NCBI RefSeq assembly: GCF_016481275.1
Contig: NZ_JAEMNW010000002.1
Coordinates: 1 to 64,000 of the forward strand
Origin: Antrihabitans auranticaus
Lineage (GTDB): Bacteria > Actinomycetota > Actinomycetes > Mycobacteriales > Mycobacteriaceae
Reading direction: 5' to 3'
DNA: 64,000 nt
Part shown: positions 1 through 64,000 of the stretch, piece after piece
Layout of the letters: every line of letters begins with the position of its first letter
Position numbering within the stretch: position 1 is the stretch's first letter
Notes under the pieces: generated by a model
The model's input: the letters and a program-made list of their open reading frames with translations, nothing else
Told to the model about the DNA's origin: nothing
The model's database searches: none
Translations under genes and position numbers: made by a program

Positions 1-2
1 CT

Positions 3-95
3 ATCCGACACGCCGACAGCAACACCCGCCGTCGACGTCGGCACGCCGTCGCCGACCAACGACCAGTACCGATCGACAACCGACCGCAACCGTGA
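3..95 (+). CDS. possible C-terminal end of an upstream gene (partial)
   Basis: One forward frame is open from the window edge to a TGA at 93-95, and a hairpin begins 10 bases after it, as expected for the end of a gene. The roughly 30 visible residues are rich in Arg and Pro and match no family I know. A second forward frame is also open here (stop 115-117), so the frame choice rests mainly on the hairpin. Treat as tentative. Confidence 0.25.
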   Translation: MRHADSNTRRRRRHAVADQRPVPIDNRPQP

Positions 96-104
96 AAGAT
101 GCAC

Positions 105-133
105 GCAACACTCCTGAGAAATTTCAGTGTTGC
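105..133 (+). terminator. stem-loop, probable terminator
   Basis: GCAACACT at 105-112 pairs perfectly with AGTGTTGC at 126-133 around a 13-base loop that holds the small palindrome GAAATTTC. There is no T-run, which is common for actinobacterial terminators. An operator for the gene downstream is the alternative. Confidence 0.4.
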
Positions 134-423
134 AATCACTCCCTGAACCCAAGCGAGTGCGAGTCCCGAAAAGTGGTGCGAATGGAGGAAATTGGCGAAC
201 CGACAAGCTGGGCCTGCTGACCGGTAGGTCGGACACAATTACGCGTGGGCCCACCTCATGGGGCTGAGCCCACCGCTGACACATTGCCATGTTTCGCAGC
301 GGCGTCGATGGGGAACCTAGTGGCGGATAAACTACGACTATTCGCGAGCGCTCAATCGAAGCGGCAAATTATCGAAGGCTGGTGCGCCATGGCTCTGATC
401 GTCGAATGCAATCACGAGCGACT
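134..423. other. intergenic region with a doubtful 60-codon ORF
   Basis: No convincing gene or consensus promoter was found. A GTG-initiated 60-codon frame runs 245-427 without a ribosome binding site. Its TGA (425-427) overlaps the GTG (424-426) of the next gene in a GTGA arrangement, the usual form of translational coupling. Its composition (Cys, mixed third positions) is not persuasive. It may be a leader ORF or chance. Confidence 0.3.
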
Positions 424-1329
424 GTGACAGAGAATCAGACGCCGGGTGCGACAACGGTCCTCGTAACCGGCGCCACCGGATTTATCGGCAAGCGACTCGT
501 TCCGGTCCTTGTGGATCAGAACTTGACGGTCCGCGCGATGACGCGCCATCCCAACGACTACTCGGGACCGGCGGATGCGATCCACGGAGACGTCCACAAG
601 CCTGCGACACTGACCGACGCGCTGGCCGGGGTCGATGTTGCGGTCTATCTTGTCCATTCGCTCGACGATCCTGACTTCGAGCGAAAGGACGCCGCGGCCG
701 CGCGAGCATTCGGCTCGGCCGCCGCTGCCGCGGGGGTCAAGCAGATCGTGTATCTGGGCGGACTCGGCAGTGACGACGATCAATTGTCAGCCCACCTGCG
801 CTCCCGGCGTGAGGTCGAAGGACTTCTCGGTGAGGCGGGTGTACCCGTGACCGCACTGCGTGCGGCGATCGTCGTTGGTGCCGGCGGTATCTCGTGGGAG
901 CTGACCCGGCAGCTGGTGAGCAATCTGCCCGCGATGGTCGTCCCTAAGTGGGTATCGACCCGCACCCAGCCGATCGCCGTCGACGACGTAATCCGTTATC
1001 TTGCAGGCGTAATCGGATGTGAGGAAGCGTACGGCAGGGTTTTCGAAATCGGGGGGCCGGATGCGCTGACCTATCTCGAGATGATGCAGATCGCGGCCAA
1101 GATCAGGAACGGTCGCAGCCTCCCGATCCTCAAGGTTCCGGTGCTGACGCCGACGCTCTCTTCGTACTGGCTGGCGCTCGTCACCGATGTCGACGTGACC
1201 ACCGGCCGGAACCTGATCGACTCGATGGGCAACGAGGTCGTCGTTACCGACCGGTCCATCGAGAACCTTGTGCCTGGTAAGTCGATGTCATACGAGGAGT
1301 CGGTCCGTTCGGCACTCGCGCAGGAATGA
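424..1329 (+). CDS. NmrA-like NAD(P)-binding protein (atypical SDR)
   Basis: About 301 residues. The N-terminus carries the Rossmann signature VTGATGFIG, which binds the dinucleotide. An acidic residue after the second strand region and the YLGGLG segment are typical of the NmrA/YbjT-like atypical short-chain dehydrogenases. Such proteins bind NAD(P)H and act as redox sensors or reductases of unknown substrate; no classical YxxxK is evident. In-frame starts exist at GTG 382, ATG 406 and GTG 424. I prefer 424 because it places the glycine-rich loop near the N-terminus and because 382 has its only purine-rich tract three bases away. The gene abuts the convergent protease gene with no gap. Family call is firm, function unknown. 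Confidence 0.8.
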   Translation: MTENQTPGATTVLVTGATGFIGKRLVPVLVDQNLTVRAMTRHPNDYSGPADAIHGDVHKPATLTDALAGVDVAVYLVHSLDDPDFERKDAAAARAFGSAAAAAGVKQIVYLGGLGSDDDQLSAHLRSRREVEGLLGEAGVPVTALRAAIVVGAGGISWELTRQLVSNLPAMVVPKWVSTRTQPIAVDDVIRYLAGVIGCEEAYGRVFEIGGPDALTYLEMMQIAAKIRNGRSLPILKVPVLTPTLSSYWLALVTDVDVTTGRNLIDSMGNEVVVTDRSIENLVPGKSMSYEESVRSALAQE

Positions 1330-2028
1330 CTATCCGAACAACAATGGCAGCAGAAAGAGCATCGACGTCGACCACGTGATGTGGGTGAGAATCGGCGCGA
1401 GCACACCGCCGGTGGCACGGCGCTGAAGGCCGACAACGACGCCGAGGAGAAGCGCGGCGAAAGCCAACATCACGTTGCCCGTTGCGAGGGTGGCGATTCC
1501 GTAGGCGACAGTCGTGACGGGCACCGGGTAGCGCGTTGCTGCCGCATAGACCGCACCGCGAAAGAACAACTCCTCGGCAACTCCGCTGACGACTGTGATG
1601 GCGACCAGTATCGGACCAGCGCCCTGACCGGCGTGGTCGAGAACGGATTGCACCTGTTCGTAGAGGAACGGAATCTGCCGGACGACAAGCGCTCCGACGA
1701 CGAACATGGCAACGAGCAACGCGCCGATCACAATCGGCGTGATGATGGGCCGGCGGGTTCCCGACGCGTGCGCGACGCGCCCCAGGTGTAGCGGGCCGGA
1801 TGTGAACGCACCAACCGTCCATACCAAGGCGAGCGCAGTGGTCGCAGGGTAGAACCATGGACTGCCGGGCTCCAGGCGCAGCGAGAACCCCAGTACCAAG
1901 CCGCCGAGAACGATGAATGCGACGGTCACTATCTGCCGCCTGCGCAACGCTTCTGTGCTCATTCGCTGATCGCGAGGTACCACGTCCCACAACGCACGCT
2001 GAAACCAGTCTCGGATCGCTGTCACCAC
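1330..2028 (-). CDS. CPBP family intramembrane metalloprotease
   Basis: 232 residues with several hydrophobic helices. It has the EExxxR motif of the CPBP (CAAX protease and bacteriocin-processing) family as EELFFR, and a later His in THITW, where the family places further metal ligands. CPBP proteins are integral-membrane proteases that process prenylated or bacteriocin-like substrates or confer self-immunity; the substrate here cannot be told. The N-terminal 20 residues are amphipathic and the helices start near residue 33. The stop codon touches the stop of the convergent NmrA-like gene. No partner gene for bacteriocin processing lies nearby. Confidence 0.85.
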   Translation of the reverse strand: MVTAIRDWFQRALWDVVPRDQRMSTEALRRRQIVTVAFIVLGGLVLGFSLRLEPGSPWFYPATTALALVWTVGAFTSGPLHLGRVAHASGTRRPIITPIVIGALLVAMFVVGALVVRQIPFLYEQVQSVLDHAGQGAGPILVAITVVSGVAEELFFRGAVYAAATRYPVPVTTVAYGIATLATGNVMLAFAALLLGVVVGLQRRATGGVLAPILTHITWSTSMLFLLPLLFG

Positions 2029-2053
2029 GACTCGACTCTACGGATGAGCTGCA

Positions 2054-2527
2054 TCACGCAAACTGCCGACGGATCTCGTCGCACCGGAGTCGTTCGAGTA
2101 TCGCTATCTGAGATTCTGCCCGAGCTCGCAATTCGTCGAGCGCCGCTTGATCCAGCCTGTCGTCGTTGTCGGCCAGCAGCCGCAACGCGAGCCACAGGGC
2201 GGCTTTGCCTTCGACGCCGAGTTGCATCGCTTCCAGCTCCAGCACCGAACTCAAGCCGGAACGCCGGAACAATCGGCCGTTCGACTTCAAACGGGCAAGC
2301 TTTTCGCCGACCCATGCGCCGGCAGCCTTGTAGTGGCGCGGCTCGGCACCCACACGGCGCAATATTTCGCGTAGCGCGGTCCTGTCGTCTTCGATGTCGT
2401 GTGCGACCCGAGTGAGCTCGGTTCGTGCTTCGCCGTCGTGTGATTCGGCGATACGCCGGATCAGTGATACGCCACCGGTCGCGCCCGCGAAGTGGTCGCT
2501 GAGGTAGATGCCGAGCAGGTCCGTCAT
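2054..2527 (-). CDS. ferritin-like hypothetical protein
   Basis: 157 residues, mostly helical, beginning MTDLLGIYLSDHF. The pattern of acidic residues and His in two helix pairs (HDGEARTEL, HDIEDDR) and the later ELEAMQLGVEGK segment resemble an uncharacterised actinobacterial family with a ferritin-like four-helix fold. I see no complete di-iron ExxH set, so metal binding is uncertain. The frame extends 34 codons upstream, but the ATG at 2527 has a good GAAGG ribosome site and starts at the conserved region. Transcribed away from the iron-enzyme cassette that begins at about 2.7 kb. Function unknown. Confidence 0.65.
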   Translation of the reverse strand: MTDLLGIYLSDHFAGATGGVSLIRRIAESHDGEARTELTRVAHDIEDDRTALREILRRVGAEPRHYKAAGAWVGEKLARLKSNGRLFRRSGLSSVLELEAMQLGVEGKAALWLALRLLADNDDRLDQAALDELRARAESQIAILERLRCDEIRRQFA

Positions 2528-2700
2528 TGCGAAGCCTTCATCGCGATCCTTCCGTTCTGTAGGAGCTACCCCCGCACGGCAGCGGGGAAACGCAACAGCG
2601 GTCGAGAAATGACCGGGCGCGCAGGGCACAACCGCGAGAGGGCGCCGACCACGAATAACGGAACCGAAGTGTCGGGAAGGTGCCCGGCGGGTATCTGTCT

Positions 2701-3723
2701 GTGGTGAACGAAGATGCAGCCAGTTTGGCCTCGCGAATGCCGCGCCCGCGCGGTCCCATGTCCTACGAGGTCATCGGTGCGCTCGCAAGCCACAGTCCCG
2801 GCGACATCTCGTTTGTCCTTCCGTCCGCGCGTGCCGACCCGTATGTAGCGGATCACCAACTGGCTCTTCATGTCTGCTACGAACTGCATTATCGCGGTTT
2901 CGACGGGGTCGACCCGGAGTGGGAATGGGATCCTGAACTCATTCGACTCCGCAACGCTCTCGAGAAGCCCTTCCTCGCCAGGCTTCGCGGCGAAGTCGGG
3001 CGCGGCCTCAGCGCTGCTTCAGTGCTCGATTCTCTCTGCGTGGATTCGCCCGACGGTGACGGCTTCTCGTACTACCTGCGTGATACCGGGACTTGGGACA
3101 ACTTCCGCGAGTACTTCGCGATGCGGTCGATCTATCACCTCAAGGAAGCCGACCCGCATGCGTGGGTGATCCCGCGGCTGACCGGTCGGGCGAAAGCAGG
3201 CCTCGTCGCAGTCGAATTCGACGAATTCGGCGGTGGCCGGGCCGAGCGGATCCATTCGGCACTTTTCGCCGACCTCCTGCGCGCGGCCGATCTGGACGCG
3301 GGATACCTCGCCTACGTGGATTGTGTTCCTGCTGAGGCGCTGGCAATCGTCAACTTCATGTCGATGTGCGGTCTGCATCGGGGTCTGCGGGGCGCCAGTG
3401 TCGGAATCCTCGCCGCTGCAGAGGTGACGTCGTCACCAGGCTCACGCCGCACGGTCGCGGCACTCGAACGCCTTGGTGCGCCAGAACCCTGCGTCCACTT
3501 CTACGCAGAGCACATCGAAGCCGACGCCGTACACGAACAGGTGATGCGCCGAGAAGTCGTGCAAGGGTTGCTCGACCAGCAACCTGCGCTCGAGCATGAC
3601 GTCGTGTTCGGAATTGTCGGTTCCGAAATTCTCGAAAGACGTTTGACGGAGTTCGTTTTGGGGAAATGGCGACGTGGTGTGAGTTCCTTGTCGCAAATGC
3701 TTCCGGCGCTGGCGATTAGATGA
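2701..3723 (+). CDS. haem-oxygenase-like iron-containing redox enzyme (HDO superfamily)
   Basis: About 340 residues. Three helices carry the likely metal ligands of the haem-oxygenase-like di-iron fold: an early ExH (CYELHYRGF), a central VEFDEFGGG followed by ERIH, and a C-terminal HIEADAVH. The set matches proteins annotated as iron-containing redox enzymes, relatives of UndA, CADD and SznF, which activate O2 on organic substrates. The substrate cannot be read from sequence. First gene of a tight three-gene cassette with a methyltransferase (41-base gap) and a CDGSH protein, which suggests iron or Fe-S input. The start is uncertain: GTG at 2680 has its purine tract overlapping the codon, while the GTGs at 2701/2704 follow GGCGGG. 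An ATG start at 2737 is also possible. Confidence 0.8.
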   Translation: MVNEDAASLASRMPRPRGPMSYEVIGALASHSPGDISFVLPSARADPYVADHQLALHVCYELHYRGFDGVDPEWEWDPELIRLRNALEKPFLARLRGEVGRGLSAASVLDSLCVDSPDGDGFSYYLRDTGTWDNFREYFAMRSIYHLKEADPHAWVIPRLTGRAKAGLVAVEFDEFGGGRAERIHSALFADLLRAADLDAGYLAYVDCVPAEALAIVNFMSMCGLHRGLRGASVGILAAAEVTSSPGSRRTVAALERLGAPEPCVHFYAEHIEADAVHEQVMRREVVQGLLDQQPALEHDVVFGIVGSEILERRLTEFVLGKWRRGVSSLSQMLPALAIR

Positions 3724-3764
3724 CCGAAACCGGGCCGCGCACGACCACTGGAGAGGTCTGATAC

Positions 3765-4469
3765 ATGCTCGAATACGAGGCTGTGGGGGGTTCCGATCTG
3801 AGGGCTCCGGTACTTTCGCGGGTCTGGGTTCCGCCGGGGGTTTACCGGCCGCAAGAAGACTCGTTGCTCCTCGCGGACGCTTTGAACGATGCACCGATCC
3901 AGGCAGGTACGCGAGTTCTCGACGTGTGCAGCGGCAGCGGCGTACTCGCGTTGAGCGCAGCTGAACGCGGGGCAGTCGTTGTCGCCGTTGATATTTCGCG
4001 GCTCGCGGTGCTGACAACGTGGGTCAACGCACGTATTCGGCAACTGCCGGTGACAGCGTGCAGGGGAGATCTCTCGCGTGCGAAGGAATTGGGGCCTTTC
4101 GACATAGTGGTTGCCAACCCGCCCTATGTTCCAGCGCCGGCGAGCGCCGCGGGTGGACCCTTCGCGCAGCGCTGGGATGCCGGATCCGATGGCCGAGCGG
4201 TGCTCGATCCCCTGTGTGAAGCGGCTTGGGAATTGGTACGGCCGGGCGGTTGCCTCTTTGTCGTCCATTCGGCCTTCAATGACGAGGCCAGAACGGTGGC
4301 AGCGTTGCAGGCGGGCGGGTTCGATGCGGAGGTTGTGCGGCGAACGACGATTCCATTCGGATCCGTGCTGCGCAGCAGGCGGGGCTACCTGAATACAGTC
4401 GGATTGTGCGAACAGGGTTGTGCGGTCGAGGAATTGGTGGTGATCCGTGGTGACAAGCCGCGCGAGTAG
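3765..4469 (+). CDS. HemK2/MTQ2-type SAM-dependent methyltransferase
   Basis: 234 residues. It has the HemK2/MTQ2 opening GVYRPQEDSLLLADAL, the SAM-binding loop LDVCSGSGVLAL, and the NPPY motif (VANPPYVP) that in this superfamily holds a planar amide or amino group for N-methylation. Relatives methylate glutamine in release factors, but the genome-wide release-factor enzyme PrmC is usually encoded beside prfA, so this copy probably has another target. It sits between the iron enzyme and the CDGSH gene and overlaps the latter by 23 bases, so they are probably co-translated. Possible roles are modification of a cassette protein or of a small-molecule product; neither is shown by sequence. Confidence 0.85.
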   Translation: MLEYEAVGGSDLRAPVLSRVWVPPGVYRPQEDSLLLADALNDAPIQAGTRVLDVCSGSGVLALSAAERGAVVVAVDISRLAVLTTWVNARIRQLPVTACRGDLSRAKELGPFDIVVANPPYVPAPASAAGGPFAQRWDAGSDGRAVLDPLCEAAWELVRPGGCLFVVHSAFNDEARTVAALQAGGFDAEVVRRTTIPFGSVLRSRRGYLNTVGLCEQGCAVEELVVIRGDKPRE

Positions 4470-4665
4470 CAGCAGCGCCCGGCGAGTCGAAATGGTGCGC
4501 GGCGGGCCGATTCTGATCGAGGGGCCGGTGGAAGTTGTGCTCGACGACGGAACGACCGCGCGCTCGGACCGGTTTCTCGTTGCGTTGTGCGCCTGCAAAC
4601 GCAGCAAGACCTATCCCTTCTGTGACACCAGCCACCGGCGTCGGAAGGTTCCGGTCGATGATTGA
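4447..4665 (+). CDS. CDGSH iron-sulfur domain protein
   Basis: 72 residues with one zinc-finger-CDGSH motif, CACKRSKTYPFCDTSH. Its three Cys and one His are the ligands of the redox-active, labile 2Fe-2S cluster of the mitoNEET family. The upstream segment GGPILIEGPVEVVLDDG is the usual short N-terminal strand region. The GTG at 4447 lies inside the end of the methyltransferase gene after a GGTGG tract; an internal ATG at 4492 is the other candidate. Last gene of the iron-enzyme cassette. It could donate electrons, iron or a cluster to the haem-oxygenase-like enzyme; that is inference from position. Confidence 0.9.
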   Translation: MVTSRASSSSARRVEMVRGGPILIEGPVEVVLDDGTTARSDRFLVALCACKRSKTYPFCDTSHRRRKVPVDD

Positions 4666-4728
4666 ACCTCCGAAATCGGACAGCGCGGGCGATTCGGCCG
4701 GCTCACCAAAGTTTCTGTCGTGCTGTGG

Positions 4729-4754
4729 GTTTCAGAGCGGTCAAGCACGGGTAT
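4729..4754 (+). promoter_or_regulatory. SigF/SigB-like stress promoter of the CsbD gene
   Basis: GTTT at 4729-4732 and GGGTAT at 4749-4754 are separated by 16 bases. This is the actinobacterial SigF/SigB-type consensus (GTTT, 15-17 bases, GGGTA). It lies 55 bases before the ATG of a CsbD-like stress protein, a known kind of target for these sigma factors. Good motif match, untested. Confidence 0.65.
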
Positions 4755-4808
4755 CGAACTAGTGGCGCGCCATAGAGAGTGGGCCGCAATCAACCAGAAG
4801 GAGCTGAC

Positions 4809-5045
4809 ATGGCCGACGACAAGAGTGGACCCGCCGAGGGAGTCAAGGGTGTTGTCGAAGACGTCAAGGGCACTGTGAAGGAAGCCGTCGGAAACGTGAC
4901 GGGGAACGACTCCCTGGCACGCGAGGGCGAGGCCCAGCAGGACAAGGCAGAGGACCAGCGCGAGGTGGCAAAGCACGAGGCCCAGGCCGAAGAAGCCCGC
5001 GCTGAAGCCAAGGCCAACGAGGAGAGGCAGCGCGCAGAGCAGTAG
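4809..5045 (+). CDS. CsbD-like stress protein
   Basis: 78 residues, highly charged and Ala-rich, with no hydrophobic core. The N-terminal half has the CsbD pattern (EGVKGVVEDVKGTVKEAVG followed by VTGND). The C-terminal half is a repetitive Glu/Ala/Lys helix likely to be disordered or a coiled coil. CsbD proteins accumulate under general stress and their biochemical role is unknown. The ATG at 4809 follows a strong AGAAGGAG site; the in-frame GTG 30 bases earlier has none. It stands alone, with a stress-type promoter upstream and a strong terminator 16 bases after the stop. Confidence 0.9.
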   Translation: MADDKSGPAEGVKGVVEDVKGTVKEAVGNVTGNDSLAREGEAQQDKAEDQREVAKHEAQAEEARAEAKANEERQRAEQ

Positions 5046-5060
5046 CGGAACGTTGCGCAT

Positions 5061-5092
5061 CAGTTCCGTCCGCCTTCGGGTGGGCGGAACTG
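5061..5092 (+). terminator. UUCG-tetraloop terminator
   Basis: A 14-bp stem (5061-5074 with 5079-5092, two G-U pairs) is closed by the very stable TTCG loop at 5075-5078, 16 bases after the CsbD stop codon. There is no long T-run. A near-certain hairpin and probably the intrinsic terminator of the CsbD transcript. Confidence 0.8.
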
Positions 5093-5188
5093 CTGCATTC
5101 TGATTCACGATGACCCGATATCTGGTCTCGTGAGCGCTGTGCTCCGTATGGTGCGACAGCCCACGTGCCCACGAATCGGAGTCACCCT

Positions 5189-6646
5189 ATGTCTGAAACA
5201 ACAACCTCCGCAAAACCTTTCGAACCGGTACCCGACGACCCAGCGCCCGCACGGCATCTTCGCGGCAACCTCGGAGTACCCGCGATCGTCTTCATGGTCG
5301 TCGCTGCGGCGGCACCGCTCGGGGTAATCGGCGGCGTTGTCCCCCTTGGCATCGCAGCAGGAAACGGTGCAGGCTTTCCCGCGACGTTCATCGTTGCGAC
5401 GATCGTCCTGCTGCTGTTCTCGGTCGGTTTCACTGCCATGACCCCACACGTCCCGGAAGCCGGCGCGTTCTTCTCGTATGTCCGAACATCCCTGGGTTTT
5501 CCAGTCGGGATCGGCATCGCCTTCGTGGCAGTCGTGAGCTACCTGGCGATCGAGGCCGGCGTCTACGGGCTGCTAGGACCCGCCGGCGCCGGCGTCGTGG
5601 AACTCCTCGGCGGTCCTAGTGTGCCGTGGTGGGTATTCGCCGCGTTTGCGTTCATCGCGACCACCTATCTCGGCTATCGAAACATCGAACTGTCGAGCCG
5701 TGTGCTCGGCGTGCTGCTGACTGCCGAGATCGCGATCGTGGTCGTCCTCGATCTGGTCATCGTCGGTCGCGGGGGCGAACACGGGTTGTCGACCGGCATT
5801 GTCAGCCCGAGTGCGGTGCTCTCGGGGTCGGTCGGTATCGGCTTGCTGTTCGCGATCATCAGCTATGTGGGCTTCGAGGCCACCGCAATCTTCCGCGACG
5901 AAGCGCGCGAACCGGAACGGACCATCCCACGCGCAACCTACGTCTCGCTGGTTCTCATCGGTGTGTTCTATGCGTTGACCAGTTGGGCACTGATCTCCGG
6001 TTGGGGTGATGCGGCAGCCCTCCGGCAGGCAACCGATGCCGGTTCCACGTTCCTCGGCGACACCGCATCCCGCTACATCGGCACCGTCGGCGCCGACATC
6101 ATCACAGTGCTCTACTTCACGAGTCTCTTCGCGTGCGTGCTGTCGTTCCATAACGTCGTGTCGCGCTACATATTTGCGTTGGCACAACGCGACGTTCTGC
6201 CCGCGGTGCTGTCGCGACCGCACGGCAAGCACGGCAGCCCGCATACAGCTTCACTCTGGATCTCGGGTGCGGTCGCGGGCGCCGTAATTCTCGCGGTCGT
6301 ATTCGGACTCGACCCCGCGGCGCAGTTCTACACCTGGTTCGCCGGCGCAACGACGGTCGGCATCGTAATACTCCTCATCGTCACCAGCGTCGCGGTCCTC
6401 GTGTTCTTCGGTCGCGACCGACGCGGCTACTCCCAGTGGCGCGTACGCATCGCTCCAGCGCTGGGGCTGATCGGGTTGCTCGGCGCGCTTGTGCTGATTC
6501 TCGCCAATCTCGACGACCTGGTCGGTGGATCGAGCGTTCTGGCGTGGGCAATCGTGGCGCTGCTCGTCGCGGCGTTCGCGGCGGGTCTGGCGGTCGGAGT
6601 CCGCACCGGCAGGCGAGCGGAACCTATTGTGCAGGAGCCGATCTAG
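5189..6646 (+). CDS. APC-superfamily amino-acid permease
   Basis: 485 residues with about 12 hydrophobic segments. The first helix carries VVAAAAPLGVIGG, like the unwound helix-1 region of APC transporters, and helix 6 has SYVGFEATAIFRDEAREP, the family's F-E-A-...-E-A-x-x-P signature. It should import an amino acid or amine by proton or sodium symport at the cytoplasmic membrane; the substrate is undetermined. ATG 5189 is chosen because it follows CGGAG; an in-frame ATG lies 24 bases upstream. It is convergent with the ABC transporter operon. Confidence 0.88.
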   Translation: MSETTTSAKPFEPVPDDPAPARHLRGNLGVPAIVFMVVAAAAPLGVIGGVVPLGIAAGNGAGFPATFIVATIVLLLFSVGFTAMTPHVPEAGAFFSYVRTSLGFPVGIGIAFVAVVSYLAIEAGVYGLLGPAGAGVVELLGGPSVPWWVFAAFAFIATTYLGYRNIELSSRVLGVLLTAEIAIVVVLDLVIVGRGGEHGLSTGIVSPSAVLSGSVGIGLLFAIISYVGFEATAIFRDEAREPERTIPRATYVSLVLIGVFYALTSWALISGWGDAAALRQATDAGSTFLGDTASRYIGTVGADIITVLYFTSLFACVLSFHNVVSRYIFALAQRDVLPAVLSRPHGKHGSPHTASLWISGAVAGAVILAVVFGLDPAAQFYTWFAGATTVGIVILLIVTSVAVLVFFGRDRRGYSQWRVRIAPALGLIGLLGALVLILANLDDLVGGSSVLAWAIVALLVAAFAAGLAVGVRTGRRAEPIVQEPI

Positions 6647-6656
6647 CGCGGGCCGA

Positions 6657-7628
6657 TTACTCGATCAGCCCCTCGCTTTTCAGCCAGTCGTAGGCGACGT
6701 CGGCGGGGTCCTCCCCGTCGATGTCGACCTTTCCGTTGAGATCCTGCATCAGGTCATCGGTTAGGCGCTGGGAGACGTTGCCCATCAAAACCGCGATCTC
6801 GGGGTAGTCCTCGTACACGGACGACCGCATGACAACGGAACCGCTGTAGGGCAGGAAGAACTTTCGGTCGTCTTCGAGGACCGTGAGGTTCAGGTTCTTC
6901 ACCCGTCCGTCGGTGGTGTACACCATGCCGAAGTTGCACGGCGCACTCCGGGCGGTCGAGGTGTACACGACGCCGGCGTCCATTCTGGTGACCTTGTCCG
7001 ACGGCACGCCATCGGGCGCGTTCAGCGGGATTCCGTACTTCTCGAGCATGGGGACGAATCCGTCTGCACGACTGAAGAACTCATCGTCGACGCAGAAAGT
7101 TCTGTCGGATACCGGAAGCTTTGCAACGTCGGACAGCGTGCGAACGCCGAGTCGGTCCGCGGTCGCTGCGGATGCGGCGAACGCGTAGGTGTCGTTGAAG
7201 TTGGCCGGAGGCAGCCACTCGAGATCGTTCACCTGCTTCTCGATGTCGTGGACGCGCTGCCACAGCTGGGCGGGATCGGAAATGGTCTCGGTCTGGCCGT
7301 GATAGTTCACCCACCCGGTGCCGGTGTACTCCCAGAGGATGTCGGCGTCCCCGTTCAGCTGCGCCTGCCGGGACGACGCGGATCCCGGTGCGCCGGTCAG
7401 GTCGGTGACGTCAGCTCCTGCGGCGGCGAGATAGGTCGCGGTGATCTTGCCGAGGATGACGCCCTCGGTGAAGCTCTTGGAAGTCACGACGATCGAGGCG
7501 CCATCCAACGGCCGTTCGCCGCCTGGCAGCGAGGCGTCGTGGAACGTGCCAGACGAGCTGACCAAGCCGCACCCGGCGGCGACCGTCACACCGAGCGCGA
7601 GAGCTGCGATTCGAAGTTGCCGGATCAT
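6657..7628 (-). CDS. osmoprotectant-type ABC transporter substrate-binding lipoprotein (OpuBC/ProX-like)
   Basis: 323 residues. It has a lipoprotein signal peptide (MIRQLR, hydrophobic stretch, then VAAGC as lipobox), so it is anchored outside the membrane. The mature domain shows the OpuAC family opening IVVTSKSFTEGVILGKI and the ADILWEYTGTGWV segment that lines the quaternary-amine site. The expected ligand is glycine betaine, choline, carnitine or a related compound. Last gene of a four-gene operon; its ATG overlaps the stop of the permease gene (ATGA). Confidence 0.9.
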   Translation of the reverse strand: MIRQLRIAALALGVTVAAGCGLVSSSGTFHDASLPGGERPLDGASIVVTSKSFTEGVILGKITATYLAAAGADVTDLTGAPGSASSRQAQLNGDADILWEYTGTGWVNYHGQTETISDPAQLWQRVHDIEKQVNDLEWLPPANFNDTYAFAASAATADRLGVRTLSDVAKLPVSDRTFCVDDEFFSRADGFVPMLEKYGIPLNAPDGVPSDKVTRMDAGVVYTSTARSAPCNFGMVYTTDGRVKNLNLTVLEDDRKFFLPYSGSVVMRSSVYEDYPEIAVLMGNVSQRLTDDLMQDLNGKVDIDGEDPADVAYDWLKSEGLIE

Positions 7629-8362
7629 GCCACTCCTCGCGGGGTTGCGACCAACTCGACCAAGCGCCCGAGCCAGTCGATGGTCAACGCCAGGAGCCCG
7701 ACCAGAATCGCCCCCGAAATAAGCAGCTTGGGCAAGAACAAGGTCACGCCCGTGGTGATCAGGGTCCCCAAGCTGGTGGCGCCGATGAACGTGCTGAGGG
7801 TTGCGGTACCGACCAGAATGACCAACGCGGTCCGAACGCCGTTGAGGATCACGGGAACAGCGAGCGGCAACTCGACCTGCACGAGGGTCCGGGGTCCCGA
7901 GAAGCCGATGCCGCGCGCAGCTTCGATAGTTCGCTTGTCTACCTGGTCGATGCCCACGATGGTGTTCTGCAGGATCGGCAGCGTCGCATAGACCACGAGT
8001 CCGACTACCGCAGTTCGGAATCCGGTGCCGAGCCACATCGTGAGCAGAACGATCAGGCCGACGGCGGGGGCCGCCTGCCCGATGTTCGCGATGTTCACCA
8101 CCAGTGGTTTGAAGCGCTTCGTCTTTTCCCGGGTGAGCGCGATCCCGAGGGGGATTGCAATCAGCACAACGATCACTGTTGCCGTCAGAGTGAGCGTGAT
8201 GTGATCGATGATCGTGCTGCGCAAGTTGTCCCAGCCCAGTGCTGCCTGCTCGGTCGGCGTCAGCGTGGTCGAGCGGTACCACACGATGTATCCGACGCCG
8301 AGAATCAAGATGATCAGCGGCTCGAACCAGACGTCGATCGGCGTACGCCAAAGGCGGGTCAT
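7625..8362 (-). CDS. osmoprotectant-type ABC transporter permease (second copy)
   Basis: 245 residues with five to six transmembrane helices. The cytoplasmic EAA loop (EAARGIGFSGPRTLVQVELPLA), which docks on the ATPase, is typical of OpuBB/ProW permeases. A longer N-terminus than the partner permease adds one helix (LIILILGVGYIVWY). It overlaps both neighbours by four bases, so the subunits are probably made by coupled translation. It pairs with the permease at 9573-10217 as a heterodimeric channel. Confidence 0.9.
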   Translation of the reverse strand: MTRLWRTPIDVWFEPLIILILGVGYIVWYRSTTLTPTEQAALGWDNLRSTIIDHITLTLTATVIVVLIAIPLGIALTREKTKRFKPLVVNIANIGQAAPAVGLIVLLTMWLGTGFRTAVVGLVVYATLPILQNTIVGIDQVDKRTIEAARGIGFSGPRTLVQVELPLAVPVILNGVRTALVILVGTATLSTFIGATSLGTLITTGVTLFLPKLLISGAILVGLLALTIDWLGRLVELVATPRGVA

Positions 8363-9576
8363 GTCGCCGAGTCTTCTGAGTAGTCGCGGTAGGAGACGTG
8401 GCCGTCATCGGCCCGTGCGACGTCTAGTTGTCCGCGGATAACCGACATGATCGTGGCGATGGTGAGTGCGCCGGTAACGGCCCCGCGGCCGTCGGTGACG
8501 AGCACGCCGCCCTGACTTGCTGCGAGCATGGAGTCGAGTGCGTCGTTCAGTGTCGACGAGGGTGCGACCGTAGGGAGACGCGGATCGACGTAGTCGGAAA
8601 CGCGATCCTTGGTCGCTACTTCGTCGAGCGAGGGCCACGATCGTGCTCTGCCCTGGTCGTCGACGACAACGATCCAGGTCGCGCCCTGCGCTTTTGCGCG
8701 GTTGATGACCTCTTGGGAGGAGTCTCCGATTCGTGCGGTGACCACCGAATCGTGCTGGACGTCTTTCACACGCGACAGGGTCAGATGGGCGAGCGTTGCG
8801 CCCGATCCGATGAATTCCTCGACGAACGGTGAGGCAGGCTTCGCCAGAATTTCCTCCGGCGTCGCGTACTGCTCGATGTGCCCGCCCTCGGAAAGGATCA
8901 GCACTTTGTCGCCGAGTTTGGTGGCCTCCTCGAAATCGTGAGTGACGATCACGATCGTCTTGCCGAGTTCGTGGTGAATCGCGATCAGCTTGTCCTGCAG
9001 CCGGACCCGGGTTATCGGGTCGACCGCTCCGAACGGCTCGTCCATGAGGAGTACGGGCGGATCGGCGGCGAGTGCACGCGCGACACCAACGCGCTGTTGC
9101 TGCCCACCGGACATGTCCTTCGGTAGCCGGTCCCTGAAAGTGTCGATATCGAGTCCGACGAGATCGAGCAGATAATCGGTCCGCTCGGCGATGCGTTTCG
9201 CATCCCACCCGAGAACACGCGGAATGGCGCCGATGTTCTTGGCTACCGACCAGTGGGGGAACAGTCCGCCGGACTGAATGACGTAGCCGATCGACTGGCG
9301 CAGCTTGTCCGGGTCTTCACCGGTCACGTCGCGGTCGCCGATGTAGATGCGTCCCTCGGTCGGTTCGATGAGCCTGTTGATCATCTTCAGGGTAGTCGTC
9401 TTGCCGCAACCGGACGGTCCGACGAACGCGACGATGTGGCCCGCTTCGATGTCGAGATCGATCTTCTCCACGGCCGGCTTCTTTTGGCCGCGGTACTGCT
9501 TCACAACTCCGTCGAGCCGAATAGCGGCACCGGTGACGGTGCGCTCGCCGCCCGCACTTTCGGCAGTTTCGGTCAT
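8359..9576 (-). CDS. osmoprotectant-type ABC transporter ATPase with CBS domains
   Basis: 405 residues. The nucleotide-binding domain has Walker A GPSGCGKTT, Q-loop YVIQSGG, signature MSGGQQQR, Walker B VLLMDEP and the switch His in VTHDF. Residues from about 270 form a tandem CBS-type region (WPSLDEVATKDRVSDYVD and the later GGVLVTDGRGAVTGALT). In OpuA this region senses ionic strength or cyclic di-AMP and gates transport. Osmotic or c-di-AMP control of this transporter is therefore likely but inferred. Four-base overlaps link it to the permease genes on both sides. Confidence 0.92.
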   Translation of the reverse strand: MTETAESAGGERTVTGAAIRLDGVVKQYRGQKKPAVEKIDLDIEAGHIVAFVGPSGCGKTTTLKMINRLIEPTEGRIYIGDRDVTGEDPDKLRQSIGYVIQSGGLFPHWSVAKNIGAIPRVLGWDAKRIAERTDYLLDLVGLDIDTFRDRLPKDMSGGQQQRVGVARALAADPPVLLMDEPFGAVDPITRVRLQDKLIAIHHELGKTIVIVTHDFEEATKLGDKVLILSEGGHIEQYATPEEILAKPASPFVEEFIGSGATLAHLTLSRVKDVQHDSVVTARIGDSSQEVINRAKAQGATWIVVVDDQGRARSWPSLDEVATKDRVSDYVDPRLPTVAPSSTLNDALDSMLAASQGGVLVTDGRGAVTGALTIATIMSVIRGQLDVARADDGHVSYRDYSEDSAT

Positions 9577-10217
9577 GACAATCCCTTCGAGATGGTGAGG
9601 CGCCCGAGGAGGACGAGCAGGGCGTCGAATACCAAGGCGATGACGACGATGAGTACGGTCCCGGTGAGGGCCATTTCAACTGAGTTCTTGCCGCCCAATC
9701 GAGACAGGCCGTTGAAGATCAGTGAACCGAGTCCCGGTCCGAGCACGTACGCGACGATGGCGGCGACACCTACGACCATTTGCGTCGACACGCGAATTCC
9801 GGTAAGGATCACGGGCCAGGCCAGGGGGAGCGACACCGTGAACAGGATGCGGCGACGGGAGAACCCGATTCCGCGCGCGGATTCGATCACAGACTCCGGC
9901 ACCGACCGCAGACCGACAATGGCGTTGCCGATCACTGGCATAGCAGCGAAGAACGCGAGCATGACGAACGACGGGATGACGCCCAAGCCGAACGGCACGA
10001 TGAGCAATGCAAGCAGAGCGAGAGACGGAATGGTCAGAGCGACGCGGCTGCTCGTCAGCGTCAACGCCGATGCGAGCGGAAAACGGTACACCGCGATTGC
10101 GATGACAACTGCGACAAGCGTGCCGACCAGAACCGTTTGAAACGCGAGGGATGCATGCTGATAGGTCAGGAACGCGAGAAATTCTCCGCGGCCCTGAAGG
10201 TAATTCCAGATGTTCAT
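9573..10217 (-). CDS. osmoprotectant-type ABC transporter permease (first gene of operon)
   Basis: 214 residues with about five membrane helices and the EAA loop ESARGIGFSRRRILFTVSL. The ATG at 10217 follows an excellent AAGGGAG site. The frame stays open 51 codons further upstream, but that part is Arg-rich and lacks a start with a ribosome site. It is the first gene of the operon, so its promoter should lie in 10218-10350. Confidence 0.9.
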   Translation of the reverse strand: MNIWNYLQGRGEFLAFLTYQHASLAFQTVLVGTLVAVVIAIAVYRFPLASALTLTSSRVALTIPSLALLALLIVPFGLGVIPSFVMLAFFAAMPVIGNAIVGLRSVPESVIESARGIGFSRRRILFTVSLPLAWPVILTGIRVSTQMVVGVAAIVAYVLGPGLGSLIFNGLSRLGGKNSVEMALTGTVLIVVIALVFDALLVLLGRLTISKGLS

Positions 10218-10575
10218 GAAACTCCCTTCACGACAACCGTTGCAGGGTCTGCACCGATTCCGGTACGACGCGGGTGCCGGACGGCGACGATACCGCGCGA
10301 GTACCGCCTTCGTCAGGCGCCGCGCACAATTAGTTGCTCGCGAACCTTTGGTCGCTTCAATGTTGCCCATCGGCTAGCTGCGTAAACATCAGCTTGTCGA
10401 CCGAGCCGCCGATTCCGGTGCAATTAAAATCAGGCTGAAGTCGAATATCGACAGTTCCGTCCGGCGTGCACTGCGCGCGGGTGACGACATTCCTATCCGG
10501 CGGCGATGCTATCCAAGTAGTCTGAGTTTCCGCGATTGCGTTGACCTCGACGAATGCGCCGGCAGGAGGTATCGA
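10218..10575. other. intergenic region between divergent genes
   Basis: It must hold the promoters of the ABC operon (leftward) and of the membrane protein gene (rightward), but no consensus pair stands out. On the minus strand a frame ending in TGA at 10357-10359 reads sensibly for about 65 residues (QTTWIASPPDRNVV, then CTPDG and FNCTG). It has no ATG, GTG or TTG before it runs under the neighbouring gene. It may be a gene remnant or chance; it is not counted as a gene. Confidence 0.35.
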
Positions 10576-11226
10576 GTGGCACGGGGAGCAGGGCCGTCGA
10601 AGAATTGGTACTGGGTTGCGCTCGGGATATTCGTCGTGGCGCTCGTGCTCGCAGGTGTCCTCGGCTGGCGGATTGCCGCAAGTGTGCCGTCGGTAGCTGA
10701 CGAGGGCAGCGTCGGGACACCGCTGTCCGTGCAGCTGGACGAACCTGGGCTGAATGTCTACGCGGATCAACCGGTGTTCGAGATGCGTTGTCTCGCGACA
10801 CATTCCGACGGCACCAAGGTCGAACTCGAGGACCCTTCCGGCGAGCAGTCCTTCGGGTCGTGGCATCTGGCTCTGCAATCCACGAGTGAGGTCGAAGCGG
10901 GACGGTACGAAGTCGACTGCGTATCGGACGACACCACCCTCAACTTCGCGGTAGGCCCACGCAGGTCGGTATTTGCATTCGTTGCGAGCATTTTCGGTGT
11001 CATCGGAACGCTCGGTTGCGGGGTCGTGCTGCCAGCGATCATCGTGCTCGTCGTATTCCTGTTGCGGCGGCGCTCGCCACCGAATCCGCCGCCTGGCTAT
11101 CCACCTCCTGGCTACCCACCGCCGCCCGGCTATCCAGACTCCGGTTACCCGCCACCGGGCTATCCGCCCCCCGGTTCGCCGCAACCGCCGAATTATCCAC
11201 CGACCTATCCGCCGCGGGAGTACTGA
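10576..11226 (+). CDS. two-helix membrane protein with Pro/Tyr-rich tail
   Basis: 216 residues. One hydrophobic helix lies near residues 10-32 and a second near 136-162. Between them is an extracytoplasmic domain of about 100 residues with two Cys (MRCLA, VDCVS) that could form a disulfide. The tail after RRR is built of PPGYPPP-like repeats, as in many actinobacterial membrane proteins where such tails are low-complexity and cytoplasmic. GTG 10576 follows GGAGG at a good distance. No family recognised; function unknown. Confidence 0.75.
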   Translation: MARGAGPSKNWYWVALGIFVVALVLAGVLGWRIAASVPSVADEGSVGTPLSVQLDEPGLNVYADQPVFEMRCLATHSDGTKVELEDPSGEQSFGSWHLALQSTSEVEAGRYEVDCVSDDTTLNFAVGPRRSVFAFVASIFGVIGTLGCGVVLPAIIVLVVFLLRRRSPPNPPPGYPPPGYPPPPGYPDSGYPPPGYPPPGSPQPPNYPPTYPPREY

Positions 11227-11294
11227 CTACCCGCCGACCTCGAGCGCGCTCGCGTGCGAGATCGTAGAAGGATGCTGACGAATCGAAACGTCGA

Positions 11295-11900
11295 GTGGGC
11301 ACCGAGTCGGGCGCGGATATCGCGGTGAACCTCGATGCAGTGCTGAGTCGAGTTGCCGAGCACCGGCCGCACATCGAACCACCCGGCGAATGGCATGCGG
11401 CTACCGCCCTCGTCCTGGCCGCCGAGCCCGATCCGAAGTTCATCATCATCCGCCGCGCCACGCGGACCGGTGACATGTGGTCGGGCCATGCGGCCTTACC
11501 CGGTGGCCGAACGGACCCGACCGATCAGGACGTCGCAGCGACCGCGCGCCGCGAGACGTTCGAAGAGGTCGGCGTAGAAATTGGCGACCCGGTCGGCAGG
11601 CTCGACGACATCGGCGGTCGAATGCTCAAGGGCGTCGTATCGACCGCGGTCTTCGTCCTCGACGAAGCCGTTCCGCTTACTCCCGACCCCGCGGAAGTTG
11701 CTGCAGCGCACTGGGTCCCGTTGTCGCTGCTGTCCGATCGCGCCGCGAGCGTCCGCTACCCGGTCCGGTTGCTGGGTCCGTGGCCCGCGTGGGAGTTTCG
11801 AACGGGCGACCTCCCGCCGTTCGACTCGCTCATGATTTGGGGCCTGACCCACCGAATCCTGACGACGTTTCGAGAACTTGCGGTACGCGCTGAAGATTGA
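11295..11900 (+). CDS. NUDIX hydrolase, CoA-pyrophosphatase type
   Basis: About 201 residues. The NUDIX box has the CoAse variant: LPGGRTDPTDQDVAATA followed by RETFEEVGV, with the Glu pair that binds Mg2+. The preceding GDMWSGHAALPGG matches the segment that lies before the box in CoA- and acyl-CoA-cleaving NUDIX enzymes. It probably hydrolyses CoA, oxidised CoA or a related pyrophosphate, fitting a lipid-rich metabolism. Starts at GTG 11295 or GTG 11325; neither has a strong ribosome site. Convergent with the MerR gene. Confidence 0.8.
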   Translation: MGTESGADIAVNLDAVLSRVAEHRPHIEPPGEWHAATALVLAAEPDPKFIIIRRATRTGDMWSGHAALPGGRTDPTDQDVAATARRETFEEVGVEIGDPVGRLDDIGGRMLKGVVSTAVFVLDEAVPLTPDPAEVAAAHWVPLSLLSDRAASVRYPVRLLGPWPAWEFRTGDLPPFDSLMIWGLTHRILTTFRELAVRAED

Positions 11901-11972
11901 CGTTCCACGATAGGTACCAGCATCAAACGCAACGCCATTGGAATGGACCGCCACCTTGTCGTCTGAGCGTCC

Positions 11973-12659
11973 TCATTCGAATTCGGCGACCGCTCGGCCG
12001 ATTTCCTGCACCAGAACGTGGCCTGCCGCCTCCCACGCCGCGGCCCGAAATCGCTCCAGGTTACGTCGCAGGTCGCTCGCACTTCCCTCGCCTGCATATC
12101 CGGCGCCGGCTTCCCCGGCTACCTTTCCGACGAGCTCGTCCGCGAGGGCAGCCAAGCTCGTGCGCAACTTCTTTCGCAGGTCCGCGCTCACAGAGACGCT
12201 GAGTCCTGCGTCGTACAGCACGAGCGCCGCCTTGAACAGCGGAAAGTCCTTGACGTGCCACTGCCCCTCTTCGAAATGCAGGTACTCCGCTGCAACGAGG
12301 TCGTCGAGAATTTCTGTGCGACGATCGCCGAGGAGTTCGGTGAGCGCGGCGTCGTCGTAGCTGCGGTCCTGGGTTTCCGTCCACGGCGCGACTCGTAGCG
12401 CGTCGAGTCCGAGCCAGTCGGCCGCCGAGTTCCGCGCGTGTGCGTCGGATTCGAGCACGGCTGACATCGCGCTGAGTTTCATTCGGCGAGAGCGCATATC
12501 GGCGATGAGCTGGAGCCGCTCCACGTGTCCGTCGTTGTAGTACGCCTCCTTGCCAATTCGAGTGGGCTTGGTGAGCAACCCCGTCGATTGGTAGTAGCGA
12601 ATCGTGCGCGGTGGCACGCCTGTTCGTTCGGCTAGCTGCGCGATCGTGAACTCGGGCAC
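11973..12659 (-). CDS. MerR-family transcriptional regulator
   Basis: 228 residues. The N-terminal 70 form the MerR winged helix (FTIAQLAERTGVPPRTIRYYQSTGLL). The C-terminal effector region is long and has no Cys pair for metal binding, so an organic ligand is likelier. GTG start at 12659. It is divergent from the ChoD-like oxidase gene, whose promoter contains CAGT/ACTG dyads in the -35 to spacer region, the place where MerR proteins bind. It probably controls that gene and itself. Confidence 0.85.
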   Translation of the reverse strand: MPEFTIAQLAERTGVPPRTIRYYQSTGLLTKPTRIGKEAYYNDGHVERLQLIADMRSRRMKLSAMSAVLESDAHARNSAADWLGLDALRVAPWTETQDRSYDDAALTELLGDRRTEILDDLVAAEYLHFEEGQWHVKDFPLFKAALVLYDAGLSVSVSADLRKKLRTSLAALADELVGKVAGEAGAGYAGEGSASDLRRNLERFRAAAWEAAGHVLVQEIGRAVAEFE

Positions 12660-12672
12660 GGGTGCAGCGTAT

Positions 12673-12722
12673 CAGTTGCAGCATTAACTGTTATTGACAG
12701 TGTTTACTGCAATCGTTAGTGT
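12673..12722 (+). promoter_or_regulatory. MerR-type operator and promoter of the ChoD-like gene
   Basis: TTGACA at 12694-12699 and TAGTGT at 12717-12722 are 17 bases apart and form a good sigma-70 promoter. Three overlapping dyads surround the -35: CAGTT/AACTG (12673-12677, 12686-12690), ACTGT/ACAGT (12687-12691, 12697-12701) and CAGT/ACTG (12698-12701, 12706-12709). The last lies in the spacer as in MerR operators. Confidence 0.6.
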
Positions 12723-12759
12723 GTGTGCTCACAGCGATTACCACGGCCCTGGAGGAACT

Positions 12760-14475
12760 GTGCCCAACGATCTCGATTACGACGTTCTCATCGTCGGATC
12801 AGGCTTCGGTGGCAGCGTCACCGCGCTGCGCCTGACCGAAAAGGGTTACCGAGTTGGTGTGCTCGAAGCCGGTCGGCGGTTTGCGGACGACGAGTTGCCA
12901 AAGACGAGTTGGGATCTGCGCAAGTTCGTCTGGGCGCCGATGCTCGGGTTATACGGCATTCAGCGAATTCATCTCCTACGCGATGTACTGATTCTTGGCG
13001 GCGCCGGTGTCGGTGGCGGCTCACTCAACTACGCGAACACGCTGTATGTGCCGCCGGACGCGTTCTTCGCCGATCCGCAGTGGTCCACGATCACGGACTG
13101 GCGCGCGGAATTGACGCCGCACTACGAGCAGGCGAAACGCATGCTCGGCGTCGTCCGCAACCCGCATATGACGCCGGCAGACGAAATCGTCAAGTCGGTC
13201 GCAGAGGACATGGGTGTCGGCGAGACATTCGTGCAGACGCCGGTCGGCGTCTTCTTCGGCGAACCCGGCAAGACCGTTGCCGACCCGTACTTCGGTGGTG
13301 CAGGGCCGGATCGGACCGGCTGCGTCGAATGCGGCTCGTGCATGACCGGATGTCGCTACGGGGCGAAGAATACACTCGTCAAGAACTACCTCGCTCTTGC
13401 CGAAAAGGCAGGTGCAGAAGTACTTCCGCTCAGCACGGTCGCTAGTGTGCAGCAGCGTTCGGACGGCGTCTGGGAAGTATCGGTCGAACGCACCGGTGCC
13501 TGGGTCCGTAAGAGGCGGCACACGCTGACGGCGAACCACGTCGTCGTCGCAGCCGGGACCTGGGGCACGCAGAACCTTCTCCACAAGATGCGTGACAAGG
13601 GCAAGTTGCCCGAGATATCGAATCAGCTCGGGATGCTGACCCGCACCAACTCCGAATCGATCTGCGGGGCTTCGAAGTTCAAGGTCGACGCCGACATGGA
13701 CCTGACTCGTGGAGTCGCGATCACGTCGTCCTTCCACCCGACGTCCGACACCCATATCGAACCTGTCCGCTACGGCAAGGGCTCCAATGCCATGGGCATG
13801 CTGCAGACGCTCATGACCGATGGTGGCGGCCGAATTCCGCGGTGGCTCAAGTTCTTCGGCCTGACGTTGCGGCACCCGATCGCCTTCGGGCGCTTCGCCG
13901 TCGTCAAGGGTTGGAGCGAACGCACGATCATCACACTGATCATGCAGCACCTCGACAACTCGATAGTCACCTTCACCAAGCGCGGGCTGTTCGGTCGGAG
14001 ACTGTCGAGCAAGCAGGGGCACGGCAAACCGAATCCAACGTGGATCCCGGTCGGCAACGAGGCGACTCGGCGTATCGCGAACAAGATCGACGGCGTGGCG
14101 GCGGGCAGTTGGGGCGAACTGGTCAACATCCCGCTCACCGCGCACTTCCTCGGCGGATGCGCGATCGGTGCAGACGCGGATCACGGCTTCATCGACCCAT
14201 ATCACCGGGTGTACGGGTACCCGACACTGAGCGTCGTCGACGGGTCCGCGGTGTCGGCGAACCTCGGCGTCAACCCATCCCTGACCATCAGCGCGCAAGC
14301 CGAACGGGCAGCGTCGCTGTGGCCGAACAAGGGGGAGGCCGATCAGCGTCCCGAGCAGGGGATGCCCTATGTGCGAATTCGGCCGATTGCGCCGTCACGG
14401 CCCGTTGTACCTGCCGATGCTCCGGGTGCACTGCGGCTGCCGATCGTCGAGATCCGTACCGCTCCGTCGGCCTGA
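12760..14475 (+). CDS. choD: GMC-family oxidoreductase, ChoD-like (putative cholesterol oxidase)
   Basis: 571 residues. The FAD-binding Rossmann motif VLIVGSGFGGSVTALRL is at the N-terminus. A Cys-rich CVECGSCMTGCRYGAKNTL segment follows near residue 190, and the GMC C-terminal block (LGGCAIGAD, then VDGSAVSANLGVNPSLTIS) closes the protein. Overall it resembles mycobacterial ChoD (Rv3409c). The proposed reaction is oxidation of a sterol 3-hydroxyl, but ChoD-type proteins have weak or disputed cholesterol oxidase activity, so another lipid alcohol is possible. GTG 12760 follows GGAGGA. It is divergent from a MerR gene and 48 bases upstream of the WS/DGAT gene, probably in one transcript. Confidence 0.8.
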   Translation: MPNDLDYDVLIVGSGFGGSVTALRLTEKGYRVGVLEAGRRFADDELPKTSWDLRKFVWAPMLGLYGIQRIHLLRDVLILGGAGVGGGSLNYANTLYVPPDAFFADPQWSTITDWRAELTPHYEQAKRMLGVVRNPHMTPADEIVKSVAEDMGVGETFVQTPVGVFFGEPGKTVADPYFGGAGPDRTGCVECGSCMTGCRYGAKNTLVKNYLALAEKAGAEVLPLSTVASVQQRSDGVWEVSVERTGAWVRKRRHTLTANHVVVAAGTWGTQNLLHKMRDKGKLPEISNQLGMLTRTNSESICGASKFKVDADMDLTRGVAITSSFHPTSDTHIEPVRYGKGSNAMGMLQTLMTDGGGRIPRWLKFFGLTLRHPIAFGRFAVVKGWSERTIITLIMQHLDNSIVTFTKRGLFGRRLSSKQGHGKPNPTWIPVGNEATRRIANKIDGVAAGSWGELVNIPLTAHFLGGCAIGADADHGFIDPYHRVYGYPTLSVVDGSAVSANLGVNPSLTISAQAERAASLWPNKGEADQRPEQGMPYVRIRPIAPSRPVVPADAPGALRLPIVEIRTAPSA

Positions 14476-14523
14476 ACGGCAGGCTCGCCACAACTTTCCC
14501 AGCAGCAACCAGGAAGTACCACG

Positions 14524-15927
14524 ATGACGACCAAGCCCTTGTCGATTCTCGACCGCGCGTTTCTCGCACTCGATTCAGCCGAGGTATCGGCACACGTAGC
14601 AATCCTCGCGACATTCTCGCTTCCCGAGGATGCGTCCGACACATTTCTCAGCGACCTCGTCGCAGACCTGCACTCCTACAAGCAGTTCGCTCCACCGTTC
14701 AACTATCGGCTATCGAACAGGATGTTCTCCTCGGTCGCGCCCAAATGGGACGTCCTCGACGACGAAGAGATCGATCTCGACTTCCACCTACGCCATTCGG
14801 CCCTGCCCGGTCCAGGCGGGCAGCGGCAACTCGGTGTGCTCATTTCGCGACTGCACTCCCGACCGCTGGACCCGACACGCCCGCTCTGGGAATGTCACGT
14901 AATCGAAGGTCTCGAGGGCAATCGATTCGCGATCTATTTCAAGGTGCATCACGCGCTGCTCGACGGCGTCGGTGGATCGCGACGGTTCTTCCAGATGGTC
15001 ACGTCGAATTCCGCTGATAACGAGGTACGGCCGATTTGGACGATCGGGCCACGTCCGCGCTGCAGGGCCGAAGCGCTCGCGAAGGCGTCGGTCGCCGAGC
15101 GAGCGGCGAGCGCGTTGCGTACCGGGAGGGAGCGCGCAAGGCTGACAGCCGAGTTGGGTAAGGCGACCGGCGGGATCGTCAAGGATGCAGCGCGGCCGAC
15201 CGATCCCGACCTCGCCGTGCCGTTCGTAGCGCCGAAGTCGCCGCTGCTCAACGGAAGAATCGGCCGGCAACGCCGGTACGCGACGCAGACCTATCGACTC
15301 GACGACCTGAAGCGAATCGGCAAGCGCGCCAACGCTACTGTCAACGAGGTGTTCCTCGCGATCTGCGCGGGCGCCCTTCGAAAGTACTTGGGGGAGATCG
15401 ACTCACTGCCCCTGGATGGCCTGGTCACGGGCGCGCCCGTCTCGGTGCGTCGGGACGAAGACGACGACCGCGGCAATGCGATCGCATTCGTGATGATCAA
15501 ACTGTTCACCGACATCGAGGACCCGGTCGAACGACTGCGCGCCATCCAGCGGTCGAGTTCGTTGGCCAAGCAGAATCTCGCGAACCTGTCGACTGCTGCC
15601 GCAAACCAGTACGGCGTCCTGACCAACGGCCCGTACATCATGCAGAACATGATCGGTCTCGCAGGCAGAGTGAGGCCGCCGTACAACCTCGTCATCTCGA
15701 ATGTGCCTGGCCCACGAGAACAGCAGTACTTGCGGGGCGCTCGTATGGATGAACTGCATCCGGTGTCGGTCATCATGCACGGTCAGGCGCTCAACATCAC
15801 CGTGCTCTCCACGGGTGGAAACTTCTGCGTCGGCTTCATGGGCTGCCGCGACCAACTACCGCACCTACAGCGGCTGGCCGTGTACACCGGCGAAGCATTC
15901 GACGAACTCGACGCCGCATTGACCTAG
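14524..15927 (+). CDS. wax ester synthase/diacylglycerol acyltransferase (WS/DGAT)
   Basis: 467 residues. The catalytic HHxxxDG is present as HHALLDG (His142, His143, Asp147, Gly148), as is the second family block PLDGLVTGAPVSVR and the ISNVPGP motif near the C-terminus. It transfers a fatty acyl group from acyl-CoA to a long alcohol or diacylglycerol and makes storage neutral lipid on the inner membrane face, as in oleaginous rhodococci and mycobacteria. It follows the ChoD-like gene closely and may esterify the same class of hydrophobic alcohol; that link is inference. Confidence 0.9.
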   Translation: MTTKPLSILDRAFLALDSAEVSAHVAILATFSLPEDASDTFLSDLVADLHSYKQFAPPFNYRLSNRMFSSVAPKWDVLDDEEIDLDFHLRHSALPGPGGQRQLGVLISRLHSRPLDPTRPLWECHVIEGLEGNRFAIYFKVHHALLDGVGGSRRFFQMVTSNSADNEVRPIWTIGPRPRCRAEALAKASVAERAASALRTGRERARLTAELGKATGGIVKDAARPTDPDLAVPFVAPKSPLLNGRIGRQRRYATQTYRLDDLKRIGKRANATVNEVFLAICAGALRKYLGEIDSLPLDGLVTGAPVSVRRDEDDDRGNAIAFVMIKLFTDIEDPVERLRAIQRSSSLAKQNLANLSTAAANQYGVLTNGPYIMQNMIGLAGRVRPPYNLVISNVPGPREQQYLRGARMDELHPVSVIMHGQALNITVLSTGGNFCVGFMGCRDQLPHLQRLAVYTGEAFDELDAALT

Positions 15928-15985
15928 TTCCGCGATCAGGCTTGGAGGATTTTGCGCCTCTGTGCGCCGAGCGCATAGTTTCACT

Positions 15986-15998
15986 GGCGGTTTCCGCC
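15986..15998 (+). terminator. small GGCGG/CCGCC stem-loop
   Basis: GGCGG (15986-15990) and CCGCC (15994-15998) close a TTT loop 60 bases after the WS/DGAT stop. It is short and without a T-run, so a weak terminator candidate only. The rest of 15928-16134 shows nothing else clear before the GGGAG ribosome site of the next gene. Confidence 0.3.
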
Positions 15999-16134
15999 TG
16001 AACGACCCTGGAAACCATGCACTGGATGTAGCTGTGAGCGGTCGAGTCAATCACGTGGTCGGCACGGTCATTGGCGCAGTGCCGGCGGGACCATAGCGTC
16101 GAAGCCACTGGTTTCTGAACAAGGGAGTTCTACC

Positions 16135-17282
<1,148 letters not shown>

Positions 17283-17283
<1 letters not shown>

Positions 17284-18386
17284 TGGCAGGGCCGCTGCAG
17301 GGTGTCAAGGTTGTCGAACTTGCGGGACTCGCACCCGCGCCGTTCGGTTGCATGGTGCTTGCCGACCTCGGTGCGGACGTCTTGCGAGTCGAACGCGCCG
17401 GCGGTGGCGGCGACGGGCTTACGCCGCCGGACGGCCCGCTCGATCGTGGCAAGCACACGATAGCGCTGAATTTGAAGGACGCCAATGACATTCGCAGACT
17501 GCACGCACTGGTCGCGAAGGCCGACGTCTTTGTCGAGGGTTTCCGGCCCGGCGTCGCCGAGCGACTCGGCATCGGACCGGCCGACCTCGAGTCCGTCAAT
17601 CCGCGCCTGATCTACGGCCGGATGACGGGGTGGGGTCAGCAGGGACCGCTCGCAAGTACGGCGGGGCACGACATCAACTACATCGCTTTGACCGGTACCC
17701 TCGACCTGATCGGCCGCGCGGGGGAGCGACCGGTGCCTCCAGCCAACATCATCGGCGACTTTGCCGGCGGCGGAATGCTTTTGGCTCTCGGTGTGATCGC
17801 TGCTCTCTACGAGCGGGAGCGGTCGGGCAAGGGGCAGGTGATCGACGCGGCAATGGTCGACGGCGCGTCGCTTTTCACCTCGTTCATGCACGGCATGCAC
17901 GCCAACGGGCTGTGGAATCAGCCACGGGGCGAGAACATCCTCGACGGTGGTGCACCGTTCTACGACACCTACGAGTGCGCCGACGGCTGCTACGTCGCGG
18001 TCGGCTGCGTCGAGTATCCGTTCTTCGCGCAGCTACTAGCGGCGCTCGGGATCGACGATCCAGACCTGCCGTTCCAGCTGGATTCGAGTGGCTGGCAACA
18101 GCTTCGGAGTGTCATCGGTGCGAAGTTCAAGGAACGGACGCGCGACGAGTGGGCCGAGGTCTTCGCGGTGTCCGACGCCTGCGTGACGCCCGTGCTCAGT
18201 CCCTGGGAAGCGCACGAGCACGCCCACAACAAGGCTCGGAATGCGTTCATCGAGGTCGGCGGACTGCGTCAGCCTGCCCCGGCGCCGCGGTTCAGCCGCA
18301 CCCCCGCAGACCTGCCCGAACCGCAATCGTCGGATGCGGTGGCAGTGCGGACGTTGTTGTCCGCCTGGGGTGTCGAGGCAGACTGA
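17283..18386 (+). CDS. mcr: alpha-methylacyl-CoA racemase (family III CoA-transferase fold)
   Basis: 367 residues. Compared with M. tuberculosis MCR, the catalytic His126, Asp156 and Glu241 appear here as His129 (GHDINYIALTG), Asp159 (GDFAGGG) and Glu244 (CVEYPFF). The constant offset of three supports a true racemase. It interconverts 2R- and 2S-methylacyl-CoA so that branched fatty acids or sterol side chains can enter beta-oxidation. Its start codon overlaps the stop of the acyl-CoA dehydrogenase gene. It ends just before a large inverted repeat and the convergent AraC gene. Confidence 0.9.
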
Positions 18387-18397
18387 TCCCGTCGAAA

Positions 18398-18444
18398 GTG
18401 CAGTTATCGTCGCGTTCACCACACTTTTGCGACGATAACTGCAC
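18398..18444. repeat. 16-bp perfect inverted repeat, bidirectional terminator or palindromic element
   Basis: GTGCAGTTATCGTCGC (18398-18413) pairs perfectly with 18429-18444 around a 15-base loop. It fills the gap between two convergent genes, so it can serve both as a terminator. The length and perfection exceed the other hairpins of this kind here, and the flanks partly continue the match (AAAGTG on one side, CACTTTT in the loop). A dispersed palindromic repeat is therefore possible. Confidence 0.7.
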
Positions 18445-18455
18445 AGTCGCGGGGG

Positions 18456-19454
18456 CTAGTGCTGATACGACCCGGGTGGACTCCCGGTCCAGCGCCGGAA
18501 CGCGCGCGAGAATGCACTCGGCTCGGAGAATCCTAGGCGTCGAGACAGCGCGGCGACGGTCTCGTCACCGCGCGCCAGGCTGGCGATCGCGGCGTCGCGC
18601 AAGATCTCTTCCTTGATCTCGCGCGGCGACGTGTTCTCCTCACGGAGCTTACGGCGCAACGTTTGTGGGCTCATCAAGAGTTCGGCTGCAATCTCGTCGA
18701 CTGTCAGCCATTCGCCGGAAAGTCCACCCGCGAGCAGTACTCGCACTTGACTGGATACCGACGTCGCGTACGTTCGGCGGGTCAGTACGCCCGCCGGCGC
18801 ATCGCGGAGAAATTCGTTCAGTGCCGCCTCGTCTCGCACTATCGGCGCGTTGAGTACGTCGGCGTCGAACAGCAATGCGCATCTGGATGTCGAAAAGGCG
18901 ACAGGCGCACCGAAAATCAGGTCGTAGTCGTCGACATGCGCGGGCTCGTCGTAAGGAAGTTCGACAAGTCCCAACGGAATTCGCTTTCCGATCGCCCAAG
19001 CGAAGAAGCGATGTGTAATCGCAAGAAGTGTGTCGATGAGCAAGTTTATGGGCTGTTCGATCTTGCTGATATCGATAGACACTCTGGCCTGACCATCGCG
19101 GACGTCCACTCGAATAGGTGGCATGCCCGGAGCTGCGCGACCGAAGTCGTCGAAACGCTCGATCGCCGCCCTCAGATTCGTGGCAGTCAGAACGGCGATA
19201 CACAGCAACCGGAACGTGCCGCGCGGCACGGGTCGCAACCCGAAGCCGAGCAGTTCGTCGTCAGTCGCCCGCCACAGCTGCTTGATGAGCATCGTCAGCT
19301 GTTCGGTGGTCACGCGGGCGCGGCCCTCCGGCAGCAGATCTGCCGAAATATCTGCCGTTTCCAGCATTCCTTCGATGTCCCAGCCACGTGCAAGCGCAAT
19401 GCCGACGAGCACCTGCACCCGTTGAATCGGGATCGTGTACTCGGTCGAGGGCAT
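18456..19454 (-). CDS. AraC-family transcriptional regulator
   Basis: 332 residues. Residues 1-200 form the ligand-binding domain found in OruR/ArgR-like AraC members, and the C-terminal 100 carry two helix-turn-helix units (ELLMSPQTLRRKLREENT and LSRRLGFSEPSAFSRAFRRWTG). Start ATG at 19454. It is divergent from the MaoC-thiolase-SDR operon and is its obvious regulator, probably sensing a CoA thioester or the free acid. It shares a 142-base control region with that operon. Confidence 0.88.
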   Translation of the reverse strand: MPSTEYTIPIQRVQVLVGIALARGWDIEGMLETADISADLLPEGRARVTTEQLTMLIKQLWRATDDELLGFGLRPVPRGTFRLLCIAVLTATNLRAAIERFDDFGRAAPGMPPIRVDVRDGQARVSIDISKIEQPINLLIDTLLAITHRFFAWAIGKRIPLGLVELPYDEPAHVDDYDLIFGAPVAFSTSRCALLFDADVLNAPIVRDEAALNEFLRDAPAGVLTRRTYATSVSSQVRVLLAGGLSGEWLTVDEIAAELLMSPQTLRRKLREENTSPREIKEEILRDAAIASLARGDETVAALSRRLGFSEPSAFSRAFRRWTGSPPGSYQH

Positions 19455-19535
19455 GTGCCGAAACTACCAACATCGAGCGAGCGTTTAGGTCAAGAACCCG
19501 AGAAGTTCGGTCATCGCTCGCAAAGCACCTGCCTC

Positions 19536-19545
19536 ATAACGTTAT
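19536..19545. promoter_or_regulatory. ATAACGTTAT palindrome in AraC/MaoC control region
   Basis: A perfect 10-bp palindrome lies 51 bases before the MaoC gene in the shared control region. It is AT-rich in a GC-rich setting. It could be an operator half of the AraC site or overlap a promoter. Only one copy was seen. Confidence 0.3.
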
Positions 19546-19596
19546 TTGCAGATAGCCGGTCTCGGTTCGAAGAAGCACAGAGCACAAGGAGTCTGC

Positions 19597-20451
19597 ATGT
19601 CCACCAACGAGGGATTCAACCTCGATCTCCTCGATCAATGGGTCGGGGAGCAGGAATTCAAGGTCGAACGCGAACAGACCATCGCATACGCGAAGGCGAC
19701 CAACGACCCCATCGCGGCACACCTGGACGGCACTCTAGCGCCGCCGGTATTCGCGGTGGTCCCGGTCACTGCGATCATGGCGGATGCCACGATGGGCGTC
19801 GTCCCGGACGAGCTGATGATGCGAATCCTGCACGGCGAGCACGACTTCCGAATTCACCGGCCGATCGAGCCCGGCGAACTCCTTACCGTGCGCGCGAAGC
19901 CGATCGGAATCGAAGGCAAGGAATCAGGTGTCGTCGTCACGACGCTGATAGAAACCCGCAGCGACCGTGGCGATCTGGTGAACGAGCAGTACTTCATCGG
20001 ATTCTTCCGCGGCGGCAAGTTCGACGGCACCGTCGGCGTGAAGAGCCCGGAGCACAGCTTCGATGCGTCGCTTCGCGACACGGATCCCACGTTCAGTGCT
20101 GTCCAGACTTTCGACGCGGACCAGACGTTCCGCTACAGCGAGCCTGCGGGTGACCCGATGCCGATTCACTTGGATGACGAGTTCGCCAGGGCAATGGGTT
20201 TGCCGGGCATCATCATTCACGGTCTCTGCACGATCGCCTTCACGTCGCACGCTTTGCTGTCACAGGTCAGCCCGGACGATCCCGCCCGCCTGAAGCGGCT
20301 GGCGGTTCGAATGAGCAAACCCGCATTGCCGAAGGAAACGATCTCCAGCAATTTCTGGAGTACCGGTGCAGGCCGCTATGCATTCGAAACCGCCGGCGAC
20401 GAGAAGCCGGGCAAGTTCGTCATCACCGACGGCCTCGCCGAATTCGCCTAG
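19597..20451 (+). CDS. MaoC-like enoyl-CoA hydratase (double hot-dog)
   Basis: 284 residues made of two hot-dog halves. The C-terminal half carries the hydratase-2 motif [17 protein letters not shown], with Asp and His as the catalytic pair, followed by GIIIHGLC. The N-terminal half ([13 protein letters not shown]) keeps the degenerate matching strand. It adds water to a trans-2-enoyl-CoA to give the 3R-hydroxyacyl-CoA. The ATG at 19597 follows AAGGAG, better than the frame's earlier start. First gene of a seven-gene operon; the thiolase follows after 14 bases. Confidence 0.88.
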
Positions 20452-20465
20452 GAAGGCTAGAAACA

Positions 20466-21677
20466 ATGAGCAACAGAGTATTTGTGGTCGGCGTCGGCAT
20501 GACCAAGTTCGAAAAGCCGGGTCGCCGCGAGGGCTGGGACTACCCGGCCATGGCTCTCGAGTCCGGTACCAGGGCATTGGACGACGCCGGGGTTGCATAC
20601 GACCTGGTGCAGCAGGCTTACACCGGATTCTGCTACGGCGAATCGTGCTCCGGCCACCGCGCTGTGTACGGGCTCGGTCTGACGGGCATCCCGGTCTTCA
20701 ATGTGAACAGCAACTGTTCGACCGGTTCGAGTGCGCTCTTCCTCGCCGCGCAAGCGATACGCGGCGGGCTCGCGGACTGCACCCTGGCGCTCGGGTTCGA
20801 GAAGATGCAGCCGGGCTCGCTCGGCTCCACTTACGACGACCGCGAACAGCCGATGCAGAAGCACATGGAGGCGATGGCCGAACTGCAGGAGTTCGCATTT
20901 CCTGTGGCGCCGTGGATGTTCGGTGCCGCAGGCGTCGAGCACAATCAGAAGTACGGTTCGACCCCCGAGCACTTTCAGCGGATCGCCGTCAAGAACCACA
21001 AGCACTCCGTGAACAACCCGTATTCGCAGTTCCAGGACGTGTACACCGACGACGAGATCGCGAACGCGAAGATGATCTACGCACCCGGGCAGCTCACCCG
21101 CCCGATGTGCTCGCCGACTTCCGACGGCTCGGGCGCGGCGATTCTCGCCAGCGAAGCATTCGTCGAGAAGCACGACCTCGCCGCTGCGGCGATCGAGATC
21201 GTCGGTCAGGCACTCGTCACCGACACTCCCGGCACGTTCGAGAGCAAGAGCATGGCGACGCTGGTCGGTGCGGACATGAGCCGGACCGCCGCGAATCGCG
21301 TGTACGAGCAGGCCGGCATCACGCCGGACGACATCGACGTGATCGAGCTGCACGATTGCTTCGCGCCCAACGAGTTGCTCACCTACGAGGCGCTCGGCCT
21401 CGCAGCCGAGGGCGAGGGCCACAAGCTCGTCGACAACAACGACACCACCTACGGCGGTCGTTGGGTTGTCAACCCATCGGGTGGGTTGATTTCGAAGGGA
21501 CATCCCTTGGGCGCAACAGGTTTGGCGCAGTGCGCCGAACTCACCTGGCAGCTGCGCGGTACTGCCGACAAACGACAGGTCGAAAGCGCCGCCGGCAAGT
21601 CCGGGGTCGCGCTGCAGCACAACATCGGGCTCGGCGGATCCGCCGTAGTCACGGCATACCGCCCAGCAGAACGCTGA
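20466..21677 (+). CDS. SCP-x-type thiolase (acetyl-CoA acetyltransferase, lipid-transfer protein family)
   Basis: 403 residues. The nucleophile is Cys84 in [10 protein letters not shown]. Two family His are at 296 ([10 protein letters not shown]) and 346 ([10 protein letters not shown]). The HDCF form, in place of the classical second catalytic Cys block, marks the SCP-2/SCP-x thiolase group, which often cleaves branched or steroid-derived 3-ketoacyl-CoAs. It releases acetyl- or propionyl-CoA in the last beta-oxidation step. It lies between the hydratase and the SRPBCC gene and is surely co-transcribed with them. Confidence 0.9.
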
Positions 21678-21744
21678 GCGCAGCGAAGCGTTATCCAACG
21701 CAGCGCTGAATTCATTTCTCTACCAACAACAAAGGAGCAAGACC

Positions 21745-22179
21745 ATGGCAAAGGCCAACGTTTCCAAAGAGATCGCCGCACCGCAGGAGAAGGTGTGGGC
21801 TGTTATTTCTGACCCCTCGCGCTTCGAGGAGTGGCTGTCGGTGCACACGAAGTGGAAAGAAGCGCCCCCGACCGAGCTTTCCAAGGGAGCGACGATGAGC
21901 GAAGTTCTCACGATCATGGGCATGGCCAACACGATCGACTTCACGGTCGACGAGTACGACGCTCCGAACACCACGAAGTTTTCGGGTAAAGGTATGGCCG
22001 GGGCCCAGATCAGCTTCACGCTCACAGTGGAGGCGAACGGTGCCGATGCTTCCGTCGCAACCGTCGATGCCGAGTTCATCAGCCAGATGATGGTCGGTGC
22101 AATCGGCGGCGCCATCGAGCGCGCATCCACCAAGGAACTCGCCGCATCGCTCGACAAGCTCGCCACCCTCGTCGTCTGA
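21745..22179 (+). CDS. SRPBCC (START-like) ligand-binding protein
   Basis: 144 residues with the SRPBCC opening (MAKANVSKEIAAPQEKVWAV) and the SDPSRFEEW segment. These helix-grip proteins bind hydrophobic ligands in a deep pocket; some are cyclases, others carriers. No catalytic residues can be named. It lies between thiolase and dehydrogenase genes of one operon, so it may hold or present the lipid substrate. A strong AAAGGAG site precedes the ATG. Confidence 0.8.
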   Translation: MAKANVSKEIAAPQEKVWAVISDPSRFEEWLSVHTKWKEAPPTELSKGATMSEVLTIMGMANTIDFTVDEYDAPNTTKFSGKGMAGAQISFTLTVEANGADASVATVDAEFISQMMVGAIGGAIERASTKELAASLDKLATLVV

Positions 22180-22213
22180 CATCCGAACATTCAATTCTGA
22201 GAAGGAAATTCAC

Positions 22214-23101
22214 ATGGGTTCAATGGAGAACCGCGTAGCGCTCGTCACCGGCGCCGGCCGCGGCATCGGCCGTGAACACGCGCTGCTACTGGCGAAACTC
22301 GGCGCAAGCGTCGTCGTCAACGACCTCGGCGGCTCGAACGAAGGCACTGGTTCCGACGTCGGCCCCGCGCAGGAAGTTGCGAACGAAATCGTTGCTGCCG
22401 GCGGTAAGGCTGTCGCCAACACCGACAACATCGCGACCTGGGACGGCGCGAAGAAGCTTGTCGACCAGGCGATCTCGGAGTTCGGTGGCCTCGACATCGT
22501 TGTGAACAACGCGGGCATCCTGCGTGACGGATTCGTCGCGTCGATGGACGAGGCCCAGTGGGACAGCGTCATCGCGGTTCACCTCAAGGGACACTTCTCG
22601 GTGCTGCGCCACGCGGCGGGGTACTGGAAGGAGCAGTCCAAGGCCGGTAAGTCGGTCAACGCGGCGGTCATCAACACCGCGTCGGCGTCGGGCACCTTCA
22701 TGCCAAATGCGGGCCAGTCCAATTACGGTGCGGCCAAAGCCGGTATCGCGGCACTCACCGAGGTCGCCGCGCTTGAACTCGAGCGCTACGGGGTGCGGGT
22801 CAACGCGATCGCCCCGGTGGCTCGAACCCGGCTCACCCTGGCGACGCCTGGTATGGGCGCGATCTTCGCCGAAGAGGTTCCCGAGGGCGAGTTCGACGCA
22901 TTCAGCCCCGCGAACATTGCACCGATCGTCGCTTACCTGGCGGACGAGAAGTGCCCGCTCACCGGCAAGGTCCTTGCGGTTCAAGGGGGCGCCATCACGC
23001 TGCTGAAGGGCTGGTCGTCCGTGGAAACCGTCGAGGTCGATGGCCCGTGGCAGCTCGATGAGCTTCCCAGCCAGCTGGACAACTGGGCAGAGCGGGACTG
23101 A
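22214..23101 (+). CDS. short-chain dehydrogenase, 3-hydroxyacyl-CoA dehydrogenase (HSD17B4-like)
   Basis: 295 residues. The cofactor loop is GAGRGIGREHAL, the catalytic Ser lies in NTASASGTF and the YxxxK is YGAAK. The early VVVNDLGGS segment and the long loop before the conserved NNAG resemble the dehydrogenase domain of peroxisomal multifunctional enzyme 2. That enzyme oxidises 3R-hydroxyacyl-CoA, the product of the MaoC-type hydratase encoded three genes earlier. NAD is the likely cofactor. ATG 22214 follows AGAAGGAA; upstream codons in frame are the antisense-like end of the SRPBCC gene. Confidence 0.87.
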   Translation: MGSMENRVALVTGAGRGIGREHALLLAKLGASVVVNDLGGSNEGTGSDVGPAQEVANEIVAAGGKAVANTDNIATWDGAKKLVDQAISEFGGLDIVVNNAGILRDGFVASMDEAQWDSVIAVHLKGHFSVLRHAAGYWKEQSKAGKSVNAAVINTASASGTFMPNAGQSNYGAAKAGIAALTEVAALELERYGVRVNAIAPVARTRLTLATPGMGAIFAEEVPEGEFDAFSPANIAPIVAYLADEKCPLTGKVLAVQGGAITLLKGWSSVETVEVDGPWQLDELPSQLDNWAERD

Positions 23102-23106
23102 GTCCC

Positions 23107-23964
23107 GTGATCGGTGAACGACGCGCAGTCCACGCAGGAGTGGGCACGCGGGAGTTGTTCGTCGACGGGGATGGGCCGACAATCGTGCTGCTGCATGGGT
23201 TTGCCCATCCCGCGGACTGTTGGCGACCGGTTCTGAACCGGCTCGCCGCGGTCGGCCAATCGGCCGTCGCCGTGGACCTGCCGGGCTTCGGTGCTGCCGA
23301 TCCGGCCGCACCGGGAGCGTGGCTGCCGCAGGGGGATCACTTCGTCAGCGAAGTGATCTCGCAGCACAGCAACAACGGTCCGGTCGTTCTGGTCGGGAAC
23401 TCGCTCGGCGCCTTCTTGACCCTCCGAGCGGCTGCCGCACCGCAACGACTGCCGATCCGCGGCGTCGTCGCGACGGCCACCCCGGGTGGGGGCTGGACGC
23501 CGCTCGCCCGAGCCTCGCTCGTCGGCAACGGACGACTCCTTGCCGCAGCGGCCGCCGGCGTGCCCAAGCTCCTCCGGGTACACGGCACCGACACGGTCGT
23601 GAGCCGACTGCTCTACGGCGACCGGACAACCATGGACGCGGAGTTGGTTCGGATCCTCAGTTCGCAGATCCACAGTCGTCGCGGCGCACGCGAACTCCTC
23701 GAACTAGGGATGCGGATGAGAGCCGAAGTCGATGCCGGACCCCCGATCGCGGGCGTCGACTGTCCGACGGTCTTCGTGCACGGGCGCCGGGACCGCATTG
23801 TTGCGCTTGCCTCGAGCGAGCGCTATCACAAGGCCATTCCACACAGTTGGCTTGTCGTACTCGATCAAGCCGGTCACTGCCCGCAGTTGGATGCACCCGA
23901 CGACATCGTCGGGTTCGCACGCGGCCTCGCGGCGGGTTCGCCGGGCCAGTGCAGGCCAGCGTGA
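23107..23964 (+). CDS. alpha/beta-fold hydrolase
   Basis: 285 residues. The oxyanion segment HGFAHP, the nucleophile elbow GNSLG, the acid in HGRRDRIV and the His in GHCPQLD give a complete catalytic triad. It is likely an esterase, thioesterase or C-C hydrolase; the substrate is unknown. The GTG start is 5 bases after the preceding stop. Its place inside a beta-oxidation operon suggests hydrolysis of an ester or thioester of the same substrate. Confidence 0.82.
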   Translation: MIGERRAVHAGVGTRELFVDGDGPTIVLLHGFAHPADCWRPVLNRLAAVGQSAVAVDLPGFGAADPAAPGAWLPQGDHFVSEVISQHSNNGPVVLVGNSLGAFLTLRAAAAPQRLPIRGVVATATPGGGWTPLARASLVGNGRLLAAAAAGVPKLLRVHGTDTVVSRLLYGDRTTMDAELVRILSSQIHSRRGARELLELGMRMRAEVDAGPPIAGVDCPTVFVHGRRDRIVALASSERYHKAIPHSWLVVLDQAGHCPQLDAPDDIVGFARGLAAGSPGQCRPA

Positions 23965-23983
23965 AACCAAAGGAGAATGCTCG

Positions 23984-24820
23984 ATGAAGAATCGATCAGA
24001 TCTATTGCACGGCAGGGTGATCGCCATCACCGGTGGCGCCCGTGGCATCGGCCTCGCGACAGCATCCGCGTTGCGCGCACTTGGGGCGAAGGTCGCGATC
24101 GGCGACGTCGACGAGGTGACCGTCAAGCAGGCCGGCGTCGATATCGATGTGTTCGCAACCAAGCTGGACGTCACCGACCTCGCGTCGTTCTCCGATTTCC
24201 TCGATGCGGTCGAGGGCGAACTCGGCCCGCTCGATGTGTTGATCAACAACGCAGGCATTATGCCCGTCGGTCTGCTCACAGACGAACCCGAAGCGGTCAC
24301 CCGGCGCATCCTCGACATCAACACCTACGGCGTGATCATCGGTACGAAACTCGCCGCGCAGCGGATGGTGCCGCGCGGTTCCGGACACGTCGTCAATGTC
24401 GCTTCACTGGCGGGAGAGACGTATTCGCCCGGATTGGCGACGTACTGCGCGAGCAAGTACGCGGTCGTCGGATTCACCGACGCCGTGCGCGTGGAGAATC
24501 GCAAAACCGGTGTGCACTTTTCTGTCGTTCTGCCCTCGTTCGTCAACACCGAACTCACGGCGGGCACCGCAGGAATTCGCGGTATCAAGAACGCCGAACC
24601 AGCCGACATCGCCAACGCGATAGTCGATCTCGTCCTCTCGCCGCGACCGAAGGTGCGGGTTACCTGGCTGGCAGGTGCACTCGTCGCATCGCAGAAATTC
24701 TTCCCGAGGGCTGTCGCCGAAGAACTCACCCGACTGTTCGGTGGCGAGCACGTATTCACCGACAACGTCGACAATGCGCAGCGCAAGGCCTACGAGGACC
24801 GCGCCCGCGGACAAGCATGA
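23984..24820 (+). CDS. short-chain dehydrogenase/reductase
   Basis: 278 residues. It has GGARGIGLATA, NNAGIMP, Ser in VNVASLAGE and Tyr-Lys in YCASKYA, all classical SDR marks. The acidic residue in GDVDE after the second strand favours NAD over NADP. It differs from the first SDR of the operon and resembles the SDR at 31694-32527 over its whole length, so the two are paralogues. An alcohol or ketone on the operon's substrate is the likely target. ATG 23984 follows AAAGGAG. Confidence 0.87.
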   Translation: MKNRSDLLHGRVIAITGGARGIGLATASALRALGAKVAIGDVDEVTVKQAGVDIDVFATKLDVTDLASFSDFLDAVEGELGPLDVLINNAGIMPVGLLTDEPEAVTRRILDINTYGVIIGTKLAAQRMVPRGSGHVVNVASLAGETYSPGLATYCASKYAVVGFTDAVRVENRKTGVHFSVVLPSFVNTELTAGTAGIRGIKNAEPADIANAIVDLVLSPRPKVRVTWLAGALVASQKFFPRAVAEELTRLFGGEHVFTDNVDNAQRKAYEDRARGQA

Positions 24821-24835
24821 AATGGAGACGACTCG

Positions 24836-26608
24836 ATGAGCACTCTCGCCCCAACGACTCTGTGTGAGGCGTTTCAGCGCGTCGCCGCCCGCGAACCGGA
24901 CGCCGTAGCGCTGCGCAGTTCCTCCGGCGCAACGGTCGTCACCTGGCGGCAGTACGCAGATCGGGTGCGCACGATCGCATCCGGACTGGCTGCGCACGGC
25001 GTCGCGCCCGGCGACACGGTCGCTCTGATGCTGACCAATCGTCCCGAGTTCCACCTGTGTGACACAGCGATTCTGCACACTGGTGCAACTCCGTTCTCGG
25101 TGTACAACACCAATCCAGCGGCCGTTCTTGCCTACCAGTTCGAGAACGCCGGCAACCGTGTCGTGGTCTGCGAGAAGCAGTTCCTGCCAACGGTTCTCGA
25201 AGCCGTTGCGATCGGCGGCAAGGTCGAACATGTGGTCTGCGTCGACGGCAAGGCAGACGGCGCAACGAGCCTCGGCGACATCGAATCGACGATTGCCGAG
25301 GGCTTCGACTTCGATGCCACATGGCGGGCAGTGCGATCGAGTGATCTATTGACGATCGTTTACACCTCCGGCACGACCGGACCGCCGAAGGGCGTAGAGC
25401 TCACGCACAGGAATTTCATCGAGAATGCCCGCATCGCAGAGGAATTCGGCGCGATCGGCTCGTCCGACCGCGTGATTTCGTATCTCCCCGACGCACACGC
25501 GGCAAATCGGTGGTTTGCGCATTACATGAATCTGCTTTTCGGGGTTCCGGTTACCACGGTGGCCGATGTCAAGCAGTTGATCGCTGCATTGACCGACGTC
25601 CGGCCCACGGGATTCCTTGGCGTGCCACGGATCTGGGTGAAGCTGAAGGCTGCGTTGGAGCAACGAATCGCCGATGAACCCAATCCGGCGAAGCGGAAGC
25701 TGGCGAATTGGGCATTCGCGACCGGACAGGCGAAGGCACGGGTCGAATCGAGCGGTCGGCGGCTGGGGTTCCTGGACGCAATCCAGTATCAGTTGGCAGA
25801 TCGGCTGGTGCTCTCGAAGGTCCGCGCAGAGCTGGGGATGGATCAGGTTCGCCTAGCGGTCACCGGTGCAGCACCGATTCCGCCAGAGGTCCACGAGTTC
25901 ATCCTCGGCCTCGGCGTACCCCTGTGCGAGGGCTGGGGAATGTCGGAATGCACTGCAGCGGTGACCGTCAACCGGCCGAACCGCATCAAGATCGGGACCG
26001 TCGGCTCGCCGGTTCCCGGTGCCGAAATCATGCTGGCCCGCGATCACGAAGTATTGGTGCGCGGCCCGATGGTGATGCGGGGCTACCGCAAGGACCCCGA
26101 AAAGACTGACGAGACAATCGATTCCGACGGCTGGTTGCACACGGGCGATATCGGTTCGATCGATGCCGAGGGCTATTTGTCGATCATCGATCGTAAGAAG
26201 GAGCTGATTATCAACGCGGCCGGCAAGAACATGTCGCCGACGAACATCGAGAATGCGGTCGCCGCGAGTTGCCCGCTCGTCGGGTCGATCGCGGTAATCG
26301 GCGATGCGCGCCCGTACAACACAGCGTTGATCTGCCTGGATCCCGACGCTGCGGCCGCCTTCGCCCGAAAGCACGGACTCGGGTCTGCCGCAGTCAGCGA
26401 ACTCGCCTCGAACGACGTCGTGCGACAGGCCGTCGAAGCCGGAGTCGAACTGGCGAACAGCAAACTTTCACGCGTCGAGCAGATCAAGAAGTTCACGGTC
26501 CTTCCCGACGTGTGGGAGCCAGGCAGCGGTCATCTCACACCGACCAGCAAGCTGAAACGCAAGCCCATCGCTGCCGACTACTCGGACGCGATCGAAAAGA
26601 TGTACTGA
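24836..26608 (+). CDS. long-chain acyl-CoA synthetase (AMP-forming, FadD type)
   Basis: 590 residues. The phosphate-binding loop is YTSGTTGPPKG. The adenine motif region GWGMSECTAAV, the hinge motif WLHTGDIGSIDAEGYLSIIDR and the C-terminal catalytic Lys region (TPTSKLKRKPI) are present. It activates a fatty or other carboxylic acid to its CoA thioester through an acyl-adenylate, the entry step for the operon's beta-oxidation enzymes. The length and the NRPNRIKIGTVG stretch fit the FadD15-like long-chain group. It closes the operon; a hairpin overlaps its stop codon. Confidence 0.9.
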   Translation: MSTLAPTTLCEAFQRVAAREPDAVALRSSSGATVVTWRQYADRVRTIASGLAAHGVAPGDTVALMLTNRPEFHLCDTAILHTGATPFSVYNTNPAAVLAYQFENAGNRVVVCEKQFLPTVLEAVAIGGKVEHVVCVDGKADGATSLGDIESTIAEGFDFDATWRAVRSSDLLTIVYTSGTTGPPKGVELTHRNFIENARIAEEFGAIGSSDRVISYLPDAHAANRWFAHYMNLLFGVPVTTVADVKQLIAALTDVRPTGFLGVPRIWVKLKAALEQRIADEPNPAKRKLANWAFATGQAKARVESSGRRLGFLDAIQYQLADRLVLSKVRAELGMDQVRLAVTGAAPIPPEVHEFILGLGVPLCEGWGMSECTAAVTVNRPNRIKIGTVGSPVPGAEIMLARDHEVLVRGPMVMRGYRKDPEKTDETIDSDGWLHTGDIGSIDAEGYLSIIDRKKELIINAAGKNMSPTNIENAVAASCPLVGSIAVIGDARPYNTALICLDPDAAAAFARKHGLGSAAVSELASNDVVRQAVEAGVELANSKLSRVEQIKKFTVLPDVWEPGSGHLTPTSKLKRKPIAADYSDAIEKMY

Positions 26609-26634
26609 CGCGACGGCAGCGTCAACCGTCAGTA
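26603..26634 (+). terminator. nested hairpin overlapping the acyl-CoA synthetase stop codon
   Basis: TACTGACG (26603-26610) pairs with CGTCAGTA (26627-26634), and inside it GACG/CGTC closes a GCAG loop. The TGA stop (26606-26608) is within the left arm. It probably ends the lipid operon before kdp. Confidence 0.55.
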
Positions 26635-26697
26635 AAGCGTTAAAGCCGGAGGGGGAGGCGCAAAGGAGTCGTCAAGGGCAGACGAACTCTCTTCCGT

Positions 26698-26729
26698 GGG
26701 GTCTTGACTCGATCTGCAGTCCTGACCCC
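26698..26729 (+). promoter_or_regulatory. leader hairpin before the kdp operon
   Basis: GGGGTC (26698-26703) can pair with GACCCC (26724-26729) directly before the AAGGGAG ribosome site of the first kdp reading frame. A small leader structure or transcript start region is possible. No c-di-AMP riboswitch could be recognised in 26635-26740. Confidence 0.3.
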
Positions 26730-26740
26730 AAGGGAGAGAA

Positions 26741-26824
26741 ATGTCTGTTGTTGCGTTCGTCGTGCTGACGGTGGCTGTCTTCGGCCTCCTCGGCCTCGTT
26801 GCGCGAGGCGTGGAGCGGCTGTGA
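26741..26824 (+). CDS. 27-residue membrane microprotein upstream of kdpF
   Basis: 27 residues, beginning MSVVAFVVLTVAVFGLL and ending RGVERL, a single hydrophobic helix with a basic C-terminal end. The ATG follows AAGGGAGAG at good spacing. Its TGA overlaps the GTG of kdpF by four bases (GTGA), the tight coupling seen between subunits of one complex. It is too short for ordinary gene finding. The sequence is not KdpF itself, which follows. A role as an extra small subunit or regulator of the Kdp pump is inferred from position and topology. Confidence 0.65.
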   Translation: MSVVAFVVLTVAVFGLLGLVARGVERL

Positions 26825-26910
26825 ACTTCGACAATGTCGTCGGCCTCGTGCTGGCTGTGCTCATCGCCGTCTTTCTCGGCGCCGCGCTGTTGTTTCCCGA
26901 GAAGTTCTGA
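26821..26910 (+). CDS. kdpF: KdpF, small stabilising subunit of the K+-transporting ATPase
   Basis: 29 residues starting with GTG (MNFDNVVGLV) and ending ALLFPEKF, the C-terminal pattern of actinobacterial KdpF. It is a single transmembrane helix that stabilises the KdpABC complex. Its TGA is followed at once by the ATG of kdpA. Confidence 0.9.
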   Translation: MNFDNVVGLVLAVLIAVFLGAALLFPEKF

Positions 26911-28581
26911 ATGAGTACGACCACGGCGGGGATCCTGTTCACCGGATCGCTCGTACTTGCGCTGGTCGCGGTACACAAACCGTTCGGCGACTACATGTTT
27001 CGTGTGTATTCCGGATCCGCGCATGTGCGCGCCGAACGCGTGATCTATCGACTTATCGGCGTCGACCCGACGGCTCAACAGACATGGGCGGTATACGCCC
27101 GCAGCGTGCTTGCTTTTTCGGCAGTCGGCATTCTGTTCTTGTTCGGCTTGCAACTTCTCCAGCAACACCTCCCACTGCATCTGACCGATCCTGGTACCGA
27201 AGTCACGCCGGACCTGGCGTGGAACACCGCCGTCAGTTTCGTCACCAACACGAATTGGCAGGCATACGCCGGCGAATCCACCATGGGCCACCTCGTGCAG
27301 ATGGGGGGCCTCGCCGTACAGAACTTCGTTTCTGCCGCCGTCGGCATGGGAGTCGCGATTGCGCTGGTCCGCGGGTTTGCGCGACGCCGCACGGGCGACC
27401 TCGGCAACTTCTGGATCGACCTCGTTCGGGGAACGATTCGGATTTTGCTGCCGATCGCGTTCGTCGGCGCGCTCGTGCTCGTTGCCGGTGGTGTCGTGCA
27501 GAACTTCGATCTGCACACGCAAGTTGTGCACACGCTTTCGGGAGCCGAACAAGGCATTACCGGCGGACCCGTCGCGAGCCAGGAAGTAATCAAGGAACTC
27601 GGCACCAACGGCGGCGGCTTCTACAACGTCAACTCCGCGCACCCCTTCGAGAATCCGACCTCGTGGACCAACTGGATCGAAATCTTCCTACTTCTCGTGA
27701 TCAGCTTCTCCCTGCCACGGACGTTCGGCCGCATGGTCGGGAGCACGAAGCAGGGGTACGCGATCGCGGCGGTGATGGGAACGATCGCAATCATCAGCCT
27801 CACATTGATGAGCTGGTTCCAGCTTCAGCATCACGGCACAGTCCCCACGGCGATCGGTGCCTCGATGGAGGGCGTCGAACAGCGGTTCGGCGTGGCTGAT
27901 TCGGCAACCTTCGCTGCATCCACGACGCTGACTTCAACGGGCGCTGTCAACTCGTTTCACGATTCCTATACGAGCCTCGGCGGTATGGTCGCGATGTTCA
28001 ACATGCAGCTCGGTGAGGTCGCGCCCGGTGGTACCGGATCGGGTCTCTATGGCATGTTGGTCCTCGCCATCCTCACCGTTTTCGTCGCAGGTCTGATGGT
28101 CGGGCGGACTCCCGAGTACCTCGGCAAGAAGATCAGGCCGAAAGAAATCAAGCTTGCTGCGGCGTACTTTTTGGTCACGCCCCTTGTGGTGCTGGTGGGT
28201 ACCGCGTGCGCGATGGCGTTGCCGGGCGAGCGGGCGGGCATGCTGAACAGCGGGCCGCACGGTCTGTCCGAAGTCCTCTACGCCTTCACATCTGCGTCCA
28301 ATAACAACGGTTCGGCGTTCGCCGGCATCACCGTGAACACCGAGTGGTACAACACCGCGCTGGGTCTGGCGATGGTGTTCGGCAGATTCCTGCCGATGAT
28401 TTTCGTTCTGGCGCTTGCCGGTTCGCTCGCGTCGCAGGGGTTCACCCCGCAATCGGCGGGGACGTTGCCTACTCATCGGCCCCAGTTCGTCGGCATGGTC
28501 GCCGGCGTGACCCTCATCCTCGTCGCGCTCACGTTTCTCCCCGCCTTGGCTCTCGGGCCGCTGGCAGAAGGAATTCACTGA
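26911..28581 (+). CDS. kdpA: KdpA, K+-translocating subunit
   Basis: 556 residues, about ten membrane helices. The four pore-loop regions of the potassium selectivity filter are recognisable, among them [32 protein letters not shown] and [11 protein letters not shown]. It forms the potassium channel-like part of the Kdp pump. The last base of its stop is the first base of the kdpB start (TGATG), so translation is coupled. Confidence 0.97.
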
Positions 28582-30710
28582 TGGCCACGCAAACAGTTCC
28601 AGTCGCTGCTGGACACACGCCGACAAAGCAGGCGCGGGGTGGGCTCGATCGAAAGATGGTGCTCCAGTCCCTTCCCGACGCTGTCCGCAAGCTCGATCCA
28701 CGAACGCTGTGGCGCAATCCCGTCATGCTGATCGTCGAGATCGGCGCGGCGTGGGGCACAGTTCTCGCCGTCAAGAGTCCTTCGTGGTTCGCGGTGCTGA
28801 TCGTCTTCTGGTTGTGGTCGACCGTGATTTTCGCGAACCTGGCCGAAGCGGTTGCCGAAGGACGCGGCAAGGCGCAGGCCGACACCCTCCGCCGAGCGAA
28901 GACCGATATGCAGGCCCGTCGGCTCACCGACGGGGTGCGAAGCGGCGTCGAAGTAATGGTGCCTGCGTCGCACCTCCAACTGGGAGACTACGTCGTCGTC
29001 GAGGCGGGCCAGACAATTCCGGGGGATGGAGACGTAGTGGAAGGCATTGCGTCCGTTGATGAATCGGCGATCACCGGGGAGTCCGCGCCGGTGATCCGAG
29101 AGTCGGGCGGCGATCGGTCTGCGGTCACGGGTGGAACGCAGGTCCTGTCCGATCGGATCGTCGTCAGGATCACACAGCGGCCGGGGGAGAGTTTCATCGA
29201 CCGGATGATCGCGTTGGTGGAAGGCGCAAATCGGCAGAAGACACCGAACGAGGTCGCGCTCAACATCTTGCTTGCGGCACTGACGATCATCTTCGTGTTC
29301 GCGGTCGCGACGCTCCAGCCTCTCGCGATCTATTCCAAAGCGAACAACCCGGGGGTGCCGGACAGCTTGGCCCTCGATGGGCACGGAATCACCGGAATCG
29401 TGATGGTGTCTCTGCTCGTGTGCTTGATTCCGACGACGATCGGAGCGCTGCTGTCCGCGATCGGTATCGCGGGCATGGATCGGTTGGTGCAGCGCAATGT
29501 TCTGGCGATGTCGGGCCGGGCCGTAGAGGCCGCAGGCGACGTGAATACGCTGCTGCTCGACAAGACCGGAACGATCACGCTCGGAAACCGGCAGGCAGCG
29601 GAATTCGTTCCAGTGGAGGGTATCTCGGTGGACGAGCTGGCGGATGCGGCTCAGCTTTCCAGCCTGTCCGACGAAACGCCCGAGGGCCGTTCGATCGTAG
29701 TCTTCGCCAAGGACACCTATGGACTGCGTGAGCGGCACTCCGGTGAACTGCACAACGCCCACTGGGTCGAATTCAGCGCACACACTCGCATGTCCGGGGT
29801 CGATCTCGGCAACGGTGACCGACTGCGCAAAGGCGCGGCGACCGCTGTCGCCGACTGGGTGCGAGCCGAAGGTGGCACTGTCCCAGTGCAACTCGGCCAG
29901 ATTGTCGGCGATGTGTCAGCTTCGGGTGGGACACCGCTGGTCGTTGGGCGAATGTTGGCAGGAAGGGCGCATGTCCTCGGCGTCATCCATCTGAAGGACG
30001 TCGTCAAGGTCGGCATGCGCGAACGGTTCGACGAGATGCGCCGAATGGGCATCCGGACGGTGATGATCACCGGCGATAATCCGTTGACGGCCAAAGCAAT
30101 TGCCGACGAGGCAGGCGTCGACGACTTTCTGGCCGAGGCGACCCCGGAAGACAAGCTCGCACTCATCGAGAAGGAGCAGGCCGGGGGCAAACTGGTCGCG
30201 ATGACCGGCGACGGCACCAACGACGCGCCCGCACTCGCGCAGGCAGATGTCGGCGTCGCGATGAATACCGGTACTTCCGCCGCCAAAGAGGCCGGCAACA
30301 TGATCGACCTCGACTCGGATCCGACGAAGCTCATAGAGATTGTCGAAATCGGCAAGCAATTGCTCATCACGCGCGGTGCGTTGACCACATTTTCGATCGC
30401 GAACGACGTCGCCAAGTACTTCGCGATCATTCCCGCGCTGTTTGTGGCCATGTTTCCCGGGCTCGATCTGCTCAACATCATGCGCTTGCACAGTCCGCAA
30501 TCGGCCATCCTCTCGGCGGTGATCTTCAACGCGATCGTTATCGTGGCGTTGATCCCGCTCGCGCTGCGCGGAGTGAAATACACGCCTAGCAGTGCGTCGA
30601 AACTGTTGAGCCGCAACCTTTATGTCTACGGGCTCGGCGGTATCGTCGCGCCGTTCATCGGTATCAAACTTATCGACTCGATCGTCCGCTACCTACCTGG
30701 GATGTCCTGA
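28581..30710 (+). CDS. kdpB: KdpB, catalytic P-type ATPase subunit
   Basis: 709 residues. The phosphorylated Asp327 is in DKTGT, with TGES in the actuator domain and [10 protein letters not shown] in the P domain. It hydrolyses ATP to drive potassium uptake through KdpA with micromolar affinity. The TGESAP Ser, whose phosphorylation inhibits E. coli KdpB, is conserved as [10 protein letters not shown]. It starts on the overlapping TGATG after kdpA. Confidence 0.97.
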
Positions 30711-30711
30711 G

Positions 30712-31638
30712 ATGCGTACCTCGATCTGGATTCGCCAGCACCTGGCTGCCCTACGCGCCCTCCTGGTCCTCACCGTTGTCCTGGGCTTCGCATACCCGGC
30801 TGCAGTGTGGGGGGTCGCCCAGATACCTGTACTGCGCGACAACGCCAACGGTTCGATCATTGCGGTGAGCGGACGACCGGTCGGGAGCGCGCTCATCGGT
30901 CAGAGTTTCACCGACAGCAACGGTGACCCGCTGATCCAGTACTTCCAAAGCAGGCCGTCGGCGGCGGGCGCTGGATACGACCCGCTGTCGACCAGCGCGA
31001 GCAACCTCGGCCCGGAGGACGTGGTCGACTCACCCGCAGATCCCGCGCTCCTCGCGGCGGGCCTCGACCCCGTTGCCGCAGGCTTTTCGCCGAGCTTGCT
31101 GACGACGGTCTGTGCCCGAAGCGTGGCTGTCGGCGAACTCGAAGGCGTCGACGGGTCCCGGCCGTTCTGTACCCCGAACGGTGTCGGCGCGGTGCTGTCG
31201 GTCATCGGGCCACGCGACTCGACCGGCAATGTCACCAGGCCGATCGACGTGGTCAGCGTGAACGAGCCGTGCTCCGACAACTCGCCCCCACCTTTCCTGG
31301 CCACATACGAGGGCGTGCGGGTCGAGTGCGCGGAATTCGGCGTGGACTACTCGATCGGACAGACAGTGCCGGTCCAGGGTGGCGCCCCGACCGATCCTGT
31401 CGTACCCGCTGACGGTGTCACTGCCAGCGGAAGTGGCCTTGATCCGCACATTTCGCCTGCGTACGCGGATCTCCAAGCCAGTCGGGTCGCCAAGGCGCGC
31501 GGAATCTCCGTCGATCGAGTTCGTGAGGCCATCGCGAACAACACGAGTGGTCGCTGGCTCGGGTTCGTCGGCGAGCCGACCGTCAACGTTCTGCAGCTGA
31601 ATATCGAGCTCGACGCCCGGTACCCGGTCGGCGGCTGA
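30712..31638 (+). CDS. kdpC: KdpC with a large extracytoplasmic insert
   Basis: 308 residues against about 190 in E. coli. The N-terminal membrane helix (ALLVLTVVLGFAYPAAVWG) and the standard regions YFQSRPSAAG and ASGSGLDPHISPAYA are present. Between them, roughly residues 112-232, lies an extra domain of about 120 residues with four Cys (VCARS, PFCTP, EPCSD, VECAE) that may form disulfides outside the cell. KdpC stabilises the complex and binds ATP catalytically in other bacteria. No kdpD or kdpE follows. Confidence 0.93.
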   Translation: MRTSIWIRQHLAALRALLVLTVVLGFAYPAAVWGVAQIPVLRDNANGSIIAVSGRPVGSALIGQSFTDSNGDPLIQYFQSRPSAAGAGYDPLSTSASNLGPEDVVDSPADPALLAAGLDPVAAGFSPSLLTTVCARSVAVGELEGVDGSRPFCTPNGVGAVLSVIGPRDSTGNVTRPIDVVSVNEPCSDNSPPPFLATYEGVRVECAEFGVDYSIGQTVPVQGGAPTDPVVPADGVTASGSGLDPHISPAYADLQASRVAKARGISVDRVREAIANNTSGRWLGFVGEPTVNVLQLNIELDARYPVGG

Positions 31639-31655
31639 ACGGGTCATTCGGACGA

Positions 31656-31678
31656 CGAGAACAGCGCAGGCTGTCTCG
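31656..31678. terminator. hairpin between kdpC and a convergent gene
   Basis: CGAG and ACAGC (31656-31665, one bulged A) pair with GCTGT and CTCG (31670-31678) around GCAG. It lies between two convergent stop codons and may terminate both transcripts. Confidence 0.5.
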
Positions 31679-31693
31679 CTTCCTGCGGGCACG

Positions 31694-32527
31694 TCAGCTC
31701 TGGCTTGCGCGGTCGTTGTATCTGGCGCGAGCGCTGGGGTCTTTGGGCTCGAGAATCGCGGTGTCGGAGCCGAGTAGGCGCAGGATCGCTTCGTGCATGC
31801 TCTTCGGCAGCAGGGCTGCGCTGCGGGTGATGGCTGCGAAGAGGGGAGGGAGATACACCCGTGCATGAGACTGCTCGCTCGCGATTGCTTTCACCACCGC
31901 TTCGGCCACCTCGTCCGCGGTCGCGATGCGCACACCGGGCGGATTGGACAATCCCGATGCGAGCTCGGTGCCGACCGTGCCGGGCAGGATCGCGGTGAAC
32001 TTGACGCCGGTCCTACGGTGCTCCAACCGTGCGGAGTCGGTGAAAAGCACGGTCGCGGCCTTGCTCGCGTTGTAAACCGCAAGGCCGGGAACCGCGGTTT
32101 CGCCCATCGTCGAGCACATGTTCACGATGTGTCCACGACCGCGTGGAACCATCAGTTCCAGAGCATGCTTCGTGCCGAAGATCAGGCCGAGTGTGTTGAT
32201 CTCGATGACGCGGCGGATCAGCGCGTCGTCTTGTTCCAGCAGCGGACCGGTCGGCATGATGCCGGCGTTGTTGACGAGAGCGTCGAGCGGGCCGAGCATC
32301 GATTCGGTGTCACGCAGGAATGCACGGAAGGCCGCTGGATCTGTCACGTTCAGTGGAGCGGAGAAATCCGCGTCGAGTGCGGTAGCGGCCTGCTTCAGGG
32401 CCACTTCGTCGATGTCGCTTATCGCGATCCGCGCACCGGCAGCCTTTGCCGCGGTCGCGATCGCGTATCCGATTCCGCGCGCCGCGCCGGTGATCGCAAC
32501 CACTCTGTCTTCCAGCGAATTCGTCAT
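31694..32527 (-). CDS. short-chain dehydrogenase/reductase (paralogue of 23984-24820)
   Basis: 277 residues with GAARGIGYAIA, NNAGIMPTGP, Ser in NMCSTMGE and YNASK. It aligns end to end with the SDR at 23984-24820, including VPRG(S/R)GH before the active site and the C-terminal FGG/LLG tail region, so both come from one ancestor. The ISDIDE acidic turn favours NAD. Its substrate is unknown. It is divergent from the glutamate decarboxylase gene. Confidence 0.87.
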   Translation of the reverse strand: MTNSLEDRVVAITGAARGIGYAIATAAKAAGARIAISDIDEVALKQAATALDADFSAPLNVTDPAAFRAFLRDTESMLGPLDALVNNAGIMPTGPLLEQDDALIRRVIEINTLGLIFGTKHALELMVPRGRGHIVNMCSTMGETAVPGLAVYNASKAATVLFTDSARLEHRRTGVKFTAILPGTVGTELASGLSNPPGVRIATADEVAEAVVKAIASEQSHARVYLPPLFAAITRSAALLPKSMHEAILRLLGSDTAILEPKDPSARARYNDRASQS

Positions 32528-32570
32528 ACCTCAACGGTATGGTCCGCGACCGTCGCACCCTTTGTCCCGC

Positions 32571-32619
32571 GAGGGCATGGCTTTGACATTTGCGGACACA
32601 CAAGTTGTCGAATGCCCTC
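32571..32619. promoter_or_regulatory. GAGGGCAT/ATGCCCTC inverted repeat in SDR/gadB control region
   Basis: Two perfect 8-base arms (32571-32578 and 32612-32619) stand 33 bases apart around a consensus TTGACA (32583-32588). They may bind a dimeric regulator on the same DNA face. A direct repeat CGTCGCACCC is also present at 32551-32560 and 32629-32638. Confidence 0.4.
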
Positions 32620-32671
32620 ACGTTGTAGCGTCGCACCCGTGTGTTCAGCCGTGATGTCAGTGAGGTCGTAG

Positions 32672-34309
32672 ATGGGTCTCAACAGGAAAGCCCGAATCGA
32701 CGAGATCGTCCGTAGAGCGACGCGTACGCAGCTCACGGGTGCCGTGCTGCCCGAGGACCTCGCACGGGCACTCGAGAAGGGGATCTCGGCGGCCGTTTCC
32801 GGCGACATGAGCGCGGCGACCGCGAGCACGCAGGAGGCGATCACAAGCGGAATCCAGCATGCCGCGAAGGTCGGCGACCAGTTCAGAGGCAGGCTTGCAG
32901 ACCTCGCCAGCGCCGTCAATCTGAGAACGGGTTCCGATGCGGCGCCGCAGCGGCCGGGTCCAGCGCGAGCGCAGCCGCGCCCCGAACCGCTTCGCGCGCC
33001 GACGTTCTTTCTCCAGGCCGACGGCGTCGGCTACGAGAACGCCTACGATCTGATCTCGAGCGAGCTGCTCCTCGACGGCACGACACGACTCAACCTCGCG
33101 ACGTTCTGCACGACATCGATGCCGGCATTTGCCGACCGGCTCATGGCCGAAACCGCCGACAAGAACCTGATCAATCGGGACGAGTATCCGCAGATCTCGG
33201 AGATCGAGAACCGCTGCGTGAACATCATCTCCAATTTGTGGAACTCACCCGCGCGCGAAGAAGCCGTCGGCTGCTCCACGACCGGATCCAGCGAGGCGGC
33301 GATGCTCGCCGGGCTCGCGATGAAGTGGCGCTGGCGGGAGCGGATGCGCGCGCAGGGCAAACCCACCGACCGGCCCAACCTTGTCACCGGCGCGAACGTT
33401 CAGGTGTGCTGGAAGAAGTTCATGAAGTACTGGGATGTGGAACCGCGTTTGGTCCCGATGGCAGGTGACGACCTTTCGTTGACGCCGGACCGGCTGCGGG
33501 AGTTCGTCGACGAGAACACGATCGGCGTCGCCGCCGTCCTTGGTTCGACATACGACGGCCGGTACGAGCCGATCGCCGAGATCGCGGCCGAGCTGGACAG
33601 GATTCAGGAAGATACCGGGCTCGACGTTCCACTCCATATCGACGCGGCGTCGGGCGGCTTCGTTGCGCCCTTCATTCAGCCGGACCTGCTGTGGGACTTC
33701 AGAATTCCGCGCGTCGCCTCCATCAACACATCCGGGCACAAATATGGGCTCGTGTTTCCCGGCGTCGGCTGGGCGATTTGGCGCAGTCCCGAGTACCTGC
33801 CCGAAGACCTCGTCTTCAGGGTCAACTACCTCGGCGGTGACATGCCGACGTTCTCGCTGAACTTCTCGCGCCCCGGCAGCCAGGTCGTGGCGCAGTACTT
33901 CATGTTCACCAGTCTCGGATTCGAAGGCTACCAACGTATTCAGCAGAACAGCGCCGACGTTGCGCAGTATCTCGCCCAGCAGATTGCGTCGATCGGGCCG
34001 TTCGAGTTGGTCACAGACGGCACAGATCTACCCGTGTTCGCCTTCAAGCTCGCGGACTCGGTGCAGAACTACACCGTCTTCGACGTCTCCGATCGTCTTC
34101 GTGAAAGAGGTTGGCAGGTACCGGCATACACGTATCCGGAGGGTCGAGAAGACCTGGCGGTGCTGCGTATCGTCGTGCGCGCGGGGATGACGCACGACAT
34201 GGCCGACCTGCTTGTCGCCGACTTGCGCAAGCACACTGCGAAGCTCGAAAAGCTATCGGCGCCGCTGCCGCAATTCATCGGCGGCGACGATCAGGTCTTC
34301 GCACACTGA
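32672..34309 (+). CDS. gadB: glutamate decarboxylase with N-terminal extension
   Basis: 545 residues against about 466 for the family. The PLP-binding Lys357 is in NTSGHKYG, and VGCSTTGSSEA and HIDAASGGFVAPF are conserved. It converts glutamate to GABA with uptake of a proton, used for acid resistance or nitrogen metabolism. The first 80-95 residues (helical, Ala-rich, then a Pro/Arg-rich linker) have no counterpart in the E. coli enzyme. The remaining domain starts near FFLQADGVGYENAYD. The next gene, a SARP regulator, begins one base after the stop and is probably cotranscribed. No GABA antiporter is seen nearby. Confidence 0.88.
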   Translation: MGLNRKARIDEIVRRATRTQLTGAVLPEDLARALEKGISAAVSGDMSAATASTQEAITSGIQHAAKVGDQFRGRLADLASAVNLRTGSDAAPQRPGPARAQPRPEPLRAPTFFLQADGVGYENAYDLISSELLLDGTTRLNLATFCTTSMPAFADRLMAETADKNLINRDEYPQISEIENRCVNIISNLWNSPAREEAVGCSTTGSSEAAMLAGLAMKWRWRERMRAQGKPTDRPNLVTGANVQVCWKKFMKYWDVEPRLVPMAGDDLSLTPDRLREFVDENTIGVAAVLGSTYDGRYEPIAEIAAELDRIQEDTGLDVPLHIDAASGGFVAPFIQPDLLWDFRIPRVASINTSGHKYGLVFPGVGWAIWRSPEYLPEDLVFRVNYLGGDMPTFSLNFSRPGSQVVAQYFMFTSLGFEGYQRIQQNSADVAQYLAQQIASIGPFELVTDGTDLPVFAFKLADSVQNYTVFDVSDRLRERGWQVPAYTYPEGREDLAVLRIVVRAGMTHDMADLLVADLRKHTAKLEKLSAPLPQFIGGDDQVFAH

Positions 34310-34310
34310 C

Positions 34311-37175
34311 ATGTCCCGCAATGACGTTCCAGGCACGGGGGCGCGGCTCCGGTTGGATGTTCTGGGGCCACTGCGCGTGCTCGGTGCCGACGACCGGGAT
34401 CTGACTCCGGCCGGAAAGCTGCCACGAAGGTTGCTTGCGATGCTCGTACTCCGTAGGGGTCGGGTGCTTCCGCTCGATGTCGCAGCAGAGGTGCTGTGGC
34501 CGCGGGGTCGGCCGGCAGATCCGGTGGCCGCGCTCCAGAACCACGTCTCCCGAATTCGTCAGGTACTACCGCCCGGAGTGATCGAGTCGGTTGGCGACGG
34601 CTATCGGATCGACCCCGCGGCGGTCGACGTCGACGCGGACCGGCTGGCGGCGGCGCTTGGCTTGGCGTCATCGGATCCGGCCGCACTCGCGGAGGTCGAG
34701 GCAACATTGCGCCGGTGGCGCGGGCCGGCGTACGCAGACCTCGACGATGTCGCCGAGGCTCGCATCGAAACGGAGCGGGTCGAAGAGTTGCGAGTCCGCG
34801 CGCACGAGCTTCGGGCACGTGTCCTGCTCGCAAACGGCAGCGTCGACGGTCTTGCGGTCGAGTTGCAGGCGCTCGCTGACGAACACCCGATGCGTGAGCA
34901 ACCGCGTGCGCTGCTGATGGAGACACTTGCGGCGAGCGGGCGCGTGGCCGATGCCCTGCGCGTGTACGACGACTTCCGTAGGTTGCTGGCGGACGACCTC
35001 GGGATCGAACCCTCGCCCGCACTCGCGGCCCGACACCGCGAATTGCTCACTCAGTCCGCGCCCGTAGATTGGTCGCCGGAAAATCGCCTACCGCTTGCGA
35101 CAACAGCACTGATCGGTCGCGCCGAACTGGTCGCCGAACTGACCACCCAGTCCCAGGCTGCGAGGCTGCTCAGCCTCGTCGGCCCCGGTGGCGTGGGGAA
35201 GACCCGCATTCTGCTCGAGCTCGGGCGACGCTGGGCCGCAACACGAACCGACGTACCGGTCGTCCTGTGTGAACTCTCGCGGGCCGACGAGTCATCTGCC
35301 GCCGATCTGGTTTCCGCCGCGCTGGGAATCGATGTGCGGCCCGGCACGCCAATTCCGGAGCGGATCGCGAGTGTCATCGCCGATTCGGAACTGATTGTGC
35401 TCCTTGATAATTGCGAACATGTCCTTGCGCCGATCGCGCAACTTGCCGACCATGTGCTGACGCACTGCCCCAACATCCGGGCGATAGCGACGAGCCGTGA
35501 ACGGCTGCGAATCTCCGGCGAGCAGATCCACGTAGTCCCGCCCCTCACGGTGGAAGACGCAGTACAACTCTTTCTTGCGCGTGCCCGAGACGTGACGGGC
35601 GACGCGACGTTGCGCCCCGACGTAGACCGAATCGGTTGGATCGTAGGCGAACTCGACCGATTGCCGCTTGCGATAGAGCTTGCGGCCGCGCGAATGCACA
35701 GCCACGATATCGACGAGATTGCTGCCGGGCTCGACCGTCGTTTCGAGTTCCTGTCCACCGGCTACCGCACATCGTCGAGGCACGGATCACTTGCTGCCGC
35801 GGTCTCGTGGTCGTTCGCACTGCTCGATGACGAACTGAAGGAAACCTTCACCGACGTGTCGGTGTTTGCGGGTGCCTTCGATGTGACGGGTGCCGCCGCA
35901 GTGTGTGCTCTCGAGCGCGCGACCGCAGGTGAGCGCCTCGCTCAGCTCGTGGAGCGGTCGCTGGTCACGCGCATTCCGCAACGCAGATATGCCTTGTTGG
36001 AGACGCTGCGGACCTATGGTGGCGAGCGACTCGCGACAGCCGACCGACGCGATTCGGTACGCGAACGGCATGCCCTGTACCTGATCGATTGGGCCGAAAA
36101 CGCCAACAAGCGCCTGTCCGAGTCAGACGCCGCCGTCATCGGCCAGGTCGACGAGACAGTCCCCGAGTTGCTCCGTGCGCTCGATTGGCTGCTCGACCAC
36201 CAGCGGGTGGCGTCTGCGGGCCGGCTCGTGGTGGCGCTTATCGACTACTGCTTCCTCCGATTGCGACCGGACGTACTGGTGTGGGCGGAACGTGTGGCGG
36301 CAGCCGATCCGGGCGACGACAGTCCGTTCGCGGCGGAGATGTGGGCGGCGGCCGCGTACGCCGCGTGGATGGCGGGCGATGTGAATGCGTGTGGGATACG
36401 TGCCCGCCGAGCCCTACGGGTCGCGCAGCGTGTCGGCGGTCCGGTGCCACCGCGCGTGTCAGCGGCGAATGGCGGGTTCGATTTGTTCGAAGGCAGGCTC
36501 AGCGAGTCCGCAGCCTGGTACCGGAGCGCTGCCGAAGCGGCTGCCCTGTCCGAGCCGACGTATCGACCGTTTGCAGCGGCCTCGGAGTTGCTCGCGCTCG
36601 GCTACGCGCAGGCCCCTTCGGCGGAGGCGCTCGGAGCCGCCTTGATCGGCGAACTCGGCGATCTCGTCAGTCCACATGCTGCTTATGTGTGGTACTGCGC
36701 AGGGGAGGCTGATTTGGCGGCGGGCTTGGACAGCCGCGCGCGGGACAGGTTCGACCGGGCGCTACAGATCGCCGACGCGACGAATGCAGGGTTCGTCGTC
36801 GGTGTGGCGGGCGCGTCCAAGGCGTCGATCGACATGCGCCTCGGAACCGATCTCGAGGCGGTCGCACGGGATTACGCGAACTTGATCCGTCACTGGCGGC
36901 GAGCAGGCATGTGGTCGACGCAGTGGACGATGCTCCGTTCGATCGCGGTCTTGCTGGACCGGCTCGGCAGGTGGCGCGACGCCGCTGTGCTGGAAGGGGC
37001 GATCCGTTCGAGTACCACCGGGCACCGCGTCTTCGGCACCGACGAGGTCGTACTCGCCGCACTCTCGGATCGGCTCGGCGAGTCGATGGGCGTCGAAGCC
37101 TACGCGGCCGCACGCGCACAGGGCGCCGCCCTGGATGGCGACGCCCTGCTCGAATTCGCTTTGCGCTCTTTGTAG
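34311..37175 (+). CDS. SARP/AfsR-like regulator with BTAD and NB-ARC ATPase domains
   Basis: 954 residues. An OmpR-like DNA-binding domain (LRLDVLGPLRVLG onward) is followed by a bacterial transcriptional activation domain to about residue 245. An NB-ARC/STAND ATPase comes next with Walker A GPGGVGKTR and Walker B-like LIVLLDNCEH, then a long helical TPR-like tail. There is no C-terminal LuxR helix-turn-helix. Such STAND regulators switch on ligand and ATP binding and activate nearby or pathway genes. The start is one base after the gadB stop, so gadB is a likely target or partner. Confidence 0.87.
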   Translation: MSRNDVPGTGARLRLDVLGPLRVLGADDRDLTPAGKLPRRLLAMLVLRRGRVLPLDVAAEVLWPRGRPADPVAALQNHVSRIRQVLPPGVIESVGDGYRIDPAAVDVDADRLAAALGLASSDPAALAEVEATLRRWRGPAYADLDDVAEARIETERVEELRVRAHELRARVLLANGSVDGLAVELQALADEHPMREQPRALLMETLAASGRVADALRVYDDFRRLLADDLGIEPSPALAARHRELLTQSAPVDWSPENRLPLATTALIGRAELVAELTTQSQAARLLSLVGPGGVGKTRILLELGRRWAATRTDVPVVLCELSRADESSAADLVSAALGIDVRPGTPIPERIASVIADSELIVLLDNCEHVLAPIAQLADHVLTHCPNIRAIATSRERLRISGEQIHVVPPLTVEDAVQLFLARARDVTGDATLRPDVDRIGWIVGELDRLPLAIELAAARMHSHDIDEIAAGLDRRFEFLSTGYRTSSRHGSLAAAVSWSFALLDDELKETFTDVSVFAGAFDVTGAAAVCALERATAGERLAQLVERSLVTRIPQRRYALLETLRTYGGERLATADRRDSVRERHALYLIDWAENANKRLSESDAAVIGQVDETVPELLRALDWLLDHQRVASAGRLVVALIDYCFLRLRPDVLVWAERVAAADPGDDSPFAAEMWAAAAYAAWMAGDVNACGIRARRALRVAQRVGGPVPPRVSAANGGFDLFEGRLSESAAWYRSAAEAAALSEPTYRPFAAASELLALGYAQAPSAEALGAALIGELGDLVSPHAAYVWYCAGEADLAAGLDSRARDRFDRALQIADATNAGFVVGVAGASKASIDMRLGTDLEAVARDYANLIRHWRRAGMWSTQWTMLRSIAVLLDRLGRWRDAAVLEGAIRSSTTGHRVFGTDEVVLAALSDRLGESMGVEAYAAARAQGAALDGDALLEFALRSL

Positions 37176-37179
37176 TTCG

Positions 37180-38361
37180 CTACCAGCGTGGTTGCTCGCC
37201 GAGCAAGCCCAACACGGCCTTTCCCACGAGTTCGTGGGTGAGGGCGTCGTTGCCGGGATGGAAGCCCCCACAGCGAACATCCCGGTAGAGTCGCTCGAGC
37301 TCGTTACCGCGGAACATCCCGGCGCCGCCGGAGACGTCGAGTGCGATATCGACGACGCGCTTGGCCGCCTCGACCGCGTGCCACTTCATCGAGTACACCT
37401 TGGGTACCCACGCGGCGCCGTGCTCGACACCGGCCACCCAATCGGCGACGAACCGATCGTGTGTTGCGGATGCCGCGTCGAGCGCGAGATACATCTCGGC
37501 GACCTGGTGCTGCACGAACGGGTTGTAGGCGTATGCGCCGCGTTCGATGGCGACCGAAGTCTTTTTCAGGGCACCGCCCGTCGCCAACTCCAACGCGCGA
37601 TCGGCGATACCCACATACACCGCGGCGATCAGCGCGAGGGGCCAGACCGCCAGCGCGACCACAAATGGGTCGGAACCGTCGCCTGCAGGGACAACCCTTC
37701 CGACGCGCTCGTCAGGCACAAAGACGTTGTCGAGCACGGTGTCGTGGCTCTGGGTCGGGCGCATGCCCAGGGTGTCCCACGTCTCGACGACGCTCACCCC
37801 ATGGCTGGTGCGCTCGACGAAGGCGTGCACAATTTGCGGACCGCCCGGAGCATCGACGTCGAGTGCATGAGCGCCCAGCCAGCCCCACGCCGGTCCGTTG
37901 GATCCGAATTGTTTGCGACCGGTCAGCCGGTAGCCGCCGGCGACCCGCTCGGCACGGCAAGTGGACATGAGGACCGGAATGTCATTGCCGCGCTCTGCAT
38001 GTCCGGCAGCGAACACCTCACCCGCCACCGCGGCGTCCTGGATCCAGCGCAAAGACGTGTCGCCCATCTTGTCGAGCTCGTTCGCAATACCGATCCAGTA
38101 CGAGTGCATCGTCATTGCCAAAGCGGTCGCGGGCGCATAGCGGGCGAGTCGACGCTGGCTCGCCGCGAACTGGGCGAGGTCGAGTCCCCAACCACCGCGT
38201 TCGACGGGGACGGTGGCGGCGAGGTAGCCGATGGATCGGAGTTCGGCCAGGTCTTGTTCGAAGTAGGCATTGGTCCGGTCCAGTTCGCCTGCGCGGGAAT
38301 GGAACCGCTCGAGCATCTCGACGGGTAGTTCGGTGGCTGTGTGGATGAGTGCGTCAGTCAT
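37180..38361 (-). CDS. acyl-CoA dehydrogenase family protein (possible flavin monooxygenase)
   Basis: 393 residues. It has the three-domain acyl-CoA dehydrogenase outline (RWIQDAAVAGEVFAAGHAERG, GRKQFGSNGP, then helical C-domain with DVSGGAGMFRGNELERLYRDVRCGGFHPG). The usual E-P-G-T-G-S flavin segment is absent and the C-terminus resembles the HsaA/DszC-like group. It may be an oxygenase fed by a flavin reductase rather than a dehydrogenase. ATG 38361 is chosen because family homology starts there; the frame continues upstream without homology. Divergent from the PIG-L gene, convergent with the SARP gene by four bases. Confidence 0.8.
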   Translation of the reverse strand: MTDALIHTATELPVEMLERFHSRAGELDRTNAYFEQDLAELRSIGYLAATVPVERGGWGLDLAQFAASQRRLARYAPATALAMTMHSYWIGIANELDKMGDTSLRWIQDAAVAGEVFAAGHAERGNDIPVLMSTCRAERVAGGYRLTGRKQFGSNGPAWGWLGAHALDVDAPGGPQIVHAFVERTSHGVSVVETWDTLGMRPTQSHDTVLDNVFVPDERVGRVVPAGDGSDPFVVALAVWPLALIAAVYVGIADRALELATGGALKKTSVAIERGAYAYNPFVQHQVAEMYLALDAASATHDRFVADWVAGVEHGAAWVPKVYSMKWHAVEAAKRVVDIALDVSGGAGMFRGNELERLYRDVRCGGFHPGNDALTHELVGKAVLGLLGEQPRW

Positions 38362-38465
38362 GGCACTACTGTGGCCGGCTTGCCTGTCACGGCACTCCCA
38401 TCCGGTCCCACGGCATGTGAGGCGATGACAGGGCGGTGACAGCACCATGCCCGACGCTGTGCTGC

Positions 38466-39281
38466 ATGACAATTCGAAGCACCGACCTCGGCACGATCCT
38501 GTCGGTCTGGGCGCACCCTGACGATGAAACCTACCTCGCCGGCGGCATCATGGCCGCGGCGCGCGACGACGGTCAGCGCGTCGTGTGCGCCTCGGCCAGC
38601 GCGGGGGAGTTGGGCACCTCCGATCCGCTGACGTGGCCGCCCAGCAGGCTTGGACGGGTCCGCCGCTGGGAGGCTGCAGCGGCAATGGGCGTCCTCGGTG
38701 TCGACGAACATCGCATTCTCGGCTTGCCGGACGGCGCGCTCACGGCGCATTCGCGTGCCGGACACCGCTGGGCCGAGCAGTTGTTCGACGATGTCGAGCC
38801 GGACACGGTCTTGACGTTCGGCGCTGACGGCATGACGTATCACCCCGACCACATCGCGGTGCACCGCTGGGTGACGGCAGCGTGGCGCAACTCTGGGCGC
38901 CGCGCCAGATTGCTGTATGCGACCCCGACGGTGGCCGACCTCGCCCGCTTCGGTGACCTCTACGAAGAGTGGAACATGTACATGACCGACGACCGGCCGA
39001 CCGGCGTCGCTGCCGAAAACGCCGACACACACCGCTGCTTCGCGGGCGCGGAACTCGATCGCAAGTTCGTTGCGCTACGTGCCATGGCGACGCAAACCGG
39101 TGACGTGATCGCAGCGATCGGCGAGGAGGTCTTCCGGGAGATGGTCGCCGAGGAGACGTTCGTCGCCGCGGAGAAGTTCGGCGCCGTGGAGAAGTTCGGC
39201 GCCGTGGAGACGTTCGATGCCGTGGAGACGTTCGACGCCGTGGAGACTCTGCCCGAAAGTCAGCCCGCTGCGAACAGGTGA
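38466..39281 (+). CDS. PIG-L family N-deacetylase
   Basis: 271 residues. The zinc site is AHPDDE near residues 16-21 and HPDHIAVHRW near 131-140, as in MshB, Mca and the LmbE/PIG-L family. It removes an acetyl group from N-acetyl sugars or related amides; mycothiol-related roles are possible but the paralogue cannot be set. The last 45 residues are a repeat tail not found in the core family. It overlaps the small minus-strand gene at its 3' end by 22 bases. Confidence 0.85.
   Translation: MTIRSTDLGTILSVWAHPDDETYLAGGIMAAARDDGQRVVCASASAGELGTSDPLTWPPSRLGRVRRWEAAAAMGVLGVDEHRILGLPDGALTAHSRAGHRWAEQLFDDVEPDTVLTFGADGMTYHPDHIAVHRWVTAAWRNSGRRARLLYATPTVADLARFGDLYEEWNMYMTDDRPTGVAAENADTHRCFAGAELDRKFVALRAMATQTGDVIAAIGEEVFREMVAEETFVAAEKFGAVEKFGAVETFDAVETFDAVETLPESQPAANR
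39144..39251 (+). repeat. six 18-bp tandem repeats in the PIG-L coding region
   Basis: Six consecutive 18-base units fit the pattern G(G/T/A)CGCCG(T/A)GGAGA(A/C)GTTC with few changes. In frame they give hexapeptides of the type GAVEKF and DAVETF. They encode the acidic C-terminal tail. Units 3-5 are closest to each other, which suggests recent duplication. Confidence 0.9.
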
Positions 39282-39403
39282 TGCTCGAGGGCGAAGTGTG
39301 CCTGCATGCGCCGCATCGCGCGGGTCCGGTGATGGTGCCTCAGCTGCCGGTGCCGCCGCCGTTCCATGATCATTTCCACGGTGTGCTGATCGGCTCGAAT
39401 CAT
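39260..39403 (-). CDS. 47-residue Arg/His-rich small protein
   Basis: 47 residues, starting MIRADQHTVEM, with a central MERRRHRQLRHHHR and ending HHLFAAG. It is rich in Arg and His and likely one or two amphipathic helices. The ATG at 39403 has AGAGAGG seven bases upstream. A 13-bp palindrome lies 55 bases upstream of the start. The upstream frame is open much further but is Pro/Ser-rich without homology. Function unknown; nucleic acid or metal binding is only a guess from composition. Confidence 0.5.
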   Translation of the reverse strand: MIRADQHTVEMIMERRRHRQLRHHHRTRAMRRMQAHFALEHHLFAAG

Positions 39404-39457
39404 GTCGAATCCTCTCTCTGCCGCCTCGCGCTCAGGCCCGGGACTCCAACAAGTGGT

Positions 39458-39470
39458 TGTACTAAGTACA
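39458..39470. promoter_or_regulatory. TGTACTAAGTACA palindromic operator
   Basis: A perfect TGTACT/AGTACA dyad with a one-base centre sits between the small minus-strand gene and the kinase gene. The AT-rich symmetric form suits a TetR- or MarR-size regulator. Which gene it controls is unclear; distance favours the small gene. Confidence 0.5.
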
Positions 39471-39683
39471 CGCCTCCGAACCCTGAACAGCAAGGGTTTA
39501 CCTGATCGATACCAGCAGGCGCGCAAGTGGTTTGGAACTGGTCGAGACTGCGATTGCGCACTTCGGATCGCTGCCGGCTGTCGAGATTTTTTGTGCGCGC
39601 ACAGATCTCGCAGTGAGTCACCGCCGACCGTGGGACAATTCGGTCGATCCGATGGGCTTGGTGCCGGGGATGGAGGGCGCGGA

Positions 39684-41897
39684 ATGGTCGAGGGGGCGAT
39701 GCCGCGAGTAGGCACGATGTTCGGGCACTACCGGCTCGACCGCCTGCTCGGCCGTGGCGGCATGGGTGAGGTCTACGAGGCGTACGACACCGTCAAGGAC
39801 CGGACCGTCGCACTGAAAGTCCTGACCGAACAGGTTGCCGGTGATCCCGTCTTCCGGCAACGGTTCCGGCGCGAGGCACACGCAGCCGCGCGCCTGAAGG
39901 AAGCGCATGTCATCCCGATTCACGACTACGGCGAAATCGATGGCCACCTGTATCTGGACATGCGCCTTGTCGAAGGGAGCAGCCTTCGCGAGGTCATCGT
40001 CACCACCGGGCCGTTACCCCCGGCGCGCGCGGTCGCCATCGTTGCCCAGATCGGTGCTGCGCTCGACGCCGCTCACCGCGACGGACTCGTCCACCGCGAC
40101 GTCAAACCCGACAACATCCTGCTCACTCCGAGCGACGACTTTGCCTACCTTGTCGATTTCGGAATAGCGAACTCGACAACCGACGAGCGGCTCACCGCAA
40201 TCGGTGGGGCCGTCGGTTCCTACGGCTACATGGCACCGGAACGCTTCGAAGAAGGGCCCATCACAGCCGCCGCCGATACCTACGCACTCGCCTGTGTGCT
40301 CTACGAATGCCTGACCGGCAGGCGTCCTTTCCGTGCAGATACCGATGCGCAAGTCGTGCGAGCCCACCTGTTCGAGCCGCCACCGAGGCCGTCCGTCACA
40401 CGTCCTGGGACACCGCAGGCTCTGGACCCCGTAATCGCGCGGGGGCTTGCCAAGAATCCCGGCCACCGGTACGCGACAGCGGGTGCGTTGGCCGCCGCGG
40501 CTCGAGATGCGCTTGCGGCGGACAGCCGCACTGCCACGGTTGCCAGTCCGATGAACCGCGGGGGACCGGTCCCCGGCGGATATGCCCAGCAACAGCCGCC
40601 GATCCAGCAACCGCCGACCCAGCAACCCGGCACCACTCCGGGTCCTGCAGCGCCGCACCGACGGCGACGGCTCGTCGTCGGAGCTGCGGTCCTCGTCATC
40701 GTCATCGCGCTGGCGATCGGACTCGGGATCTGGAAATTCGGCGGCGAGTCGGCTGAAACGGACGCCGACAGAACCACTCCGGCGGTGGACGTCAGCGCGC
40801 TCGACATGGGTCGGTATTCGCCAGAACCACAGCAAGTCTCCGGACCGCCGACCGAGGCGGAGGGCCGCTACCTGGAAGCCTTCCGACTCGCGGAGGCGCT
40901 TGCCGACCCGTACGCGGTCGATCGGAAGCTGGACTACCGCTACGGATTGGCCGCTCCCGATCCGGAGCTCGTCGCCACGACCCTCGCGGGTACGGCACTT
41001 CCGATCATCCAGCCGGTGTTGGAGCAATTCGGGATGATCAGCGCCTATCAAGTCCAAGGATATTCAGAGCGCATCCAGGACTTTCTCCGCGACCCGAACG
41101 GTGATGCGCTGATCACGGTTGTGATGAGCTTTCCCAATCCCGACGCTGCTGCGCGGGCGGCGGCAGAAATCGACGCCGTCGACTTCGCTGCAAACGCTGA
41201 TAACAGGCAGGCCGCGGTCCCGGGATATCCGGACGCCAAAGCGCATTATCGATCGGGTAGCCCATCCGTTGCCGCGACGATGGCGAGGGGATCACTTGTC
41301 ACTGCGGTCATCACCGCAAGTTCGACCGCGCCGGATATCGACTCGTTGTTGCAGCGAGTCGAGAAGGTGTTCGACCTACAGACACCTTTGATGGCCAACG
41401 TGATTCCGGCAACGACGGTCTCGCTCACGTCGCTTCCGCGCGACCCGGATCGCATCCTCACCCGGGTCTTCACCACAGATCAGCAACCGAAGATATCGGC
41501 CGACTTCGGCAGCATGGGCCCACGGGCCGCTGAACTCTGTGAGAACAGCGAACCGCACAAGGAGCATTTGTTCGAGCAGGCTGAGGTCGATCGGTGCGCG
41601 TTCAGCAACGACGCCCAAATCTTGCGGGCAGCCGACGAGGGCGCGGCCAGCGATCTTCTGTCGAAGACCGTCCGAAGCTACGCGGGTACACGGATCGATC
41701 ACGACGTGCCCGCACCCGAAGGTATCTCCGACGCGCGCTGTTATGAACAGAACCAGGAAATTTGGACCGACAGCGCCAACCTCCGCTTCGTCTGCAACGT
41801 GACCTACGGCCGGTACCTTGCGAGCGTCTGGAGTAACGAGGAAGACGACGTTCGGCAGCGTGCCGCTGCGCAATACGCGATTCTCGCCAACAGTTAG
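39684..41897 (+). CDS. transmembrane Ser/Thr protein kinase with secreted sensor-like domain
   Basis: 737 residues. The kinase domain (1-270) has the glycine loop LGRGGMGEVYEAYD, Lys in VALKVL, catalytic HRDVKPDN (His137), DFGIA and APE. A Pro/Gln-rich juxtamembrane linker follows, with one transmembrane helix near 331-353. An external region of about 380 residues has several Cys. It has no PASTA repeats; its pattern (LDMGRYSP, RYLEAFRLAEALADP) recalls the DUF7373-type lipoproteins of Nocardia and Rhodococcus. ATG 39684 follows GGAGGG. Confidence 0.88.
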   Translation: MVEGAMPRVGTMFGHYRLDRLLGRGGMGEVYEAYDTVKDRTVALKVLTEQVAGDPVFRQRFRREAHAAARLKEAHVIPIHDYGEIDGHLYLDMRLVEGSSLREVIVTTGPLPPARAVAIVAQIGAALDAAHRDGLVHRDVKPDNILLTPSDDFAYLVDFGIANSTTDERLTAIGGAVGSYGYMAPERFEEGPITAAADTYALACVLYECLTGRRPFRADTDAQVVRAHLFEPPPRPSVTRPGTPQALDPVIARGLAKNPGHRYATAGALAAAARDALAADSRTATVASPMNRGGPVPGGYAQQQPPIQQPPTQQPGTTPGPAAPHRRRRLVVGAAVLVIVIALAIGLGIWKFGGESAETDADRTTPAVDVSALDMGRYSPEPQQVSGPPTEAEGRYLEAFRLAEALADPYAVDRKLDYRYGLAAPDPELVATTLAGTALPIIQPVLEQFGMISAYQVQGYSERIQDFLRDPNGDALITVVMSFPNPDAAARAAAEIDAVDFAANADNRQAAVPGYPDAKAHYRSGSPSVAATMARGSLVTAVITASSTAPDIDSLLQRVEKVFDLQTPLMANVIPATTVSLTSLPRDPDRILTRVFTTDQQPKISADFGSMGPRAAELCENSEPHKEHLFEQAEVDRCAFSNDAQILRAADEGAASDLLSKTVRSYAGTRIDHDVPAPEGISDARCYEQNQEIWTDSANLRFVCNVTYGRYLASVWSNEEDDVRQRAAAQYAILANS

Positions 41898-41907
41898 CTA
41901 CCGGCGG

Positions 41908-42807
41908 TCAGGCCGATTTCGCTGCTTGGATATCGTCCTTCGCCTGCTGAAAGATTTCCGGATGGACGAACGACAGCAGGTGACCTTCACCTTCGACGGG
42001 GTGCCATATTGCCCCCGGTGTTCGCTCCGCGACGGTTTGGTTGATGACCGGGGGAACCAACGTGTCGGCCAATCCTTGCCAGAAATGAACGGGCCGGACA
42101 ATTTTCGTGACATCGAATTCCCATTGCCGATACAGCAATTCCGCGTCGATGACGAGACCCGATGACCCCGCGCGGAAGCACTCGGCACTGTCTTGCACGA
42201 ACATGTCCATGGCGCCGGGCCGCTCGAGTACGAGTCGGTCCGAAGCGGAGACGGACTTCATTATCGTTTTCGCGTATTGCTTGGGAAACTTTGTGACCGT
42301 CACGCCCAGAATTGCGTACATCGCCGCGAAGCCGGGCCGAAACTGCATCGCGAGGCGACCGCCGAGCGCGTCGGCTTTCGAGAGATATTGCGCCGCCCAG
42401 TTCGCACCGAAGGTTCCATAGCAGCCGCCTGCCATGCAGGTTGCGTTCGCCAGGCGCGCCTCGGGAATGTAGTAGGCGGCCGCGAGGGCCCACGGTCCGC
42501 CTTCGGAAACGCCGGTCACAGCGAATACGTCAGCTCCCAAAGCAGTTGCTGCGACCTGTAAATCGTCGGCCCAACCCGCATAGCAGCGCGATCGTTGCGC
42601 GGTTGACCTGCCCATACCGGGACGGTCGAGCACGACGATCCGAACGCCGACCGAATGAGCGATGTCGGCGAGAAGCATGGCTTCGAGCCGGCTGCCCGGG
42701 CCGCCATGTTGATGCAATATCAACGGACCGTCCGCCGGTCCGACAGACATGTACGCGAGCGTGCGCCCATCTGAAGTCTGAAGCGAGCCGTCGGTTCCGT
42801 CTGTCAT
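41908..42807 (-). CDS. alpha/beta-fold hydrolase
   Basis: 299 residues. HQHGGPGSR is the oxyanion region, the nucleophile elbow reads GVSEGG, the acid is probably in QGLADTLV and the His is in GEGHLLSF. Family members include haloperoxidase-like esterases and epoxide hydrolase relatives; none is favoured. The ATG overlaps the stop of the LLM oxidoreductase gene (ATGA), so they are co-translated and may act on one substrate: flavin oxidation, then hydrolysis. Confidence 0.85.
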   Translation of the reverse strand: MTDGTDGSLQTSDGRTLAYMSVGPADGPLILHQHGGPGSRLEAMLLADIAHSVGVRIVVLDRPGMGRSTAQRSRCYAGWADDLQVAATALGADVFAVTGVSEGGPWALAAAYYIPEARLANATCMAGGCYGTFGANWAAQYLSKADALGGRLAMQFRPGFAAMYAILGVTVTKFPKQYAKTIMKSVSASDRLVLERPGAMDMFVQDSAECFRAGSSGLVIDAELLYRQWEFDVTKIVRPVHFWQGLADTLVPPVINQTVAERTPGAIWHPVEGEGHLLSFVHPEIFQQAKDDIQAAKSA

Positions 42808-43631
42808 TGCGGTTCCCCCTGTCCGCCCCAGGGGCCGTCGCGAATTACTCCTCGAACAAGATCCGCCGAAACGGTACGCCAGGGAAACTCGACCAGAAGC
42901 CACGTTGCACCCGCAGCGATGTACGGCGCAGGATCGGTTCCGGGTTCGAGCGGAATAATGACGTCGAATTCATCTGCCACGCCGAGTGTTGCAATATCGG
43001 CAACTATTTCCTCGACCTGATCGGGTCTTTCGATGAAGACCGGAAAGTATCCGTCATAGCGCGCGGCTCGGCGCAGCGGTCGTTTGTTGCCGGCCAATCC
43101 CGCGACCCAGACCGGAATTCGAGGATGTTGCACCGGCCGGGGCAGGAAGCGAACCCCATCGACGGTGTAGTGCGCCCCCCGGTGGACGACCTCCTCGCCG
43201 GTCCACGCGCGTGTGATCACTTCGAGCGATTCGTCGAGCATGCTCGCTCGCTTCCGGTCGTCGACCTCCTCACCGGTCTTCGTATATTCGATGCCGTACG
43301 CGTCGCTGCCGAGCCCTACGCCCAGCGTCAGGCGGCCGCCACTGAGCTGGTCGAGAGTCGCCGTCTCTTTGGCGACCTTCGCCGGCCGCCGGCGTGCGAG
43401 CGGTGTCACCATCGGCCCGAGCCGGATTCGTGACGTCGCTGTTGCTATGGCGGACAAAGTGATCCACGGATCGACGATGGCCGCCACCGGCTCGCTCCAC
43501 CGCAGATGGTCCCACACGAAGACGCCCGTCCAACCGGCTTCCTCGGCTTCGGCCGCCAGCCGCGCGATGAGAAGTGGATCGGCGAGGGCATCGAAGGGTG
43601 GCAGGAACAGTCCGGATCCCACAGTCCGCAT
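42804..43631 (-). CDS. LLM-class (luciferase-like) flavin- or F420-dependent oxidoreductase
   Basis: 275 residues with the TIM-barrel LLM pattern: GVFVWDHLRW, SRIRLGPMVTPLARRRPAKVAKE, LTLGVGLG and IPVWVAGLAGNKRPLRRAARYDGYFP. Enzymes of this type use F420 or FMN for oxidation or monooxygenation. The sequence is closer to the F420-dependent, actinobacterial branch, but the cofactor is not certain. Coupled to a hydrolase gene. Confidence 0.87.
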   Translation of the reverse strand: MRTVGSGLFLPPFDALADPLLIARLAAEAEEAGWTGVFVWDHLRWSEPVAAIVDPWITLSAIATATSRIRLGPMVTPLARRRPAKVAKETATLDQLSGGRLTLGVGLGSDAYGIEYTKTGEEVDDRKRASMLDESLEVITRAWTGEEVVHRGAHYTVDGVRFLPRPVQHPRIPVWVAGLAGNKRPLRRAARYDGYFPVFIERPDQVEEIVADIATLGVADEFDVIIPLEPGTDPAPYIAAGATWLLVEFPWRTVSADLVRGVIRDGPWGGQGEPQ

Positions 43632-43663
43632 TCTGCATAGCCTGCCTGGTTTGCGACAGGTTG

Positions 43664-44590
43664 TCACGATTCGCTTTGTGGCGTGCGCGTTGTCGAGTCC
43701 ACGCGAAACTGCCGGGCCGCGTGCTGCAGTTCGACGCTCACGGCTTTGAACATGGGCTGGGACCGGCTGCCAAGTCGATATGCGATCCGAGTCCGCCTGC
43801 CGATTGTCAGAGGCGTCAGAATGACCCCTTTCGGAACGTCGGTTGCGCCGAGTTGCGGGACCAGGGCAACGCCGGCTCCCGCGGCGACCAGGCGCAAGAC
43901 CGTCGCGAAGTCGTCGACCCGGTGCGCTACGCGTGGTTCGTAGCCGTGTGCCTGGCAGGTGCGGATGGTCATGGTGTGGCAGAGCGTGCCGGGATTGCCG
44001 ACGATCCACTTGCTGGCGGAGTGGCCGCGAATCACTGCGTCGCCCGACGCTTCTGGTGGTGTTCGCGACGCGAGGTATACGACCTCGTCGAGAAGCGGTT
44101 CGAGCTCGATGCCCGACCCCATGGCAGAGGGCACGTTGTCGTATTCGTGTACGAGTGCAAGGTCGAGCTGGCCGCTGCGCAGGAGGTCCGGTACGTCGGC
44201 GGGATCGACCTCCGTGACCGTCAGCTCCAAAGCCGCCTCAGCAGAAGCGATTTCGCGCATCGCGGGTAGCACGATCGTCCGGAGCGCGGTCGGAAATGCC
44301 CCGAGGCGGACCGATCCCGCCAACCGGGTTTCAGTTTCCGACAGCGCAGCCTCTGCCCGTTCCAGGTCGGCCAGAACGAGCTCTGTGTGCTCGACGAGCA
44401 AGATCCCCGCGGGCGTCAGACTGACTCCGCGCCCTGTGCGCGTCAGCAGCGGTCGGCCGGCCTCACGTTCGAGTGCGGTGAGCTGCTGAGACACCGCGGA
44501 CGGAGTGTAAGAGAGCGCTTCCGCAACCGCCGCGATGGTGCCGCGATGCGCGAGTTCGCGGAGCAGTCTCAGTTTGCGGATATCGAGCAT
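43664..44590 (-). CDS. LysR-family transcriptional regulator
   Basis: 308 residues. The N-terminal helix-turn-helix (LRELAHRGTIAAVAEALSYTPSAVSQQLTALE) is typical, and the rest forms the two-lobed effector domain. It is divergent from the DapA-like gene with a T-N11-A palindrome between them, so it probably controls that gene. It lies directly upstream of the LLM/hydrolase pair on the same strand (33 bases), which could be co-transcribed. Confidence 0.9.
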   Translation of the reverse strand: MLDIRKLRLLRELAHRGTIAAVAEALSYTPSAVSQQLTALEREAGRPLLTRTGRGVSLTPAGILLVEHTELVLADLERAEAALSETETRLAGSVRLGAFPTALRTIVLPAMREIASAEAALELTVTEVDPADVPDLLRSGQLDLALVHEYDNVPSAMGSGIELEPLLDEVVYLASRTPPEASGDAVIRGHSASKWIVGNPGTLCHTMTIRTCQAHGYEPRVAHRVDDFATVLRLVAAGAGVALVPQLGATDVPKGVILTPLTIGRRTRIAYRLGSRSQPMFKAVSVELQHAARQFRVDSTTRTPQSES

Positions 44591-44611
44591 CAGTTCAGCT
44601 TACGCAACCTA

Positions 44612-44624
44612 TTACAAACAGTAA
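44612..44624. promoter_or_regulatory. LysR box TTACAAACAGTAA
   Basis: Perfect TTAC/GTAA dyad with a five-base centre that satisfies the T-N11-A rule for LysR sites. It lies 22 bases from the LysR start and 37 bases before the DapA-like start. Confidence 0.65.
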
Positions 44625-44660
44625 CTGGATCTTGATGATGAGTCCGGCGAGACTCGTCGT

Positions 44661-45572
44661 ATGAGCTTTCAGCCGTCAGGAATATTCGTTCCTCTCGTCA
44701 CGCCGTTCACTGCAGAAGGCGAACTTGCCTCAGCCGACCTGGAGCGCCTCGCACACGAGGTGCTGTCGGACGGCGCGGCGGGAATCGTAGCGTTGGGAAC
44801 GACTGCTGAGCCCGCGACTTTGAGCCTGCAGGAACGTCGCGAGGTGGTCCGGATCTGCAGCAAAGTCTGTCGCGAGCGCGGTGTTCCGCTGCTGGTCGGA
44901 GCGGGGGCGAACGACACGGCAGGCACGATTCGCGCGATCGAGGCGCTGCATACGGAGGCAGATGTAGCGGCGGCACTTGTGGTGGTTCCGTACTACACGC
45001 GGCCGTGGCAGGCCGGGGTAGTCGCGCATTTCGAGTACGTCGCTGAACGCAGCCCACTGCCGCTGATTCTGTACAACGTCCCGTATCGCACGGGTCAGGA
45101 GCTGGGTTGGCAATCCATCGTGCGGTTGGCGCAGCATCCGCGCATCGTCGGCATCAAGCAGGCGGTCGGTTCGCTGGACACTGATACCGCCCGCCTGCTC
45201 GCAGAGCCTGCGGATTCGTTCGCCCTTCTTGCGGGCGAAGACGCGCTCGCATCTCCATTGCTCGCGATGGGTGCGGCCGGCGCAATCCTGGCGACGGCGA
45301 ACGTCTGCGCGGGGGCGTTTGCCGAACTGTTCGAGCTGTGGCGCGGCCAGAGGCTCTCGGAAGCAAGAACTTTGGGGAACAACCTCGTGGCACCCGCGTG
45401 CGCGCTTATGTCAGAGCCCAATCCCACGATGATCAAAGCTGTTCTTCATGCGGAGGGACGGATTTCGAGTCCGCACGTCCGGCTCCCGTTGTTGGCGGTC
45501 ACCGATCGCGCCGCGGTCGCGGCCGCGCTCCACCACGTCCGCGCACTCGACGCTGATCTGGTCAGAGCTTGA
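44661..45572 (+). CDS. DapA-family lyase (dihydrodipicolinate synthase-like)
   Basis: 303 residues with a class I aldolase TIM barrel. The Schiff-base Lys is in VGIKQAVGS, the catalytic Tyr is in LYNVPYRTG, and GTTAEPATL replaces the G-T-T-G-E loop. The lack of the dapA operon context and the presence of a dedicated LysR suggest a catabolic aldolase or lyase (for example for keto acids) rather than lysine synthesis. Its end overlaps the convergent methyltransferase gene by 11 bases. Confidence 0.85.
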   Translation: MSFQPSGIFVPLVTPFTAEGELASADLERLAHEVLSDGAAGIVALGTTAEPATLSLQERREVVRICSKVCRERGVPLLVGAGANDTAGTIRAIEALHTEADVAAALVVVPYYTRPWQAGVVAHFEYVAERSPLPLILYNVPYRTGQELGWQSIVRLAQHPRIVGIKQAVGSLDTDTARLLAEPADSFALLAGEDALASPLLAMGAAGAILATANVCAGAFAELFELWRGQRLSEARTLGNNLVAPACALMSEPNPTMIKAVLHAEGRISSPHVRLPLLAVTDRAAVAAALHHVRALDADLVRA

Positions 45573-46245
45573 TCGTCATTTCGAGTCCGCCGTCGAAGGG
45601 AAGCGTCTGCGTCACGAACCCGTTCGCAGGGTCGTTGACGTAATCGAAGTAGGGCTCGTACGCGGTGGCGAAACTGGCAGTGTTGTCGGCGATCACGACA
45701 GCACCGGGCCGCAACTGCGGCGCAATCCGTTCGAGTGCGGGACGGGCCATCTCGGTCCAAATATCGATCAAGGCGAAGTCCACCGGGCCCTCGATCACAG
45801 CGAGTGTTTCGCGCAGATCACCCTCTCGGAGGTCGATGTACTTCGACAGTCCTGCGGCTTCGAAGTTCCTGCGCGCGACCGCGGCTTTGTCGGGTTCGTA
45901 CTCGGTGGCGATCACGACACCCTCGGCCCGATCTTCCTCGGCGACGAGCCGTACCGCCTGCGCGAGGTGGAGTGTCGACACGCCATGGGATGTACCGGCT
46001 TCCACGACGCGCCGAGCCCGCAACGCGACGCACAGGCGGTGGCAGAACAACGCTTTGTCCCGATCGAGGGCAACCAGTTTGTCGGCGAGGAATCGATTCG
46101 CGTCGTCGTCGAGTTGGCGCCAGTCCAGCGTTCCCGACTTGGCCCGGTCGGTGAAGTATTCGATGACCCCGGCTTCTTGGCCGGTATTTGCCGCGTAGAG
46201 CCGATCGAGTAGTTCGTCCAGCGAAGCGTCGCCCAGTCCCTTCAT
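45562..46245 (-). CDS. class I O-methyltransferase
   Basis: 227 residues. It has EAGTSHGVSTLHLA as the SAM loop, ATEYEPDKAAVARRN and a VDFALIDIWTE segment with the metal-site Asp of catechol-type methyltransferases. It probably methylates a hydroxyl of a small aromatic or similar compound, with Mg2+. ATG 46245 was chosen as the start of conserved sequence; an earlier ATG lies 54 bases upstream, and neither has a clear ribosome site. It follows the NTF2-like gene by 10 bases and forms an operon with it. Confidence 0.82.
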   Translation of the reverse strand: MKGLGDASLDELLDRLYAANTGQEAGVIEYFTDRAKSGTLDWRQLDDDANRFLADKLVALDRDKALFCHRLCVALRARRVVEAGTSHGVSTLHLAQAVRLVAEEDRAEGVVIATEYEPDKAAVARRNFEAAGLSKYIDLREGDLRETLAVIEGPVDFALIDIWTEMARPALERIAPQLRPGAVVIADNTASFATAYEPYFDYVNDPANGFVTQTLPFDGGLEMTIKL

Positions 46246-46255
46246 CGTTGCGACA

Positions 46256-46996
46256 TTACGGCAGGCGGCGGCGCAGATCCTGGATGATCCCAGGGACATA
46301 CGAGGCGCGCATCAGTGCGCGGAGTTGCCAACTGTCACCAGCGGGCAGGATGCCGGCCGACTGGGTCCCGTCGAGAATGTCGAACAGTGTCTCGCCTTCG
46401 TACATGAGTCCGTCGGAGTTGAAGTGGTAGCGGTCGACCGCTGTGCACTGGAGAAAGGATCCCGTGCCGCGCAACGACGGTGCCGTGTCGTCGTACGGGT
46501 AAAACCGGAGGGTGCCGTCGAAATGTCCACTGCCTATGTAGCGCACGATCACACGGACCTCGCCGCTCGGATCGAGGTCGATGTAGATCTGTCCTGGCAA
46601 AGGGTCGTAGCGCCAGTCGGGGATAGCGTCGAAGAAGGCGAAGTTGTACTTGACGAACTCTTCGTGGCCGACGATCACGCGGCCGAAAGTTGTCACGTCC
46701 TTGTATCGCAGGTCCTTCGTATAGAGCTCGTCGTTGCGTGACATGTCGCGCATCAACCAACTCCACCAGTACTTCTTGGACCACTCGACGACCCAGGCGA
46801 TGTCGATCCCGAAGCCGCGGTAGTGGGCAACTTTCTTTTCCAGGTCCTCGAACCATTGCTGCGTCATCGCGTTGAGTTCTGCTTCGTCGAGCACGGGGAC
46901 CCTCCCGCCGGCGCGGTTACCTGCCTGGAACTGCGGAACCGGCTGCCGCAGCCGCGGTTTGGCCAGTGCTGCTTGAAAAAGTGCTTCGTCGAACAT
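46256..46996 (-). CDS. NTF2/SnoaL-like protein
   Basis: 246 residues. Conserved features such as the FVKYNFAFFDAIPDWRYD segment and VRYIGSGHFDGTL suit the SnoaL-like NTF2 fold of cyclases and isomerases. The catalytic role cannot be set. ATG 46996 follows AAGGGAGC. It is divergent from a TetR gene with two matching 16-bp sites between, so the TetR is its likely repressor. Confidence 0.75.
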   Translation of the reverse strand: MFDEALFQAALAKPRLRQPVPQFQAGNRAGGRVPVLDEAELNAMTQQWFEDLEKKVAHYRGFGIDIAWVVEWSKKYWWSWLMRDMSRNDELYTKDLRYKDVTTFGRVIVGHEEFVKYNFAFFDAIPDWRYDPLPGQIYIDLDPSGEVRVIVRYIGSGHFDGTLRFYPYDDTAPSLRGTGSFLQCTAVDRYHFNSDGLMYEGETLFDILDGTQSAGILPAGDSWQLRALMRASYVPGIIQDLRRRLP

Positions 46997-47028
46997 TCGC
47001 GAGCTCCCTTTGCCTCCGCCGAACTGCG

Positions 47029-47086
47029 ATCAACCGATTCCAGATCATGCTTGCACGCGCGTGAACTAGAATCAAGCGGTTCCAGA
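47029..47086. promoter_or_regulatory. paired TetR-type sites in divergent control region
   Basis: ATCAACCGATTCCAGA (47029-47044) and ATCAAGCGGTTCCAGA (47071-47086) agree at 14 of 16 positions and start 42 bases apart, four helical turns. The second lies within a GAATC-AAGC-GGTTC near-dyad. They sit between the NTF2-like gene and the TetR gene. Confidence 0.55.
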
Positions 47087-47107
47087 ACGTCTGAAGGGTG
47101 CGAGACG

Positions 47108-47722
47108 ATGGTCGAACGGCAGCAAGCCGGAACGAAGGTGTGGCGAGGGCAGAGCTTCGACGATCGGGTGCTGGACCGGCGCACTGCGTTGCTGCGCGCG
47201 GGCTTCGAACTGCTCGGCGACGAGGGGGTCGGCGGGGTGACGATGCGGGCCGTCTGCCGGAGCGCCGAACTCAGCCCGCGATACTTCTACGAAAGTTTCA
47301 CCAACACAGACGAATTGATCGCCGCCGTGTACGACGAGTGCAATGCTGAGTTGGCGGCGGCAATCGCGTCCGCGGGGGTTCGGCCCGATACCGAGGCGAC
47401 GATAGCGGCCGCTGTGGAAGGCGCAGCCGGATTCTTCGGCGCCGATGTTCGCCGGGTTCGGGTGCTTCTACGCGAACCGCTCACGAGTCCGTTGCTGACC
47501 GAGCGACGGTCGGTCATTCTGCCGGACTTTCTCGCAGCGCTCGCAACCGCATTGGGAGTCGAGTTCGCACCCGATCGATCCGATCGTGCGCTCGCGGGCA
47601 GTGCGCTGGCGGGTGCGCTGGTGTCATTGGTGCTGGACTGGACCGACGGTCGGTTCGAGGCGGTCCAGTCCGAAGTCACCACTTACGCAACGAACCTCAT
47701 CGTGACGATGTTGAATCGCTAG
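47108..47722 (+). CDS. TetR-family transcriptional regulator
   Basis: 204 residues. The N-terminal helix-turn-helix is GGVTMRAVCRSAELSPRYFYESFTNTDELI; the C-terminal effector domain is helical and unassigned. ATG 47108 has AAGG 10 bases upstream. It is divergent from the NTF2-like and methyltransferase pair and likely represses it. Confidence 0.88.
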   Translation: MVERQQAGTKVWRGQSFDDRVLDRRTALLRAGFELLGDEGVGGVTMRAVCRSAELSPRYFYESFTNTDELIAAVYDECNAELAAAIASAGVRPDTEATIAAAVEGAAGFFGADVRRVRVLLREPLTSPLLTERRSVILPDFLAALATALGVEFAPDRSDRALAGSALAGALVSLVLDWTDGRFEAVQSEVTTYATNLIVTMLNR

Positions 47723-47809
47723 TTGCTGCGATTTCTTGTGCGGTCGCCCGCCCCTAGGTCGGGACGCTGCAGTTCGGTCCGCTCACGATATGCGGCGCGG
47801 GCACATTCG

Positions 47810-49309
47810 TCAGGTGACTGTGGCCGCCGACGCCTGGAGCACTGCCAGTTCGGACGCGCGGGGACCATCGACGAGTTCGCCCCCGGACTCGTCGAAGGTC
47901 AGCACTGAGCGTCGCCCCTGCGTGAATGCCGCCCATCCGGGGTCTCCGGTTCTTGCGAACGCGACCCAGGCCGAATGCATATCGTCGGCGACCCGCTGTG
48001 GTGGTGTGGCGCCAGCTGCGGCGAATTCTGTTCCCAGCGTGTCGAATACGAAGGGAATCTCGAGTGCGTGGCATGCGCGTAGATCCTGAACGGCTGTTCG
48101 CCAGGCGAATTCGTAGGCGTACACGGAGTTTCCCGCTGCCGAATGCGTGAGCGCGAGGTCCATGGTCGGGCCGCGGAACGCGTGGTCGGAAAGAATCGAA
48201 CACAAGATGTCGCCGCTCGTCGCTTCCGGGCGACTCGCGGAATAGGTTTCTGCCACAGCAGGATCGATGCCGAATCTCTTCAGCATGAACGGCAGAGCCT
48301 CCGGCGTGATCGCCACGGCGATGCCGGTCGGAATCAAGAAGAGGCGAAACTCGTCGGTGGTCGTGCCTGCAAGAAGCGGAACGTTCGCTCCCGCACCGGA
48401 CTGGATTGTTTCCGCGGGCAGCCGGGGGATCACCACTCCGTCGAGTACCGGAAATATCGGAGTAACTCCGAGTCCGTTTCGTACGAGAGTGTCGCCCCAG
48501 CGTTCCGGGTTCGGATCGAGGACGAACGCGGCGGTGAGCGCATCCTGCGCGGCAGTAAGCGCATCGGGTGCCACACGCGAGAACGCGTCGGCCGTCGGTG
48601 AGATCCCTAGGTGTGCAGCAAGTTCGGCGGCAAACCGCTGCGCATCCGCCCGGTCGGCAACGACTCCGCCGCTGCCGCTCTGGATGATCGCCTTTGCGAA
48701 CAAGCCCTGCGCGGCGGGGGCACCGAGCAACATCGCGATGCTGATCCCGCCCGCTGATTCGCCGAATACGGTGACGTTGGCTGGGTCTCCGCCGAATGCC
48801 TCGATGTTCTCCTGCACCCACGCGAGCGCGAACAATTGATCGAGCAACCCACGATTATCCGGCGCGCCATCGAGGGAGACGAAGCCCGAAACACCGAGGC
48901 GATAATTGATGGATACGAGCACCACACCGTCCCGGGCGAAGGCGGAACCGTCGTAGTTCGAGATCGAGTTCGAGCCGCGAGTGAACGCACCGCCATGAAT
49001 CCAGACCATCACCGGTAAGCCCGACGCTCCGGTTTCCGGCGCCCAGACGTTCACATTGAGGTAGTCCGGACCCGGGATCTGCTTCTTCGGAAGCAAGGCC
49101 TCGAGGGGTGGGGGATAGGGGGATTGAGTGCATGTGGGGCCATGCTCGGTGGCATCACGAATACCGTCCCACGTCGCTGCCGGTGTGGGCGCTCGGAACC
49201 GCGCCGCGCCGACCGGTGGTGCGGCGTAAGGGATTCCGAGGAACGCTGACACTCCGTTCGTCGTTCGGCCGCGTACTTTTCCACTGGCTACCTCGACGAT
49301 CGGCTGCAT
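47810..49309 (-). CDS. type-B carboxylesterase
   Basis: 499 residues. The nucleophile is in FGESAGG, the oxyanion loop is IHGGAF, and the acid and His are expected at DEFRLF and CHALEIPFVFDTLG. The N-terminal FLGIPYAAPPVGAARF is the type-B signature. It hydrolyses carboxylic esters; the substrate is unknown. It has no signal peptide, so it is cytoplasmic. It stands alone. Confidence 0.92.
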   Translation of the reverse strand: MQPIVEVASGKVRGRTTNGVSAFLGIPYAAPPVGAARFRAPTPAATWDGIRDATEHGPTCTQSPYPPPLEALLPKKQIPGPDYLNVNVWAPETGASGLPVMVWIHGGAFTRGSNSISNYDGSAFARDGVVLVSINYRLGVSGFVSLDGAPDNRGLLDQLFALAWVQENIEAFGGDPANVTVFGESAGGISIAMLLGAPAAQGLFAKAIIQSGSGGVVADRADAQRFAAELAAHLGISPTADAFSRVAPDALTAAQDALTAAFVLDPNPERWGDTLVRNGLGVTPIFPVLDGVVIPRLPAETIQSGAGANVPLLAGTTTDEFRLFLIPTGIAVAITPEALPFMLKRFGIDPAVAETYSASRPEATSGDILCSILSDHAFRGPTMDLALTHSAAGNSVYAYEFAWRTAVQDLRACHALEIPFVFDTLGTEFAAAGATPPQRVADDMHSAWVAFARTGDPGWAAFTQGRRSVLTFDESGGELVDGPRASELAVLQASAATVT

Positions 49310-49377
49310 CCGGAACGACTCCTCTGGGGTTCGGTGGATCGGCGCAATCTACTTTAGGTCAGATGCGCACCTGGCCT

Positions 49378-51081
49378 CTAACCTCGCAGCGCCGATGCGA
49401 AGATCGCGGGGAGCTTGAGCCACGACGGCTTCGAATTGAAGTACGTGAGGCGGCGGCCGGTGACCGCGGCTGTCTTGTTGGTCACGAACCAGGGCGGTTT
49501 GGGCGCAATCGACAGTTCCCGGTTGATCAGTGTGCGAGGTGACGGTCGGAAGGGCCCCCGAACGACCGTCCGCTCGGGATCGGCGATGAGCAGCGTGTTG
49601 TGCACGACCCCGATTCCGCTCTGGACATCGTCGATCGTGTGGCCCGGGAACGCGCCCCAACTTGCCTCGGGCGTCAGATAGCCGACGCCGGTCCACGCGT
49701 TGATCGCGATCGTTCCGTACTTCAAGTCGACGATGGCTTTCTCGAAGCGCTCCCCGAGTTCGGCAATGGTGTTCGGACGCGCGATGATGTTGACCCCGAG
49801 CGTGCCGACGAACTGTGTGTTCGACGCCTCTACCGCGGCGTCGAGGAACTCGGCACCGGTACCGGGTAGCTCGGATATTCCGAGTACCGGCGCGAAGTAT
49901 TCGATGCCGAGTGCCGCTTCTCCGCTGGTCGGCTTCAGTCCAACGAGCAGAGTGCGGCTTTGATCCTTGCCGAGCTTCTCCGCAAATTTGTACGTCGAGC
50001 GCGCCGCTTGCACTCGATCGGCACTACCCGGGTAGTAATCCGCGCGGCTCGGTGCCCGATCGAACGCCGCCCGCACTTCGGCCAGGAACGCATCTTTCTG
50101 TGCCCAATCCGCGCTGACGATCGCCACCTGGGATGCAACGCAGTTATAGCCGTTGTTGTGAAGCTTTTGGGTCACGAGATGTTCTGCCTGGAACTTCAGG
50201 TCGGCCTTGGACCATTTGCCCGGAAGAATGATCGTGGGGGATACGCCGCCCAGTTCGCTCGTGATCGGCTTGTCCAAGATCGGAGTTTTCGCGGCTTTGT
50301 TCTCCTTCCCGGTATTGCCGCCGCCGTAGACGATCGCGTCGTGGGTCGCGCTGCTGCCGGTCATGTGGACCGACGTGACATCGGGATGTTGCGTGAGCGC
50401 CTGACCGACGTCGACGCCTCCGGTGAGGATCCGCACGAACCCGCCCTCGATGAATCCGGCAAAGATTCGTTCGAGAATTGGCAGCAGCGGGTCGGTGATC
50501 GGGTTGAGCTTGAGCACTACGACACGGTTGTCGGCGAACAGTTGGTAGAGGACGTCCAGTGGCGTGATCGAGAATATGTTTCCGGCGCCCATCACGGCGC
50601 ACACACCATCGGTGTCTTCTGGCCGACGCTGACCGAGGCCGGCGTGGGCTTTCAGAGCCCGACTGTCGACATCGGGCTTGGACCACACCTCGACCTCGAA
50701 GCCGCTGAACAGCAAATGATCGAAAATGCCGTGTGGCAGAACACGAATCGCATTTCGTCCGCCAGGTGCGGCCTTGATCTTGTAGCCGTCGAGCGGGCTG
50801 CCACCCTTCTCCAGCTTCGCGAGCGAGGCCGCCAAGCCGTTCGCGCCGCCGAGGACAGCGTACGGTCCACTGATCCATTCTTCGCCGGCGAGCGGCGAAT
50901 CGGCGGGCAGTCCTTTGATCTTCAGCGCGATCTCGACCCACTCCGCGGCGGCGGCTTCGGTGGCGACCCGAAGCCGTTCGAGCAGCGCGCGGCGCTGCTC
51001 CAATGTGGTTCGCGCCCAGTTGCTTTCGCCGACCTTGAGTGCCGCGACTGCTTCGTCGACGCTGGTTGCCGTGCTTGTCAT
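49378..51081 (-). CDS. aldehyde dehydrogenase family protein
   Basis: 567 residues, longer than the usual 480-500. The catalytic Cys is in NGYNCVASQ, the general-base Glu in SELGGVSPT and the cofactor region in VMTGSS-like VHMTGSSATHD. It oxidises an aldehyde or CoA-aldehyde with NAD(P). An extra block before and around GIFDHLLFSGFEVEVWSKPD and a tail of about 70 residues set it apart from classical members. ATG 51081 follows GGAGGAA. Divergent from a PucR regulator, its likely activator. Confidence 0.85.
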   Translation of the reverse strand: MTSTATSVDEAVAALKVGESNWARTTLEQRRALLERLRVATEAAAAEWVEIALKIKGLPADSPLAGEEWISGPYAVLGGANGLAASLAKLEKGGSPLDGYKIKAAPGGRNAIRVLPHGIFDHLLFSGFEVEVWSKPDVDSRALKAHAGLGQRRPEDTDGVCAVMGAGNIFSITPLDVLYQLFADNRVVVLKLNPITDPLLPILERIFAGFIEGGFVRILTGGVDVGQALTQHPDVTSVHMTGSSATHDAIVYGGGNTGKENKAAKTPILDKPITSELGGVSPTIILPGKWSKADLKFQAEHLVTQKLHNNGYNCVASQVAIVSADWAQKDAFLAEVRAAFDRAPSRADYYPGSADRVQAARSTYKFAEKLGKDQSRTLLVGLKPTSGEAALGIEYFAPVLGISELPGTGAEFLDAAVEASNTQFVGTLGVNIIARPNTIAELGERFEKAIVDLKYGTIAINAWTGVGYLTPEASWGAFPGHTIDDVQSGIGVVHNTLLIADPERTVVRGPFRPSPRTLINRELSIAPKPPWFVTNKTAAVTGRRLTYFNSKPSWLKLPAIFASALRG

Positions 51082-51231
51082 CTATTCCTCCGTCGAAGGC
51101 GTCCCTGCCGGTCGCAATTGACCGTGCTCGGTCGGTTTCGGGCGCGGGTGACCCGCGTCACGCCCCTTCATCGTCCGCCGATCAGCGCTCGATCGCTATA
51201 GGCTCACGCTTCGAGTTCCGGCCGTTCTGAT

Positions 51232-51245
51232 TGTGCATGTGCACA
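51232..51245. promoter_or_regulatory. TGTGCA-N2-TGCACA inverted repeat
   Basis: Perfect 6-base arms with a TG centre, in the control region between the aldehyde dehydrogenase and the PucR gene, 45 bases from the chosen PucR start. A candidate PucR operator. Confidence 0.45.
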
Positions 51246-51289
51246 CGTGGGCTTCGTCGGCGGATCGTCCCCGCGTCTATGCTTGCGTG

Positions 51290-52534
51290 GTGACCGACGC
51301 GCCGCCGCACGTCGCGAGTTCGGCCGAACTCGCGCGCGGACTCCTGTCGCGCATCGACGAACTTACCGACGACCTGGTGGAGCGGATCCGGACCGGCGAC
51401 CATGCGTACGCGGAGACGACAGCGCTCACGGAAGAACAGCTGCGTGTCTCGGTGTTCGAGAATGTCGATGCGATTCTGCACCAGCTCGCCACGGGATCGC
51501 GGGGGCGATTGGACGCCGCCAGCAACGCAGGTCGGCTGAAGGCAGCGCAGGGTGTGCCACTGGCGGCATTGCTTCATGCGTACCGCTTGGCCGGCCGCGC
51601 GATCTGGGACCAGCTCGTTCTGGACGCCGGTCCGGAGCCACCCGAGTGGCTCCCGCGTGTTGCGTCGGACCTGTGGACCTTCATCGACGAATTCTCGAGT
51701 GCCGCCGCCGAAGCGTACGGTCTGGCGTCGGCGGAACGGGCGGGACGCGATGCGCAGTCGCGAGCGCTGCTGCTGAATTCTCTTCTGTCGGGAGAAGGCT
51801 CGTCGGCCGCGCGCCACGTCGATGTGCTCCGCTTGCTTCGGCTGCCTGATACGGGGGCATTCGTCGTGGCAGTCGCGGAGGTGTCGGCACCTGGAGTCGA
51901 ACCGCTCGCTCGCGTCGAAGAGCGGTTGCGCCGCCACGCTGTCCATTCGGTCTGGCTGGTCGAGTTGGACGCGCAGGTCGGCCTGCTGAGTCTGGGGTCG
52001 GCGAAATCGTACGAGATCGCTCGGCAAGTGCTCGTCGATCTCGCCGCCGCCCGCGTCGGTGTGAGTCGACAGTTCGCAACGCCCGATGGTGCGCGCGCAG
52101 CGTTGCGGGAGGCGAAGCTTGCCATTCGCTGTAGCGCGCCCGGTTCGGTCGAAGTGAACAGCTACGGCGAGTCGCCTGTTCCGCTGTTGGTCGCGCATTC
52201 CCCGGAAGCGGGTCGGCTCATAGCCCGCAGCGTCTTCGGTGCCGTGCTCGAGCTGCAGGACGACGAAGCGGCGTCTCTACTCGAGACGTTGTCGACGTGG
52301 TTCGAATGCGGTGGTTCAGCAACCGACGCCGCACGTCGATTGCACTTTCACCGCAACACGATTCACTACCGGCTGCGGCGAATCGAGCAACTCACCGGAC
52401 GCAATTGCGCCGATCCGAAGGCTGCCGCCGAGCTCTATTGTGCGTTGGCTGCGATGCAGCTGGTGGGCGAGCGTAGCGGAGAATCGGGATCGGCTGTGCG
52501 GAATCTGGACCGGAAGCTGTCGGCAGGCGCCTAG
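51290..52534 (+). CDS. PucR/CdaR-type transcriptional regulator
   Basis: 414 residues. The C-terminal PucR helix-turn-helix (LHFHRNTIHYRLRRIEQLTG) is clear. A GGDEF-like CdaR region precedes it and a helical N-terminal sensor starts the protein. GTG 51290 lies seven bases after TATGCT, so the mRNA may be leaderless; a start at 51233 would overlap the palindrome. It probably activates the divergent aldehyde dehydrogenase in response to its substrate. Confidence 0.85.
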   Translation: MTDAPPHVASSAELARGLLSRIDELTDDLVERIRTGDHAYAETTALTEEQLRVSVFENVDAILHQLATGSRGRLDAASNAGRLKAAQGVPLAALLHAYRLAGRAIWDQLVLDAGPEPPEWLPRVASDLWTFIDEFSSAAAEAYGLASAERAGRDAQSRALLLNSLLSGEGSSAARHVDVLRLLRLPDTGAFVVAVAEVSAPGVEPLARVEERLRRHAVHSVWLVELDAQVGLLSLGSAKSYEIARQVLVDLAAARVGVSRQFATPDGARAALREAKLAIRCSAPGSVEVNSYGESPVPLLVAHSPEAGRLIARSVFGAVLELQDDEAASLLETLSTWFECGGSATDAARRLHFHRNTIHYRLRRIEQLTGRNCADPKAAAELYCALAAMQLVGERSGESGSAVRNLDRKLSAGA

Positions 52535-52614
52535 GGTCGAGTAGCTGCTGAATCGAGGCGATTCGCGGCTATCGAGTTCGGCGCTGTGTGCGTCGAGGAC
52601 GCGAGGGTCGAACT

Positions 52615-55600
52615 ATGTTGCTGGGTCGAGATAAAGGTCGAACTCGCATAGCGCTCGGCGCGGTGGCCGCCCTTGTACTGGCGATGGTGTCCTGTTCGAC
52701 GGACGAGTCCGAATCAGGTGCGCCGAACGAGCGTGGAGTGTTTGCCGGTCCTGACGGCAAGCCCGCCCAGTACCACGAACCGGTGAAGCTGACCAGCGCG
52801 GACGGGGTCCTCGAAGTTCGGCTCTCGGCGCATCAGGGGCAGGTCGATCTCGACACGGTGACGCAGCCGGTCGACGACTTCCTGGTCTTCAGCTACGAGC
52901 TGATCGAGGGCACAAGCTCGGACGGTGCCACCAGCGCCGACAACGTCTACCCCGCTCCGACGTTGCACGTCGACCCCGGGGAGCGATTGATTGTGCACTT
53001 GGACAACGACTTACAGAATCTGACCGTCGGCGACTTCATGAATCCGGCGTATGTGCCGGTAGGCGGAGAAGTACCGCTCACCCCGAAGCCGTTGGAAGCG
53101 GCACCACTGAATCTGCACGTCCACGGCTTGCACGTGAGTCCAACGGGCAACTCGGACAACGTGTTGCTGTCGATTCCGGCGGGCATGGGCAACGTGTACG
53201 ACTTTGCGGTTCCGGACGACATGCCCAACGGAATGTACTGGTATCACAGCCATCGGCACACCGTGACAGCGCCGCAGACCTACATGGGTTTGGCCGGGAT
53301 GCTGGAGATCGGGCGGCCCGACGGCAATCTGCCTCTGGTAACCGAGAACGACATTCCGATCCGAACCATGGCGCTGCAGTACAACTTCGTGTTCGACCGA
53401 AAGGGAAGTGGCCACAAGCTCGGCAACGTCTCATGGCCGAAATGGGTGAACACGCTGACCGGGCCGGAGGGCTCCCAACTCGCAGATGGCACGTACCGGC
53501 CGAGTCTTGCTCCCGTGAATCTTGCGGAAACCAGTGAGGGCGCCCAGTACATGACGAACTGGTACACTGGGCCGCTCTCGCCGGCGAACCACCGCGGGCA
53601 GAATCAGTTCATACCGTCCAACCTGCAGAGCTTCACCAGTGATTCGGTGAATGTGCCCGCGAATCCCGACCTGCCCGACAACGAGCGAGACGTCCAGTAC
53701 ACGATCAACGGGCAGTTCCAGCCCGAGCTGAAGGTGAAGCCGGGACAGACCGAAATCTGGACCCTCGCGAACATGACGGACCTCGCGTATCTACGTGTGC
53801 AGTTGACCGAGACTGCAACGGGCAAGCACCCACCGTTCGCGATCGTGGGGCAGGACGGAATACCGTTCACGCAAGTACAGCGCCCGGTCGAGGGCGACGG
53901 AACCGCGTTGCTGATTCCGTCCGGAACGCGGTTTGCGATCGCCGTGACGATGCCCGCCACTGGTGATCTCGTTGTGGAGCTGCCGCCGGTGCCGGGCGCC
54001 AAACCGATTGTCAATCCCGGAGTGCTGTACACCAACAACGGCACGCCCAATTCTCCGGCGTTGCTGGGAACGGTCAGCGTCGATCCCGCGCATCTCAGCT
54101 ATGCGGACGGGTTCTTCGCGTTCCCGATTCAGACCCTGCTGCGCATCACTCCCGACGACGGTCAGGGCACGACCACCGCATTCGAGCCCGGCCAGGACCT
54201 GGACACCTACACGTCGTACGTCGACACGTCGGTAATGACGCCGGACATGACGCGGGACTTCAAACTCAGCGGCGGCTTCGGCAACGACAAAGCCAGCAAG
54301 AGCGATCCGAAGTCTTTCACCTACGAAATGGACGGCAATACGTTCCCGAACATTCCGCTGATCCAACCGCGCGTGAACTCGGTGGAGGAGTGGAAGTTCA
54401 CGAACTACAACAACGATGCGCATCCATTCCATGTGCACGTCAACAACTTTCAGGTGACTGAGATCGTCGATCCGATCGACAGCACGAGAACGGGCGTGCA
54501 GCCGTGGGGCCAAGACATCGTGAACGTGCCCGCGCCGCTCGTGGACGAACAGAAGAATGTGCTCGCTGAAGCATCGGCGACGATTCGCACCCAATTTGCC
54601 GAATACACAGGCGCTTTCGTGTTGCATTGCCATCGGCTCAACCACGAAGACAATGGGATGATGGCGATGATCAACGTGATTCCCGAGGTGTCGAGTTACG
54701 CCGTCGCGGTTCCCGGGTCCAACGGCCGGCCGGCAACTGTCCGGGTGCACGACGGCACCGGCGACGAAGTACTTGCAGCCGTTGTGCCGTTTCCGGATTT
54801 CGAGGGCAGTGCGTCGGTGGCGATGGCCGACATCAGTGGTGATGGAATTCTCGACCTCGTTGCAGGCACCGGTGCGGGCGTCGCCCCCGAGGTGGTGGTC
54901 TACAGCGGCGCGGACGGCGGGCTGGGGCCGTTCAGCGACAAGCTCGCCGAGTTCGTTCCCTTCGCCGATGATTTCCGCGGTGGCGTGTCAGTCGCCGGTG
55001 CAGATATCGACGGTAATGCGCTGGCCGACAACATCATCGTCGCGACGGGCCCCGGAACGGAGTCGGAGGTGAAGGTGTTTGCGTCGAAGCTTGCCGAGCC
55101 CGGTTCGGCACCGGAGGTGTTCTCGACCTTTTCGCCGTATCCAGGATCGGAGTCCGGGGTGACTCTCGCGACGGGGCTGGTCGATTCGATGTCGGGACGA
55201 CCCAGCATCGTGACCGCACCGGGACCGGGTGAACCGGCGCAGATCAAGACGTTTCGCTACGACCTGTACAAGCCCACCGAGCGGTCGGCGGGCAGTGGCG
55301 ACGAGCCTTCGCACGGCGATGAGCATTCGCACGGCGACGGGCCCGCCATGGTGGCGGAGTTCCTGGCTGCCGATCCGGCCTATACGGGCGGGGTTTCGCT
55401 GGCAACCGGGTGGGTTGCGGGAGCGGAAGGTGGCGCGCAGAGCGTCGTCACGGGCGAACTCGGTGGCGCCGGGACGGTTCGGGTCTGGTCGACGGGTTCA
55501 CGCTTGGACGGTCAGCCGGAGATGTACCTCGAAAACCCCAACCACGACTCGGGTCACATGGAGTTCGCCGAAATTGCTTCTTTCGCACCGTTTTCCGGCG

Positions 55601-55791
55601 GCGCCGGTGTGCTCGTGGGGACAACCAGCACGACAGTCGGGGCCGATCTGCTCGTGAGCAGTGGTGCCGAGGTTCGCAAGTATTCGCTCAATCGGCCTGA
55701 CCCGACGGCCAAAACCGTGGTGCCGACGCTGCTTACGACGTTGCCGCCGCTCCCGGAGGGATCCGCGTCAGCGCCGCTCGGTGGTCGCTAG
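52615..55791 (+). CDS. secreted multicopper oxidase fused to a C-terminal beta-propeller
   Basis: 1058 residues. A lipoprotein-type signal ends at VSC near residue 24. The oxidase part (to about 690) has all copper motifs: HVHG (His168, His170), WYHSH (His211, His213), HPFHVH (His603, 606, 608) and HCHRLNHEDNGMM (His671, Cys672, His673, His677, with a Met as axial ligand). From about 700 the chain has at least five FG-GAP/VCBS-like blades (for example ADISGDGILDLVAGTGAG). A His-rich loop, SHGDEHSHGDG, lies near residue 895. It should oxidise phenols or metal ions with O2 outside the cell. ATG 52615 follows GAGGG. Confidence 0.9.
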   Translation: MLLGRDKGRTRIALGAVAALVLAMVSCSTDESESGAPNERGVFAGPDGKPAQYHEPVKLTSADGVLEVRLSAHQGQVDLDTVTQPVDDFLVFSYELIEGTSSDGATSADNVYPAPTLHVDPGERLIVHLDNDLQNLTVGDFMNPAYVPVGGEVPLTPKPLEAAPLNLHVHGLHVSPTGNSDNVLLSIPAGMGNVYDFAVPDDMPNGMYWYHSHRHTVTAPQTYMGLAGMLEIGRPDGNLPLVTENDIPIRTMALQYNFVFDRKGSGHKLGNVSWPKWVNTLTGPEGSQLADGTYRPSLAPVNLAETSEGAQYMTNWYTGPLSPANHRGQNQFIPSNLQSFTSDSVNVPANPDLPDNERDVQYTINGQFQPELKVKPGQTEIWTLANMTDLAYLRVQLTETATGKHPPFAIVGQDGIPFTQVQRPVEGDGTALLIPSGTRFAIAVTMPATGDLVVELPPVPGAKPIVNPGVLYTNNGTPNSPALLGTVSVDPAHLSYADGFFAFPIQTLLRITPDDGQGTTTAFEPGQDLDTYTSYVDTSVMTPDMTRDFKLSGGFGNDKASKSDPKSFTYEMDGNTFPNIPLIQPRVNSVEEWKFTNYNNDAHPFHVHVNNFQVTEIVDPIDSTRTGVQPWGQDIVNVPAPLVDEQKNVLAEASATIRTQFAEYTGAFVLHCHRLNHEDNGMMAMINVIPEVSSYAVAVPGSNGRPATVRVHDGTGDEVLAAVVPFPDFEGSASVAMADISGDGILDLVAGTGAGVAPEVVVYSGADGGLGPFSDKLAEFVPFADDFRGGVSVAGADIDGNALADNIIVATGPGTESEVKVFASKLAEPGSAPEVFSTFSPYPGSESGVTLATGLVDSMSGRPSIVTAPGPGEPAQIKTFRYDLYKPTERSAGSGDEPSHGDEHSHGDGPAMVAEFLAADPAYTGGVSLATGWVAGAEGGAQSVVTGELGGAGTVRVWSTGSRLDGQPEMYLENPNHDSGHMEFAEIASFAPFSGGAGVLVGTTSTTVGADLLVSSGAEVRKYSLNRPDPTAKTVVPTLLTTLPPLPEGSASAPLGGR

Positions 55792-55802
55792 AGGTTGTCG
55801 AG

Positions 55803-55868
55803 ACTGAAGGATTTTCCCCGTAATCCGGGGAAAATCCTTCAGTTTGCTTTCGGCCCCGGATTCCGGGG
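55803..55868. terminator. two hairpins between convergent genes
   Basis: First, a perfect 18-bp stem (55803-55820 with 55826-55843) closes a five-base loop and is followed by TTTGCTTT. Second, CCCCGG/CCGGGG (55854-55868) with a three-base loop. They end the oxidase transcript and probably also the convergent TetR transcript. Confidence 0.85.
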
Positions 55869-55892
55869 TGGGAACTCCTCTGAAGAGTTCGG

Positions 55893-56495
55893 TCACGGGG
55901 TTCGAGGCGTCAGGCCGTTCAAAATATGGGTGGTGACGTCGGCGAGCATCGTTTCGGCGAGGTCGGCAGGTACGAAGCCGGAACTGACCAAGGTGGCCAT
56001 GCCCTGCATCGTCGCGAACGCGGCAAAGCCGATCCTCGCAGGATCTCCGGTCACGACATCGCCGTTCGCCTGACCGTCGGCAATCAGCGCCATCGGGATC
56101 GCGAAGGTCTTGTCCGCGGCAGCCGGTAGTACGGTCCCCCCGGTAGGGCTGTGCTTCCGAGCGAACATCAACTCGAGCAACGCGGAATTCTCGGTCGCGA
56201 AGTCGACGTAGGTCCGAGTCACCGATTCGAGTCGCTGAGCAAACGAGCCGGCGCCGGATGCGACTGTGAACAGCGCGCCCAGTCGCTCGAATCCGGCAAG
56301 CGCGAGCGCGTCCAGGAGTGCCTGCTTGTCGCGAAAGTGCCTGCTCGGAGCGCCGTGACTGACGCCGAGGTCGCGGGCGAGTTGCCGCAGCGAGAGGCCA
56401 TCCACGCCCGACTCTCGCAGCGTTTCTTCGGCTCGCTGGAGGAGTTCGAGACGTAGATCGCCGTGGTGGTACGAGCGTGGGCGGGTGAACGTCAT
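55893..56495 (-). CDS. TetR-family transcriptional regulator
   Basis: 200 residues. The helix-turn-helix (LSLRQLARDLGVSHGAPSRHFRDKQAL) is near the N-terminus after SYHHGDLR, a common opening of one TetR branch. ATG 56495 is chosen at the start of this region; a GTG lies 42 bases further. It is divergent from the SDR gene with a near-perfect 35-bp dyad between them that it surely binds. Confidence 0.88.
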   Translation of the reverse strand: MTFTRPRSYHHGDLRLELLQRAEETLRESGVDGLSLRQLARDLGVSHGAPSRHFRDKQALLDALALAGFERLGALFTVASGAGSFAQRLESVTRTYVDFATENSALLELMFARKHSPTGGTVLPAAADKTFAIPMALIADGQANGDVVTGDPARIGFAAFATMQGMATLVSSGFVPADLAETMLADVTTHILNGLTPRTP

Positions 56496-56528
56496 GGTCC
56501 ACAGAGGATATCCGAAAGTTCGAAAAAA

Positions 56529-56565
56529 TGTAGGCATTGACTACTTTGTTGTCAGTGCCTACATT
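56529..56565 (+). promoter_or_regulatory. TetR operator overlapping a leaderless SDR promoter
   Basis: TGTAGGCATTGAC (56529-56541) and GTCAGTGCCTACA (56551-56563) form a dyad with 12 of 13 matches around nine bases. TTGACT (56537-56542) and TACATT (56560-56565) are 17 bases apart. Transcription should start at about 56572, at the SDR ATG (56573), giving a leaderless message. Confidence 0.75.
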
Positions 56566-56572
56566 GGTGCCC

Positions 56573-57484
56573 ATGACGAAATCATCTTGGTCCTCAGCCA
56601 ACCTTCCCTCCTTCGACGGCAAGACAGTCGTCATCACCGGCGCCAACAGCGGCATCGGTCTGGTGACCGCGCGGGAATTGGCACGTGTCGGTGCCCGCGT
56701 CGTACTGGCCGTGCGTGACAAGACTCGCGGCGCCGAAGCCGCCGCCACCATCGACGGCACCACCGAGGTTCGCGCACTCGACCTCGCCGACCTCGCGTCG
56801 GTCCGCCGCTTCGCCGACGAGTGGACGGGCCCGCTCGACGTGCTGGTGAACAACGCGGGCATCATGGTGCCGCCGAAGGGCACGACCAAGGACGGGTTCG
56901 AAACCCAGTTCGGCACAAATCATCTCGGGCACTTCGCGTTGACCAACTTGCTGCTGCCGCACATCACGGACCGTGTCGTCACCGTCTCGTCGGGCGCACA
57001 CCGTGGCGGCACGATAAAACTCGACGACCTCAACTGGGAAACACGCGACTACAACCGGACCGCCGCCTACGGTCAGTCGAAGCTGGCCAACCTGCTGTTC
57101 AGCCTCGAATTGCAGCGCCGTCTCGACGAGGCCGGTTCAGCGGTCCGCGCGCACAACTCGCACCCGGGCTGGGCTGCGACAAATCTCCAGTCGCATTCGG
57201 GCAACCGCGTTCTCAACGCCTTCATGGCGATCGGCAACAAGCTTCTCGCCCAGGACTCGACGGCGGGAGCCCAGCCGACGCTCTACGCAGTCAGCCAGGA
57301 TCTGCCGGGCGGGAGCTACGTCGGCCCCGACGGCTTGTTGGAAATGCGGGGCAACCCGAAGCTGGTCGGCCGGACCCGCGAAGCGCAAGACGCCGACCTC
57401 GCCAAGAAGCTGTGGACCGCGTCGGAAGAGCTGACGGGCGTACGCTTTCCGGCCGACGCGTTGAGCGGCGCACAGTCCGAGTAG
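56573..57484 (+). CDS. short-chain dehydrogenase (retinol dehydrogenase-like SDR)
   Basis: 303 residues. It has GANSGIGLVTA, NNAGIMVPPKG, NHLGHFALT, Ser in VTVSSGAHRGG and YGQSK, the marks of the retinol-dehydrogenase-like SDR group. The RDKTRG segment after the second strand favours NADP. The substrate is likely a lipophilic alcohol or ketone; the divergent TetR should respond to it. ATG 56573 has no ribosome site but lies where the promoter predicts the transcript start. Confidence 0.88.
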   Translation: MTKSSWSSANLPSFDGKTVVITGANSGIGLVTARELARVGARVVLAVRDKTRGAEAAATIDGTTEVRALDLADLASVRRFADEWTGPLDVLVNNAGIMVPPKGTTKDGFETQFGTNHLGHFALTNLLLPHITDRVVTVSSGAHRGGTIKLDDLNWETRDYNRTAAYGQSKLANLLFSLELQRRLDEAGSAVRAHNSHPGWAATNLQSHSGNRVLNAFMAIGNKLLAQDSTAGAQPTLYAVSQDLPGGSYVGPDGLLEMRGNPKLVGRTREAQDADLAKKLWTASEELTGVRFPADALSGAQSE

Positions 57485-57491
57485 GGCTTAC

Positions 57492-57686
57492 CTAGCCAGG
57501 CTCGCCGTAGCGCGCGACGAGAGCATCGCGGGTCTCGAGGGGCAGTTGTGAATCACCCGCGGTGGCTTGGTCGACGGCGTATCGCAGCCGCTCGACCAAC
57601 TCGATGTCGGTCGCGCTCTGGCCGGAGCGATCGAGGTCCTCGCGAATTCGGTTGGTGAAGAATACGAGCTCATCTGCGGACGCCAT
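57492..57686 (-). CDS. 64-residue hypothetical protein
   Basis: 64 residues, charged and helical (DELVFFTNRIREDLDRSGQ, then ELVERLRYAVDQA). Its composition is that of a real protein with GC-rich third positions. A start at ATG 57686 is preferred; TTG 57734 is possible. It follows the SRPBCC gene on the same strand and may share its transcript. No family recognised. Confidence 0.6.
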   Translation of the reverse strand: MASADELVFFTNRIREDLDRSGQSATDIELVERLRYAVDQATAGDSQLPLETRDALVARYGEPG

Positions 57687-57746
57687 GACTAGGGCGTGCC
57701 CCCGCAGCGCTCGTTCCAAACTCCCGAGCCTCAACGACGAGCGCCG

Positions 57747-58217
57747 TCAGCGATTCGCACCTGCCGTCAACTTCTTGTCGGCTTCCGCAAGGATCTGGCC
57801 GAACGCAAGCTCGAGTATCCGCTTGGTGACGACAGCAGTCGCCTTGCCGCCGGCGAGAAGCGGGATGTCGTAGCTGGACTCCCAGACCACGCGGGAGCCT
57901 CCCGCTTCTGGTGTGACCTCGATCGTCCCGCCGAAGTGGGTTATCGGCGGGACGGACTTCAATATCTGGTAGGCGAAGAGGTGCGGCCGATCGTTGGTCG
58001 TGATCTCCTCGCGGAACCACGCACCCGCGGCGACAACCTCGCGAACAGCGCCGGCACTCCAGCCGCCGTTGCGTCCTTCACGAACTCGCTTCACGCGCAA
58101 CACAAGTGATGCGAGTTTGAGGCTGTTCGAGTCGGTGACGACATCGAACACCTCCTGGGGTGGCGCTGCGATGATGCGCTCGAGTCTGACTGTTGCCATC
58201 GGATTGTCGATCGGCAT
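57747..58217 (-). CDS. SRPBCC (START-like) protein
   Basis: 156 residues. ERIIAAPPQEVFDVVTDSN is the SRPBCC opening, and the FGGTIEVTPEAGGSRVVW strand and C-terminal helix follow. A hydrophobic ligand pocket is expected; no catalytic residues can be named. Two ATG starts lie 18 bases apart (58217 and 58199); only the first has a GGGG tract. Upstream is a large inverted repeat that separates it from pyk. Confidence 0.75.
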   Translation of the reverse strand: MPIDNPMATVRLERIIAAPPQEVFDVVTDSNSLKLASLVLRVKRVREGRNGGWSAGAVREVVAAGAWFREEITTNDRPHLFAYQILKSVPPITHFGGTIEVTPEAGGSRVVWESSYDIPLLAGGKATAVVTKRILELAFGQILAEADKKLTAGANR

Positions 58218-58259
58218 CTGTGCCCCATTCCCTCGTGTTGCCGGACGAGTGGAGCCTAG

Positions 58260-58335
58260 CCGGAGTGGGCGCACACAAATCGCTGAGATCGCCCGCTTCC
58301 GGGCAGTTCCGTCGATTTGTGTGCAGCCACTCCGG
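58260..58335. repeat. large two-part inverted repeat with inner hairpin
   Basis: CCGGAGTGG (58260-58268) and GCACACAAATCG (58271-58282) pair with CGATTTGTGTGC (58313-58324) and CCACTCCGG (58327-58335), broken only by a two-base mismatch. The loop itself holds GCCCG-CTTC-CGGGC (58291-58304). It begins 13 bases after the pyk stop and may be its terminator or a mobile palindrome. Confidence 0.75.
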
Positions 58336-58347
58336 GTCGGTCCACGC

Positions 58348-59766
58348 CTACAGGTCGTTTTCGCCGAGCCTGTGGACGTGGATGAGGTTTGTCGAGCCGA
58401 CGGTGTTCGGCGGCGAGCCGGCCACGATGACAACGGTGTTGCCACGATCGAAACGGCCCAGCGCGAGCAGCGCATGGTCGACCTGCACAACCATGTCGTC
58501 GGTCGAATCGACCGGATCGACGAGGAACGTCTCGGTTCCCCAGGTCAGCGCAAGCTGGCGTTGGACCTCCGCGTGCGGAGTGAACGCCAGCAGCGGCAGA
58601 TCGGTGTGCAGCCGAGCCAGTCGCCGGACCGTATCGCCCGACTTCGAGAACGCGACCACCGCCTTTGCCTGCAACCGCTCGGCGACGTCGAGCGCTGCCG
58701 CCGCAATGACACCGGACCGGGTTCGGGGCGCGTTGGTGAGCGGCGGCGCAGAGGTCGAACGGCCTTCGACCGCCGTGATGATGCGGCTCATCGTCTGCAC
58801 GGTTTCGAAGGGGTATTTACCGACCGACGTCTCGCCGGACAGCATCACCGCATCGGCACCGTCCAGCACGGCGTTGGCGACATCCGAAGCCTCGGCGCGT
58901 GTGGGCCGAGCGTTGTCGATCATCGAGTCGAGCATCTGGGTGGCGACGATCACCGGCTTCGCGTTCTCCCGCGCCAGCTGAATCGCGTCCTTCTGCACGT
59001 GCGGGACCTGCTCGAGTGGCAGTTCTACCCCGAGATCACCGCGCGCGACCATCACTGCGTCGAAAGCCCTGACGATCTCTTCCAGGTGCTCGACCGCTTC
59101 GGGCTTCTCGAGCTTGGCGATGACGGGGACGCGCCGCCCGACTCGTTCCATCACGCGATGGACAGGGTCGATGTCGTGCGGTGACCGCACGAAGGAGAGC
59201 GCAACGCAGTCGACGCCGAGTTCGAGTGCGAACTCGAGATCGGCGATGTCCTTGGGGGACAGCGCAGGCACCGACACGTTCACACCCGGCAGCGACAGGC
59301 CTTTGTTGTCGGACACCGGCCCACCGATGACTACGCGGCAGACCACGTCGGGACCCTCGATTGCCGTGACCTCCAACGCAATACGGCCATCGTCGATCAG
59401 GAATCGATCACCGGCGCACGCGTCTTCGGCGAGTTCGTCGTATGTGGTGGATACCCGGTCGTGCGTACCGATGCAGGGCTCGACGGTGATACGGACCTCC
59501 TCGCCGACCTCCCACGTCGTCGAACCGTCGGCGAACCGCCCGAGGCGGATCTTCGGTCCCTGCAGGTCCGCCATGATTCCGATGGTGCGGCCGGTATCGG
59601 CGGCAGCGTCCCGGACGCGTTCGAAGTTCGCGGCATGGTCGGCGTGCTCACCGTGGCTGAAGTTGAGGCGGGCGATGTCCATGCCGCAATTGGCCAGTTC
59701 TTTCACCCGCTCGGCGGTGGCCGTAGCCGGTCCGAGCGTGCAGACGATTCGCGTTCTACGTGTCAT
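58348..59766 (-). CDS. pyk: pyruvate kinase
   Basis: 472 residues. It has RRTRIVCTLGPAT at the start, NFSHGEH, MADLQGPKIRLG and the catalytic block VIAKLEKPEAVEHL, followed by MVARGDLGVELP. It converts phosphoenolpyruvate and ADP to pyruvate and ATP; the C-terminal domain would bind allosteric effectors. Its ATG shares a base with the aceE stop (TGATG), so the two are translated together. Confidence 0.96.
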   Translation of the reverse strand: MTRRTRIVCTLGPATATAERVKELANCGMDIARLNFSHGEHADHAANFERVRDAAADTGRTIGIMADLQGPKIRLGRFADGSTTWEVGEEVRITVEPCIGTHDRVSTTYDELAEDACAGDRFLIDDGRIALEVTAIEGPDVVCRVVIGGPVSDNKGLSLPGVNVSVPALSPKDIADLEFALELGVDCVALSFVRSPHDIDPVHRVMERVGRRVPVIAKLEKPEAVEHLEEIVRAFDAVMVARGDLGVELPLEQVPHVQKDAIQLARENAKPVIVATQMLDSMIDNARPTRAEASDVANAVLDGADAVMLSGETSVGKYPFETVQTMSRIITAVEGRSTSAPPLTNAPRTRSGVIAAAALDVAERLQAKAVVAFSKSGDTVRRLARLHTDLPLLAFTPHAEVQRQLALTWGTETFLVDPVDSTDDMVVQVDHALLALGRFDRGNTVVIVAGSPPNTVGSTNLIHVHRLGENDL

Positions 59767-62510
59767 CAGGCGACACCGCCGTCCGAGGTCTGGGCTGGTG
59801 CGGCATGTACGTCGTCGATTCGGTACTTGCGCGCTGCCTCGGCAGCCTTCTCGACGTCGAGTGCCGCGAGCACGGCGACCGTGATCGATTGCGCATCGAT
59901 GTTGAACACCCGTCGGGCAGCGTTTCGAGTGTCGGAGAAACCGAATCCGTCGGCGCCGAGCGTCGTGTAATCACCGGGTACCCACTGCCGAATCTGGTCC
60001 GGCACAGCACGTTCCCAGTCGGAGGCGGCAACGAACGGACCTTCGGCAGCCGAGAGAACCTCGGTGACGTACGGAACCGGATGCGTCCCGGCAGGGTCGA
60101 GCAGCTTGCTCTTCTCGGCACGCACGCCGTCACGTCGGAGTTCGTTCCACGACGTCACCGACCACACGTCCGCGCTGACACCCCAGTCTTCGGCGAGCAG
60201 TTCCTGGGCCCGCAGGCCGTCGGGGACGGTGACGCCGGAAACGAGGATCTGCGCCTTCGGTCCGTCGACCGGTCCGCGCTTGTAGAGGTAGATGCCCTTC
60301 AGTACGCCTTCGACGTCCAGATTGTCGGGCTCGGCGGGCTGACGGTACGGCTCGTTGTAGACGGTGATGTAGTAGAAAATATTCTCGCCGCCGAAGCCTT
60401 CGACGCCGGGCGTTCCGCCGTACATCCGCCGCAAACCGTCCTTGACGATGTGCGCGATCTCGAAAGAGAACGCCGGATCATAAGCCACGACAGCAGGATT
60501 GGTCGACGCCAGCAGCATCGAGTGGCCGTCGGCGTGCTGCAGCCCTTCGCCCGTGAGTGTCGTTCGACCGGCAGTCGCGCCGAGGACGAAGCCGCGCGCC
60601 ATCTGGTCCGCCGCCGCCCAGAGGCCGTCGCCGGTCCGCTGGAAACCGAACATCGAGTAGAAGATGTACAGCGGGATCATCGGCTCGCCCTGGGTGGCGT
60701 AGCTGGTACCGACCGCGGTGAACGATGCTGTCGATCCGGCTTCGTTGATGCCCTCGTGCAGGATCTGCCCGACGCTGGATTCCTTGTAGGACAACATCTG
60801 CTCGGCATCGACCGACGTGTAGAGCTGGCCGTTGCGGTTGTAGATCTTCAACGTGGGGAACCAGGAGTCCATGCCGAAGGTCCGGGCCTCGTCGGGAATG
60901 ATCGGGACGATGCGCTTGCCGATCTCCTTGTCTCGCAACAGTTCTTTGAGGATGCGGACGACGGCCATCGTCGTAGCGACCTCTTGTTTGCCGGACCCCT
61001 TGCGGACCGACTTGTAAACCTCGTCCCCCGGAAGCGTCAAAGGCTTTGCGGCCGTGCGACGTTCGGGGAGAAAGCCGCCGAGTTCACGACGCCGTTCGTG
61101 CATGTACCGGATCTCCGGTGCATCGTTGCCGGGGTGGTAGTACGGGGGCAGGTAGGGATCGCGTTCGAGTTCGGCGTCCGACACCGGAATCCGCTGCAGG
61201 TCACGGAAGTCCTTCAGATCCTGCAGTGTCAGCTTCTTCATCTGATGGGTCGCGTTGCGGCCTTCGAAGCTCTTGCCGAGCGTATAACCCTTGATCGTCT
61301 TGGCGAGAATGACCGTCGGCTGACCCTTGTGCGCTGTCGCTGCCGCGTACGCGGCGTAGAGCTTGCGGTAGTCGTGGCCACCGCGCTTGAGGTTCCAGAT
61401 CGCTTGGTCGCTCAGGTCGGCGACGAGTTGCTTGGTGCGGGGATCGCGACCGAAGAAGTTGTCGCGGACGTATCCGCCGTCGTTGGCCTTGTAGGTCTGG
61501 AAGTCGCCGTCCGGCGTCGCGTTCATCAGGTTGACCAACGCACCGTCCGGATCGGAACGCAGCAGGCTGTCCCACTCCCGCCCCCACACGACCTTGATGA
61601 CGTTCCAGCCCGCGCCGCGGAAGAACGACTCGAGTTCCTGGATGATCTTGCCGTTGCCGCGGACCGGTCCGTCGAGACGCTGCAGGTTGCAGTTGACGAC
61701 GAAGGTGAGGTTGTCGAGCCCTTCGGTTGCGGCGACGTGCGCCAGACCGCGTGACTCCGGTTCGTCCATCTCGCCGTCGCCGAGGAATGCCCAGACGTGC
61801 TGGTCGGCGGTGTCCTTGATGCCACGATCGTGCAGGTAGTGGTTGAATCGCGCCTGGTAGATGGCGTTCATCGGGCCGAGGCCCATGGACACGGTCGGAA
61901 ACTCCCAGAATTCCGGCATGAGCCTGGGGTGCGGGTAGGACGGCATGCCGCCACCCGTCGTGGCGTGTGAGTGCTCCTGGCGGAACCCGTCCATTCGCTC
62001 GGCGGGGATGCGCCCCTCGAGGAAGGCCCGGGCGTAGATGCCGGGGGAGGCGTGGCCCTGGATGAAGATCTGGTCGCCGCCGCCGGGATGGTCTTTGCCG
62101 CGGAAGAAGTGGTTGAAACCGACCTCGTAGAGCGACGACGACGACGCGTAGGTCGAGATATGGCCGCCGACCCCGACGCCGGGGCGTTGCGCGCGGTGCA
62201 CCATGACGGCTGCGTTCCAGCGGATCCATGCCCGGTAGCGGCGCTCGACGTCCTCATCACCGGGGAACGCTGGTTCGCTCTCGGTGGGGATGGTGTTCAC
62301 GTAGTCGGTCGACGTCAGGGCGGGAATCGAGACGCGGTTCTCGCCGGCTCGCTCGAGCAGGCGCAGCATGAGGTAGCGGGCACGCTCGGAACCGGAATGT
62401 TGCAGGAGGTTGTCGAGCGATTCGAGCCACTCGTCGGTTTCCTCAGGATCCAGGTCGGTCAGGTAGGACGCGACGCCTTCTCGGCTGAGCTGGGTGACAT
62501 CGATCGACAT
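59766..62510 (-). CDS. aceE: pyruvate dehydrogenase E1 component, homodimeric type
   Basis: 914 residues, the length of the homodimeric AceE. The thiamine diphosphate motif [10 protein letters not shown] with its Asn ([11 protein letters not shown]) is present, as are [20 protein letters not shown] and [13 protein letters not shown]. It decarboxylates pyruvate and passes the acetyl group to E2 lipoate. ATG 62510 follows GAGGAG. It is the first gene of a coupled pair with pyk, which makes its substrate; the E2 gene is not in the window. Confidence 0.96.
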
Positions 62511-62551
62511 GGTGCTCCTCATCCGCGCGGTGGTGGGCGCGTTGCGTTGCC

Positions 62552-62575
62552 CGTCCGCCCGATCGTGGGCGGACG
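62552..62575 (-). terminator. hairpin between racemase and aceE
   Basis: CGTCCGCCC (62552-62560) pairs perfectly with GGGCGGACG (62567-62575) around six bases. It lies 19 bases beyond the racemase stop, so it should separate that operon from aceE. Confidence 0.65.
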
Positions 62576-62594
62576 AGCGTGTGGGGATACTGCG

Positions 62595-63335
62595 TTACGG
62601 CTGCGTCGAGTAGACGGTGCTGATCGGCCAGCCGCTGATCCTCTTCGGACGCGGCGTTGCGTACGTGCGGACCTTCGAGGTCGAAAGATGCATCGAGACA
62701 AGGGATTCGGCGAGTGAAACCGCGGCGCTGACGCCGTCGATGACGGGAACCCCGCACCGTTGCTGGATCCGTTCGTCGAGTCCGGCCATTCCGCCGCACC
62801 CGAGACAGATCACTTCGGCGCGATCGTCACGTACTGCCTTCTCGGCCTCGGCGACAATCGCCGCGACCGCTTGTTCCGGATCTTCTTCCAGCGTCAGCAC
62901 CGAAACATCACTGGCACGTACCGACGCACACCGAGTATACAGTCCGGCGAGCGTCAGCCTGTCTTCGATCATGGGGACCGTGCGATCCAAAGTTGTTACT
63001 ACCGAGTAACTTCGGCCGATCAACATTGCGACGATGGCTGCCGCCTCGGTGATGTCCACGACTGGAACGTCCAGTAACTCCTGCAGACCTTCGCGGCCGT
63101 GTTCGCCGAATCCGGCCTGGATTACAGCGTCGAACGGTTCGGTGTATGTGCTCACTGCGTCCATTACCGCGACTGCGGCGAGGTGGCTCTCGAAATTGCC
63201 CTCGACCGACTCGGCGCCGAATCGCGGTGTGAGTGCGACGATCTCGGTGCCGGGGCGCGCGGCGAGCTGGGCCTGCCTGCCGATGGCTTCGGTCATCGAT
63301 TCGGTCGTATTGACATTGACGACAAGAATTTTCAT
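62595..63335 (-). CDS. hydantoin/Asp-Glu racemase family protein lacking the first catalytic Cys
   Basis: 246 residues. NVNTTESMT and ICLGCGGMAG fit the hydantoin racemase family, whose two catalytic Cys are near 76 and 181. Here the second is Cys180, but the first position is Gly75 in QAGFGEHG. It therefore may not racemise by the two-base route, and could be a binder or one-base enzyme. It is downstream of an NCS1 permease gene on the same strand (42 bases), so both may handle hydantoin, allantoin or a similar compound. Confidence 0.75.
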   Translation of the reverse strand: MKILVVNVNTTESMTEAIGRQAQLAARPGTEIVALTPRFGAESVEGNFESHLAAVAVMDAVSTYTEPFDAVIQAGFGEHGREGLQELLDVPVVDITEAAAIVAMLIGRSYSVVTTLDRTVPMIEDRLTLAGLYTRCASVRASDVSVLTLEEDPEQAVAAIVAEAEKAVRDDRAEVICLGCGGMAGLDERIQQRCGVPVIDGVSAAVSLAESLVSMHLSTSKVRTYATPRPKRISGWPISTVYSTQP

Positions 63336-63377
63336 GATATCTCCGACGGTTGCTGTTGCAGCAGAGGTGGTTTCGAA

Positions 63378-64000
63378 TCAGTGGACGCTTGCTACGGCAA
63401 TCGATTCACCGGACACGTCCTCGAAAGTCGCCTTGCGATCGGCGAGCATGAAGTAGATCATCGCGCCGAGGCCGGCGCCGATGAACCATGCGAAGGCGGC
63501 GAGCGAGGCGAGCGCGGGTGTGAACGCGATCAGCAGCGACAGCGCCGCAGCGGGGACGAACGCCGCGATCGCACGCGGGTTGATGCCGTGCCGGTAGTGG
63601 TAGGCACCCGACGGCTCGTCGGTGTACAGCTCGGGGACGTTGATCTTGGCGCGTCGGATGAGCCAGTAGTCGGCGATGATGATGCCGAACAGCGGGCCGA
63701 GCAACGCACCCAGGCCGCCGAGGAAGTAGTTGATCACGACCGGGCTGTTGTACAGGTTCCACGGCAGGATCACCAGGCCGATGACGGCGCTGACCAGTCC
63801 GGCCCGTGCAAAGTTGAGGTGCTTGGGGAAGAGGTTGGTCAGCGCGTAGATCGGCGCGACGAAGTTGGCCATCAGGTTCACCGCGATGGTCAGGATCAGC
63901 AGTGCGAGCGATGCGATGACGAGGAGGAACGTATTGGGAATCGAGTGGACGATGTCGGCCGGGCTGGCGACGATCTGGCCGTTGATCTTGAACTGCCCCC
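63378..64000 (-). CDS. NCS1-family nucleobase/hydantoin permease (partial)
   Basis: The C-terminal 207 residues are visible; the 5' end is outside the window. VNLMANFVAPIYALTNLFP and the LLGPLFGIIIADYWLIRR segment are typical NCS1 motifs, with several membrane helices. Members import allantoin, hydantoin, uracil or cytosine with a cation. Followed by the racemase-like gene, which supports hydantoin or allantoin. Confidence 0.85.
   Translation of the reverse strand, partial: GQFKINGQIVASPADIVHSIPNTFLLVIASLALLILTIAVNLMANFVAPIYALTNLFPKHLNFARAGLVSAVIGLVILPWNLYNSPVVINYFLGGLGALLGPLFGIIIADYWLIRRAKINVPELYTDEPSGAYHYRHGINPRAIAAFVPAAALSLLIAFTPALASLAAFAWFIGAGLGAMIYFMLADRKATFEDVSGESIAVASVH

Follow-up and report, generated by a model that had tools for sequence, protein, structure and literature searches.

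A window of 64,000 nucleotides from the actinomycete Antrihabitans auranticaus carries three neighbouring genes, coding for a heme-oxygenase-like diiron oxidase (HDO), a SAM-dependent methyltransferase (MTase) and a CDGSH protein, and it may be asked whether they work together and, if so, at what. The first-pass annotation saw in them a single machine, in which dioxygen activation and N-methylation are combined with a cluster that is a source of electrons or iron, and this combination is plausible. We consider that the three proteins very probably make up one functional module, conserved in actinobacteria and most likely meant for stress protection. A literature search on CDGSH proteins in HDO, MTase or SigB contexts, with subscription papers mostly beyond its reach, found no description of such a module.

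Three genes and their predicted products

The HDO gene lies at 2737..3723 on the forward strand. Its open reading frame offers GTG 2680 and GTG 2701 as further possible starts, and the second had been proposed as the beginning of the gene; this is probably wrong, as homologues begin near an LPxPRGP motif that corresponds to ATG 2737, which makes this codon the likelier start. The MTase gene follows at 3765..4469 (+) and the CDGSH gene at 4447..4665 (+). The overlap of 23 bases between these two genes, as noted earlier, holds if the latter starts at GTG 4447, and shrinks to 20 nt if it starts at GTG 4450.

By sequence and predicted fold, the HDO belongs with the diiron N-oxygenases. It matches PF14518 (E=2.8e-55), its AlphaFold2 model (pLDDT 94.5) is all-helical, in keeping with the heme-oxygenase-like helical bundle, and all 27 Foldseek matches of this model at E<=1e-3 are to HrmI, SznF, RohS, FlcD or 3bjd. 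Its nearest relatives of solved structure are the HDO N-oxygenases SznF, HrmI and RohS. HrmI is the top match in Foldseek (4e-10; RohS at 5.5e-7) and in phmmer, where RohS comes second, both at 18-21% identity; a profile search gives SznF (3e-18), HrmI (5e-16) and RohS (3e-14). PDB titles and the accessible part of PMC13108848 place both HrmI and RohS in natural-product pathways, and HrmI, according to the same part of that source, has three histidines and three carboxylates (3H/3C), unlike the HDO of the window. The putative metal ligands of the latter, E137, E163, H173, E229, H259, D263 and H266 (numbered from the Met at 2737), fall in an HMMER alignment on E189, E215, H225, E281, H311, D315 and H318 of the HDO domain of SznF, the streptozotocin N-oxygenase, which has the same fold, with equal spacing (26, 10, 56, 30, 4 and 3). 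The full set of candidate ligands seen at first reading was right, and it extends to three histidines and four carboxylates (3H/4C), invariant in 141/141 HDO sequences; alignment A1 contains 26 invariant columns, 19 of them beyond these seven. That the ligands come together in the folded protein, as the first-pass annotation required, is supported indirectly, by the fold match to SznF and HrmI and by the invariance of the ligand columns. The window HDO differs from SznF in having no cupin domain, in its low identity (19-21%), in its CDGSH partner and in its stress-type promoter sequences. The substrate of SznF is a methylated arginine (accessible part of PMC13108848). HDOs with similar ligand sets catalyse different reactions (same source), so that the chemistry of an HDO does not follow from its fold and ligands. 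From its nearest relatives we may tentatively suggest that it N-oxygenates a small molecule, a proposal that falls somewhat short of an even chance.

The MTase scores 106.9 bits against the HemK2/MTQ2 profile TIGR00537 (cut-off 87) and carries NPPY at residues 118-121, within an NPPYVP stretch that is invariant in 28/28 alignment rows. Its fold agrees with this assignment, the nine best Foldseek matches being HEMK2/N6AMT1-Trm112 (MTQ2) structures (E 4e-14 to 5e-13), with which it has in common both NPPY and the W...G-R...D motif. Enzymes of this family work with a Trm112 partner and methylate a release-factor Gln or a Lys. The HEMK2 site is a GQ motif, and GQ motifs of the neighbouring proteins were considered as a target of the MTase. 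The HDO motif PRLTG[Q/R]AKA has GQ in 36/97 triads and in 10/44 other loci, with GR in the window, and GQ is found anywhere in the CDGSH protein in 7/53 cases; it is thus not a conserved target, though it may be one where GQ is present.

The CDGSH protein, a single domain of 72 aa, scores 64.4 bits against PF09360, above the Pfam cut-off, and its gene is the sole match to that family in the 6.5 Mb genome. The pattern C-x-C-x6-P-x-C-D-x-x-H, which holds the four cluster ligands (3Cys/1His), is kept in 127/127 copies. These ligands are those of mitoNEET/CISD3-type proteins, from which the window protein differs by its length, its single domain and the threonine of its CDTSH signature. Set against the NEET consensus C-x-C-x2-(S/T)-x3-P-x-C-D-G-(S/A/T)-H (accessible part of PMC11138216), all ligands are present, but the glycine is replaced by that threonine. 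CDTSH is found in 91/100 copies whose locus also has an MTase match, as against 7/27 of the others.

Linkage and co-occurrence across genomes

Neighbours were counted within 6 kb of the HDO gene at 141 loci, gathered in two surveys of 61 and 80. Both MTase and CDGSH genes are found at 97/141 loci, CDGSH without MTase at 29/141 and neither at 15/141 (28, 25 and 8 in the first survey; 69, 4 and 7 in the second). Triads in other actinobacteria, which the first-pass annotation had mentioned, are borne out by these figures; and linkage in related genomes, chosen beforehand as one of the grounds on which the proposal should stand or fall, was indeed found. HDO and CDGSH are the core of the group, and the MTase is an optional, frequent third member. 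The image of a tight three-gene cassette survives as that of a linked group; it fails in that the MTase is not a constant member and that the order of the window is rare (5/141 loci, 86/141 being convergent). Since MTase and CDGSH genes mostly face HDO head-on, a shared transcript is not general, and linkage through an operon alone was rejected, the genes of these convergent relatives co-occurring nonetheless. Fusions of HDO with CDGSH were looked for among co-directional pairs, from where one gene stops and the other starts; in the few inspected by hand the frames differed. Among the 15 loci without partners, two genomes (G008 and G284) retain the MTase-CDGSH pair elsewhere, and in 7/7 named genomes one CDGSH gene lies outside the 6 kb. 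A GCS2 ligase gene, missed at first reading as were the stress-type promoters, stands directly upstream of HDO at 29/141 loci, 20 of these 29 in Pseudonocardiaceae. Genes for CsbD, sigma factors and catalase are found around HDO loci. A P450 gene beside HDO, tried as a marker of synteny with M. smegmatis, was matched once in 80 named loci and was uninformative.

Outside one divergent HDO clade, CDGSH is a near-constant genomic partner of HDO. In the genomes first tested, it is present in 42/44 with HDO, these being hand-picked after the neighbourhood survey with four of the loci without neighbours left out, and in 3/36 without HDO. Extended to all 61 surveyed HDO genomes, the count is 56/61 (42 by genome search, 13 by locus and one partial match) against the same 3/36 (p=3e-17), and within the window's family it is 21/21 with HDO and 2/21 without. 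The MTase, which shares 25-27% identity with HEMK2/N6AMT1, differs from it in being tied to HDO and CDGSH, with an orthologue in 27/44 HDO genomes and 0/36 HDO-less genomes. The divergent clade (39-45% identity) keeps all ligand residues, and 5/6 of its genomes are without CDGSH; in other classes, CDGSH is absent within 2 kb at 8 of 17 HDO loci, and an MTase match is absent at 16. Neither partner is therefore required by every such HDO. Residue E258 of HDO was considered as a contact for CDGSH, being Glu in 144/144 sequences with CDGSH and V or T in 12/14 without it nearby (L086 scored as 'without', although its genome has a partial match to CDGSH, of 41 bits, on a different contig); the pattern, which reflects just two independent changes, has no statistical weight, and the candidate was dropped.

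It could be argued that the genes are co-regulated neighbours only, carried along as a group by stress islands that answer to SigB/SigF-type factors, with no joint biochemistry. Such islands would agree with the stress-type promoter sequences and with the CsbD, sigma factor and catalase genes near the locus. Yet two control genes track HDO far less than CDGSH does: ChaB is found in 27/44 HDO and 7/36 HDO-less genomes, CsbD in 41/44 and 30/36, giving odds ratios of 6.6 and 2.7 as against 231 for CDGSH in the same 80 genomes. CDGSH is also retained in genomes where it has gone from the locus, and the triad has stayed together through at least 10 changes of order (FastTree HDO tree). We regard shared regulation without shared function as distinctly improbable.

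Promoter-like sequences and the stress setting

Ahead of the HDO gene, at 2669..2694 (+), lies a SigB/SigF-type -35/-10 pair, GTGT-N16-GGGTAT, which begins 68 nt upstream of ATG 2737, where such sites most often lie in homologues, and which would place a transcription start near 2701. Its assignment is made by sequence only, from the site itself and its enrichment in relatives; across all 64 kb of the window, the pattern is matched 5 times on the (+) and 3 times on the (-) strand. A second promoter-like site, GTTT-N16-GGGTAT at 4729..4754 (+), is downstream of the triad and upstream of a CsbD-like stress gene, and belongs to the context rather than to the triad. Such sequences are enriched ahead of HDO, where they precede 32/111 genes as compared with 101/1315 other ORFs and 401/12922 random windows, so that fewer than one in three HDO genes of this set have a predicted site. 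In 28 mycobacterial loci, where the counts use a looser GGGNA pattern picked after seeing a published table, a site stands ahead of HDO in 25/28 and ahead of the MTase-CDGSH unit in 26/28, against a background of 100/2588. A published array of an M. smegmatis sigF mutant shows reduced levels for 'Methylase, putative' (MSMEG_1771), for the two genes that follow it and for a carboxylate-amine ligase (PMC4694148); we infer that MSMEG_1771 and these two genes are the triad. The setting of the locus looks like general stress, and it is quite likely that the module is stress-regulated.

A candidate pathway and its competitors

We can propose the following course of events. Under general stress, be it oxidative, osmotic or drying, a sigma-B/F-type polymerase would transcribe the genes; diferrous HDO would react with O2 to form a peroxo-diferric species and oxidise, most likely N-oxygenate, a small substrate derived from an amino acid. 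The CDGSH protein, with its [2Fe-2S] cluster, would be the dedicated electron donor of HDO, or supply iron to the labile diiron site, or both. The MTase, where present, would N-methylate substrate or product, the GCS2 ligase, where present, would supply a gamma-glutamyl-type substrate, and the product of the pathway would protect the stressed cell. A direct action of CDGSH on HDO is rather probable; to the explanation as a whole, a stress-induced oxygenase with a dedicated CDGSH redox or iron partner, probably N-oxygenating a small substrate, we give an even chance. Mangotoxin biosynthesis likewise links an HDO, MboA, with a genomically associated Fe2S2 redox partner, MboB; the latter differs from CDGSH proteins in being an NAD(P)H-flavin-Fe2S2 reductase, and MboA, with a 3-His/3-carboxylate site, forms an alkyne (accessible part of PMC13185094).

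Another HDO, DtpC of Acinetobacter baumannii, may be likened to the present one by description: it serves stress protection (desiccation tolerance), guards dried cells, where it limits H2O2, and is co-transcribed with catalase (PMC13232832). It is proteobacterial, has six ligand residues according to its authors, and the word CDGSH is absent from the main text of that paper. Its example lends some colour to a scavenging role, in which HDO would make no metabolite and would reduce O2 or H2O2 at its diiron site with CDGSH electrons, the MTase modifying a protein and being incidental. This would suit the co-occurrence of HDO and CDGSH, the gene cluster named catalase in 12/141 loci (4/4 tested members match PF00199), and SznF, a known 3H/4C HDO, which builds its peroxo intermediate without substrate (accessible part of PMC13108848). 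However, acute H2O2 is not countered by DtpC (PMC13232832), the frequent MTase, and in places the GCS2 ligase, beside HDO suggest a small-molecule route, and the 19 invariant columns beyond the ligands are what a substrate site might need. Rubrerythrin and rubredoxin are a comparable scavenging pair of diiron protein and electron donor; for HDO and CDGSH we hold this role to be unlikely, at about one chance in four.

The CDGSH protein might also deliver iron or a cluster to the labile site of an HDO that mainly sequesters iron under stress. HDO clusters are labile (accessible part of PMC13108848), NEET proteins can transfer clusters in vitro (accessible part of PMC11138216), and dtpC mutants survive drying better with an iron chelator (PMC13232832). 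Against this, a store of two irons would be a costly way of binding the metal, and the conserved non-ligand residues and the linked MTase are left unexplained; iron handling as the main function appears to us as improbable as mere co-regulation. Coming back to the oxygenase pathway, its boldest extension is that CDGSH in actinomycetes is mostly dedicated to one SznF-type oxygenase and that, with the MTase and with or without the GCS2 ligase, it would belong to an undescribed stress-induced route to a protective N-oxygenated and N-methylated metabolite, following an ergothioneine-like logic; we judge this unlikely, slightly more so than scavenging. In the ergothioneine pathway, EgtA, EgtB and EgtD are a GCS2 ligase, a non-heme iron oxygenase and an N-methyltransferase, and the likeness to the present set, drawn from gene roles, is a loose one.

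As HDO is found in 223/301 genomes of the window's family and in 198/394 of its class, it is common in actinomycetes, and its ties seem to be with stress and not with an antibiotic cluster. Should CDGSH serve HDO, bacterial CDGSH proteins would gain a concrete client, and HDOs, which have one type of dedicated redox partner in MboB, would gain another.

The three genes and their predicted products

The window sits on contig 12 of a 6.5-Mb genome and holds three co-directional genes on the forward strand, named from Pfam, NCBIfam and PDB searches. They encode a heme-oxygenase-like dimetal oxidase (HDO; PF14518 in Pfam), whose gene ends at 3723 and starts at GTG 2680 or GTG 2701 or, more probably, at ATG 2737, a HemK2/MTQ2-type methyltransferase (MTase; 3765-4469, TIGR00537 in NCBIfam) and a CDGSH protein (4447/4450-4665, PF09360 in Pfam), the last gene overlapping that of the MTase. 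Divergent from the HDO gene lies that of a 157-aa protein (2054-2527, reverse strand), which has no match in Pfam or NCBIfam; a match to it lies in locus L146.

When PDB sequences were searched with an HDO profile built from 36 homologues, six only were found at E ≤ 0.001, all of them SznF, HrmI or RohS (two carry other depositor names, and their identity is taken from the PDB titles); these are N-oxygenases, according to PDB titles and to PMC13108848. The AlphaFold2 model of the HDO (mean pLDDT 94.5, pTM 0.92) gave 27 Foldseek matches at E ≤ 1e-3, to HrmI, SznF, RohS, FlcD and 3bjd, the last being from P. aeruginosa and entitled "putative synthase". Seven residues, counted from the Met at 2737 (E137, E163, H173, E229, H259, D263 and H266), are unchanged in 141/141 sequences, and in a HMMER alignment all of them face, at equal spacing, SznF residues of the same kind, which we take to be the metal ligands of that enzyme. 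As these residues are invariant, align with SznF and form the set named 3H/4C (three His and four carboxylates), the ligand set is of the SznF type; the chemistry of the HDO is inferred. PMC13108848 ascribes the 3H/4C set to about a quarter of HDOs and a 3H/3C set to HrmI. Just before ligand His259, Glu258 (numbering of the HDO alignment) is kept in 144/144 HDOs with CDGSH; among the 14 without CDGSH nearby, 12 have Val or Thr in its place, through two independent changes only.

The predicted model of the MTase (METHYLTRANSFERASE; pLDDT 92.6) has human HEMK2/N6AMT1/KMT9 structures as its nine best Foldseek matches, and its NPPYVP motif is unchanged in 28/28 aligned rows. The CDGSH protein retains three Cys and one His in 127/127 copies, and of the 100 copies whose locus also has an MTase match, 91 carry the signature CDTSH, versus 7 of the 27 others, weak matches being counted as presence of the MTase. 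Among 27 loci of the first survey, 21 show an overlap of 4-50 nt between the genes of the two proteins, the CDGSH start being that nearest to its conserved part, and the count omitting three loci with a weak MTase match only and L100, where the HDO gene lies between the two.

Linkage, co-occurrence and reach

Two surveys sharing one sequence were made, one of 61 loci (the window and 60 hand-chosen for spread from family and class match lists), the other of 80 named loci, the best 80 of 592, which therefore leans to close relatives. Within 6 kb of the HDO, MTase (at ≥100 bits) and CDGSH were both found in 97 of 141 loci, CDGSH only in 29 and neither in 15 (28, 25 and 8 of the 61; 69, 4 and 7 of the 80), in a choice of loci that favours HDO-bearing genomes and where related genomes are not independent. 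Triads were convergent in 86 cases, ordered like the window in 5 and otherwise in 6, with at least 10 order changes on an HDO tree made by FastTree, the sole tree method; as 43 of 154 inner branches of a larger HDO tree are weak, this figure could be an overestimate. In G002, the closest relative and a member of the same genus (HDO 73-74% identical), the order is MTase-CDGSH-HDO.

The 80 genomes in which co-occurrence was followed comprise 44 that have this kind of HDO, hand-picked after the survey from the 61 surveyed, and 36 that lack it, namely all those named as HDO-less in family and class searches. PF09360 is present in 42/44 versus 3/36, and MTase matches of at least 128 bits in 27/44 versus 0/36; matches below 90 bits, scattered through both groups, are taken for PrmC and similar genes. 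CDGSH reaches 56/61 when all surveyed genomes are counted (42 by genome search, 13 by their own locus, one by a partial match), and, in the window's family only, 21/21 with HDO versus 2/21 without. The control stress genes ChaB (27/44 versus 7/36) and CsbD (41/44 versus 30/36) track the HDO less than CDGSH does. A profile search found four remote HDOs (78-91 bits) among the 36 genomes, all four without CDGSH.

As for the 15 neighbourless loci, G008 and G284 keep an MTase-CDGSH pair elsewhere in the genome, and the 7/7 named genomes have one CDGSH beyond 6 kb (at 6.7 kb in L180). The remaining six have HDOs 39-45% identical: CDGSH was not found in five of these genomes (one of them, G320, being 75% complete), and a different contig of the sixth carries a partial match. 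At three of the six (L075, L076, L077, in genomes where no CDGSH was found) a different methyltransferase-like gene, named from motif reading and with no Pfam match, adjoins the HDO.

HDO homologues occur in 4/4 genomes of the genus (E ≤ 1e-10) and, at E ≤ 1e-20, in 223/301 of the family sample, 198/394 of the class sample and 28/149 of the phylum sample, 18 of the latter outside the class. Among the 17 of these 18 loci that were fetched, 9 have CDGSH within 2 kb and 8 have none, and an MTase match is found in one, L221, where a carboxylate-amine (GCS2) ligase, HDO, CDGSH and MTase are all together.

Promoter-like sequences and neighbouring genes

Reference promoter patterns came from PMC8346170 and PMC7693655. 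Of 111 loci, 32 have a match to G..T-N14-17-GGGTA[TC] in the 300 nt upstream of the HDO; this count omits 29 loci whose HDO directly follows a ligase gene and one whose sequence is too short. The background in the same loci is 101 of 1315 other-ORF upstreams (ORFs called mechanically, in clusters with at least three members, six clusters omitted) and 401 of 12922 random windows; 31 of 41 matches begin 51-100 nt ahead of the conserved HDO start. In the window, a SigB/SigF-type promoter-like site (2669-2694, forward) precedes the HDO, and behind the triad a strict GTTT-N16-GGGTAT site (4729-4754, forward) precedes the gene of a CsbD-like general stress protein (4779-5045, forward; 37.3 bits, with a Pfam cut-off at 40 bits that it does not reach). 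Further on, some 2 kb beyond the triad, are OpuC-type osmoprotectant ABC transporter genes (6657-10370, reverse), for a PF04069 substrate-binding protein, two permeases and an ATPase with a CBS domain.

In 28 mycobacterial triads, hand-listed and mutually related (L179 and five MTase-less loci omitted), the looser GTTT-N14-17-GGGNA, picked after the published table was seen, was found ahead of the MTase in 26 and ahead of the HDO in 25; the corresponding figures are 100 of 2588 for background windows and at most 2/28 for shuffled upstreams. According to PMC4694148, the sigF-dependent genes of M. smegmatis include a putative methylase, whose promoter lies at 29 nt, and the gene following it, for which that promoter is given at 696 nt, together with a third neighbour that has a site of its own and, in another place, a carboxylate-amine ligase. 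The difference of 667 nt fits an MTase-CDGSH unit (677 nt with one possible start in L183), and we infer that the methylase and its two neighbours are the triad.

In 29 of 141 loci the HDO has on its own strand a carboxylate-amine ligase gene, grouped by BLAST, that ends at most about 72 nt from the start estimated for the HDO (20 Pseudonocardiaceae, 3 Streptomycetaceae, 1 Thermomonosporaceae, 3 and 1 in the families coded f19 and f21, 1 in the window's family); 7/7 adjacent members tested match GCS2 PF04107, which has four matches in the window's genome and none inside the window. On a Streptomyces plasmid, a VOC/glyoxalase-like gene (PF18029; L202:4585-5001, forward) overlaps the HDO start, and CDGSH, HemK2/MTQ2 MTase and gas-vesicle genes are also present. 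A cluster of oxidoreductases is found no more than about 6 kb from the HDO in 29/141 loci, mostly mycobacterial (for example L185:4876-5862, reverse), the one member tested being luciferase-like (PF00296).

Proposed role of the module

We commit ourselves to the view that the triad HDO is a diiron oxygenase induced by stress, for which the CDGSH protein is the dedicated partner. Linkage and co-occurrence of the genes, the fold predicted for the HDO, its ligand residues and the promoter sequences are what the analysis shows, the promoter evidence for induction being by sequence only. Most likely the enzyme would N-oxygenate a small substrate, with N-methylation optional. Under stress the HDO would be induced and would receive electrons from the CDGSH protein; it would N-oxygenate its substrate, the MTase, where present, would N-methylate, and the product may protect the cell.

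The novelty of the HDO-CDGSH-MTase module is judged from full-text searches of open-access literature. PMC13185094 presents MboA-MboB as what may be the first pair of an HDO and a dedicated redox partner to have been characterized. DtpC is an HDO limiting H2O2 in dried cells, and its authors state in PMC13232832 that no other HDO is tied to oxidative stress or desiccation; the options they raise are iron binding, scavenging or a protective small molecule. These three options apply to the triad HDO too, the last being favoured because the MTase and the ligase are linked to it. The papers on MboA-MboB and DtpC make the partnership that may join a stress HDO to a CDGSH protein a timely one.
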